Origin: a virus
Virus record (IMG/VR): IMGVR_UViG_3300037882_000169
Location: 1 to 28,130 of that record
DNA length: 28,130 nucleotides
Strand: one strand, 5' to 3'
Part shown: in pieces, positions 1 to 28,130 of the stretch
Position numbering within the stretch: the stretch's first letter is position 1
Layout: every line of letters begins with the position of its first letter
The notes under the pieces: model-generated
Database searches by the model: none
What the model was told of the DNA's origin: nothing
The model's input: only the letters and a program-made list of their open reading frames with translations
Made by a program: the position numbers and the translations under genes

Positions 1-130
1 ATTTATATTAATATATATATATATATTATATGATTATTAATATATATTATTATAATATTATATTTATTATTATATATTATAATATATATTATTATTATTA
101 TATTAATATTATTATTAATTAATAAATAGA
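1..130. other. Almost pure A/T terminal block
   Basis: This stretch is nearly all A and T, made of TA, TAA and ATT runs with only a couple of G or C bases. It reads as non-coding on both strands. Such a block melts easily, so it could be the unwinding element of an origin together with the DnaA-like sites and direct repeats at 502-692, or it could lie next to a genome end. A low-complexity assembly edge cannot be excluded. Confidence 0.6.
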
Positions 131-546
131 TTTTAACATACTTTAATTAAAATGTCAAGTGTTATTATTATCCTTCTTAACAGTGAGTCCGAGATCGGGG
201 TATCCGAGGACGACCAATGTAGTTCTAAAACGAACATAAACCTATCTAGAATTAATTATTTTTATTTTTTAATACCAGAGTACATAATCCATTTAAATAA
301 TCCCAACTAGGCCCTATTGAGAATTTTATTATAAATATAGTTTAGTGCCCAACACCTATAATTTTAATTCATATATTGCCCCTCCCCCTTTCAGGTTTAG
401 GATAACGAACAGACTAATCTGACTTGACCTATAGACTATGCCCTATGTATTGTAACACTTGTGTTCATATTCCATATTATATACAACATATAGTGTATTA
501 CATATCCACATACCACAAGATATAGTATCTATGTACCTATCCTTAT

Positions 547-603
547 ACTGTTGTATTTATACCACACTGTTGTATTTTAGATACACTGTTAAACACCACT
601 CTA
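547..603 (+). repeat. Three tandem 19-bp direct repeats (iteron-like)
   Basis: ACTGTT recurs at 547, 566 and 585, an exact 19-base period. The first two copies share the 12-mer ACTGTTGTATTT; the third keeps ACTGTT only before diverging. Tandem repeats of 17-22 bp next to AT-rich DNA and DnaA boxes are typical of initiator-binding iterons. Short repeat arrays also flank the terminal repeats of T7-like phages, which is the main alternative. Confidence 0.6.
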
Positions 604-652
604 ATCTATCAATCACTTACCACACAATATATCCATGAGTTATTACATAACT

Positions 653-692
653 TAATCCACATTTATCCACAAAGTCATGTCCGTAATCCACA
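653..692 (+). promoter_or_regulatory. Cluster of DnaA-box-like sites
   Basis: TTATCCACA at 663-671 is a perfect match to the bacterial DnaA box. TAATCCACA at 653-661 and at 684-692 each match 8 of 9, and a further 8/9 match, ATATCCACA, lies at 502-510. All are in the same orientation. The starts at 653, 663 and 684 are 10 and 21 bases apart, so the sites lie on the same face of the helix. With the iterons at 547-603 and A/T DNA upstream this looks like an origin that recruits host DnaA. Function is inferred. Confidence 0.5.
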
Positions 693-730
693 CATCTTTC
701 ACACATAATTTAACAATATAATGTTTCTTT

Positions 731-961
731 GAAGCCATCCTAACTCACCTATATCGGATTAAATACGCAGCTGTGCTTATTGCTTGCGGACCGTAGTCCC
801 GACAGCCAACGTTGCAAGGGCTAATCGCTAAGCAACGTAACGCTTCCCAGCCTGATAGTGCGTCGGCTGGCTCAGCTAACGCTTGCTAAGCTCTATCTCC
901 TTGACAACCTTGTCTTTACGTCGGGCCTCTTGGTTCCTCGCAGCACGAGCTGCTTAATTTT
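731..961 (+). ncRNA. Possible structured leader or small RNA
   Basis: This segment is clearly GC-richer than its flanks and has no ORF of interest. It contains several perfect inverted repeats: ACGTTGC (809-815) with GCAACGT (832-838), CCAGCC (847-852) with GGCTGG (865-870), and GCAGC (940-944) with GCTGC (949-953). The last is followed by a T-rich run just before the ribosome binding site of the first gene. This would fit a folded leader or a short RNA ending at about 961. I recognise no known RNA family and no firm promoter. Confidence 0.25.
940..961 (+). terminator. Terminator-like hairpin before the first gene
   Basis: A 5-bp GC-rich stem (GCAGC, loop ACGA, GCTGC) is followed by TTAATTTT. 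The stem is short and the T-run interrupted, so this may be a weak terminator or attenuator for a transcript crossing 731-940. Confidence 0.35.
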
Positions 962-984
962 AAACCTTAATTAGGAGTATTATC

Positions 985-1293
985 ATGGCTACAAATTCAT
1001 TTAACTTTACATCTTACAACGAACTTATGAAAGAAGCTAATTCAGGCTTACGTCTTTACCTAGCTTTACAATCATTACAAGAAGTTGAATCAGTAATGCG
1101 TCGTTACAAGTCACCATTCGCTAAAGAGTTAGTTGACATCGTAGATGAGTTATCAGATCTACGTGACAAAAACAAAGCTTACTTAGCCAAACGTGAGAAT
1201 ACAACATCAGGTGATTTAGATAACTCTACTACAGCTGGTGGTTCAATGACTCAAGCAAGTAACTCAGCAGATGCAGGTAAAGTAACTGCTTAG
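985..1293 (+). CDS. Hypothetical early protein, 102 aa
   Basis: Unrecognised soluble protein. The N-terminal two thirds (residues 10-70) look helical, with alternating charged and aliphatic residues; the tail from about residue 72 is a Ser/Thr/Gly/Asn-rich disordered stretch. No membrane segment and no cysteines. A good ribosome binding site (TAGGAG) lies 8 bases before the ATG. It is followed at 1323 by a strong intrinsic terminator, so it is the only gene of its unit and is probably made in quantity. It is the first gene after the origin-like region, the usual place for host-takeover proteins, but no function can be assigned. Confidence 0.85.
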   Translation: MATNSFNFTSYNELMKEANSGLRLYLALQSLQEVESVMRRYKSPFAKELVDIVDELSDLRDKNKAYLAKRENTTSGDLDNSTTAGGSMTQASNSADAGKVTA

Positions 1294-1322
1294 TAAGTTA
1301 TCAACAATCCAAAGTGTTTAAT

Positions 1323-1347
1323 TCCCCCTTAATTGGGGGATTTTTTT
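1323..1347 (+). terminator. Rho-independent terminator
   Basis: TCCCCC, a 6-base TTAATT loop, and GGGGGA are followed by seven T residues. It lies 30 bases after the stop of the first gene and separates it from the small-gene cluster that follows. Confidence 0.9.
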
Positions 1348-1361
1348 ATAAGGTACATATC

Positions 1362-1460
1362 ATGTTAGATTCATACGAAGGTTTACGTCAGTTATCATAT
1401 TTTTGTTTAGCTGGTGCTATTATCTGTTTCTTATGGCTAGCTATGGATAGCAAGGATTAA
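1362..1460 (+). CDS. Small single-helix membrane protein, 32 aa
   Basis: A 32-residue ORF starting MLDSYEGLRQ with one hydrophobic helix (about residues 11-27, FCLAGAIICFLWLAM) and a charged DSKD end. A ribosome-binding stretch (ATAAGG) lies 8-10 bases upstream. It begins just after the terminator at 1347 and ends two bases before the next ORF, so it is probably translated together with it. Function unknown. ORFs this short can be spurious; support comes from the helix, spacing and start context. Confidence 0.5.
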   Translation: MLDSYEGLRQLSYFCLAGAIICFLWLAMDSKD

Positions 1461-1461
1461 T

Positions 1462-1638
1462 ATGTTTTATCGTGTAATGAAAAAGTATAGCAATGAAGTT
1501 TTAATTGTAGATGAACTAACAGACTTTATGTTCGAAGATGGCTATCGTCATGTCGATGAAGTACCCACAGAGTCTATTAATGTTCATACTCTTGACGAAG
1601 TTAAACGTCAGCTGTCTATTCAACAATATGGCTTCTAA
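1462..1638 (+). CDS. Hypothetical protein, 58 aa
   Basis: Starts MFYRVMKKYS and ends QQYGF. Mixed charged/hydrophobic composition suggests a small alpha/beta fold; no membrane segment, no cysteines. It starts two bases after the stop of the 32-residue membrane protein, fitting a compact phage operon. No family recognised. Confidence 0.6.
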   Translation: MFYRVMKKYSNEVLIVDELTDFMFEDGYRHVDEVPTESINVHTLDEVKRQLSIQQYGF

Positions 1639-1679
1639 CGGGGCTAACTACTATCATCAGAATGGAGCGAACAAGCATT

Positions 1680-1871
1680 ATGTTTAATCGTAAACATATT
1701 TTACTCGGTGACATGTCTACAGAAACTCTATGGGAAGCTTACTGTGCTGCATACTACAAAATATACAGTCGTTTGCCAAAGTATAGTTCAACACTAAGTC
1801 GTCATTATCTTATCTCTAAAACTGCAGCATTACGTGCAAAAGGGACTGTAAATGCAAGTAAATCTATGTAA
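1680..1871 (+). CDS. Hypothetical basic protein, 63 aa
   Basis: Unrecognised protein rich in Tyr, Lys and Arg, beginning MFNRKHILLG. I prefer the ATG at 1680 over the in-frame ATG at 1662 because a GGAG motif at 1664-1667 lies upstream of 1680, while nothing like a ribosome binding site precedes 1662. The last 20 bases overlap the start of the next gene. Composition suggests a soluble, possibly nucleic-acid-binding protein; this is a guess. Confidence 0.6.
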   Translation: MFNRKHILLGDMSTETLWEAYCAAYYKIYSRLPKYSSTLSRHYLISKTAALRAKGTVNASKSM

Positions 1872-2037
1872 AAATTGTAAGCATTTCATACATTTAAATG
1901 GATGTCAACCACAATGTATGCGTAAAGATTATGTAGAGCCTATTTATGGGCTAATTAAGTATGTGCCTTGTTCTATTGAACGTGATAGTCAACTAGGTAC
2001 TTGTAAATATGAAGGTATTCACTGGGAGAAAGTATAA
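1852..2037 (+). CDS. Cys-rich small protein, 61 aa
   Basis: Contains CKNCKHF near the N-terminus, then CQPQC, a later Cys after YVP, and GTCKY, six cysteines in all. The pattern resembles the small metal-binding proteins common in phage early regions, so a zinc-binding fold is likely. The ATG lies inside the previous gene and has an AAGGGA ribosome binding site 7 bases upstream. The stop TAA shares its last A with the next ATG (2037). Role unknown. Confidence 0.75.
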   Translation: MQVNLCKNCKHFIHLNGCQPQCMRKDYVEPIYGLIKYVPCSIERDSQLGTCKYEGIHWEKV

Positions 2038-2099
2038 TGGAACAACAAAAACCTATTACACCAACTGACATGTTACGTTTTGGAGGCTATAAAAAGTGA
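2037..2099 (+). CDS. Possible 20-aa leader peptide
   Basis: ATG at 2037 overlaps the previous stop (TAATG) and opens a 20-codon frame that ends in the TGA overlapping the GTG of the next gene. Its last codons contain the GGAGG used by that gene. It may be a coupling leader that carries ribosomes to the downstream GTG start, or it may be chance. Confidence 0.3.
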   Translation: MEQQKPITPTDMLRFGGYKK

Positions 2100-2272
2100 A
2101 TCAACATGATCCAAAACATTACTATTATGCACACCAAGATCCATTCAAACTGGGGTATTGGGAACCTGAACAACAACCATTACTAAAGGAGGTATCTATC
2201 GGAGTTATTACATTTATCGTAGTTCTAAGTTTAATATTTGTAGCAATTGAAAGTGTACTATTCTTAAATTAA
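2096..2272 (+). CDS. Small membrane protein with GTG start, 58 aa
   Basis: An ORF starting at GTG, preceded by GGAGG at 2082-2086 (9 bases upstream). The first half is polar and aromatic (KHYYYAHQDP, then GYWEPEQQ). The second half is one strong hydrophobic helix (about residues 33-55, IGVITFIVVLSLIFVAI). This is a C-terminally anchored membrane protein with an N-terminal tail probably facing the cytoplasm. No ATG is available in frame nearby. Function unknown; small early membrane proteins of phages often act on the host envelope. Confidence 0.6.
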   Translation: MNQHDPKHYYYAHQDPFKLGYWEPEQQPLLKEVSIGVITFIVVLSLIFVAIESVLFLN

Positions 2273-2285
2273 AGAGGACTTTAAT

Positions 2286-3860
2286 ATGAAACCGTTTAAC
2301 ATTAGAAAGTTATTGGAGTTAGATTTTAACATTCCAAATCTCCACCCTGACTTTAGATTCACAGAAGGAACACGTACTAATTGGGATGGACGTGAGTATA
2401 CTGTCGTATCCCTAGAAGTAAAAACAGATAGAATTCGTACTAAAGCAGAAGCTAATGGGCTTAGTCTACATGGTAAAGACTGGCTTATGATCTCTACATT
2501 CAGTAAACGTACAGGTAAAGAAATAGACAATGGTATGCACATAGGTAAATGGGCTGGTCTCCTTACTCGAGAGACCTGGAATACAAATGGATCATTCCTT
2601 GATGGACTGTACTACCTAAGTAATCCTCCAACATTACGCTTACTAAATGGTAAACTACGTAAAGGTATCTACAAAGAAGTAGCTAGACGTGTGCGTTCTA
2701 AACACCTATACACAAGTACATATACAGAACTATTACTTGACACTGTCATTGCAGAAACTAAACGTCTTAATCCAACGTTTACTAATGCAGAAATTATTTC
2801 TTATCTAAAAACTAACTATGGTATTTTAGACTTAAAGGTTTGTTTCTTATCAAATAAAATTGTAATAGTTAGACTAGCTACCTCTGGTACCTTTGGTGGT
2901 AACCATGAACATTATTACTATGACTTAAAACCTACAGATTATGGATACCGTGAAGAACGTGTAAAACATGTAGGTTATACTTGGATTCATGAATCACAAG
3001 TTATGTATCGTGGTCGTGCTTACAATCGTGACTCATTAGTCATGCAACACTGTCCAGAATGTAATCAAGAAGCACCAGCCGAGGGCTTCGAGGATGGTAT
3101 ATGCTGGAACTGTGTAGACAATCGATACAAGATTCACAACTACTCAACTAAAGTTCCTTCATTACTTAGGTTCAAAGCTAAGAATGTTAAACCAAGTACA
3201 CTGTACTTAGGTATCGAACTTGAGTATGAAACAACTGATAAAGATAAAGCTCGTGTCAAAGTTGGTAAACAACTAGCTGGTCATGCTATTATGAAATCAG
3301 ATGGTTCAATTCACAATGGCTTTGAGATTGTTACATGTCCTGCAACACTAGACATCCACATGGAGGAGTTCAAGAAATTCTATAATAATCTTCCTGGTGA
3401 GTTGTTTGCTGCATCCAACACAGGTATGCATGTACATGTCAGTCGTAAACCATTAAATCTATTCACAATTGGTAAGATGACTGAGTTCCTTAACCGACTT
3501 GACAACAAAGATTTCATTGCACATATTGCTGGTCGTATTGACAATAGTTATGCTCGTCAAGATAATCAACGGACTATCAGTTACCCATTAGTCAATCGTC
3601 ACAGTGGGACTGCTAGATACAATGCATTAAACTTGTCACCAACAGATACTATCGAGTTCCGTATCTTTAGTACACCAACTAACTGGGAACAGTTTGCATC
3701 ACGTCTAGAGTTCTGTCAAGCACTAACTGACTATTGTCAACCAGCTCAAGTAGGCACAAGCCTCAAGCACTTGACACATCACTCATCATTTATTAACTGG
3801 ATGCAGTCACATCGCAAAGACTATCCAGAGCTATCAAATCACTTGAAAGGATTCGCATAA
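2286..3860 (+). CDS. Putative amidoligase (GS-like COOH-NH2 ligase)
   Basis: The C-terminal half (about residues 300-500) has the motifs of the amidoligase_2 family, glutamine-synthetase-like enzymes that join a carboxylate to an amine using ATP. Visible are GIELEYE (ExE metal ligands), KSDGSI followed by GFEIVT, HVHVS, and YNALNL followed by TIEFRIFS. Before it is a zinc-finger-like CPEC...CWNC element (about residues 256-275). The first 250 residues are unassigned and may bind the substrate. A ribosome binding site (AGAGGA) precedes the ATG. It ends in TAATG overlap with the amidotransferase gene, and an ATP-grasp ligase follows two genes later. Family is clear; the substrate is not known. 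Confidence 0.85.
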   Translation: MKPFNIRKLLELDFNIPNLHPDFRFTEGTRTNWDGREYTVVSLEVKTDRIRTKAEANGLSLHGKDWLMISTFSKRTGKEIDNGMHIGKWAGLLTRETWNTNGSFLDGLYYLSNPPTLRLLNGKLRKGIYKEVARRVRSKHLYTSTYTELLLDTVIAETKRLNPTFTNAEIISYLKTNYGILDLKVCFLSNKIVIVRLATSGTFGGNHEHYYYDLKPTDYGYREERVKHVGYTWIHESQVMYRGRAYNRDSLVMQHCPECNQEAPAEGFEDGICWNCVDNRYKIHNYSTKVPSLLRFKAKNVKPSTLYLGIELEYETTDKDKARVKVGKQLAGHAIMKSDGSIHNGFEIVTCPATLDIHMEEFKKFYNNLPGELFAASNTGMHVHVSRKPLNLFTIGKMTEFLNRLDNKDFIAHIAGRIDNSYARQDNQRTISYPLVNRHSGTARYNALNLSPTDTIEFRIFSTPTNWEQFASRLEFCQALTDYCQPAQVGTSLKHLTHHSSFINWMQSHRKDYPELSNHLKGFA

Positions 3861-4738
3861 TGTGTATCGCTATTTATAAACCAGAAGGTAAAGAGATTGA
3901 ACGTGAAACACTTGAGCGTTGCTATGATTCAAATCCTGATGGTGCTGGTTATATGTTCCATAAGAATGACAAACTCTATGTTAAGAAAGGTTTCTTTTCT
4001 TTCTCAGAGTTCTGGCAATCGTATCGTCGGGATCGTACTAAAGAATGTGTAATTCATTTTAGGATTAAAACTCATGGTCAGATCAATAAAGATAATTGCC
4101 ACCCTTATTTGGTTAATGATAAGTTCGCATTTGTACATAATGGTGTCATCAGTGGTTATACTGATAATAATAAATCAGATACTTGGTTGTTCAATGAAGA
4201 TGTAATCCAACCATTCGTCAACAAGTGGGGTAACTTAGGTCTGTTCGAGGACCCGGTTAAAAAACTTATCGAGTCTCGTATTGGTTATAGTAAGCTAATT
4301 TTCATGGACAATACAGGCAATACTAAGATTTTCAACGAAGATAAAGGTTACTGGGATGACGATGTATGGTATTCAAACACAAGTTATAGAAAGCCTGTAC
4401 CTGTTGTACCAAAACCAAATCCACCAGCTACATTTGGATCTAACTGGACTAGTTACTACAACAACAAAGATTGGGAACATAAGAAAAAACATATGACTAT
4501 CGGTGAAATTGTAACTCTTAGCTGGGGTCATTATGATCGTGACTTAAAGAAATCTCATGCTCGTGATTCTATTTGGGAAATCGTAGCAGTCAACAAAGAT
4601 TATTCAGTTGACTTAATGAATGATGACTCTGAGTTTATTTACAACATTAAGTTCAGTGACATTGACATCTGGGAAGAACCAGATCCAGTAGGTAATTCAT
4701 GGCAACCAAAGGGAGGATGGGATTATGACTCGTACTGA
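3860..4738 (+). CDS. Class II glutamine amidotransferase-like (Ntn hydrolase)
   Basis: Begins MCIAIYKP, placing Cys2 at the mature N-terminus, the nucleophile of class II (Ntn) glutamine amidotransferases. Further family motifs are HFRIKTHGQ (glutamine-binding Arg), NCHPYL and FAFVHNGVI (the HNG oxyanion motif). The domain covers about residues 1-165. The rest is a linker and a basic/aromatic tail (about 200-292) that may be a small SH3-like domain. Such enzymes release ammonia from glutamine or cut related amides. Translation is coupled to the upstream amidoligase through TAATG, so the two probably act in one pathway. The acceptor is unknown. Confidence 0.85.
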   Translation: MCIAIYKPEGKEIERETLERCYDSNPDGAGYMFHKNDKLYVKKGFFSFSEFWQSYRRDRTKECVIHFRIKTHGQINKDNCHPYLVNDKFAFVHNGVISGYTDNNKSDTWLFNEDVIQPFVNKWGNLGLFEDPVKKLIESRIGYSKLIFMDNTGNTKIFNEDKGYWDDDVWYSNTSYRKPVPVVPKPNPPATFGSNWTSYYNNKDWEHKKKHMTIGEIVTLSWGHYDRDLKKSHARDSIWEIVAVNKDYSVDLMNDDSEFIYNIKFSDIDIWEEPDPVGNSWQPKGGWDYDSY

Positions 4739-5054
4739 TTTTAAAAAGGGTGATATAATCACTGTTATTAAACCAAGTAATACTCTTGAAGGTCCAACAT
4801 GGAATGAAAGTGATACAATGGGAAACATGGACTACTTAACAGAAGGTACACATGAAATACATAGCGTAGATAATTACATTACTGTGTATGATAAACGTAT
4901 TCAACAATACTGGTCATTAGATCGTAGATGGTGTACACTAGTTAATGATATAAGTGTTAGTAGAAACAGTCCATACTTTAATGTTATACGTAAAAGTAAA
5001 CAACTTAACGAACGCTTTGTAAACAGAAAGAAAGGAACTGAGTATGCGTTTTAA
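4725..5054 (+). CDS. SH3-like small protein, paralogue A (109 aa)
   Basis: Starts MTRTDFKKGDIITVI, the F-x-x-G-D opening of a small beta-barrel (SH3/KOW-like). The C-terminus has a helical module (FNVIRKSKQLNERFVNRK) related to the modules ending the 110-aa protein at 5044 and the 114-aa protein at 6867. It overlaps the amidotransferase end by 14 bases; GGGAGG lies upstream. The last codons (EYAF) overlap the start of the next gene. It sits inside the amidoligase/ATP-grasp cluster and could bind the substrate or an enzyme, but this is unproven. Confidence 0.8.
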   Translation: MTRTDFKKGDIITVIKPSNTLEGPTWNESDTMGNMDYLTEGTHEIHSVDNYITVYDKRIQQYWSLDRRWCTLVNDISVSRNSPYFNVIRKSKQLNERFVNRKKGTEYAF

Positions 5055-5376
5055 ATCTGGAGATATACTTATTTATAATCCTACTAATGAAACAACAGCT
5101 GCTAATAATATGATTAAACCTGGAATGCGTTGTCAAGTAATGTTTGATAATGACACTTATAACTTAGAATTTGATGAGTATATTGGAGGACATTCAGGAT
5201 ATAATGGTCAAGGAAAATTTGGACATTGCTGGTGGATCCCACTTTCAACAGTAGAACGTTGCTTTGAATTAGCTTCTGAATATACAGGTAAAACATATTC
5301 AGGTAAATACGCTAAAGTCTTAGCTAAAATTAATCAACTTGAATCTAAAAGAAAGGATAAAGGTTATGCGTTTTAA
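5044..5376 (+). CDS. SH3-like small protein, paralogue B (110 aa)
   Basis: Starts MRFKSGDILIYNP, again a G-D beta-barrel opening, and ends in the module KYAKVLAKINQLESKRK followed by GYAF. It matches its neighbours at 4725 and 6867 best in this C-terminal helix. AAAGGA lies 8 bases before the ATG. The stop is read through the start of the ATP-grasp gene (ATGCGTTTTAA), and the same overlap sequence joins this gene to the previous one, pointing to a tandem duplication. Function unknown. Confidence 0.8.
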   Translation: MRFKSGDILIYNPTNETTAANNMIKPGMRCQVMFDNDTYNLEFDEYIGGHSGYNGQGKFGHCWWIPLSTVERCFELASEYTGKTYSGKYAKVLAKINQLESKRKDKGYAF

Positions 5377-6118
5377 AGTCTTTCCATACAAACTAGGCTC
5401 TCAGTCTGCTAAAGCATTAGCTCATGGGCTTAATGTACTACGTGTTAAGCCTACGTATGATGCACGTAGACGTGATGTTATTATTAACTGGGGTAACAGT
5501 AGACCTAGTGCTATACTACAAGCCTCTCATGATTTAAACTCACATGGGGCAATCGCACTTGCTTGTAACAAACTCAAAACATTTAACAAACTAAATGGGC
5601 TGGGATTTGAACATATACCTGACTATACTATCCATCCAGAAGAAGCTACTGCTTGGTTACAAGAAGGTAACAAAGTATATTGTCGAACGTCCTTGACAGG
5701 ACACAGTGGTAATGGTATAGTAATCATAGAACCTGATGGGCATCTAATCAATGCACCATTGTATACTAAAGCAACCAAACATAAATACGAATTCCGTGTT
5801 CATGTATTTAAAGGAAAGGTTATAGATGTACAACAAAAGAAACGACGTAATGATTATACTGGTCCCAATACTGGCATTCGTAATCATTCCAATGGTTATA
5901 TATATGCAAGGGTAGACATCGATGTTCCACCTCTATTACTATCGTCGTCTATTCAAGCGGTTGATTTGCTTGGTCTTGATTTTGGTGCTGTTGATGTGGG
6001 CTATCGTGAGCGTGATTCCCGTGTGTTTATATTTGAAGTTAACACAGCTCCTGGGTTAGTTAATACAACGTTAAATAAATATGTTAATACTTTTAAGGAG
6101 TACTTAAATGACATCTAA
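5366..6118 (+). CDS. ATP-grasp family ligase
   Basis: Predicted ATP-grasp fold enzyme of 250 residues, forming an amide (peptide-like) bond through an acyl-phosphate. Motifs: YCRTSLTGHSGNGIVII (ATP-binding loop), YEFRVHVFKGKVIDVQQKKR (central strands) and LGLDFGAVDVGY with FIFEVNTAPGL (Asp and Glu/Asn magnesium ligands). I chose ATG 5366, preceded by GAAAGGATAAAGG, over the upstream ATG at 5339, which lacks a site; this also gives the same MRFK start as the preceding gene. It completes a set of amidoligase, amidotransferase and ATP-grasp enzymes. It may add amino acids to a peptide or to a cell-wall part, but the substrate is unknown. Confidence 0.85.
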   Translation: MRFKVFPYKLGSQSAKALAHGLNVLRVKPTYDARRRDVIINWGNSRPSAILQASHDLNSHGAIALACNKLKTFNKLNGLGFEHIPDYTIHPEEATAWLQEGNKVYCRTSLTGHSGNGIVIIEPDGHLINAPLYTKATKHKYEFRVHVFKGKVIDVQQKKRRNDYTGPNTGIRNHSNGYIYARVDIDVPPLLLSSSIQAVDLLGLDFGAVDVGYRERDSRVFIFEVNTAPGLVNTTLNKYVNTFKEYLNDI

Positions 6119-6557
6119 AGAGGAAACATTAAAGATGGTTATAGATTATGAAATTGAATTGCCTGAACGCGTTATTAACGCTTGCAAAGAAGCACTAGAA
6201 CAACCAGCGCAAGAAGTTGTGGCTTGGATTGATGTAAATGATAGATTGCCTGAACCTGAAATTAACTTTTTAAGTTTATCTAAAACATACGGATATCAAG
6301 TATCAATGTATAGCAAAAATCCATTAAATAGCACACATTTGCCAACATTAGAAAAATTAAAAATTGATAAATGGATGCCAATTCCTAAACTCTACACCCA
6401 CCCTCATCAGGTCGTGCCAACGAGCACTTGGCAAGGATTAACGGATGATGAGATAAATGAAATACATAAAAATATATTTAATTCAGAAATTTTCCAAGTT
6501 CAAGTTAGATTTTTTTGTGCTATTGAACAAGCATTAAGGATTAAAAATGCTTTATGA
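6108..6557 (+). CDS. DUF551-like phage protein, 149 aa
   Basis: The central part (about residues 39-97) has the DUF551 signature: WIDVNDRLPE, then GYQVSMY, then KWMPIPK. DUF551 proteins are small, common in phages and of unknown function. The N-terminus (EELPERVINACKEAL type helix) and the C-terminal helices are extra. It overlaps the ATP-grasp gene by 11 bases and has GGAG upstream, so it belongs to the same transcript. Confidence 0.75.
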   Translation: MTSKEETLKMVIDYEIELPERVINACKEALEQPAQEVVAWIDVNDRLPEPEINFLSLSKTYGYQVSMYSKNPLNSTHLPTLEKLKIDKWMPIPKLYTHPHQVVPTSTWQGLTDDEINEIHKNIFNSEIFQVQVRFFCAIEQALRIKNAL

Positions 6558-6738
6558 ATATGGAAAAATAGGCACAGGATTAAAGGCTAGAAAAAACAAA
6601 TTAACAAAGAAAGTTGAATTTTTAATTTGGAAAAAAGGGGAACAAGGGCATAAAGAAGATTGTTATATTAGATGCGACCCTAGTTGGGATGAAACATTTG
6701 TTTCTGAACAAGCATTAAAGGAAAAGAATCATGTTTAA
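6547..6738 (+). CDS. Hypothetical lysine-rich protein, 63 aa
   Basis: Unrecognised, basic in the first half (KARKNKLTKKVEFLIWKK) with two Cys later. Predicted beta-rich and soluble. It overlaps the previous gene by 11 bases and the next by 8; AAGGA lies upstream of its ATG. Confidence 0.7.
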   Translation: MLYEYGKIGTGLKARKNKLTKKVEFLIWKKGEQGHKEDCYIRCDPSWDETFVSEQALKEKNHV

Positions 6739-6877
6739 ACTTGTAATACTTTATACAAATGGTTCATCTGAAACTAAACAATTTAAAACATGGGAAGAAG
6801 CAGATTGGTATGCCCACATGGGTGGTGATCATGTCTATGACTACACAATTACGGAGGTAAACAATAATGAAATTTAG
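6731..6877 (+). CDS. Hypothetical protein, 48 aa
   Basis: A short ORF starting MFKLVILYTNGSSE, with a W-rich middle (TWEEADWYAHMGGDHV) and beta-strand ends. The fold resembles the small phage proteins that hold one strand-strand-helix-strand unit. AAAGGAAAAG lies 7 bases before the ATG. It overlaps both neighbours, as is normal in this operon. No family assigned. Confidence 0.6.
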   Translation: MFKLVILYTNGSSETKQFKTWEEADWYAHMGGDHVYDYTITEVNNNEI

Positions 6878-7211
6878 TATAGGTCAGTTTCTAAAATTAA
6901 ATGATTCTTATTACATTGTCAAAGGGTTAACCGAATCAGGTAAACCTAATAATTTACTTAGAACTAACAAGTATGGGACTATAATATATAACAAACTCAT
7001 ATTTAGTAGTAGTTCTGAAGGTTGGGATGTAACCTGGCAAGAAGCTACACCTATGGATCCTAAGCATGCTAAGTACGAGAAAGTTTTTGCTAAAATAAAA
7101 CAACTAGATCGTAAGTTCCAAAACCGTGACTTAACTAAAAAAGACTTGACATATGAATCTGTTCTTGATATACTTACTAGGTTAACAAGTCAACGATATG
7201 AACAATCATAG
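6867..7211 (+). CDS. SH3-like small protein, paralogue C (114 aa)
   Basis: Starts MKFSIGQFLKLND, a beta-barrel opening like the proteins at 4725 and 5044, and carries the same helical module (KYEKVFAKIKQLDRKFQNRD, about residues 69-88), then a further helix. GGAGG lies upstream at about 6853. Shared layout indicates three copies of one family within 2.5 kb. Function unknown. Confidence 0.8.
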   Translation: MKFSIGQFLKLNDSYYIVKGLTESGKPNNLLRTNKYGTIIYNKLIFSSSSEGWDVTWQEATPMDPKHAKYEKVFAKIKQLDRKFQNRDLTKKDLTYESVLDILTRLTSQRYEQS

Positions 7212-7219
7212 GAGATTGT

Positions 7220-7417
7220 ATGCGCTGCTTAAGCTGTAATAAAAATCTAACAGACTTCGAATCAACACGTAAGTATGCTAGTACTGGTGAGTACTTAGAC
7301 CTGTGTAACAGGTGTTATAGTGACATCCAAGATGACGTAGATACATTAATACGTCCAGACTTACAAGAAGATGAAGTAGTAGATGAAGATAACTATGATG
7401 ATGAGGAGGACAATTAA
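7220..7417 (+). CDS. Zinc-ribbon protein with acidic tail, 65 aa
   Basis: CLSC near the start and CNRC at residues 29-32 make a treble-clef or ribbon-type zinc site. The C-terminal 20 residues are almost all Asp and Glu. A short protein of this type, starting MRCLSC and containing RKYASTGEY, is common just before the replication genes of podoviruses (from memory). AGGAG precedes the ATG. The acidic tail may mimic DNA or bind a partner; no function is established. Confidence 0.8.
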   Translation: MRCLSCNKNLTDFESTRKYASTGEYLDLCNRCYSDIQDDVDTLIRPDLQEDEVVDEDNYDDEEDN

Positions 7418-7600
7418 ATGGTAGCACGTAATGATATTACTGGTGACAAGATTCAAACTAAAGAAAGTACCAAAGCTTATGAAGATAACTGGGAAAAAAT
7501 CTTTGGTAAAAAGAAATCTAGAATAGATATCATTGGACAAAATGGAAATGATGGGCTGCACTATGATCAAGTGGAAGACACTAAACCTACCACCGATTAA
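7418..7600 (+). CDS. Conserved phage hypothetical, 60 aa
   Basis: Starts MVARNDITGDKI and contains NWEKIFGKKK. Short proteins with RND-TGD and a later D-IFGKK motif are frequent beside phage primase/helicase genes (from memory), with no known role. It starts on the base after the previous stop, with GAGGAGG upstream, and ends 16 bases before the primase start. Confidence 0.8.
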   Translation: MVARNDITGDKIQTKESTKAYEDNWEKIFGKKKSRIDIIGQNGNDGLHYDQVEDTKPTTD

Positions 7601-7616
7601 CTTATGGAGTTTACCA

Positions 7617-8306
7617 ATGGGCTTTATCCAACACACTGCGTGTCCTAAATGTGGTAGCAAAGACAATCTCGGTGAGTACACCGACAATTGGTACTGCTTT
7701 GGCTGTGGTTATTACAAACTAAAAAACGATCTAGCATCCGTCCGTAGACGGATAGATAACGTCGTCGCTAAAGACGACAATGACATATCGCTAACGGTTA
7801 GTAATGACATACCAAAACAAGCCATGCAATGGCTACTGTCCTACGGACTCATGGGCTCTGACGTAAGTGAGCACTCATGGGGGTGGGTAGAAGACCGTAG
7901 TCTGTTGGTCCTAGTAAACACACCAACCTACTGGCAAGCAAGGAACTTTGGTCCTGGAGTTAAGTATCTTAGCAAGGGAAACAAACCCTTGCTTTCCTAT
8001 GGGAATGGTGGTACAATAGTATGTGTCGAAGATGTTTTAAGTGCAGTAAAAGTTAGCAAAGCTAACAAAGATGTAACTGCTGTACCACTCCTTGGTTCTA
8101 GTGTGTCACCTGAACTTGAGGAAACCCTGTTTAAACAAGCCAATGATGTGATCCTATGGCTCGATAGGGATAAGGCAACAAGTGCTGTTAAACAAGCGAG
8201 AAGTATGCTTGGTAAAGGCATTAGGTGTTCCGTGCTGGTAACGGAATTAGATCCTAAAGAATACTCAGTTAAGGAAATTAACGAATGGTTGAGAAACAAA
8301 TTATAA
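7617..8306 (+). CDS. DNA primase (zinc ribbon + TOPRIM)
   Basis: 229 residues from ATG 7617, chosen because GGAG lies 7 bases upstream and because residue 1 is followed at once by the zinc ribbon CPKC...CFGC (Cys 9, 12, 27, 30). The TOPRIM core has the catalytic Glu in IVCVEDVLSA and the acidic pair in ILWLDRDKA. This matches the N-terminal half of T7 gp4; here primase and helicase are separate genes. It makes RNA primers for lagging-strand synthesis. It overlaps the helicase by 22 bases, so their translation is probably coupled. Confidence 0.88.
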   Translation: MGFIQHTACPKCGSKDNLGEYTDNWYCFGCGYYKLKNDLASVRRRIDNVVAKDDNDISLTVSNDIPKQAMQWLLSYGLMGSDVSEHSWGWVEDRSLLVLVNTPTYWQARNFGPGVKYLSKGNKPLLSYGNGGTIVCVEDVLSAVKVSKANKDVTAVPLLGSSVSPELEETLFKQANDVILWLDRDKATSAVKQARSMLGKGIRCSVLVTELDPKEYSVKEINEWLRNKL

Positions 8307-9526
8307 AACTTTTCTGTGAAGATAAAGAACTCTTTACAAAGTATTATAAATATGTTAATATTAATTATATTAAAACTAATTATAATAATATATATAAAAT
8401 ATTTAATAGTATTAATAATTATTATATTAAATATAATATAAATAATAATATTAATATAAATGATTTAGATATTTTTTATAATACTGAATACATGTTAAAA
8501 GAACAAGAAAGGAAAGAACTTAAACTACTGTTAGAAGAAGTGTTTAACCAAGACATTACTAATCGAGATGCGTTAATCGGGTTACTAGATGAGCATCGTC
8601 ACCGAGCCATCGCAGGCGAGGTAGCATTAGTATCGTTAGATGTAGAGACTGGTAAAAAACCAGTCCAAGACTTGTTAGAATTGTTTAACAAGTTTGAACA
8701 ACAAGAGATGGAACTTGACGTACCTAAACCTATTGAAATGGATTTGGAAAAACTATATGATTCTCAGGTTGCTACTCCTGGCTTACGCTGGCGTGTTAAT
8801 TGGCTTAATCAAGCTCTCGGATCTCTGCGCAAAGGGGACTTTGGCTTTATATTTGCCAGACCAGAAACAGGCAAGACTACTTTTCTGGCGTCGGAAATTA
8901 CTCACATGGTCTCTCAGACTGAGGGAGAAGTACTATGGTTTAACAATGAGGAACAAGGAAACAAAGTAGCTATCCGCTGCTATCAAGCAGCACTGGGTTT
9001 ACCACAAGAGTTTCTCTTTGATAACAGAGAGCGACGACAACGTGAGTATGTACATGCAACTGGTAACCGTATTAAGATTCTAGACTTTGAAGATTCAAAC
9101 AACAAACTACGAATCGAAAACATTCTTAAAACAAGTAACCCAGCATTAATTATCTTCGATCAGATTGACAAGATCAAAGGGTTTAAAGGAGAACGAAATG
9201 ATTTGGAACTCAAAGCAATCTACCAATGGGCCCGTGAAATTGCTAAAACATATGCACCTGTTATTGCTGTTTCGCAAGCAAGTGGTGAGGCAGAAGGTAA
9301 ACTCTATCTTACAATGGACATGGTAGATGGTTCAAAGACTGCAAAGCAAGGTGAAGCAGATTGGATTCTAGGCATTGGTAAAGAACAAGATAACACATCA
9401 CGTACTAGGTTCTTTAACATTGTTAAGAATAAACTAATTGGTGATTCAGATACACTGCCAGACTTACGGCATGGTTCTGTTCAAGTCCTAATCAAACCAG
9501 AGATCGCACGCTATGAAGATATTTGA
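8285..9526 (+). CDS. Replicative DNA helicase (DnaB/T7 gp4-like)
   Basis: RecA-fold helicase of 413 residues. Walker A is ARPETGKTT (about 191-199), Walker B is PALIIFDQID (about 286-295), and IAVSQASGE follows as the arginine-finger/H3 side. It unwinds the phage fork, working with the primase encoded just upstream. Oddity: residues about 20-66 are almost only Asn, Ile, Tyr and Lys, encoded by DNA of nearly pure A/T at 8342-8483. This low-complexity N-terminus is unlike the rest of the gene and of the family. The start overlaps the primase end; AACGA with weak purines precedes the ATG. Confidence 0.88.
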   Translation: MVEKQIIKLFCEDKELFTKYYKYVNINYIKTNYNNIYKIFNSINNYYIKYNINNNININDLDIFYNTEYMLKEQERKELKLLLEEVFNQDITNRDALIGLLDEHRHRAIAGEVALVSLDVETGKKPVQDLLELFNKFEQQEMELDVPKPIEMDLEKLYDSQVATPGLRWRVNWLNQALGSLRKGDFGFIFARPETGKTTFLASEITHMVSQTEGEVLWFNNEEQGNKVAIRCYQAALGLPQEFLFDNRERRQREYVHATGNRIKILDFEDSNNKLRIENILKTSNPALIIFDQIDKIKGFKGERNDLELKAIYQWAREIAKTYAPVIAVSQASGEAEGKLYLTMDMVDGSKTAKQGEADWILGIGKEQDNTSRTRFFNIVKNKLIGDSDTLPDLRHGSVQVLIKPEIARYEDI

Positions 9527-9638
9527 GTACTTCCTATGTTATTACCAAGCCTTTGGCCTTGGGTTTATTGCTGGTTTAATTTTACATTATGTACTGGAGA
9601 AAAGAAATGATCGACAAAATACTACAAGACAGACCTGA
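9513..9638 (+). CDS. Small membrane protein, 41 aa
   Basis: Starts MKIFEYFLCYYQAFG with one hydrophobic helix (about residues 6-29) and a basic polar tail (EKRNDRQNTT). It overlaps the end of the helicase gene and the start of the next ORF. Ribosome binding site is weak. Function unknown. Confidence 0.45.
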   Translation: MKIFEYFLCYYQAFGLGFIAGLILHYVLEKRNDRQNTTRQT

Positions 9639-9756
9639 TTTGACACGTGAAGATATCTATGATATAATTGATAGTGTTAGTGCTGGTGAAACACTAGAAG
9701 AAACAGTAGAGAAATTCTACCCATTGAATAAGGCGGTCGGAGAATGCGGGAGCTAA
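9607..9756 (+). CDS. Hypothetical acidic protein, 49 aa
   Basis: Starts MIDKILQDRPDLTREDIYDIID, a helical, acidic small protein. GGAGAAAAG precedes the ATG. It ends 13 bases inside the DNA polymerase gene. May be a small helical accessory factor; not recognised. Confidence 0.55.
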   Translation: MIDKILQDRPDLTREDIYDIIDSVSAGETLEETVEKFYPLNKAVGECGS

Positions 9757-10904
9757 TCTTAGATGTTGAAACAACTATATCAAACAAAGGTAATCCCTTT
9801 GATGAAAGCAACAAGCTCTGCTACGTGGGAACTTATGACGGTATGGCTTATGGTCTTCATAACATTGAGTATGATTCTGAGCCTTATGGTAGCCATCTCG
9901 CTAACGTGCAAACTACTGTGGATGCTTGTGACTTAATTATTGGGTTTAATATTAAATTTGATTTGCATTGGATACGACGTTATGGAATTTCTTTTAGCAA
10001 CAAGCGTATATGGGATTGTCAGCTTGTGCATTTTATACTTACTGGACAAACAGCCAGCTACCCCTCCCTCAATGGAGTTGCTGCTTATTACGATCTGGGT
10101 AGTAAGCTTGATGTGGTTAGTACAGAGTATTGGAAGAATGGTATAGATACACCAGACATACCAGAAGATATCCTTACAGAGTATTTACAAGGTGACTTAG
10201 ACCTAACGTATCAAGTGTATCTTAAACAACGTAAGGAACTAAATAAAGCAAGCCCACAACTACGTAGGTTAGTTAGCCTACATAACCAAGACTTGCTAGT
10301 GTTACAGGAGATGGAGTATAATGGACTGGTATTTGATGAAGCTAAATGTACAGAGCTGGGTGAAGAGCTTACAGTACAGATTAAAAGACTCGATGATATA
10401 CTGTATGACTATCATCAAACTGATGGCTTCAACAGTAATTCTACTGAGCACCTCTCTGCTTTACTTTATGGTGGGACTATTGTTTTTAAGCGCAGAGAAG
10501 TTATTGGTGTATTCAAGACGGGTACTAGAGCTGGTCAAGATAAGGAAAGGTGGGTAGACTATCCAATTGTGTTCGAGAAGATTGTCAATCCAATTAAAGG
10601 TTCTGAGCTGGCTAAGGAAGGTTTTTACAGCACAGATGAACAAACACTTAAGTCTCTTAAAGGAAGTAAGAAAGCTAAAGAGTTAGTTGAATTGCTATTA
10701 CGCAGAGCAACTCTAGAGAAACGACTATCTACTTACTATGAAGGACTAGTTAAATTAAGAAAGGAAATGAAATGGAATGAAGGAAAACTACACGGACAGC
10801 TTAACCAATGTGTGGCTAGAACAGGTCGACTTAGTTCAAGCAGACCTAACTTACAGAACTTTGATGGTGAAATTAAAGAACTATTCAGGAGCAGATATGA
10901 CTAA
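9744..10904 (+). CDS. DNA polymerase family A, N-terminal part (exonuclease + thumb)
   Basis: 386 residues carrying the 3'-5' proofreading domain: LILDVETT (Exo I, Asp7 and Glu9), GFNIKFDLHW (Exo II), and YLQGDLDLTY (Exo III). This is followed by the thumb and the start of the polymerase fold (RTGRLSSSRPNLQNF). It stops at FRSRYD, which in complete family A enzymes lies just before motif A; the remainder is in a separate gene at 11024. The two would form one active enzyme by association. The stop overlaps the ATG of a 53-codon ORF (10897). GGAG occurs before the start. Confidence 0.9.
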   Translation: MRELILDVETTISNKGNPFDESNKLCYVGTYDGMAYGLHNIEYDSEPYGSHLANVQTTVDACDLIIGFNIKFDLHWIRRYGISFSNKRIWDCQLVHFILTGQTASYPSLNGVAAYYDLGSKLDVVSTEYWKNGIDTPDIPEDILTEYLQGDLDLTYQVYLKQRKELNKASPQLRRLVSLHNQDLLVLQEMEYNGLVFDEAKCTELGEELTVQIKRLDDILYDYHQTDGFNSNSTEHLSALLYGGTIVFKRREVIGVFKTGTRAGQDKERWVDYPIVFEKIVNPIKGSELAKEGFYSTDEQTLKSLKGSKKAKELVELLLRRATLEKRLSTYYEGLVKLRKEMKWNEGKLHGQLNQCVARTGRLSSSRPNLQNFDGEIKELFRSRYD

Positions 10905-11058
10905 AGAATTAAATGATGTGTATGGTAAAACAGATTTAGATTATGTAAATGAGTTCAATGAGTTTGATGCAGAGCCTGCATATATACAAGCTAAAGTAAA
11001 TGAATGTCAGAAGGAGTGCAACAATGAGCTTAATACAGGCGGATGCCAAGGCTCTTGA
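10897..11058 (+). CDS. ORF between the polymerase halves, 53 aa
   Basis: Starts MTKELNDVYGKTDLD and ends in a Cys-containing tail. AGGAG precedes the ATG by 6 bases. It overlaps the end of the N-terminal polymerase gene (8 bases) and the start of the C-terminal one (35 bases), and is in a different frame from both. It is acidic and helical, with four Cys near the end. It may be the trace of the inserted DNA that split the polymerase, or a peptide that helps the halves associate. Unknown. Confidence 0.55.
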   Translation: MTKELNDVYGKTDLDYVNEFNEFDAEPAYIQAKVNECQKECNNELNTGGCQGS

Positions 11059-11743
11059 GTGGGTATGTGCTACATTTCTAAGTCAAGATCAAACAGCTAT
11101 CAAGGAGATATGGGATAATGTCGACCAACACACAGACAACCAAGAGCGGTTTGGTTTACCAAGTAGACTCATTGCTAAAACGTTCGTATTCCGTCTTATC
11201 TACGGAGGATCTGCATACTCTTATGCTAATGATCCTAACTTTAAAGACATTGGCGGAGAACAGTTCTGGGACGGAGTCATTGGAGAGTTCTATCGTAAAT
11301 ACGATGGGCTTAGTAAGTGGCATACAACAATTGTCGAGCAAGCTAAACGAGATAGAAAACTCACTATGCCCACAGGCCGTGTGTACAACTATGAACCAGA
11401 AGTTAGCTATGGAAAAGTCAAGTGGCCTAGGACAAAGATCCTCAACTACCCTGTACAAGGGCTTGGAGCGGACCTCATGTCCATCGCACGAGTCAGCTTG
11501 GCAAACAGACTTAAAGGAGTGAGTGGAGTAAAACTAATTAATACTGTACATGATTCAATTATTCTTGACATTGATGACAAGATATGCGATAATATACGTA
11601 TAGTTCAATTAGTTGATAAATGTTTTACAGATGTACCAGCAAACTTTGAGAAACTCTTTGGAGTTAAATTTAATCTCCCAATGCGGGTCGAATGTCAAGT
11701 CGGTCCTAACTGGGGAAACATGGAGGTAGTAAATGCTAATTAA
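11024..11743 (+). CDS. DNA polymerase family A, C-terminal part (palm/fingers)
   Basis: 239 residues from ATG 11024, preceded by AGAAGGAG 7 bases upstream. It opens with motif A, LIQADAKALEW (catalytic Asp). Next is motif B, RLIAKTFVFRLIYGG (the Lys and Tyr of the O helix), then motif C, NTVHDSIILDI (catalytic Asp). Together with the 9744 gene it makes a full T7/PolI-type polymerase: joined, FRSRY and LIQAD would be only a few residues apart, as in unsplit enzymes. It overlaps the SSB gene by 11 bases. Confidence 0.9.
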   Translation: MSLIQADAKALEWVCATFLSQDQTAIKEIWDNVDQHTDNQERFGLPSRLIAKTFVFRLIYGGSAYSYANDPNFKDIGGEQFWDGVIGEFYRKYDGLSKWHTTIVEQAKRDRKLTMPTGRVYNYEPEVSYGKVKWPRTKILNYPVQGLGADLMSIARVSLANRLKGVSGVKLINTVHDSIILDIDDKICDNIRIVQLVDKCFTDVPANFEKLFGVKFNLPMRVECQVGPNWGNMEVVNAN

Positions 11744-12275
11744 TATTATTGATGTAGGTGCACCAAATACTCACGCTGCTAAGAATGGTCGTAGTTACCA
11801 ATCGTTAGAAGTTACATACAAAGATGAGCAAGCTCAGACAAAGACTAAGAAGTTAATGTCCTTTAGTAATCCTAGTGTATTTAATCACATTAAAGGTCTT
11901 GGTAAAGGTGATGTTGTTAATGTCACTACAGTTAAAGAAGGTGATTTTTGGCAATGGATTGCAATTGGTGATGCAACTTCTTCAACAGCTTCAGAACCAT
12001 CAAGTAAACCAGCGGCAGCTGGAGTTAATCGTACTACAGGATCTAACTATGAAACCAAAGAAGAGCGAGCAGCTCGCCAAGTTTACATTGTTCGACAAAG
12101 TAGCATTAGTGCTGCTATCGGTGCTCTTACTATTGGTGCTAAATCTGTTCCTACTAGTGACGCTATTCTTTCTCTAGCTAAAGAGTTTGAAGCTTATGTG
12201 TTTGCTAAAGAACCAGAAAAAACTGCAGCTAACATTCCAGAGTTAGATGATTTAGATAGTGACATTCCATACTAA
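11733..12275 (+). CDS. ssb: Single-stranded DNA-binding protein
   Basis: 180 residues with an N-terminal beta-rich OB-like part (about 1-85: YQSLEVTYKD, GDVVNVTTVKEGDFWQW), a Ser/Ala/Thr linker, a helical part and an acidic end LDDLDSDIPY. The acidic tail ending in an aromatic after D-I-P is the hallmark of bacterial and phage SSBs, which use it to recruit replication proteins. It sits between polymerase and exonuclease, fitting a replication role. AACATGGAGGT precedes the ATG. Assigned by architecture rather than close match. Confidence 0.75.
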   Translation: MLINIIDVGAPNTHAAKNGRSYQSLEVTYKDEQAQTKTKKLMSFSNPSVFNHIKGLGKGDVVNVTTVKEGDFWQWIAIGDATSSTASEPSSKPAAAGVNRTTGSNYETKEERAARQVYIVRQSSISAAIGALTIGAKSVPTSDAILSLAKEFEAYVFAKEPEKTAANIPELDDLDSDIPY

Positions 12276-12284
12276 GGATAACTA

Positions 12285-12311
12285 ATGCAAGCACTAATTG
12301 ATGGTGCTTGA
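12285..12311 (+). pseudogene. 5' fragment of the exonuclease gene
   Basis: ATG at 12285, with AAGGA 7 bases upstream, encodes MQALIDGA and then stops at the TGA inside the -35 box of the HNH promoter. MQALIDG is the expected start of the exonuclease: joined to GAC at 12885 it would read MQALIDG-DIVAYRVA with no gap. It appears to be the original start, cut off by the 579-bp insertion 12306-12884. Confidence 0.6.
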
Positions 12312-12336
12312 CAAATCTATAGAACTATGGTATAAT
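12308..12336 (+). promoter_or_regulatory. Consensus sigma70 promoter of the HNH gene
   Basis: TTGACA (12308-12313), exactly 17 bases, then TATAAT (12331-12336): a full consensus match. It lies 24 bases before the HNH start codon, inside the inserted element. It lets the endonuclease be read by host RNA polymerase independently of the phage operon and may also drive downstream genes. Confidence 0.88.
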
Positions 12337-12360
12337 AGTAGCTTCTCAATGGAGATTGTA

Positions 12361-12840
12361 ATGGCTAATCAATTTAAACCTAGGTTCTATAGTCCCGAAC
12401 AGGGACTCATTAGTTGTGGTAAATGTAATACAAATAAAACTTTAGATCAATTTCATAAAGATTCATCTAATAAATATGGAGTAGCTTACTTTTGTAAAGA
12501 CTGTGCTACATCTATATCAAGAAAGTTACATCAAAAAAGATGTAATGATATAGAATATAAAACAGCTAAACGAAGTAGTTATACTAAAACAAAGTTTGGT
12601 CTTACTCTAGAAGAGTATACAAAGAAACTAAAAGCACAAGATTGTAAATGTGCTATCTGTGGGTTGGAACTTCCCACTAGCGGTCATCTAACTCATTTAG
12701 ATCACTGTCATGCGACTGGCAAGATTAGAGCATTTCTTTGTACAAATTGTAATAGAGGTCTTGGACATTTTCAAGATTCTGTTTCTAACTTAACAGAAGC
12801 TATTACCTATTTAAAGACCCACAATTCAAGTGCTGATTGA
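12361..12840 (+). CDS. HNH / endonuclease VII-like nuclease
   Basis: 159 residues from ATG 12361, chosen for GGAG at 12351. The in-frame ATG at 12298 would place the promoter inside the gene. N-terminal zinc finger: CGKC and CKDC. The C-terminal nuclease has CAICG, then LDHCHATGK (catalytic His/Asp) and CTNCNRGLG, the layout of the phage recombination endonuclease VII family. Many are free-standing homing nucleases that spread themselves. It sits between the two parts of the exonuclease gene with its own promoter, and carries a GGAGG immediately after its stop for the next ORF. Codon use is similar to its neighbours. Confidence 0.9.
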   Translation: MANQFKPRFYSPEQGLISCGKCNTNKTLDQFHKDSSNKYGVAYFCKDCATSISRKLHQKRCNDIEYKTAKRSSYTKTKFGLTLEEYTKKLKAQDCKCAICGLELPTSGHLTHLDHCHATGKIRAFLCTNCNRGLGHFQDSVSNLTEAITYLKTHNSSAD

Positions 12841-12857
12841 ATAAGGAGGTTAGTTCG

Positions 12858-13589
12858 ATGATGGCTCTCATCGACGGTTGAGGCGACATCGTTGCATATC
12901 GAGTAGCTTGTACTTGTGAAGACGACGACTCAGAAGATTATGTATTTAGTAAAGTAGATGATGTCATTGACAAAATCACTTTCTATACAGACTCTGATGA
13001 GTACCGTGTCTTTCTAACAGGTAGTAATAACTTTCGTAAAGCAATCTATCCAGAATACAAGGCCCATAGGCCGACAGAGAAACCATTCTGGTTACAAGCT
13101 ATACGAGACTACCTAGTTAAAGAGTACAAAGCAGAAGTATGTGATGGGCAAGAAGCTGATGATGCAATGGGTATCAATCAAACAACAGAGACTATTATCT
13201 GTACCATAGATAAAGATTTGTTAATGATCCCAGGACAACATTATAACTTTGTTAAAGACGAGTTCAAGACTGTTGGTTATCTAGACGGACTAAAGCATTT
13301 TTATATGCAGTGTTTACAAGGGGATCGTAGCGATAACATCAAAGGTATCCCTGGAATTGGTCCTAAGAAAGCAGAAGGTATCTTAAGAAACTGTACTTCA
13401 GAGTATGATATGTTTAAAGCAGTACGTAATGCATATGGTAACGATGAAGAATTCCTTATGAATGGTCGAGTCTTATGGATTAGACGAAATGAAAATGAAG
13501 ACTGGAGTGAACAATTCAATGCCCTTATTCAAGAGCAAACTGGAGGAGCAAGTCTGGAAGATCTTGAGAGAGAACTTCCCCTCAGTTAA
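12858..13589 (+). CDS. 5'-3' exonuclease (FEN-like), interrupted by in-frame UGA
   Basis: Flap-endonuclease-like exonuclease: DIVAYRVA (first Asp), VCDGQEADDAMG (acidic cluster), CTIDKDLLMIPG, and QGDRSDNIKGIPGIGPKKAE (metal ligands plus helix-hairpin-helix). It removes primers and degrades host DNA. From ATG 12858, with AGGAGG 7-8 bases upstream, the frame gives MMALIDG and then TGA at 12879-12881 before GGC-GAC-ATC. From 12882 to 13589 the frame is open, but the next ATG is at 13167, after part of the active site. It may be made by readthrough, rare initiation, or not at all; a base error is possible. It overlaps the endonuclease I gene. Confidence 0.75.
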
Positions 13590-13902
13590 GTATGAGCCAG
13601 ATAAGTTTTCTTACACACAGCCTGCTAAAGAACGTAAATATATACCTGACTTTAAGACTGGACGTAAGAAGGTTTATCTAGAAGCTAAAGGTAAACTAGA
13701 TTTAGATACAAGACAGAAGATGGTTTGGTTTAAAGATTGTAACCCAGACATAACTGTTGTCTTCTTGTTTATGAATCCAGATAATAAAATAACAAAGAGA
13801 AGTAAGACTACCTATTGGATGTGGGCGGAAGCCAACGGTTTCAAATGGTTAGACTTTAGAAAGGATTGGCTAAGTGATTATATCAGATTGTGTTCAGAAT
13901 GA
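13519..13902 (+). CDS. Endonuclease I (Holliday-junction resolvase, T7 gp3-like)
   Basis: 127 residues from ATG 13519, with GGAG upstream; the in-frame ATG at 13462 has no site and would add non-family residues. Motifs: SKLEEQVWKIL (first Glu), YIPDFKTG (Asp) and YLEAKGK (Glu-x-Lys), the PD-ExK-type active site of T7 endonuclease I. It cuts branched DNA for packaging and breaks down host DNA. It overlaps the exonuclease gene by 71 bases in another frame and the next gene by 29. Confidence 0.9.
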   Translation: MPLFKSKLEEQVWKILRENFPSVKYEPDKFSYTQPAKERKYIPDFKTGRKKVYLEAKGKLDLDTRQKMVWFKDCNPDITVVFLFMNPDNKITKRSKTTYWMWAEANGFKWLDFRKDWLSDYIRLCSE

Positions 13903-14068
13903 AGATGGGTCTTTAGACTTTGACTTCCACGTAGATGCTAAAGAAGCTGCATTCCTTATGGACTTTAGTATTAAAGAGTTAGTACGACGTGGTATCTTTA
14001 GTGTATCAGTAGATGAAATAGAACAAGAGTTAGATTTGTTCAAAGAGAATGGAGGTCAAGTATCATGA
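13874..14068 (+). CDS. Hypothetical protein, GTG start, 64 aa
   Basis: Begins with GTG at 13874, with AAGGA 8 bases upstream. Small acidic protein with a helical core (AKEAAFLMDFSIKELVRRG). It resembles short phage proteins found next to endonuclease I, function unknown. Its stop overlaps the next ATG (ATGA). Confidence 0.65.
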   Translation: MIISDCVQNEDGSLDFDFHVDAKEAAFLMDFSIKELVRRGIFSVSVDEIEQELDLFKENGGQVS

Positions 14069-14298
14069 GTGATGTAAATACAGCACCAAGAGGTAACTCT
14101 CCTGCATTCCCTTGTCAAGATAATAAGAAACAAATCTGGACAGGTATGAACTTACGAGACTACATTGCAATGGAAGCTTTACATGCTATTATTGATAGTG
14201 GTGGTTGGGGTGGAGATGAAGGCGAAGCAAAGTATTTAGCTGTAAGTGCTTATGCAATAGCAACAGCTATGCTAGATGAAAGGGAGTCATACAGATGA
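14065..14298 (+). CDS. Conserved phage hypothetical, 77 aa
   Basis: Contains GMNLRDYIAMEAL and AYAIATAMLDERE, the pattern of a small helical protein seen in many phages (GMTLRDYFA-like, from memory) with no assigned function. The N-terminal part is Asn/Pro-rich. GGAGG is upstream. The ATG and the stop both overlap neighbours by 4 bases. Confidence 0.8.
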   Translation: MSDVNTAPRGNSPAFPCQDNKKQIWTGMNLRDYIAMEALHAIIDSGGWGGDEGEAKYLAVSAYAIATAMLDERESYR

Positions 14299-15065
14299 GT
14301 AAACACTTAGTTATTCCTGATTGCCAAGTAAAGCCTGGTCAAAGTGTGGAATATCTAAGTTGGATTGGTCAGTATGCAGCGGAGAAAAAACCTGATGTGA
14401 TTGTCTGCATCGGGGACTTCGCTGACATGCCGTCCCTATCTAGCTATGATATTGGTAAGAAGTCTTTTGAAGGTAGAACTTATACTGCTGATGTTAAGGC
14501 AGCCCGTAAAGGGATGCGAGCATTAATGAAACCTATCCATGATGAACAAGAGAAGCTTAGGGCTAACCACAAACAACGATGGAACCCTAGGTTAGTACTT
14601 ACATTAGGTAACCATGAAGAACGTATTGAAAGGGCAATTGAGTATGATCGCAAACTTGATGGACTCATTGGCATTAAAGATCTTGCTTATGAAACTTTTG
14701 GTTGGGAAGTACATCCGTTCCTTGAAGTAGTGGTAATTGATGGTGTTGCTTATAGTCATTACTTTACTAGTGGTGTTATGGGTAGACCAGTAATCAGTGC
14801 TCAAATGCTTATTACTAAGAAGCATATGTCCTGCTTTGCAGGGCACCAACAGGGTAGACAGATTGCTTATGGTCGTCGTGCCGACGGAAAAGAAATGACA
14901 GCTATCATTGCTGGTTCGTGTTACGAACATAATGAGGGTTACATGGGGCCGCAAGGCAACGAGCATTGGCGTGGGTTCTACATGCTACATGAGGTTAACG
15001 ATGGGTCATTTGATGAGATGGCTGTGTCATTAGATTATTTACGGAGAACATATGGGTCATTATAA
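14295..15065 (+). CDS. Calcineurin-like metallophosphoesterase
   Basis: 256 residues with the metal-binding series of metallophosphoesterases: IPDCQVK (first Asp, with Gln where His is usual), CIGDFAD, LTLGNHEER, FAGHQQGR and a late GSCYEHN region. It probably hydrolyses phosphate esters of nucleotides or nucleic-acid ends; the target is unknown. The enzyme lies between replication genes and the lysis-linked spanin gene. AAAGGGAG precedes the ATG. A Gln in the first motif is also present in related phage enzymes (from memory), so it is probably active. Confidence 0.85.
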   Translation: MSKHLVIPDCQVKPGQSVEYLSWIGQYAAEKKPDVIVCIGDFADMPSLSSYDIGKKSFEGRTYTADVKAARKGMRALMKPIHDEQEKLRANHKQRWNPRLVLTLGNHEERIERAIEYDRKLDGLIGIKDLAYETFGWEVHPFLEVVVIDGVAYSHYFTSGVMGRPVISAQMLITKKHMSCFAGHQQGRQIAYGRRADGKEMTAIIAGSCYEHNEGYMGPQGNEHWRGFYMLHEVNDGSFDEMAVSLDYLRRTYGSL

Positions 15066-15366
15066 AAACTTGGACATTGAGAATCAGGAACTACTATCAT
15101 CACTTTCCTCTCAAGTCGGTGGCTCTCATTACAAAGAGTTCGTTATCCAACCTGTTGAGTTCTGCTTCGTAAACAAAATACCTTACTTAGAGGCTACTGC
15201 TATTAAATATTTATGTAGATGGCGCAGAAAGAATGGTATTGAAGACTTACTAAAAGCTAAACACTTTATTGATTTATTAATTGAATTAGAGGAAAACTAT
15301 GGACAATCTACTGAACATTCTGAACCCATACAAGTGGGCCCTGATTACAGCGATGGTAATTGGTAG
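15052..15366 (+). CDS. DUF3310 protein, 104 aa
   Basis: Contains QVGGSHYKEFVIQPVEFCFVNKI followed by ATAIKYLCRWRRKNGIEDLLKAKHFIDLLIE, a clear DUF3310 signature. Phage DUF3310 proteins have been annotated as nucleotide kinases, without firm support that I know of. It overlaps both neighbours. Confidence 0.85.
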   Translation: MGHYKNLDIENQELLSSLSSQVGGSHYKEFVIQPVEFCFVNKIPYLEATAIKYLCRWRRKNGIEDLLKAKHFIDLLIELEENYGQSTEHSEPIQVGPDYSDGNW

Positions 15367-15820
15367 TTTCTTAGGAGGTTACTATGTTAAAGGTCAGTTC
15401 GTTAAAGCGGATCAGGTCAAAGAGTATGATGCGTTACTTGCTAAGGTTAAGTCTAATGATGACAAATCACGTACTACAATTAAAGAATACCAAACAGCAT
15501 TAAATAATCAAACAAATCACTATAATCAGTTGACAAGGAAACTTAAACGTGTTAAAATATATACTAGTAACTGTAATATCACTGCTGATGGTATCAGGTT
15601 GTGGGATGAATCAGGTAAAGGTCTCTTCAGTCCAGTGCCCGAGAATACCGCAAGAATTATTGAAGCCACCAGCGGACCAAGTACCATTACTATCGACGAC
15701 ATCTTCGAAAACAAAATAAAGAATGATGAACTTTGTAATGGATTAAGAACACAAATTAACGCTATTATAAAGTGGGATAAGGAAGCATGGCATGACACTA
15801 ACTCTGCAGGAAATAACTAA
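15299..15820 (+). CDS. Rz-like inner-membrane spanin
   Basis: 173 residues: an N-terminal signal-anchor helix (about 14-30, ALITAMVIGSFLGGYYV), then a long charged coiled-coil-like region (about 35-80) and a periplasmic part with Cys residues and the end INAIIKWDKEAW. This is the layout of the i-spanin, which joins an outer-membrane lipoprotein to fuse the two membranes during lysis. No embedded Rz1-type lipoprotein frame was found. The gene is on the + strand, away from the endolysin on the - strand. Assignment by topology. Confidence 0.65.
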   Translation: MDNLLNILNPYKWALITAMVIGSFLGGYYVKGQFVKADQVKEYDALLAKVKSNDDKSRTTIKEYQTALNNQTNHYNQLTRKLKRVKIYTSNCNITADGIRLWDESGKGLFSPVPENTARIIEATSGPSTITIDDIFENKIKNDELCNGLRTQINAIIKWDKEAWHDTNSAGNN

Positions 15821-15965
15821 AAAACTAGCAGAACAGTATGATGAAGTAACTCTACTAGAGATTCTGAATATTAATTCATTTGATTTAGTAGAGGCTTTCT
15901 TTGATCGTATTGAAGATAAATACGAATACTTTAATAATGAGTTGACAACAGACGAGGATTACTAA
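15792..15965 (+). CDS. Small conserved phage protein, 57 aa
   Basis: Starts MTLTLQEITKKLAEQYDEV and continues LLEILNINSFDLVEAFFDRIEDKYEYF. Short proteins of this type, often with ITKKL...DE..LLE.L and DLV..F.D.IE, are widespread in podoviruses and myoviruses (from memory), with no known role. It overlaps the spanin gene by 29 bases and its stop TAA shares the A of the next ATG. Confidence 0.7.
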   Translation: MTLTLQEITKKLAEQYDEVTLLEILNINSFDLVEAFFDRIEDKYEYFNNELTTDEDY

Positions 15966-17845
15966 TGGCTTTAACAGATTACCAACGGTTTATTCATGCC
16001 AGCCGTTATGCACGATGGGTTCCTAGTGAATCTAGACGTGAGACATGGGAAGAAACAGTAAGTCGTTATACAGGATTCTTTAAAGGACGCTTTGATAGTT
16101 TCCCTGAAGAGAAGGTTAATAAAGCAATCCGTGAACTAGATGTAATGCCTAGTATGCGTTGCTTAATGACAGCAGGACAAGCTTTAGATCGTGATGAGAT
16201 TGCAGGTTACAACTGTAGCTTTATTGCTATTGATAACCCTAAAGCTTTTGATGAAGTAATGTACGTTTTAATGTGTGGTACAGGTGTAGGGTTCTCAGTA
16301 GAGCGACAGTTTACAAACATGTTACCAGTAGTTGCTGAGGAATTCCATGATACAGACACATCTATTAGAGTTAAAGATTCAAGAATTGGTTGGGCATCTG
16401 CTTATAGGGAACTCATTAGCCTCCTATATTCAGGGAGAGTTCCAAAATGGGATACCTCTGGAGTGCGACCTGCTGGAGCTAGACTCAGGACTTTCGGTGG
16501 TAGAGCAAGCGGTCCAAAACCTCTTGAAGACTTGTTTGAATTTACAATACATACTTTCAAACGAGCTGCAGGAAGAAAACTAAACTCATTGGAATGTCAT
16601 GATATTGTATGTAAAGTTGCAGACATTGTTATTGTCGGGGGTGTTCGACGAAGTGCTCTTATTTCTTTGTCTAATCTCACAGATGATCGCATGCGTAATG
16701 CTAAGAATGGTGCCTGGTGGGATGGTAATGTCCAACGTGCTCTTGCTAATAATAGTGTTGCTTACACTGAGAAACCTGATGTTGGTATTTTCTTAAAAGA
16801 GTGGAGTACATTATATGACTCAAAGAACGGTGAACGAGGAATATTTAATAGAGTTGCAGCTACAAAGAAAGCAGCCTCTAACGGAAGACGAGATGTTGAT
16901 GGTTTCGACTATGGCACAAACCCTTGCGGAGAAATTATCCTGCGATCTAAGGGAGTGTGTAATCTCAGTGAAGTTGTCATCCGAGAGAAAGATACCCTTG
17001 CTGACCTTAAAGAAAAGATTGAAGTCGCAACAATTATCGGGACATTTCAATCCACCCTTACAAACTTTAGATACTTAAGAGCTGAGTGGAAGAAGAACCA
17101 AGAGGAAGAACGGTTACTAGGTGTAAGTATGACAGGTATTATGGATCATCCTATCCTTAGTAAACCTACTGAAGAATGTATTAAATGGTTAACGGAGCTA
17201 CGTGAATATGCAATTGAAGTCAATAAAAAGTGGGCTGGTGTACTCGGCATACCTGAGTCTGTCGCTATCACTACTGTTAAGCCTTCAGGGACTGTTAGTC
17301 AGTTGGTTGGTTGCAGTTCTGGCATTCATCCTGCTTACTCTAAACATTACATTAGAACTGTGCGAATGGATAATAAAGATCCAATCACAAAATTCTTTAA
17401 AGATGCAGGAGTTCCAAATGAACCAGACGTTACAAAACCAAACGACATTACAATCTTTAGTTTCCCGCAACAAGGAAGCCAATCAGGAGTAACTCGTAAT
17501 GAAACAAATGCCTTAGAACAACTTAAACTATATAGTGTATATCAGAAGCATTGGACAGAGCATAATCCGTCAATCACTGTTTACTATACAGATAACGAGT
17601 TCATGGATGTAGGAGCTTGGATTTATAATAACTTCAGTGATGTGTCAGGTGTATCCTTACTACCACATTCTGATCACGTTTATAAGCAAGCACCATATCA
17701 AGAAGTAACAGAGGAAGTATATAACGAAGCTGTTAGAACTTTCCCTGAGGTAGACTGGTCAAACTTTAAAGAGGAGGAAGATACTACAACAGGAACCCAG
17801 GAATTAAGTTGTACTGCTGGTGTTTGTGAAGTGGTAGGTCTATAA
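15965..17845 (+). CDS. nrdJ: Adenosylcobalamin-dependent ribonucleotide reductase (class II)
   Basis: 626 residues. Class II reductases make deoxynucleotides using B12 and no oxygen or second subunit. Visible: GYNCSF (Cys84), NPCGE (Cys321, Glu323; thiyl radical site) and Cys332, 11 residues later, the same spacing as Cys408 and Cys419 of the Lactobacillus enzyme. The C-terminal CTAGVC pair (Cys616 and Cys621) reduces the active site and is also spaced as there. Monomeric class, slightly shorter than the 739-residue Lactobacillus protein. It supplies dNTPs for phage DNA. GACGAGG precedes the ATG, and the stop overlaps the next ATG. Confidence 0.93.
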   Translation: MALTDYQRFIHASRYARWVPSESRRETWEETVSRYTGFFKGRFDSFPEEKVNKAIRELDVMPSMRCLMTAGQALDRDEIAGYNCSFIAIDNPKAFDEVMYVLMCGTGVGFSVERQFTNMLPVVAEEFHDTDTSIRVKDSRIGWASAYRELISLLYSGRVPKWDTSGVRPAGARLRTFGGRASGPKPLEDLFEFTIHTFKRAAGRKLNSLECHDIVCKVADIVIVGGVRRSALISLSNLTDDRMRNAKNGAWWDGNVQRALANNSVAYTEKPDVGIFLKEWSTLYDSKNGERGIFNRVAATKKAASNGRRDVDGFDYGTNPCGEIILRSKGVCNLSEVVIREKDTLADLKEKIEVATIIGTFQSTLTNFRYLRAEWKKNQEEERLLGVSMTGIMDHPILSKPTEECIKWLTELREYAIEVNKKWAGVLGIPESVAITTVKPSGTVSQLVGCSSGIHPAYSKHYIRTVRMDNKDPITKFFKDAGVPNEPDVTKPNDITIFSFPQQGSQSGVTRNETNALEQLKLYSVYQKHWTEHNPSITVYYTDNEFMDVGAWIYNNFSDVSGVSLLPHSDHVYKQAPYQEVTEEVYNEAVRTFPEVDWSNFKEEEDTTTGTQELSCTAGVCEVVGL

Positions 17846-17997
17846 TGTTTATGTTTGAATTTAGTTTTATCAATGGTATTACATTAGGGTTTGAAGTTGT
17901 GTTTGCTAGTGACTTAGAAGAGAGTAATGGCACTTCAGATTACCTAGTTGTAGACTTATTATTTATTCGTTTATTATTTACATATATTAAGGAGTAG
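17845..17997 (+). CDS. Small conserved phage protein, 50 aa
   Basis: Starts MFMFEFSFINGITLGFEVVF and ends LFIRLLFTYIKE; hydrophobic, possibly membrane-associated. Short proteins with NG-x-LGFE and a later DLL-x-R-x-LF are familiar from phage genomes. The ATG overlaps the reductase stop (TAATG). It is small and hydrophobic enough to consider a holin-like role, but it lacks a clear holin topology. Confidence 0.6.
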   Translation: MFMFEFSFINGITLGFEVVFASDLEESNGTSDYLVVDLLFIRLLFTYIKE

Positions 17998-17999
17998 TT

Positions 18000-18170
18000 A
18001 TGGATTACAATCAAGTTCAAATTAACAAAGCAGAAAACGGTTTTATTGTAGCAACAACTAAAATTATCTTTGGTCAACCACAACATGAACAAGGAGTCAG
18101 TGTTTTTAAAACTTTTGATGAAGTAGTTAACCATTTAGCTCCATCTAAGGTAAAATTAGAGACAGTGTAA
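18000..18170 (+). CDS. Hypothetical protein, 56 aa
   Basis: Starts MDYNQVQINKAENGF and ends KVKLETV; mixed beta/alpha, no membrane segment. Ribosome binding site AAGGAG at 17989-17994, 5 bases upstream. It is the last + strand gene before the bidirectional terminator. No family recognised. Confidence 0.65.
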   Translation: MDYNQVQINKAENGFIVATTKIIFGQPQHEQGVSVFKTFDEVVNHLAPSKVKLETV

Positions 18171-18205
18171 GAAAATTGACCTACACAGTAAGCGTGTAAC
18201 GTAAT

Positions 18206-18240
18206 AAAAAAGGGGACTGAATATTGTCCCCTTTCTTTTA
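18206..18240. terminator. Bidirectional terminator between convergent blocks
   Basis: AAAAAAGGGGAC, an 8-base TGAATATT loop, and GTCCCCTTTC with further T residues form a 9-bp stem with an A-run on the left and a T-run on the right. It ends + strand transcription after 18170 and - strand transcription after the pqqA-like gene at 18290. Confidence 0.92.
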
Positions 18241-18289
18241 CCCTAAAATGCGCTGTAGGCCCTAGAAATAGCCTTGCTGACGATTTAGC

Positions 18290-18361
18290 CTATTTATTCA
18301 TTACATACATAGTAACTTCAAAGCCAAAACGCATTTCAGTAGCTGATGGTGTAGTCCACAT
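18290..18361 (-). CDS. pqqA: PqqA-like PQQ precursor peptide, 23 aa
   Basis: 23 residues, beginning MWTTPSATEM and ending in GFEVTMYVMNK. Glu15 and Tyr19, separated by three residues in EVTMY, are the two residues that PqqE and later enzymes fuse into pyrroloquinoline quinone. Length, the MW-x-x-P start and the basic end match PqqA of Klebsiella and other bacteria. AAAGGA lies 7 bases upstream. No pqqB, C, D or E is in the window, so host enzymes would have to process it. PQQ is the cofactor of methanol and glucose dehydrogenases. It has its own promoter (18407-18435), a start-site palindrome and a terminator. Too short for standard ORF callers. Confidence 0.9.
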   Translation of the reverse strand: MWTTPSATEMRFGFEVTMYVMNK

Positions 18362-18381
18362 GGTAATATCCTTTAAAAATG

Positions 18382-18399
18382 TAGTACGAATTTGTACTA
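18382..18399. promoter_or_regulatory. Palindrome at the pqqA transcription start
   Basis: TAGTAC, 6 bases, GTACTA: a perfect inverted repeat lying just past the -10 box, where the transcript should begin (about 18400). It is either an operator for a repressor or a 5' hairpin that protects the short mRNA. It lies about 20 bases upstream of the ATG. Confidence 0.6.
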
Positions 18400-18406
18400 A
18401 GCATAT

Positions 18407-18435
18407 ATTATATCACATGTCAAGCATTCTGTCAT
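18407..18435 (-). promoter_or_regulatory. sigma70-type promoter of pqqA
   Basis: On the - strand, ATGACA (18435-18430; 5 of 6 to the -35 consensus) and TATAAT (18412-18407) are separated by 17 bases. TG-A directly before TATAAT gives an extended -10. It would start transcription at about 18400, 39 bases before the pqqA start codon. The TTGACA nearby at 18424-18419 is too close to this -10 to serve as its -35. Confidence 0.75.
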
Positions 18436-18446
18436 CAGTATAATCA

Positions 18447-18860
18447 TTAAAATGTTTTACCTGCTTGAAAGTCTGCAAGAGTTAAACCACCTGTGTACTG
18501 ACAATGGGCTAGCTCTTTAAACTTAACCCAACGTCCAGCCCACTCAAGTCCTACTTGTTCTGCAATCTCTCCACACTGTGTAAATAAAGCAGTATCACTC
18601 CACATAGCCTTACCATTAACAATAGGTACAAAGTCAAAAGCACACTTCCAATTATGAAAAGATTGACCGCCTTTGGCGTTGGTTACTTTTTTTCCTGGAG
18701 TAGTACGTCCTTGTGCATATAAAGCATTCTGACTTGCAGCATCTCTGTAAGTAGAAGTAATAAGTACATCAATACCCTTAGCCTTACATCGGTTTATAAA
18801 CTCACTAGCTAATGTTGCAACTTTAGGATTAAGATCTGAAAGACTTCTAGAGTTAATCAT
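18447..18860 (-). CDS. Peptidoglycan endopeptidase endolysin (M15 type)
   Basis: 137 residues with the M15C L-alanyl-D-glutamate peptidase motifs: TSTYRDAASQNALYAQGRT, SFHNWKCAFDF (zinc His and Asp) and the late KELAHCQYTGG (zinc His). This cuts the peptide stems of the cell wall at lysis, as in phage T5 endolysin. No signal peptide, so a holin is needed; none is obvious in the window. The gene overlaps the 74-residue gene by 8 bases and is last of the virion/lysis block; pqqA lies just beyond. Confidence 0.9.
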   Translation of the reverse strand: MINSRSLSDLNPKVATLASEFINRCKAKGIDVLITSTYRDAASQNALYAQGRTTPGKKVTNAKGGQSFHNWKCAFDFVPIVNGKAMWSDTALFTQCGEIAEQVGLEWAGRWVKFKELAHCQYTGGLTLADFQAGKTF

Positions 18861-19077
18861 TACTTAAATCTCCAATTGCATTTTCAAACGGTGTTAAATC
18901 CTCGTCAGTCCAAAAGTCTTTAGCTAACATAATGACAAGGTGTTCTTTATTACGTTTCAAACAATCAACCCAATCAATGTCAGACATCCATTCAGGCTTA
19001 CCACCATTAATAAGATTAACTGAATCCATTGCGGCTTTGTAATGTTGTGCAATGCTTTCTTTTGTTTCTTCAATCAT
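18853..19077 (-). CDS. Conserved small phage protein, 74 aa
   Basis: Contains DWVDCLKRNKEHLVIMLAKDFWTDEDLTPFENAI, a pattern recurring in short phage proteins located between tail fibre and lysis genes (from memory); function unknown. Helical and acidic, no membrane segment. AAGGAAA is upstream of the start. It overlaps the endolysin start by 8 bases. Confidence 0.75.
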   Translation of the reverse strand: MIEETKESIAQHYKAAMDSVNLINGGKPEWMSDIDWVDCLKRNKEHLVIMLAKDFWTDEDLTPFENAIGDLSND

Positions 19078-19091
19078 TTTGCTTTCCTTAT

Positions 19092-21491
19092 TTAAGCAAT
19101 AGCTATTGTTCTGCCTGTTTCAATTAAATTTGTTCCGTCAGATACAAAAGTAAGGTTAAAGTATTGTGCTGTAACTGTACCTGTAGCCAAAGTTCCTGTT
19201 GATTTAAATCCAGTACCAAATGTAATAGTATACGAAGTTGTACCTGAAGTAAGAATACTTAGTACACAAATTGCACCCGCAGCAGGAACTGTAGTTGTGT
19301 ATGTAGCATTAGCGTTTGGTGTTACTCTAACTACGTTATCTGCACGGAAAGCCATAGCAGTAGTGCCTGCGGCATGTGCTATATAGCCCCCGTTAATAAC
19401 GCCAGTAACATTTAAGTTACCTGCGCCTGGGTCTGTAATAGCCCCTAATGAAAACCCGCCCGAAGGTGCTAATAGCGCTTTAGTAGTTAATCCACCAGCA
19501 GTAGTAGCTTGCGTTTGAAATGCTATACCAAAATCATTATCAGCCGCTGTCCCTAAATAAGGTTTAATAGTGGCAATAATTCCCCTATCTTGCGTAACTT
19601 GATTATTAGCTCTAAAATTAAACCCATAAGTTAAAACTGTTCCTACCGACGGTGTACCCGCATTTCTTATCTGTACGTTGCCATCTAAAAGTTCTAATTT
19701 TTGTGTAGGACTACTTGACCCTATACCTACGTTTTGAGAACTATCAATATAAACTGCTCTCGTGCTATTAGTCGCAATTGCTACAGCGTTAGCCGCAGGT
19801 AGATATACACCGTTAGTAGGTACAGTAGAGCTTGTAGGTATAAATGAATTGGCTGTTAATGCACCAAAAACTCTTGCTTGCGTAGTAGATGAGTTACCTA
19901 TGACTGTAGCGTTAGCACCTGTACCAATAGCGTTAGCACCAATGACAATAGAATTAGAATCAGAGTTATTAAAGCCTCTTGCTTGAAATCCAATATATAC
20001 TGAATTAGCTGGTGTAGTTAATGCTGTTGCTCCATCTGCATGGTATCTTGCTGACTGATGCCCCAAAGCAGTATTTCCTGAACCACTTGTTGTTGCATAT
20101 AGAGTCTCTCTACCAATGGCTACGTTGTTATTTCCTGTATTACAATTAAATAAAGCATCTCGACCAATAGCATGATTACTATTGCCCGATAATGAGTAAT
20201 ACATAGCACCATTACCTAATGCAACATTGCTATCGCCAATAGTGTTAGATCTCATTGCTTGCGTACCAACAACAATGTTATTCCCACCTGTATTTGTGCT
20301 TTCTAAAGCGTACGCACCTAATCCAAAATTATTACTGCCAGTAGTATTGTTGTATAAAGCATTTGTGCCTAATGCTACGCAAGATGAGCCAGTTGTATTT
20401 TGTCCTAATGCTTGATACCCGATGCCAACATTTGGAGTGCCAGTAGTATTATTAGTTAATGAAAAATTGCCTATAGCAACATTTTGATTGGTTGTATTTT
20501 TTAGTAATGCTTGAACTCCAATTGCTACGTTATGTGAACCACTTACGTTGTTATTTAAAGCATCCTGTCCTACTGCAACATTAAAGTTTCCAGTTTGATT
20601 TAACAATAGCGTTTGTACGCCAAAACCACTATTGCTTGAACCTGTTGTGTTACTAACTAAACTGTTAAGCCCAAATGCGCTATTATTATTACCTGTTGTA
20701 TTATTTCTTAACGCTTGAAAGCCAAAACTATTATTGCTTGAACCTGTTGTGTTATCTCTAGATGCAAGATTGCCGTAAGCACTATTATTATTTCCTGTTA
20801 AAGATGCGTTTAATAAAACAGAATTTCCTACGGCTGTATTGCCTGACAATGATCCAAAGCCTTTGCCTACTTTGATGCCATTAACTGTAATGTCTGTAGC
20901 AAATACTGGGTTTGAAGTTAAAGCAACACTACCTGTACCTGAAACGCCATAAGATGTACCCCAAGCAGTCCCAGTAGAATTAGCAATCCCTGCGCCAGGG
21001 TAAACCTGTGCTGACAATTTGCTGTTAAAAGTATTCCAGTCGGTAGATGTCAAATAGCCATCCGTAGATGTATTAGCTGATGCCATACTAATAACAGGCG
21101 TTGTAGTTCCTGTTGCTACAGATACAGGTGCAGTGCCAGATACGCTTGTAACTGTACCTAGTCCAGCAATACCTGAGATAGTACCACCAGTAATAGCTAC
21201 ATTATTAGCATCCTGAGTAGCCATAGTTCCAAAAACAGGAAGAGTACTTACTGTATTGTATTGAGCTTGAGTTAAATGATAATACTCTCCTGCATTACCA
21301 CCTTGAATAAGTTGTAAGTCATTATGTCGTCTAGTTTGAATACTAGTTAAATTAGACCCAGAAAAGTCAATACTAGTCCAAGCAATAGCAGCTTGTTGAG
21401 CAAGTATCTGACTAACTTTAAAGAACCAATCACGCCATACAAAAGCATCTGTGCCTGGGTTATTGGGTATTGGAGGTAATTGAATAGCCAT
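19092..21491 (-). CDS. Tail fibre / adhesin with 17-residue repeats
   Basis: 799 residues. The N-terminus (FVWRDWFFKVSQILAQ, about 18-34) is like the virion-attachment end of podovirus tail fibres. Residues about 217-486 hold some sixteen repeats of 17 residues of the type NNSAFGLNSLVSNTTGS, which should form a trimeric beta-solenoid like the YadA head. Then come a putative neck and C-terminal receptor-binding part (about 500-799; ends GRTIAIA). It lies directly downstream of the gp16-like gene, the T7 gp17 position. It probably recognises the host surface. No intramolecular chaperone-peptidase was recognised. Confidence 0.88.
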   Translation of the reverse strand: MAIQLPPIPNNPGTDAFVWRDWFFKVSQILAQQAAIAWTSIDFSGSNLTSIQTRRHNDLQLIQGGNAGEYYHLTQAQYNTVSTLPVFGTMATQDANNVAITGGTISGIAGLGTVTSVSGTAPVSVATGTTTPVISMASANTSTDGYLTSTDWNTFNSKLSAQVYPGAGIANSTGTAWGTSYGVSGTGSVALTSNPVFATDITVNGIKVGKGFGSLSGNTAVGNSVLLNASLTGNNNSAYGNLASRDNTTGSSNNSFGFQALRNNTTGNNNSAFGLNSLVSNTTGSSNSGFGVQTLLLNQTGNFNVAVGQDALNNNVSGSHNVAIGVQALLKNTTNQNVAIGNFSLTNNTTGTPNVGIGYQALGQNTTGSSCVALGTNALYNNTTGSNNFGLGAYALESTNTGGNNIVVGTQAMRSNTIGDSNVALGNGAMYYSLSGNSNHAIGRDALFNCNTGNNNVAIGRETLYATTSGSGNTALGHQSARYHADGATALTTPANSVYIGFQARGFNNSDSNSIVIGANAIGTGANATVIGNSSTTQARVFGALTANSFIPTSSTVPTNGVYLPAANAVAIATNSTRAVYIDSSQNVGIGSSSPTQKLELLDGNVQIRNAGTPSVGTVLTYGFNFRANNQVTQDRGIIATIKPYLGTAADNDFGIAFQTQATTAGGLTTKALLAPSGGFSLGAITDPGAGNLNVTGVINGGYIAHAAGTTAMAFRADNVVRVTPNANATYTTTVPAAGAICVLSILTSGTTSYTITFGTGFKSTGTLATGTVTAQYFNLTFVSDGTNLIETGRTIAIA
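20034..20843 (-). repeat. 51-bp coding repeats in the tail fibre gene
   Basis: About sixteen imperfect 51-base units (17 codons each), encoding N-x-A-x-G-x-x-A-L-x-N-N-T-T-G with variable positions. The units are diverged, but some share long identical stretches, so they may recombine and change fibre length. Confidence 0.75.
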
Positions 21492-24400
21492 TATTGTCTT
21501 TTAGCTTTCTCTTCTTTATTCTTAGCCCTAGATTCTGCTCGTTTCTCTCTACGTTCCATTAAGATAGCAGGATCTGTATTTTCTTTATTTGTTTGTCCAT
21601 AAATAGGGAAACCCATAAAGCTAAAGGCACCACGTTTAAGTTTCTCACCAGAAGGAGCATTGTAAGCTGCACTAATCTGAAATGGAACAAACGGCTCACC
21701 TATTACTTTAAGTGCATCCATAGGAGTATTAACATAAGGAGAAGCTAAAGTAACAGCAGTCTTAGGAAGATAACCAAGTTTATTAGTAGCAGTTTTAATA
21801 GGATGTAATAACCAATGTGGACCTTCCATAGAGTGTTTAGCTAACTGCATGGTAGTACCATCACCTAAGTCAATACGAGTAGGATCCTTATTAGTCCAAA
21901 CAGGACGTCCTGTAATAGCCATGTTAATACCATTAATAAGTGTTAGATAAAGCACACCTGTAGTAAGTACATAACGTCTAGCTAGGTCACCTGAAGTAGT
22001 AGGATTAATTAAACCCTGAGCACCCTTTTTAATTTCCCATTTATTAGGCTTAAACATTTCTTTAGGTAAAGCTTTAGTATAAGACCTAAGTGTAGATATA
22101 GTCCAGTCAGGAGCAAACATTAATACTTGCATCCAAGTACGACCTTGTAACCCTGTCATAGATATAGCTAAGTTTTTAAGTGTTTTATTCTGAACTTCAT
22201 CAGCTATTTTTAACCAGTCCAAACCACCAAAAGTATTATTAACAAAAGAAGTAACTTCATTATAAATAGCTTGGTCTGCCATGTGCGGATTCTTAGCTTT
22301 TATATTAGCAAAGATTGTTTGAGCTACATTAAACTTACCTGCAGAGTGCATAAAATCCCAAGTAAGTGTATTAATATTTTGTAATACATACTTATCTAAA
22401 GGATCAATAACTCTTCTAGTAAGTCTTACATCGTTATTAGTAAATAGTTTAGTAGTAAAATTGTCTACATTACGAGCTACATCAGGAAGAATACCTTGTT
22501 GAATATCTTCAGTCTCAAACTTAAGACCAGCCCTAGTCCAGTTATCTACTTCCCTACTAAAACCATCATTACGTAAAGTTTCAAGTGCAGCTCTAGTTCC
22601 AGAAAACCCAGTACCAATCTCTTTAAGCATACCAAAAGGTGTAGCACCCATTCTAGCCCAAGCTAATGACGTAGCATGGAACATAGAAGCCATTGTAGTA
22701 ATAGTTTTAGACAGCATAGAAACAGCACTAGCTGCTCTTAGTACTAAGTTAGGATCAGTCTGTCTAAACAAGTGTCCTAAAGCAGGAATAAGATCTGGGT
22801 TAACCATGTAACCTTTAAGTGCTTCAGATCCATAGCCAGTAAACTGTTCATATTTGTTTTCGTAGGCAAGCTTAAAGTCTTTAGTAATAAGACCCAGCTT
22901 TTCTTTAGATGGCAAGTCTACTATTTGTTTTTCTAAAAAGTTAGTTAAACGCTTTTGAATAATAGCATTACCCATAGACTCTTGGTATACTTCAAAAATA
23001 CGAGCTATATCTCGTTGTACTTTAAGTCCAGTAGTATCAAGACCCATTTCATTAGCAACTTCATAGACTCGTTTTTCTAAGTCTCGAATATATCTATACA
23101 TACGAGATTCAGAAAAGTCTCTGTTAAGTCTGCTTTCTTTAGGGTCTAAGCTTAAACGATCAAGTAAAGACTTTTGATTTTCTTTAGATAATACAGAGTC
23201 AGAAAAATCAATAACGTGAGCTACGTAGTTTTGACGTAAGTTATCAAGTACGCCTTCTTTCTTAGCTACTTCACCCATCTCTGCAAACTTACTTTCAATT
23301 ACTTTTTGAAGTTTAATAGCATTTTCTTCTGAAGGTAACTCTTTAAGCATGTTAACTACATACTCTAAGTTATCAAGTTTAGTTTTATAAGCTGCCTTTT
23401 CAGCCTCATCTCTAAAAGCACCTTGATCAAACTTACGTTTCATACGTTCAAGGGCATTAACTAAACCAGTATCTACAAACTCAGTACCAGGTTTTATTTT
23501 ACCAGTACCATAAAGAAGTTCTTGTTTTTCTACATCAGTAAGTAAACGATCAGTACTACGTTCACCTTCAATAGCCATAGTCATACGTTCCCTAATCTTT
23601 TTGTTAGGGATCATACGTTCTATAGTTTCTCTAAAAATCTTAGCAGCACGTTTATTTAAAGACATATCAGCTAGCACACGTTGAACTGCATTTACACCAG
23701 TTTGTTCTGTATAAGTGTCGTTTTTAAATACATCACCAAGTTCGTAAAGACTAGGGTTGTCTTTTAATTCTTGTTCAATTTGAGCATCAAGTTTAACTTT
23801 AGCACGTTTGTTGATATCGGTTTCATACTGACGACGCAATACATTATCTGGAATCCCAGAGTCTTGCATATTGGTTTCAAGTTTCCAATTGTCAAACGAT
23901 TGTAATACATGCTCTTCTTCATGCTTAAGAATAAACCTAGCATACTGTTCAGGAGTTTTAAAGGTATCTTCTGAATGACCTAGTTTAACCCAAGGTTTTT
24001 CTTCAAAACGTTTGTTAACTTCTTCAAGGTTAATTTCAATACCTGCAGGAGTTCCATCTGCATTTCTACGCATAATAGCTATACGTGGACGACCAGAACT
24101 ATCAACTAAAGGCTCACCACTAGCAACGTCTAAAATAGGACCTTGTTTAATAGGTAACCCTGTATCTGAAACTTCACCTAAAGGATCTGTAGATAACGTT
24201 TTACCTGCTTCAATATCAGAAGCTAAACCAGTACCTACATCAGAAGACTTAGTAGTATCTGACATAGATTCAAATTTATTTAATTCAGTTTCAAATTCTT
24301 CTGGTGTTAAATCAGGTTTAACTTTAGGAGTACCTTTAACCCCTTTGTAAACCTCACCAACACCTTTCATACTACCACCAAGTACAGCAAACATACCAGC

Positions 24401-25462
24401 AGTATTAGTAATCTTTTGTAAGTCTAAATTACCAGATTCACTAGCTTCTGCAGCAGTCTCAAGACCAGCACCAAGAGCACCACCTTTAGCTGTAGCAACA
24501 CCAACACCTTTAACCGCTTGTAATGCTTTAGCTGTACGTCCAGCAGCAATAGCTCCTGCAGCTGCTTTAGGCGCAGCAAATGCTCCTAGACCCAACATCC
24601 AAGGATCTTTACCTAACTCATAAATTAAACCAGCTACAGCACGACCAGGATTATTAATAAGTTCAGAACCAAACCCTTTTAAAGATTCACCTAGTGTAGG
24701 TTCAGGTCCTTTAGCTTTAGCTTCTTCAGCATTCTTAGCTTTCCACTCACCAAGTAACTTTTCGTACTCTTTACCTACTTTATCATTGTAATCTGATTGA
24801 GAAGTATAGCCAGCAGCCATCACATTCTTACGGGCTTGCTCACCAATTTCTTCTCTAGAACCTAGACCAGTAGCAATTCTACCAGAAAAACCTGACTTCA
24901 TGTACTCACCAAAAGACATCTTAGGTCCAGTACCAGCCCAGTTAGTTTCTGGTTTAGTTGTCTTTTTAAGAGTAGAAACAGCTTCAGCAAAAGAACTTTT
25001 AGGTTTAATTAATGATTGTGCAGCTTCAGCAAAGGAAGAAGAAGTTTTTTCTTTAGGAGCATTATACTTAGCTACATAATCTTGTGTTTCTTTTGGAACA
25101 CCTTGTAACCAGTTCTCACCATACTTTTCAATAGCTTTACGAACAGCAGTAGGCCCAGCATTATATGCAGCTGCAGCTTTAGACTCATCACCAAAGTCTT
25201 GTACTTGTTTTTCAAAGTAAGCTTTACCTAATTTTTTATTGTACTCTTTATCAGTACGAAATTTATTTTCATCAAACTCAACACCAGCTAACTCAGCTGC
25301 TTCAGGAGCAGTTTTAGGCATTACTTGAGCAACGCCAATAGCCCCTGCACTAGAAGTTAGAGGCTTGCCTGAACTATCAAACTGATTGTCATTAGATTCA
25401 ATACCAACAATAGTATTAAATTTATTTAAATTACTTACTGCTTCAGCAAAAGAACTAGCCAT
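21491..25462 (-). CDS. Internal virion protein with transglycosylase (T7 gp16-like)
   Basis: 1323 residues, close to T7 gp16 (1318). The N-terminal soluble lytic transglycosylase domain (about 10-135) has IESNDNQF with catalytic Glu22, then GAIGVAQVMPKTA and AAAAYNAGP. This opens peptidoglycan as the ejectosome crosses the envelope. An HEEEH zinc-protease-type motif lies at 514-518 and an Ala/Gly-rich hydrophobic region at about 285-345. SSFAEA occurs three times (residues 3, 142, 156). The C-terminus is Lys/Arg/Glu-rich. Gene order 14-15-16-17-like matches T7. Overlaps both neighbours by one base. Confidence 0.9.
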   Translation of the reverse strand: MASSFAEAVSNLNKFNTIVGIESNDNQFDSSGKPLTSSAGAIGVAQVMPKTAPEAAELAGVEFDENKFRTDKEYNKKLGKAYFEKQVQDFGDESKAAAAYNAGPTAVRKAIEKYGENWLQGVPKETQDYVAKYNAPKEKTSSSFAEAAQSLIKPKSSFAEAVSTLKKTTKPETNWAGTGPKMSFGEYMKSGFSGRIATGLGSREEIGEQARKNVMAAGYTSQSDYNDKVGKEYEKLLGEWKAKNAEEAKAKGPEPTLGESLKGFGSELINNPGRAVAGLIYELGKDPWMLGLGAFAAPKAAAGAIAAGRTAKALQAVKGVGVATAKGGALGAGLETAAEASESGNLDLQKITNTAGMFAVLGGSMKGVGEVYKGVKGTPKVKPDLTPEEFETELNKFESMSDTTKSSDVGTGLASDIEAGKTLSTDPLGEVSDTGLPIKQGPILDVASGEPLVDSSGRPRIAIMRRNADGTPAGIEINLEEVNKRFEEKPWVKLGHSEDTFKTPEQYARFILKHEEEHVLQSFDNWKLETNMQDSGIPDNVLRRQYETDINKRAKVKLDAQIEQELKDNPSLYELGDVFKNDTYTEQTGVNAVQRVLADMSLNKRAAKIFRETIERMIPNKKIRERMTMAIEGERSTDRLLTDVEKQELLYGTGKIKPGTEFVDTGLVNALERMKRKFDQGAFRDEAEKAAYKTKLDNLEYVVNMLKELPSEENAIKLQKVIESKFAEMGEVAKKEGVLDNLRQNYVAHVIDFSDSVLSKENQKSLLDRLSLDPKESRLNRDFSESRMYRYIRDLEKRVYEVANEMGLDTTGLKVQRDIARIFEVYQESMGNAIIQKRLTNFLEKQIVDLPSKEKLGLITKDFKLAYENKYEQFTGYGSEALKGYMVNPDLIPALGHLFRQTDPNLVLRAASAVSMLSKTITTMASMFHATSLAWARMGATPFGMLKEIGTGFSGTRAALETLRNDGFSREVDNWTRAGLKFETEDIQQGILPDVARNVDNFTTKLFTNNDVRLTRRVIDPLDKYVLQNINTLTWDFMHSAGKFNVAQTIFANIKAKNPHMADQAIYNEVTSFVNNTFGGLDWLKIADEVQNKTLKNLAISMTGLQGRTWMQVLMFAPDWTISTLRSYTKALPKEMFKPNKWEIKKGAQGLINPTTSGDLARRYVLTTGVLYLTLINGINMAITGRPVWTNKDPTRIDLGDGTTMQLAKHSMEGPHWLLHPIKTATNKLGYLPKTAVTLASPYVNTPMDALKVIGEPFVPFQISAAYNAPSGEKLKRGAFSFMGFPIYGQTNKENTDPAILMERREKRAESRAKNKEEKAKRQ

Positions 25463-26814
25463 TATTTAGGTTCCACAATATTATGTTCAAAGGCTATTTT
25501 TTGAACTTCTAATTTTTCCTCTCGTGTTTTAGCTTGCGACATTAAACTCTTATATAAATCAATATCTTTTTGTGAAGCTCCTTGAACAAATTTATAACCA
25601 ACTTTTTCACTAAACTCTTTAGGTTTACCTTTAGATCCAGGTTCTTTTTTAGATTTAACATCTTTATAAGAATCTTGTAAAGCAACTAAGTCTTTTTCAT
25701 AGGTATCAATTTCTTTATCAGAGTTACGACGTTCTTCAAGTAAGACATTCTTTTTAGTTTCAAGAGCTGCAACAGCATCAGGACGTTGTTCTTTAGGAAT
25801 AGAAATATTTCTAAGACTATTAATGTCATCAATTTGAGTTTGAACTTCTTTAATACGACCATCAATATCATCACGATCACGTTGAGCAAAAGCAATTCTA
25901 GACTTAGCACTACCTTCTAAAGTTTTAAATTGAGTGTCTTCTCTGCCAGCTTCCCAACGTTTGTTTATACCTGCTTCACGATCAGCTTGTCTACGAGTAC
26001 GTGACTGTTCAATCTCACGTTTTAATTCGTTACTTTCTAATTGAGCTTTAGCTTTGTATTGAACTTTAAGTTGTTCACGAGCCATCATAGCTCTAGTCTT
26101 ACCGTCTTCAGACTGATCCATAATCTGTTGAGCTACTTGTTGACGTTGATCTGGAGGTGTCATCATAAGTTTATTATCTTCATCAGCACCATACATTTTA
26201 GCAGTCATAGCAAAACGAGCCCAGGCTGCATCTGAACTTGCAGGATCATTCTTAACTGCTTCCATATAACCATTAGCTAGGTTACCAGCAAGACCTAAAA
26301 CTTTAATAGAGTGATCTAATACATCATCTTTAGCTTTAAGAGATTTATTTTGTAAATCCATTATTTTAGCATCATATTGTTCAGCTTGGTCTACAAGACC
26401 CTTAGCTTTAAGTGCTTTAGATATTGTTGCATACTCTTGAGCTTGTTTAGAAATATTACTGTACTCTGTTTTAGCAGCTTTAAACTGTTGAACAGGGGTA
26501 GTAGGAGCTTGTTCTGGAGCAGCTGTGTTTTGACCTTGCCAAAATGCAGTAGAACCAGGAGCAGCCTGTGGTTGCATTTGAGGAGCCATGCCTTCTGGTG
26601 CTTGTTGAGCAGGTTCTGATTGACCAGTCTCTAAACCTTTAATAGCTGCTGCTTTAATTTGACGAGCTAGAGCACTCTCAGCTAATGATCTTTTTTGTTC
26701 ATTAAGAATAAGCTTTTCGCTTTCAGCACGTTGAGCATCTCTTTGGTAACCAGTCATTATGTTACTTACATCATAAGCATTTGGCATTGCATAAGGATTA
26801 CTTGAATCTATCAT
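25462..26814 (-). CDS. Internal virion protein, coiled-coil (T7 gp15-like position)
   Basis: 450 residues. N-terminus polar; residues about 65-105 are rich in Gln, Ala and Pro (a flexible linker). The rest is highly helical and charged, with coiled-coil character at about 230-400 (KRDEIEQSRTRRQADRE-like, then KKNVLLEERRNSDKEIDTYEKD). Position between the gp14- and gp16-like genes suggests an ejection-core protein like T7 gp15, although shorter (T7 gp15 is about 750 residues). Assignment by position and composition only. Confidence 0.7.
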   Translation of the reverse strand: MIDSSNPYAMPNAYDVSNIMTGYQRDAQRAESEKLILNEQKRSLAESALARQIKAAAIKGLETGQSEPAQQAPEGMAPQMQPQAAPGSTAFWQGQNTAAPEQAPTTPVQQFKAAKTEYSNISKQAQEYATISKALKAKGLVDQAEQYDAKIMDLQNKSLKAKDDVLDHSIKVLGLAGNLANGYMEAVKNDPASSDAAWARFAMTAKMYGADEDNKLMMTPPDQRQQVAQQIMDQSEDGKTRAMMAREQLKVQYKAKAQLESNELKREIEQSRTRRQADREAGINKRWEAGREDTQFKTLEGSAKSRIAFAQRDRDDIDGRIKEVQTQIDDINSLRNISIPKEQRPDAVAALETKKNVLLEERRNSDKEIDTYEKDLVALQDSYKDVKSKKEPGSKGKPKEFSEKVGYKFVQGASQKDIDLYKSLMSQAKTREEKLEVQKIAFEHNIVEPK

Positions 26815-26826
26815 TTTATATACCCT

Positions 26827-27876
26827 TTAACCAAAGAAAGAAGTAGCCAAACCTTGGATACCCATTAATAAGTTTTGTTGTCTAGATTTTTCAGCTTGAG
26901 ATTGTGCTTGTTGTGCCATATTATAAGCCTCTTGACCAGAAGCTGGACTATTTGCAGCACCACTTAGTACAGATAAGTTTTTAACATAGTTGTCATACCA
27001 AGACTGTGCAGTAGAAGCACCTTGTTGTTGTAAAGCATTTAGTGTATTACCTGAAGCTAAGTTACCTGTAGAAGCAGCAGAGCGTTCAATTTGTTTTTGA
27101 CCTTGTTGTTGTGCAAACTGATACCCAGGCATACCATATACTTTATTTGGATTTTGAATTAAAGCATTTAATTCCGCAGCAGCGGCAGGTCTATATGGAG
27201 CATAAGGATCAGCACCTGCTTGTGCAACTCTAGGAGCCTGTACGTTAGGTTGATTAAATGCTTGATAAATACTAGAACCAGCTTTAAGAACATTACCAAT
27301 AGTAGAATTACTAATACCAAAAGTAGATCCATTTAAAACATTATCTATCATACCTCCAGACTCACCTGCAGCAAGAGAACTTCCAGAAAACCCTGCAGGT
27401 TGACCAAAGATACTATTAACAGCTCCACCAAAACCTCCAGAGTAACCTACAAGACCCTGACCAGCCATATTTAGTGTACCACCACCAGCCATAATTCCAG
27501 CTAATGTTGAGGCACTTGTACCAGCTGCTTGTGACACAAAATTTAAAGCCTGATCAGTAGTATAACCCGCAGCTGTATAAGCCTTAACAGCATCTCCAAG
27601 TTGAGAAGCATTTAATGTAGCTCCTGCAGCTCCTTGGAAACCAGTTAACCCACTGAAACCTCCAAGTTTATTTATACCATAAGCACTACCTAGAGCACCT
27701 AAAATATTACCATCAGCTAGTGAGTTAATTCCATTATAAGCCATAGCAGGAATCTGCCACGGACCAGGAATCATGGAAGCAACTGGGGCAACTACATCTA
27801 AAACATCACCAGCAACATCTGCTATCCCACTTACTATATCCCCTACACTTTCAAAAACATCACCAACAAAGCCCAT
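26827..27876 (-). CDS. Internal virion protein (T7 gp14-like position)
   Basis: 349 residues, Gly/Ala/Ser-rich, with hydrophobic N-terminal stretches (ADVAGDVLDVVAPVASMIPGP) and a C-terminal Gln/Ala helical tail. Such proteins form part of the injected ejection complex in podoviruses, and the first third suits membrane insertion, as for T7 gp14. AAGGATT precedes the ATG. It overlaps the upstream GNAT-like gene by 17 bases. No sequence-level match can be claimed. Confidence 0.7.
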   Translation of the reverse strand: MGFVGDVFESVGDIVSGIADVAGDVLDVVAPVASMIPGPWQIPAMAYNGINSLADGNILGALGSAYGINKLGGFSGLTGFQGAAGATLNASQLGDAVKAYTAAGYTTDQALNFVSQAAGTSASTLAGIMAGGGTLNMAGQGLVGYSGGFGGAVNSIFGQPAGFSGSSLAAGESGGMIDNVLNGSTFGISNSTIGNVLKAGSSIYQAFNQPNVQAPRVAQAGADPYAPYRPAAAAELNALIQNPNKVYGMPGYQFAQQQGQKQIERSAASTGNLASGNTLNALQQQGASTAQSWYDNYVKNLSVLSGAANSPASGQEAYNMAQQAQSQAEKSRQQNLLMGIQGLATSFFG

Positions 27877-28130
27877 TTTTTGTAATCCTTATATAAAGGG
27901 TATTTCCACTTAAACGAAAAGGTTCAAATCCCAATCTTGTAACAAATTTATATGCGTTATAATTCATAACATGAATAGTAGACCGTACCTCATCATATTC
28001 ATTAAGTAAAGGTTTAAGAATATTATTAATAATAGGTCTAAGATTATAATTATCTACCGTAAATAGATGAATTTGATTTTCTCTAACTGCTACACAACCT
28101 ACAACTTTATTTTTATTAGTAACAGGGTAA
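27860..28130 (-). CDS. GNAT-like protein, C-terminal part (cut by window edge)
   Basis: 89 codons of a reading frame that continues beyond 28130 and stops at TGA (27862-27860). It reads VVGCVAVRENQIHLFTVDN and, later, NAYKFVTRLGFEPFRLSG. The N-x-x-A-x-x-F-x-x-x-LGF pattern is the acetyl-CoA-binding end of a GNAT acetyltransferase. The place before the gp14-like gene is that of T7 gp13, a GNAT-related virion assembly factor (from memory). Catalytic activity is not established because most of the domain is missing here. Confidence 0.75.
   Translation of the reverse strand, partial: YPVTNKNKVVGCVAVRENQIHLFTVDNYNLRPIINNILKPLLNEYDEVRSTIHVMNYNAYKFVTRLGFEPFRLSGNTLYIRITKNGLCW

Follow-up and report, generated by a model that had tools for sequence, protein, structure and literature searches.

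DnaA-type boxes around an IHF-like site in the leader of one phage clade: a possible host-assisted replication origin

How is replication started in phages that carry a T7-like replisome and no RNA polymerase of their own? The question is not settled in the literature searched, and it is raised here by a 28,130-base virus record (the window, that is, the whole stretch analysed) whose leader contains a cluster of boxes resembling those of the host initiator DnaA. The leader was taken as positions 1–984, with its left end cut and its limits partly set by eye, and was compared with its counterparts in related contigs, among them its two nearest relatives, G001 (50,776 bases) and G002 (45,472 bases). 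The elements of the leader and the window's genes that bear on replication are as follows.

1–128, no strand assigned: extreme A/T tract with one G and no C; the contig starts inside it, and relatives have a counterpart ahead of the hairpin block, interrupted or far shorter in some of them
130–158, minus: predicted sigma-70-like promoter, TTGACA-17-TAAAAT with TG before the -10 (11/12), directed leftward into the A/T tract; the same in G001
187–211, plus: GTCCGA...CGAGGAC hairpin block, kept across the family, with weak folding support in the window itself
306–346, no strand assigned: block ACTAGGCC...TATAAATATAGTTTA, recognized by sequence conservation
378–388, plus: C-run GCCCCTCCCCC, present in most family leaders
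502–510, plus: DnaA box, 8/9, ATATCCACA; the aligned place in G001 is not a box
607–619, plus: IHF-consensus-like site TATCAATCACTTA, kept in the family and lying within the box cluster
653–661, plus: DnaA box, 8/9, TAATCCACA
663–671, plus: DnaA box, 9/9, TTATCCACA
684–692, plus: DnaA box, 8/9, TAATCCACA; aligned with TAATCCTCA in G001 and, by eye, with TAATCCACG in G002
740–984, plus: conserved block, richer in G+C, that lies before the first gene
985–1293, plus: first early gene (102 aa), without a PHROG match, which served to find relatives
7533–8306, plus: DNA primase (PHROGs)
8285–9526, plus: DnaB-like replicative helicase (PHROGs)
9744–11743, plus: DNA polymerase in two frames, 9744–10904 assigned by PHROGs and 11000–11743 placed from its location and from the split polymerase of MEP402

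The rightward genes of the window also include an amidoligase-like gene and a ribonucleotide reductase. The 102-aa product of the first gene has no match among 50,697 phage records, BLAST of positions 480–720 against phages gave six weak matches, and no end repeats were found in the window; a terminator-like stem with a T-run lies after the first gene, at 1320–1342 on the plus strand. The nearest named phages are the Methylophilales phages MEP401 and MEP402 (Zobellviridae) and MW202796. MEP401 and MEP402, OM43 phages described in the available portion of PMC10580990, resemble the window's family in gene order, in the split polymerase and in a divergent region at the skew minimum, and differ in having no box cluster. 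In the relatives, the gene left of the leader is read leftward and encodes a conserved protein of about 210 aa near the terminase large subunit, which we call TerS by its position only, as it has no PHROG match. The description of the locus as a phage leader in an earlier, sequence-only reading agrees with this arrangement, a divergent region with a presumed small terminase gene at one end and the first early gene at the other.

An alignment search with TerS returned 40 loci, of which 29 hold the leader and 11 (L198, L200, L204–L206, L208, L209, L225, L228, L230 and L235) break off, like the window, at the A/T tract or close to it; the 29 loci, the window and MW202796 make up the 31 leaders compared. 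The contig ends at the A/T tract probably reflect an assembly break and possibly a genome end, and the right end of the window has no match to the contig of L198. Common to the family leaders are promoters, the A/T tract, the hairpin block, the C-run and the IHF-like site. A leftward promoter (11/12 or better) is predicted within 80 bp of TerS in all 30 leaders that hold that end, and a rightward TTGACA-17-TAAAAT-like promoter (11/12) in 23 of 30 other leaders; the window and G001 have instead a predicted leftward promoter across the A/T tract from that side. Hairpin-like blocks (187–346 in the window, and in relatives) are conserved in the family between the A/T tract and the C-run and have no Rfam match. 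Rfam at gathering thresholds yielded nothing in the window leader or in 10 relatives, apart from weak unrelated matches in one. In the consensus fold of the leader only 4 of 24 pairs change on both sides, which is weak covariation, and the window stretch folds no better than shuffled sequences (z +0.71), so that no structured or known RNA is claimed. A DNA pattern derived from the hairpin block matched 46 contigs, one of which is, by name, a relative already known.

A strict scan of the whole window for TTATCCACA with at most one mismatch finds seven sites, four of them in the leader. One of the four is perfect and three match at 8 of 9 positions, all on the plus strand, exactly as the sequence-only reading had them, and the measured gaps of 151, 10 and 21 bp bear out the spacing of 10 and 21 that it gave for three of the boxes. 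As to the A/T-rich DNA that it placed beside the boxes, 420–720 has 31% GC, and the extreme tract (1% GC) ends 374 bp before the first box. By the sequence definition the window has a DnaA-box cluster, with more consensus boxes in a short stretch than chance would give: 420–740 holds four boxes against 0.33 expected (P = 0.001, 2000 local dinucleotide shuffles), and four or more occurred in 126–984 in none of 2000 shuffles. Because these regions were picked after the sites had been seen, independent support comes from the same cluster in G001 and G002. With the looser consensus TTWTNCACA and one mismatch allowed, the whole window is poorer in boxes than its shuffles (55 versus 91.5), so the leader is the only special part; both exact copies of TATCCACA in the window lie inside it.

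In G001 and in G002 alike, all four exact copies of TATCCACA are found in the homologous leader, in one orientation. This word is the only 8-mer with at least two copies in each of the three leaders, has zero copies elsewhere in those contigs, and ranks top in G001 and G002 in an unbiased word count that makes no assumption about DnaA; the box clusters reach P = 0.001 or less in local dinucleotide shuffles in all three genomes. The boxes could in principle be chance matches in a C-rich, G-poor leader, the plus strand of 420–720 having 68 C against 24 G and three of the four boxes being imperfect, but the shuffles in three genomes and the cross-genome word test, with its two relatives, disfavour this explanation, which we regard as highly improbable. 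Box number and orientation are kept among the three genomes while the places turn over: the gaps are 38, 67 and 24 in G001 and 168, 13 and 44 in G002, and the word aligned with the box at 684 is one base different in both. Helical phasing, claimed earlier, is consequently a property of the window only (10 and 21 bp) and is rejected as a conserved trait, and the proposed check on conservation of the four sites upholds their number and orientation and not their places, spacing or phasing.

The word WATCARNNNNTTR, which we take to be the IHF consensus, occurs perfectly in 24 of the 31 leaders against 0.79 expected from shuffles, a count that reflects conservation and no independent events, since the leaders are kin. 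The IHF-like site scores 9/9 in the window and 8/9 in G001 and G002, the place in G002 being set by eye at the aligned spot (the best match of the script lay elsewhere), and it sits within the box cluster, flanked by boxes to the left and right. An IHF site among the boxes, the arrangement of an oriC-type origin, is therefore present as judged by sequence. A GGTGT...CACC-like palindrome lies just left of the IHF-like site, at a near-constant distance, in many family leaders; a search of genome contigs with the IHF-module pattern returned two Clostridia-type records, taken as chance. The clustering, the single orientation, the restriction to the leader, the presence in relatives and the IHF-consensus site inside the cluster together favour true DnaA-type sites.

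The boxes themselves have a narrow distribution. Four exact cores are present in two of the 29 other leaders and one in another two; the remaining 25 have none, so DnaA cannot be a general need of the family, and family-wide dependence on it is rejected. In a tree of TerS, from which the window is absent because it has no TerS, one group (94/84; inner fork 99/91) unites both rows with four boxes, L203, which has one perfect box, and two of the cut leaders. Since the IHF-like site and the promoters are widespread and the boxes occur in one group, the former are old and the DnaA boxes were acquired or retained in a single clade. The MW202796 leader (L181) has another repeated word, GTCTTATA, in three direct copies where the boxes would be. 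Those copies and the clade-specificity of the boxes would suit a different explanation, namely that each clade has its own repeats, bound by a phage-encoded protein, and that the likeness to DnaA boxes arose by convergence. Against this, the 8-base core TATCCACA is exactly what we take to be the DnaA core, an IHF-like site stands alongside, and no initiator of the Rep/iteron or any other kind was recognized among the 18 window ORFs scanned with PHROGs; we consider such convergence improbable.

What, then, might the sites do? We lean, with somewhat less than even confidence, towards a host IHF/DnaA complex assisting a transcription-activated origin in the leader, and use of the leader boxes as an origin is plausible. 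In this scheme the leader is a divergent control region with the presumed small terminase gene on one side and the early operon on the other; host sigma-70 RNA polymerase would fire the promoters at and into its A/T tract, IHF would bend the DNA at 607–619, and host DnaA would bind the four boxes around the IHF site to build a host-factor complex. That complex may help to open or to time the origin, onto which the phage helicase would then be loaded. The primase, DnaB-like helicase and polymerase encoded by the phage support the origin reading. RNA_pol (PF00940), the single-subunit phage enzyme, exceeded the cut-off in none of 12 records, the window being a fragment, and with no RNA polymerase gene found, the host polymerase should read the leader.

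At the T7 primary origin a promoter reads into an A/T tract and the polymerase is that of the phage. The leader is like it in having a strong promoter into an A/T tract, as predicted from the sequence, and in the T7-like primase, helicase and polymerase; it is unlike it in the missing phage RNA polymerase and in the presence of an IHF-like site and DnaA boxes. With oriC of the E. coli type it shares consensus-type DnaA boxes with an IHF site among them, and it differs in its divergent promoters, in the helicase and primase encoded by the phage itself, and in lacking an extreme A/T-rich region for opening beside the boxes, since 374 bp separate the A/T tract from the first box and 525 bp separate it from the main cluster. 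IHF plus DnaA is a known pattern at oriC, pSC101 and R6K, according to the accessible part of PMC5043065. A transcription-activated origin is favoured because the promoter into the A/T tract recalls the T7 origin and the pairing of IHF with DnaA recalls these three. The distance to the A/T tract counts against the origin reading, as do the differences in box positions, spacing and phasing among the three genomes, the mismatches in three of the four window boxes and the confinement of the boxes to one clade. The cumulative GC-skew minimum lies near the leader in the window, G001, G002, MEP401, MEP402 and MW202796, a mark that divergent transcription gives as well; in all 26 loci tested it falls right of the IHF-like site, by 307–2185 bp in 25 of them and 3364 bp in the last.

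The position of the boxes in a divergent promoter region would also suit a role in which DnaA at the leader senses the state of the host cell and represses or activates the early promoters, or is drawn away from the host origin. In the portion of PMC9437464 available, CtrA, another host cell-cycle regulator, is reported to control phage genes, and DnaA sites in alphaproteobacterial phages are reported to have no positional asymmetry, the latter telling against control or titration by DnaA. The best-scoring promoter of the window is some 340 bp from the nearest box, and with four sites in each genome, titration would have few to work with unless genome copies are many. We judge this role unlikely.

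Similar arrays exist outside the family. Defined as three direct copies of TATCCACA within about 90 bp, box triplets were found in at least 120 IMG/VR stretches, against 60 for the reversed word as a control. Among the matches listed, 102 of 120 lie outside ORFs of at least 100 aa, compared with 14 of 60 controls, and the 241 gaps peak at 11 (67), 12 (41), 22 (22), 21 (21) and 33 bp (15). In 53 of the 120 loci among the matches listed, a gene from a cluster whose representative is a terminase large subunit (single-linkage, the representative alone annotated) is located within 4 kb. The unit in the arrays L061–L180 is often AGTTATCCACAG at 11 bp. A tandem-box query matched 515 of 50,697 phage records at E up to 10, 169 of them over at least 80% of the query; five phage records inspected have 2 to 5 perfect boxes in the stretch taken, and tblastn with the terminase of one array contig found 131 phage records, none above 60% identity.

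These arrays bear on a further explanation, in which the boxes are a terminus or packaging element in the region of the genome ends, with a part in DNA entry or in the processing of concatemers. The presumed terminase genes are next to the leader, terminase-cluster genes are close to many of the listed arrays, as counted above, and DnaA-box arrays are placed at the end of Arthrobacter phage Tiff81 and, in the T7-like phages phiEap-1 and P483, near the record end or in the terminase/early gap. The injection-stop region of T5, as described in the available part of PMC13250531, likewise has DnaA boxes in repeat-rich non-coding phage DNA. Several relatives, however, are assembled straight through the leader, and the window boxes are not a head-to-tail 11-bp array: phiEap-1 and P483 resemble the window in their direct boxes in the non-coding early/terminase end, but have five perfect boxes each, partly in 11-bp tandem in P483, whereas the window is sparser and has an IHF-like site. 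We regard a terminus or packaging function as quite unlikely.

More broadly, grouped host-DnaA boxes, in many cases one or two helical turns apart, could be a recurrent device of unrelated lytic phages in the non-coding terminase/early gap, tying genome start-up or processing to the host initiator, with the clade of the window as one independent gain on an ancestral IHF–promoter module; this proposal is less likely than not. An origin called by Ori-Finder, with DnaA boxes, is reported in one phage paper (PMC11512268, available in part), and this report and that on T5 make DnaA boxes in phages a known kind of element. The literature on DnaA boxes in phages, in a coverage with most subscription journals outside it, contained no paper on the leader of this family. 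What is new here is the clade, the pairing with an IHF-like site, and how often phased arrays appear to lie near terminase genes.

For phages with this kind of replisome, a compact and testable candidate for the start of replication is a leader that combines promoters with an A/T tract and an IHF-like site, to which one clade adds DnaA boxes. The wider survey points to frequent host-DnaA sites in the neighbourhood of terminase genes, and such sites could link phage development to the replication state of the host.

Follow-up and report, generated by a model that had tools for sequence, protein, structure and literature searches.

The window, i.e. the whole 28,130-nucleotide stretch of viral DNA that was analyzed (IMG/VR record IMGVR_UViG_3300037882_000169), carries a DNA polymerase gene in two parts separated by 119 nt, with a small ORF (ORF M) between them and, further downstream, an exonuclease gene interrupted by a homing-endonuclease-like gene (Table 1). 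The N-half, ORF M and the C-half lie in three different frames, each preceded by a plausible Shine-Dalgarno sequence. ORF M starts at an ATG within the last codons of the N-half, with CAGGAG upstream, and overlaps the N-half by 8 nt and the C-half by 35 nt; the C-half has an alternative in-frame ATG at position 11000. The N-subunit comprises an exonuclease-like region, the thumb and the start of the palm, while the C-subunit, intact and scar-free in the window, provides the fingers, motif C and, at residue 7, the Asp of motif A. The Pfam profile DNA_pol_A matched the halves separately (profile positions 42–132 for the N-half and 154–380 for the C-half). The original prediction, namely a polymerase divided just before motif A around a 53-codon ORF with its own ribosome binding site in a third frame, is thus borne out.

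Table 1. Features of the polymerase and exonuclease regions of the window.
Feature	Position	Strand	Remarks
N-half, family A DNA polymerase N-subunit	9744–10904	+	386 aa; ends KELFRSRYD-stop; C-terminal end NLQNFDGEIKELFRSRYD
ORF M initiation site AGCAGATATG, AGGAG just upstream	10890–10899	+	C-subunit start point in insert-free relatives
ORF M, conserved small gene	10897–11058	+	53 codons; homologs in the same place in L006–L016, L021, L031, L043, L049–L053, L090
C-half, polymerase C-subunit	11024–11743	+	239 aa; begins MSLIQADAKALEW; AGAAGGAG upstream
Left copy, severed native exonuclease start ATGCAAGCACTAATTGATGGT	12285–12305	+	equals uninterrupted start in L007, L016
Promoter-like sequence, sigma70-type, TTGACA-17-TATAAT	12308–12336	+	left end of cassette; read from sequence; similar in L014, L015, L122
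Free-standing homing-endonuclease-like gene	12361–12840	+	endonuclease VII/HNH type; sequence match
Shine-Dalgarno AAGGAGG (12843–12849) and right copy ATGATGGCTCTCATCGACGGT	12843–12878	+	recoded exonuclease start
Hairpin TCGATGA..TCATCGA	12855–12874	+	7-bp stem
Recoded start ATG ATG GCT CTC ATC GAC GGT	12858–12878	+	
Scar, in-frame TGA (12879–12881) then GGC	12879–12884	+	GGT-TGA-GGC at active-site motif LIDGD
Remaining exonuclease gene	12885–13589	+	open, under constraint

In an alignment with the undivided polymerase of HMO-2011, the sequence SRFDGGKVMEAD corresponds to SRYD/MSLIQAD of the window (the slash marks the break) and, over a longer stretch, KKVFVSRFDGGKVMEADFAQLEF lies opposite IKELFRSRYD/MSLIQADAKALEW. 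Because of this alignment, in which the lengths differ by one residue, the break was placed in the short turn preceding the motif A strand, a tolerated point, as had been predicted. Residue 4 of the C-subunit corresponds to residue 607 of Taq polymerase (PDB sequence match). In silico folding of the C-half alone (pLDDT 93.1) placed the catalytic Asp7 on a strand formed by residues 2–8, and the predicted fold matched the palm and fingers of the Bst and Taq polymerases. Both halves are conserved, and the motif A and motif C residues are invariant across 57 C-subunits. As judged from its sequence, the family A DNA polymerase of the window is made as two proteins, cut at a surface turn by the active site. 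One operon would yield both halves through overlapping, probably coupled, translation, and the N- and C-subunits would have to assemble without a covalent link.

The proposed comparison with relatives was performed with loci drawn from a phage collection and from IMG/VR. The halves lie in separate frames, divided at one and the same turn ahead of motif A, in 188 of the 188 relatives in which both were located (a count in which some contigs figure twice), and no fused or undivided polymerase was found among these. The distance between N-half residue 385 and C-half residue 3 varies from 1 nt to 3.6 kb, with classes of 1 nt (a large group of loci, whose C-half start codon ATG overlaps the N-half end), 8 nt (TAATG), 35–61, 89–134 and 208–654 nt, and 3.6 kb; ORF M is present in nearly all members of the 89–134 nt class. 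The 3.6-kb segment separating the polymerase halves (L003, 6637–10207) holds a cytosine methyltransferase gene and other genes. Cultured phages are also represented: the polymerase is split in isolates MEP401 and MEP402 and in Alcaligenes phage QDWS535, where the two genes overlap by 1 nt and there is no insert. The split is, on this distribution, an old two-subunit trait fixed across the whole lineage, and the break therefore does not represent a scar left by ORF M. Its origin would fit either a frameshift or an old insertion of a homing endonuclease gene (HEG), since the clade yielded no undivided member. Phages LUZ24 and PaP3, also named for comparison, proved not to be apt counterparts, because phages of that group encode the exonuclease and polymerase domains in separate genes, LUZ24 additionally containing an intron (PMC3517423, PMC3890496).

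It is highly improbable that a single-chain polymerase is concealed here, whether by splicing of a group I intron or split intein or by a base error. An intron has been suggested for MEP401/402 (PMC10580990), and introns occur in the polymerase genes of LUZ24 and of Salmonella phage Vi06, but the annotated interruption in Vi06 is at a different site and no Rfam intron match was obtained in the window or in its HEG-bearing relatives. The 119-nt gap contains no group I intron core detectable with Rfam, in line with the prediction that it is too short for one, and gaps of just 1–8 nt are found in many relatives. Intein sequences are absent from both ends. An intron was ruled out on the Rfam results, and so was a base error, as no fused relative was found and the break recurs with different gap lengths and frames in every relative (188/188).

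The near relatives of the window show dN/dS values of 0.07–0.21 for ORF M (0.2–0.8, and less clear, for shorter homologs of 39–40 aa), and the full-length homologs differ in length by whole codons. By these measures ORF M is a genuine small gene under purifying selection, which does not support the dead remnant that had been envisaged. Insert-free relatives begin their C-half at the ATG used by ORF M, and the C-half start of the window's clade is new; the tree suggests that the split predates ORF M. Most insert-free relatives (including those with 1-nt and 8-nt gaps) lack ORF M, yet their polymerase halves are split, so ORF M is dispensable for a split polymerase in general and did not prove to be the cause of the division. 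It is accordingly unlikely that a mobile element split the polymerase and then decayed into ORF M: although sister phages have HEGs at the same junction, one of which (in L178) shares its ATG with ORF M, the pattern of selection and the exclusively in-frame length changes argue against decay, and ORF M resembles no HEG in Pfam or PHROGs.

A second small family, of about 62 aa, starts in the last N-half codons and is located between the halves in 43 loci of a distant sub-clade (L246–L288). Its product is predicted to be compact, with three helices (pLDDT 91.6); no match was obtained in PHROGs, no fold match in the PDB and no counterpart in sequenced phages. HMM comparison detected no homology between this family and ORF M, and a common origin of the two was dropped from consideration. 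The conservation of ORF M, invariably between the halves, and the presence of a distinct helical family at the same position in distant loci would be consistent with a third polymerase subunit by which the two halves are held together or regulated. This role is possible but doubtful, and remains putative for ORF M, considering that many relatives have split halves with nothing between them and that no relationship could be detected between the two small families. A role as an accessory or regulatory peptide appears likeliest.

A HEG of the HNH/endonuclease VII type, or its remnant, was identified at the polymerase junction in 14 of 140 distinct C-half sequences (phrog_3322, phrog_1035). In L014, L015, L122/L229 and L230–L234 the start of ORF M or of the C-half, broken off at ATG-x-L-x-Q-A, is followed by a promoter-like TTGAC..TATAAT sequence, the HEG and a Shine-Dalgarno sequence; a second, recoded start then runs through D-A-K-x-L to a disruption, after which come E-W and the rest of the C-half. 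The recoded C-half start in these sister phages thus ends in a stop codon or frame break beside the catalytic Asp. In L016, which is very close to the window, only the 3′ end of the HEG and the disruption remain. Scars between the catalytic Asp and E-W, with the HEG present or gone, occur in L014, L015, L016, L122/L229, L230–L234, L150–L155, L254, L265, L266, L268, L271, L274, L277, L289, L244 and L004. Judging from these relatives, free-standing HEGs have a hotspot at this junction. The suggestion of an intrusion was therefore right for the site, which mobile endonuclease genes invade in relatives, but was not borne out for ORF M itself.

Insertions of other structure were also observed. In L133 (3506–4251) the last 28 N-half codons are duplicated downstream of the HEG. 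In L178 the HEG (5509–5945) starts from an ATG overlapping the N-half end and the C-half start is scar-free; a second interruption is situated about 60 codons into the C-half (about 6100–6770).

The exonuclease gene of the window (12285–13589) is itself interrupted, by a cassette of the kind seen at the polymerase junction of sister phages. Its scar reads MMALIDG-TGA-GGC-GDIVAYR, the native sequence continuing with GAC ATC. Since the gene is uninterrupted in the close relatives L006, L007 and L016, the arrangement corresponds to the insertion of a free-standing HEG. Among the 135 distinct exonuclease starts listed, three carry a scar: that of the window and those of L253 (TCC TAG CT GAC) and L284 (GGT TAG GT GAC), both with an endonuclease VII-type gene directly upstream of the exonuclease. 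HEG neighbors do not always leave scars, as the exonuclease start is intact in L292, the locus of the nearest HEG relative that adjoins an exonuclease gene. Of the two replication genes of the window that were thought to bear intrusion scars, the exonuclease gene does so, with its HEG cassette and in-frame TGA, but the polymerase split is no such scar of ORF M.

The reading that we consider very probable is that of a two-protein polymerase with an old, fixed split, in which ORF M is a real gene and the junction and the exonuclease start are HEG targets. As seen in relatives and, for the exonuclease, in the window, the HEGs strike these two sites repeatedly, at active-site codons, each bringing its own promoter-like sequence, a Shine-Dalgarno sequence and a recoded duplicate of the 5′ end that it interrupts. 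Homing endonucleases thus invade replication genes at their most conserved codons.

The stop codon in the exonuclease gene of the window may have to be hopped over by the ribosome. We regard it as an even question whether the HEG cassettes are coupled to programmed miniature ribosome hops. The cassette would re-initiate the interrupted gene from a strong Shine-Dalgarno sequence; after 7–11 recoded codons, extending through the active-site Asp, a stop or frame break would be reached, at which the peptidyl-tRNA would slip or hop onto a matching codon (−1 to +10 nt away), so that the native sequence is resumed. A hop at the window exonuclease would give the peptide MALIDGDIVAYR.

Approximately 21 scar junctions were compared. 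Immediate stops, repeated codons and strong Shine-Dalgarno sequences are frequent among them, as are upstream hairpins in the polymerase set. The stop directly follows the last native codon in 15 of 21 junctions, for which the chance is about 3e-11 even at 10% stop codons, a few related junctions being counted separately. Just before the native sequence resumes, the take-off codon frequently recurs (CTG-TAA-CTG, CTT-TAG-CTC, CTT-T-CTT, GGT-TA-GGT, GGT-TGA-GGC). The scar of L265/L271 is CTT-TGA, which resembles the release-factor-2 frameshift site. That of L004 is A-AAA-AAG, named as highly shift-prone in E. coli (PMC5009743). Median Shine-Dalgarno pairing was −12.1 kcal/mol at scarred starts vs. 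−6.8 kcal/mol otherwise. A stem flush with the take-off codon was found in 15 of 25 polymerase scars vs. 2 of 115 polymerase controls and, overall, in 13 of 20 representatives vs. 38 of 252, none of these tests being corrected for phylogeny. The score of the 7-bp stem at the window exonuclease is reached by 26% of exonuclease controls, and the hairpin at the exonuclease scars alone, not being distinct from these controls, was set aside.

Other ways of restoring the products were considered. Reading of one stop codon as sense is unlikely, because TAA, TAG and TGA all occur in the scars, as do frame breaks. RNA splicing was ruled out, as the disruption would sit within any exon that holds the catalytic Asp. 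Assembly faults could produce single scar junctions, the loci being metagenomic contigs, as is the window; as a general explanation this is unlikely, given that similar scars recur across many independent contigs.

The scarred exonuclease and the scarred C-subunits of relatives may instead simply be dead, short-lived casualties of homing. We take this to be a serious possibility, albeit one that is probably wrong. The scars are scattered at the tips of the tree with intact sisters alongside, a strong hairpin is missing in the scar groups L229, L230–L234, L014–L016 and L004, and the codon repeats could arise from the insertion itself. Against this, each of 11 scarred contigs contains a single C-half and no spare intact copy, the frames downstream of the scars are intact and constrained, and the same scar persists in diverged loci, also after loss of the HEG (L016, L265/L271); nor would dead genes be expected from the immediate stops and the far stronger Shine-Dalgarno sequences at scarred starts. 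According to a 2016 review, no natural in-frame stop-hopping is known (PMC5009743). If hopping does occur, the first natural cases would include the window exonuclease and the C-subunits of the polymerase in sister phages.

Several known systems resemble the window. A split polymerase with a small intervening ORF was already reported for phages MEP401 and MEP402 of OM43 bacteria, the authors wondering about an intron (PMC10580990). These Methylophilales phages (MEP401-type group, Zobellviridae) share with the window the split point, the presence of a small ORF between the halves and the gene order, and their C-subunits are 67–69% identical to that of the window, which has the separate frames and the break before motif A typical of the group. 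Their small ORF (77 aa) is unlike ORF M, there being no BLAST match between ORF M and the MEP401 gp14-type ORF of L001/L002, and the intron idea finds no support here. The small ORF was not treated as defining the MEP401 type because it varies across the clade. Vibrio phage ICP2 (Zobellviridae) likewise has a two-part polymerase divided just before motif A, with the break about 11 residues upstream of that in the window and no stop or frame scar. The original ICP2 isolate contains an HNH gene between the polymerase parts (L144, 4372–4821), absent from the 2013 Haiti isolate (L145).

Aeromonas phages 25 and 44RR also encode their replicative polymerase as two polypeptides, 43A and 43B; those of phage 25, where a HEG is associated with the 43A/43B junction, co-purify and polymerize (PMC2988022). 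By analogy, the halves encoded by the window may assemble in the same manner, although 43A/43B is a family B enzyme, whereas that of the window belongs to family A and its split is fixed clade-wide. Retained throughout a diverse phage clade, a palm cut next to its catalytic Asp would constitute a natural test of split-enzyme assembly.

For the scars, the closest parallel is T4 gene 60, with its HEG (mobA)-linked 50-nt translational bypass (PMC5009743). As in gene 60, a HEG adjoins the split gene, there is a short 5′ coding segment, a stop directly follows the take-off codon and a similar landing codon is present (GGT-TGA-GGC in the window); many of the scars also have an upstream stem-loop. 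They differ from gene 60 in their gaps of 1–10 nt (or −1), in the many separate cassettes and in affecting polymerase and exonuclease genes, the recoding being putative. Anatomically, the cassettes are similar to T4 mobA/gene 60, of whose class they would be candidate members. If the scars are recoded, they would represent short ribosome hops that form a natural family linked to mobile elements, which would generalize the single case of T4 gene 60.

What the first reader, a model, noticed from the sequence alone, without database searches (positions are those of the whole stretch)
18290..18435. Phage-encoded PqqA-like peptide on its own transcript
A 23-codon - strand gene encodes a peptide with Glu15-x-x-x-Tyr19 (GFEVTMY), the exact residues from which PQQ is made, and an MW-x-x-P start, as in bacterial PqqA. 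It has a ribosome binding site, an extended -10 promoter, a start-site palindrome and a terminator. It sits next to lysis genes without other pqq genes. The simplest idea is an auxiliary metabolic gene that floods the host PqqE/PqqD pathway with precursor to raise PQQ-dependent methanol or glucose oxidation during infection. It is easily missed because of its size. I do not recall a phage pqqA being described, but could not check.
Basis: partly seen in the sequence, partly recalled or inferred. Interest (0 to 1): 0.93.

Follow-up and report, generated by a model that had tools for sequence, protein, structure and literature searches.

The report
Stand-alone pqqA gene in methylotroph phages

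Summary
The 23-codon gene at 18290-18361 (-) is a genuine pqqA: it passes Pfam PF08042 and the NCBIfam equivalog TIGR02107 at about twice their cut-offs. It has a near-consensus promoter, a start-site hairpin, a ribosome binding site and a terminator that a sister virus keeps with paired changes. The peptide is of the Methylophilaceae type, and the window's closest isolated relatives are OM43 phages MEP401 and MEP402.

The gene occurs in all nine methylophage isolate records found here (P19250A, Venkman, MEP301, MEP401, MEP402, four Melnitz). None is labelled pqqA. It is in 10 of 11 long records of the window's lineage and in at least 120 IMG/VR stretches. It is under strong purifying selection (dN/dS 0.06-0.09), with Glu15 and Tyr19 invariant. 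PqqE was not found in the viral records searched.

Best explanation: the phage supplies the one component of PQQ synthesis that is consumed molecule for molecule, while host enzymes do the rest, sustaining PQQ-dependent methanol oxidation. This function is inferred, not shown.

Phage pqqA was reported once, in a Lake Baikal virus that also carries methanol dehydrogenase; that paper said P19250A lacks it, but P19250A has it. New here: a nearly universal, stand-alone, overlooked cassette in unrelated methylophages.

The parts
18290..18361 (-). pqqA, 23 codons plus stop: MWTTPSATEMRFGFEVTMYVMNK
   Evidence: PF08042 41.3 bits; TIGR02107 38.5 bits
18305..18319 (-). Codons Glu15-Val-Thr-Met-Tyr19, the pair from which PQQ is made
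   Evidence: from the translation; Glu15 and Tyr19 invariant in 130 distinct viral pqqA sequences
18369..18374 (-). Shine-Dalgarno AAAGGA
   Evidence: sequence; an SD-like motif precedes 157 of 157 viral pqqA
18382..18399 (-). Start-site inverted repeat TAGTACAAATTCGTACTA, a predicted hairpin at the 5' end of the mRNA
   Evidence: hairpins of different sequence at about the same place in 25 of 28 lineage members with an exact TATAAT
18407..18435 (-). sigma-70-type promoter ATGACA-17-TATAAT with extended -10 (TGATATAAT)
   Evidence: 11 of 12 matches; exact TATAAT upstream of 62 of 141 distinct viral pqqA against 18 +/- 3.3 in shuffles
18209..18234 (-). Intrinsic terminator, stem GGGGAC/GTCCCC with T tail, probably bidirectional between convergent clusters
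   Evidence: fold; sister virus has the paired change GGCCAC/GTGGCC; not listed by the simple scan
18447..18860 (-). Endolysin, VanY/M15 peptidase, immediately upstream of pqqA on the same strand
   Evidence: phrog_2649 E=4e-32; PF02557
18000..18170 (+). 56-aa ORF ending the rightward cluster, convergent with pqqA
   Evidence: no family match; aligned in the sister virus
15965..17845 (+). Ribonucleotide reductase, lineage marker
   Evidence: phrog_367 E=1e-180
8285..9526 (+). DnaB-like helicase used to place the virus among MEP401/MEP402-type OM43 phages

Best explanation
The window is a fragment of a phage of the MEP401-type replication lineage that most likely infects Methylophilaceae methylotrophs. 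It carries an autonomous pqqA cassette: promoter, 5' hairpin, RBS, 23-codon ORF, terminator. The phage-made PqqA would be bound by host PqqD, cross-linked at Glu15-Tyr19 by host PqqE, and finished by host protease, PqqB and PqqC into PQQ for the host's methanol dehydrogenase. PqqA is the only pathway component consumed one molecule per PQQ, while the other Pqq proteins are reusable enzymes. A phage that shuts off host transcription would therefore need to carry only this gene to keep PQQ, and with it methanol oxidation, going until lysis. Shown here: the gene, its family, its expression signals, its conservation, its distribution and the absence of PqqE from the viral records. Inferred: expression, processing by host enzymes, raised or maintained PQQ, and benefit to the phage.
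For: Family models passed. The same motif in bacterial genomes falls almost only in Methylophilaceae. The closest isolate helicases are MEP401 and MEP402, OM43 phages, at 66%. All nine methylophage isolate records found carry pqqA, while among 503 helicase relatives in the collection only MEP401 and MEP402 are on the pqqA list. In the lineage, 30 of 39 records and 10 of 11 records of at least 40 kb have it, one with two copies. dN/dS is 0.056 in the lineage and 0.089 over 130 distinct viral genes. PqqE is absent from all 39 viral records and present in both host genomes; pqqB-E are absent from all viral loci held and present in host loci. Hosts keep 1-12 pqqA copies, 100 of 100 genomes, but one copy of pqqBCDE in most genomes described (PMC4109929). 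PqqA protein is about 20-fold above PqqC or PqqE in Klebsiella (PMC2294125). One large virus, G047, carries pqqA together with a PQQ-type methanol dehydrogenase.
Against: No transcript, peptide or PQQ measurement exists here. Hosts already have several pqqA copies, so extra supply may not be limiting. In M. extorquens a pqqA mutant still makes 10-20% of PQQ (PMC2294125). Pathway overexpression studies do not single out pqqA as the sole bottleneck (PMC9851590 and PMC7936290). Lineage member G024 lacks pqqA at the equivalent site, so the gene is not indispensable. In the Venkman group only 4 of 6 records of at least 30 kb have it.
Confidence: 0.72

Rival explanations
1. The phage peptide is a decoy: it occupies PqqD/PqqE or the protease and limits PQQ synthesis or another host process, rather than feeding it.
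For: The gene comes without its enzymes and from a strong promoter, as a competitor would.
Against: A decoy need not keep the reacting pair, yet Glu15 and Tyr19 are kept and the peptide is the same as or close to host PqqA. Methanol dehydrogenase on a pqqA-bearing phage argues for promotion.
Confidence: 0.08
2. PQQ made from the phage peptide serves something other than methanol oxidation, such as radical protection during infection or another quinoprotein.
For: PQQ has other uses in bacteria (general knowledge). The gene is not physically tied to a dehydrogenase in most viral records.
Against: Distribution follows methylotroph hosts. In 50,697 phage records the real matches are methylophages plus one unassigned virus, although phages of PQQ users such as Pseudomonas are plentiful among relatives.
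Confidence: 0.12
3. A passenger: the small host gene is picked up often by recombination and has no use to the phage.
For: Hosts are rich in pqqA copies. The gene sits in many different neighbourhoods, 92 distinct neighbour pairs in 138 contexts. Two viral genes are identical in DNA to ones in bacterial assemblies.
Against: dN/dS 0.06-0.09, promoter and terminator kept, a lineage-wide presence and a second copy in one virus. The nearest pqqA of a viral one is more often viral than host, 88 against 19, with 23 ties.
Confidence: 0.05
4. The short transcript acts as an RNA (antisense or regulatory), the peptide being secondary.
For: Hairpin at the start site and strong terminator; whole-transcript fold z = -3.9.
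Against: Stem sequences vary while the peptide is kept; synonymous differences are plentiful, pS 0.57. The fold z-score probably owes much to the terminator.
Confidence: 0.03

Closest known systems
Bacterial PqqA (PF08042, TIGR02107), Methylophilaceae form
   Same: Length 23 aa, W-x-x-P start, E-x-x-x-Y core, above both curated cut-offs; the window peptide is identical to peptides in three bacterial-assembly loci (L161, L166 and L238; L238 looks like a phage contig)
   Different: Encoded by a phage, alone, beside an endolysin, with its own promoter and terminator; no pqqBCDE
Lake Baikal virus population VP_266 (PMC7678222)
   Same: Phage of Methylophilaceae with pqqA, interpreted there as support of methanol oxidation
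   Different: T4-like virus that also encodes methanol dehydrogenase; the window is a different lineage with pqqA alone. The Baikal paper states that P19250A has none of these genes, but P19250A carries pqqA at 28085-28153 (-)
OM43 phages MEP401 and MEP402 (PMC10580990)
   Same: Replication module, RNR, phosphoesterase, split DNA polymerase; both carry pqqA
   Different: pqqA is unannotated there and lies upstream of a leftward structural/tail cluster, not beside an endolysin; the virion genes differ
Component-replacing AMGs such as cyanophage psbA (general knowledge)
   Different: psbA encodes a protein that is damaged; pqqA encodes a peptide that is converted into a cofactor

Membership tests
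PqqA precursor peptide (PF08042 / TIGR02107) | Score above the curated cut-off of the family models | tested here: met
   41.3 against 21.1 bits and 38.5 against 20 bits
PqqA precursor peptide (PF08042 / TIGR02107) | Glu-x-x-x-Tyr cross-link pair | tested here: met
   Glu15 and Tyr19 present
PqqA precursor peptide (PF08042 / TIGR02107) | Coexists with PqqB, C, D and E in the cell | tested here: inconclusive
   Not in the virus; PqqE found in both OM43-type host genomes searched. The window's own host is inferred, not known
PqqA precursor peptide (PF08042 / TIGR02107) | Binds PqqD and is cross-linked by PqqE to give PQQ | not testable with these tools
   needs biochemistry
Phage auxiliary metabolic gene | Host-type metabolic gene in a genuine phage genome | tested here: met
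   Phage genes around it; complete isolate genomes carry it
Phage auxiliary metabolic gene | Kept by selection in phages | tested here: met
   dN/dS 0.056-0.089; 10 of 11 long lineage records
Phage auxiliary metabolic gene | Expressed in infection and changes host metabolism | not testable with these tools
   no transcriptome or metabolite data
MEP401-type OM43 phages (Zobellviridae) | MEP401-type DNA replication module | tested here: met
   blastn matches over the helicase, polymerase, phosphoesterase and RNR region; helicase 66%
MEP401-type OM43 phages (Zobellviridae) | MEP401-type morphogenesis and packaging module (group I) | tested here: not met
   No blastn match between the window's 18-28 kb half and MEP401; it resembles the group II pattern of PMC10580990, so it is not filed as group I

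The most novel reading that the evidence does not exclude
pqqA is a near-core gene of methylophages as a whole, gained or exchanged repeatedly by unrelated phage lineages as a self-contained cassette. It is then a distinct kind of AMG that encodes no enzyme but the consumable precursor peptide of a peptide-derived cofactor, which would mean that PQQ supply limits phage production in methylotrophs.
Probability: 0.6. Interest if true: 0.8.

Novelty: new variant of a known kind. Interest (0 to 1): 0.72.

Why it matters
Methylophilaceae of the OM43 and LD28 groups are abundant consumers of methanol and other one-carbon compounds in sea and lake water. If almost all their phages carry the consumable precursor of PQQ, then viral infection may directly sustain one-carbon oxidation, and a sequence-defined, testable bottleneck of phage growth is known. 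It also shows a blind spot: the 23-codon gene is not labelled in any isolate genome found here, and one paper states that P19250A lacks it. Gene callers that stop at about 30 codons will miss other precursor-peptide AMGs. Several virus-host pairs in culture already allow the test.

Tried and rejected
Two 'Acinetobacter phage' hits look like mis-deposited bacterial contigs; the one opened has pqqA-pqqBCDE and served only as a source of pqqB-E queries. The start-site palindrome as a repeated phage operator was rejected: no second site in the window. A long pairing between coding region and 3' UTR in the fold was not pursued, since the flank differs in relatives. MAFFT of the 5' UTRs puts two stem registers out of line, so no formal covariation count is claimed. 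Single linkage of neighbourhoods merges most viruses into one group by chaining, so independent lineages are judged from named isolates only. A scan with the window's 1323-aa virion protein found only the one sister. Melnitz relatives in IMG/VR are short fragments and gave no denominator. Named methylophages not examined: Venkman EXVC038S, HIM624-A (partial), phiMB624-A, MEP431-434.

Full report
Observation. The minus-strand ORF 18361-18290 encodes MWTTPSATEMRFGFEVTMYVMNK. It scores 41.3 bits with Pfam PqqA (cut-off 21.1) and 38.5 bits with the NCBIfam equivalog TIGR02107 (cut-off 20). The promoter ATGACA-17-TATAAT with an extended -10 matches 11 of 12 positions. An 18-base inverted repeat lies where transcription should start, and it occurs nowhere else in the window. 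An SD sequence precedes the ATG. A GC-rich stem with a T tail follows the gene and folds as a terminator, although the simple scan did not list it. In the sister virus IMGVR_UViG_3300011115_000265 the gene, palindrome, -10 and site are kept, and the terminator stem changes on both sides (GGGGAC/GTCCCC to GGCCAC/GTGGCC), which keeps the pairing.

Surroundings. The window is an IMG/VR virus record. The right half is leftward: M15 endolysin, tail or spike protein, a 1323-aa protein with a transglycosylase-like domain, and a DNA-ejection-like protein. The left half is rightward: replication genes, RNR, phosphoesterase. pqqA sits on the minus strand, at the meeting point, just after the endolysin. 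The replication half aligns with OM43 phage MEP401, the virion half does not. The helicase is closest to MEP401 and MEP402, 66%. This matches the group II pattern described in PMC10580990, a MEP401-type replication module with other virion genes. The host is therefore probably a Methylophilaceae methylotroph; this is an inference.

Distribution. In 50,697 phage records, pqqA-like matches are nine methylophage isolate records (P19250A, Venkman, MEP301, MEP401, MEP402 and four Melnitz), one Manatee Spring virus, and two apparently mis-deposited bacterial contigs. None of the phage genes is annotated as pqqA; in the Melnitz record opened and in the Manatee Spring virus a hypothetical protein is called on the opposite strand. 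Other helicase relatives (503 records: Pseudomonas, Pectobacterium, Vibrio and others) do not appear on the pqqA list. In IMG/VR at least 120 stretches match a PqqA pattern. Of 39 helicase-related records of the window's lineage 30 carry pqqA, 10 of 11 among those of at least 40 kb, and the sister has two. The exception among the long ones, G024, keeps the neighbouring rightward genes but has a different gene in place of the endolysin and no pqqA there. In the Venkman capsid group 4 of 6 records of at least 30 kb have it. The motif in bacterial genomes falls almost only in Methylophilaceae.

Selection and form. Over 130 distinct viral genes dN/dS is 0.089, in the lineage 0.056. W2, P5, R11, G13, F14, E15, V16, T17 and Y19 are invariant, with the caveat that the search pattern itself fixed most of these except F14; the lineage records found through the helicase and the family model are free of that pattern bias at the search stage, but were read out with it. 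An SD-like motif precedes 157 of 157 genes. An exact TATAAT lies upstream of 62 of 141 distinct upstream regions against 18 +/- 3.3 in shuffles. In the lineage, 25 of 28 genes with an exact TATAAT have a 5-11 bp stem close to the inferred start site, built from several different stem sequences; single tests are weak because the region is AT-rich, so this is suggestive only. A hairpin there could stabilise a short mRNA (inference).

Context of the pathway. PqqE was not found above cut-off in any of 39 viral records but was in both host genomes; tblastn found no pqqB, C, D or E in any viral locus held. All 100 Methylophilaceae genomes sampled have pqqA, 1 to 12 copies, agreeing with PMC4109929 (3-12 copies of pqqA against one of the other pqq genes in most genomes). 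In Klebsiella PqqA protein is about 20-fold above PqqC or PqqE, and changing Glu to Asp or Tyr to Phe abolishes PQQ in Acinetobacter (PMC2294125). PqqA is consumed once per PQQ, the enzymes are not. So a phage needs only pqqA to keep PQQ synthesis alive after host shut-off. That step is reasoning, not data.

Supporting case. The 72-kb virus record G047 carries pqqA, a 624-aa PQQ-type methanol dehydrogenase, a 946-aa molybdopterin oxidoreductase resembling formate dehydrogenase, and a SoxY-SoxZ fusion. Phage-like RNR, a groEL-like chaperonin matching a phage family and an ATP DNA ligase support a large phage, but no capsid or terminase was seen in the proteins tested, so its viral nature rests on these and on the IMG/VR call.

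Known or new. Phage pqqA was reported once, in Baikal population VP_266, with methanol dehydrogenase (PMC7678222). A second paper lists pqqA among virus-encoded phosphorus-cycling genes of reservoir sediments without detail (PMC13188868). The Baikal paper says P19250A has none of these genes; P19250A has pqqA at 28085-28153 (-), 95.7% identical to the window's peptide. The isolate papers that could be searched (MEP301, MEP401/402, Venkman, Melnitz) do not mention a phage pqqA. New here are the near-universality in methylophages, the stand-alone cassette and the presence in unrelated phage groups. Function remains to be shown.

Noticed in passing
L529:1990-10790 (IMGVR_UViG_3300025120_009955, 72 kb): Large virus record with pqqA plus a full-length PQQ methanol dehydrogenase (WDYDG, XoxF-like by recall), a 946-aa formate-dehydrogenase-like molybdoprotein and a SoxYZ fusion: much of a methanol oxidation route on one phage. 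The formate-dehydrogenase-like gene is not mentioned in the section on methylotroph viruses of the Baikal paper.
   Followed up: partly
L250:5327-5411 and L329:14626-15661 (IMGVR_UViG_3300011115_000265): The window's sister virus has two pqqA genes, the second upstream of the helicase on the opposite strand.
   Followed up: partly
L296:9352-9802 and onward: Syntenic site without pqqA, where the M15 endolysin gene is also replaced by another gene; endolysin and pqqA may be exchanged together.
   Followed up: partly
L012, L021, L026, L032, L033, L036, L089: Viral contigs with PqqA peptides not of the Methylophilaceae type (for example [23 protein letters not shown]), suggesting pqqA also in phages of other PQQ producers, or host contamination.
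   Followed up: no
9744-11743: DNA polymerase A split into two ORFs, as in MEP401 (split polymerases are known for group I, PMC10580990).
   Followed up: no
2286-6118: Amidoligase, class II glutamine amidotransferase-like protein and a weakly ATP-grasp-like protein in a cluster; peptide or cell-wall modification of unknown purpose.
   Followed up: no
L007:5001-5066: In phage Melnitz pqqA lies just before a tRNA-Leu gene, with a hypothetical ORF annotated on the opposite strand.
   Followed up: no
CAKLQF020000010.1 and CAKLQH020000055.1: Records named Acinetobacter phage MD-2021a: the first holds a bacterial pqqABCDE region and looks like a bacterial contig; the second has the same pqqA match.
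   Followed up: partly
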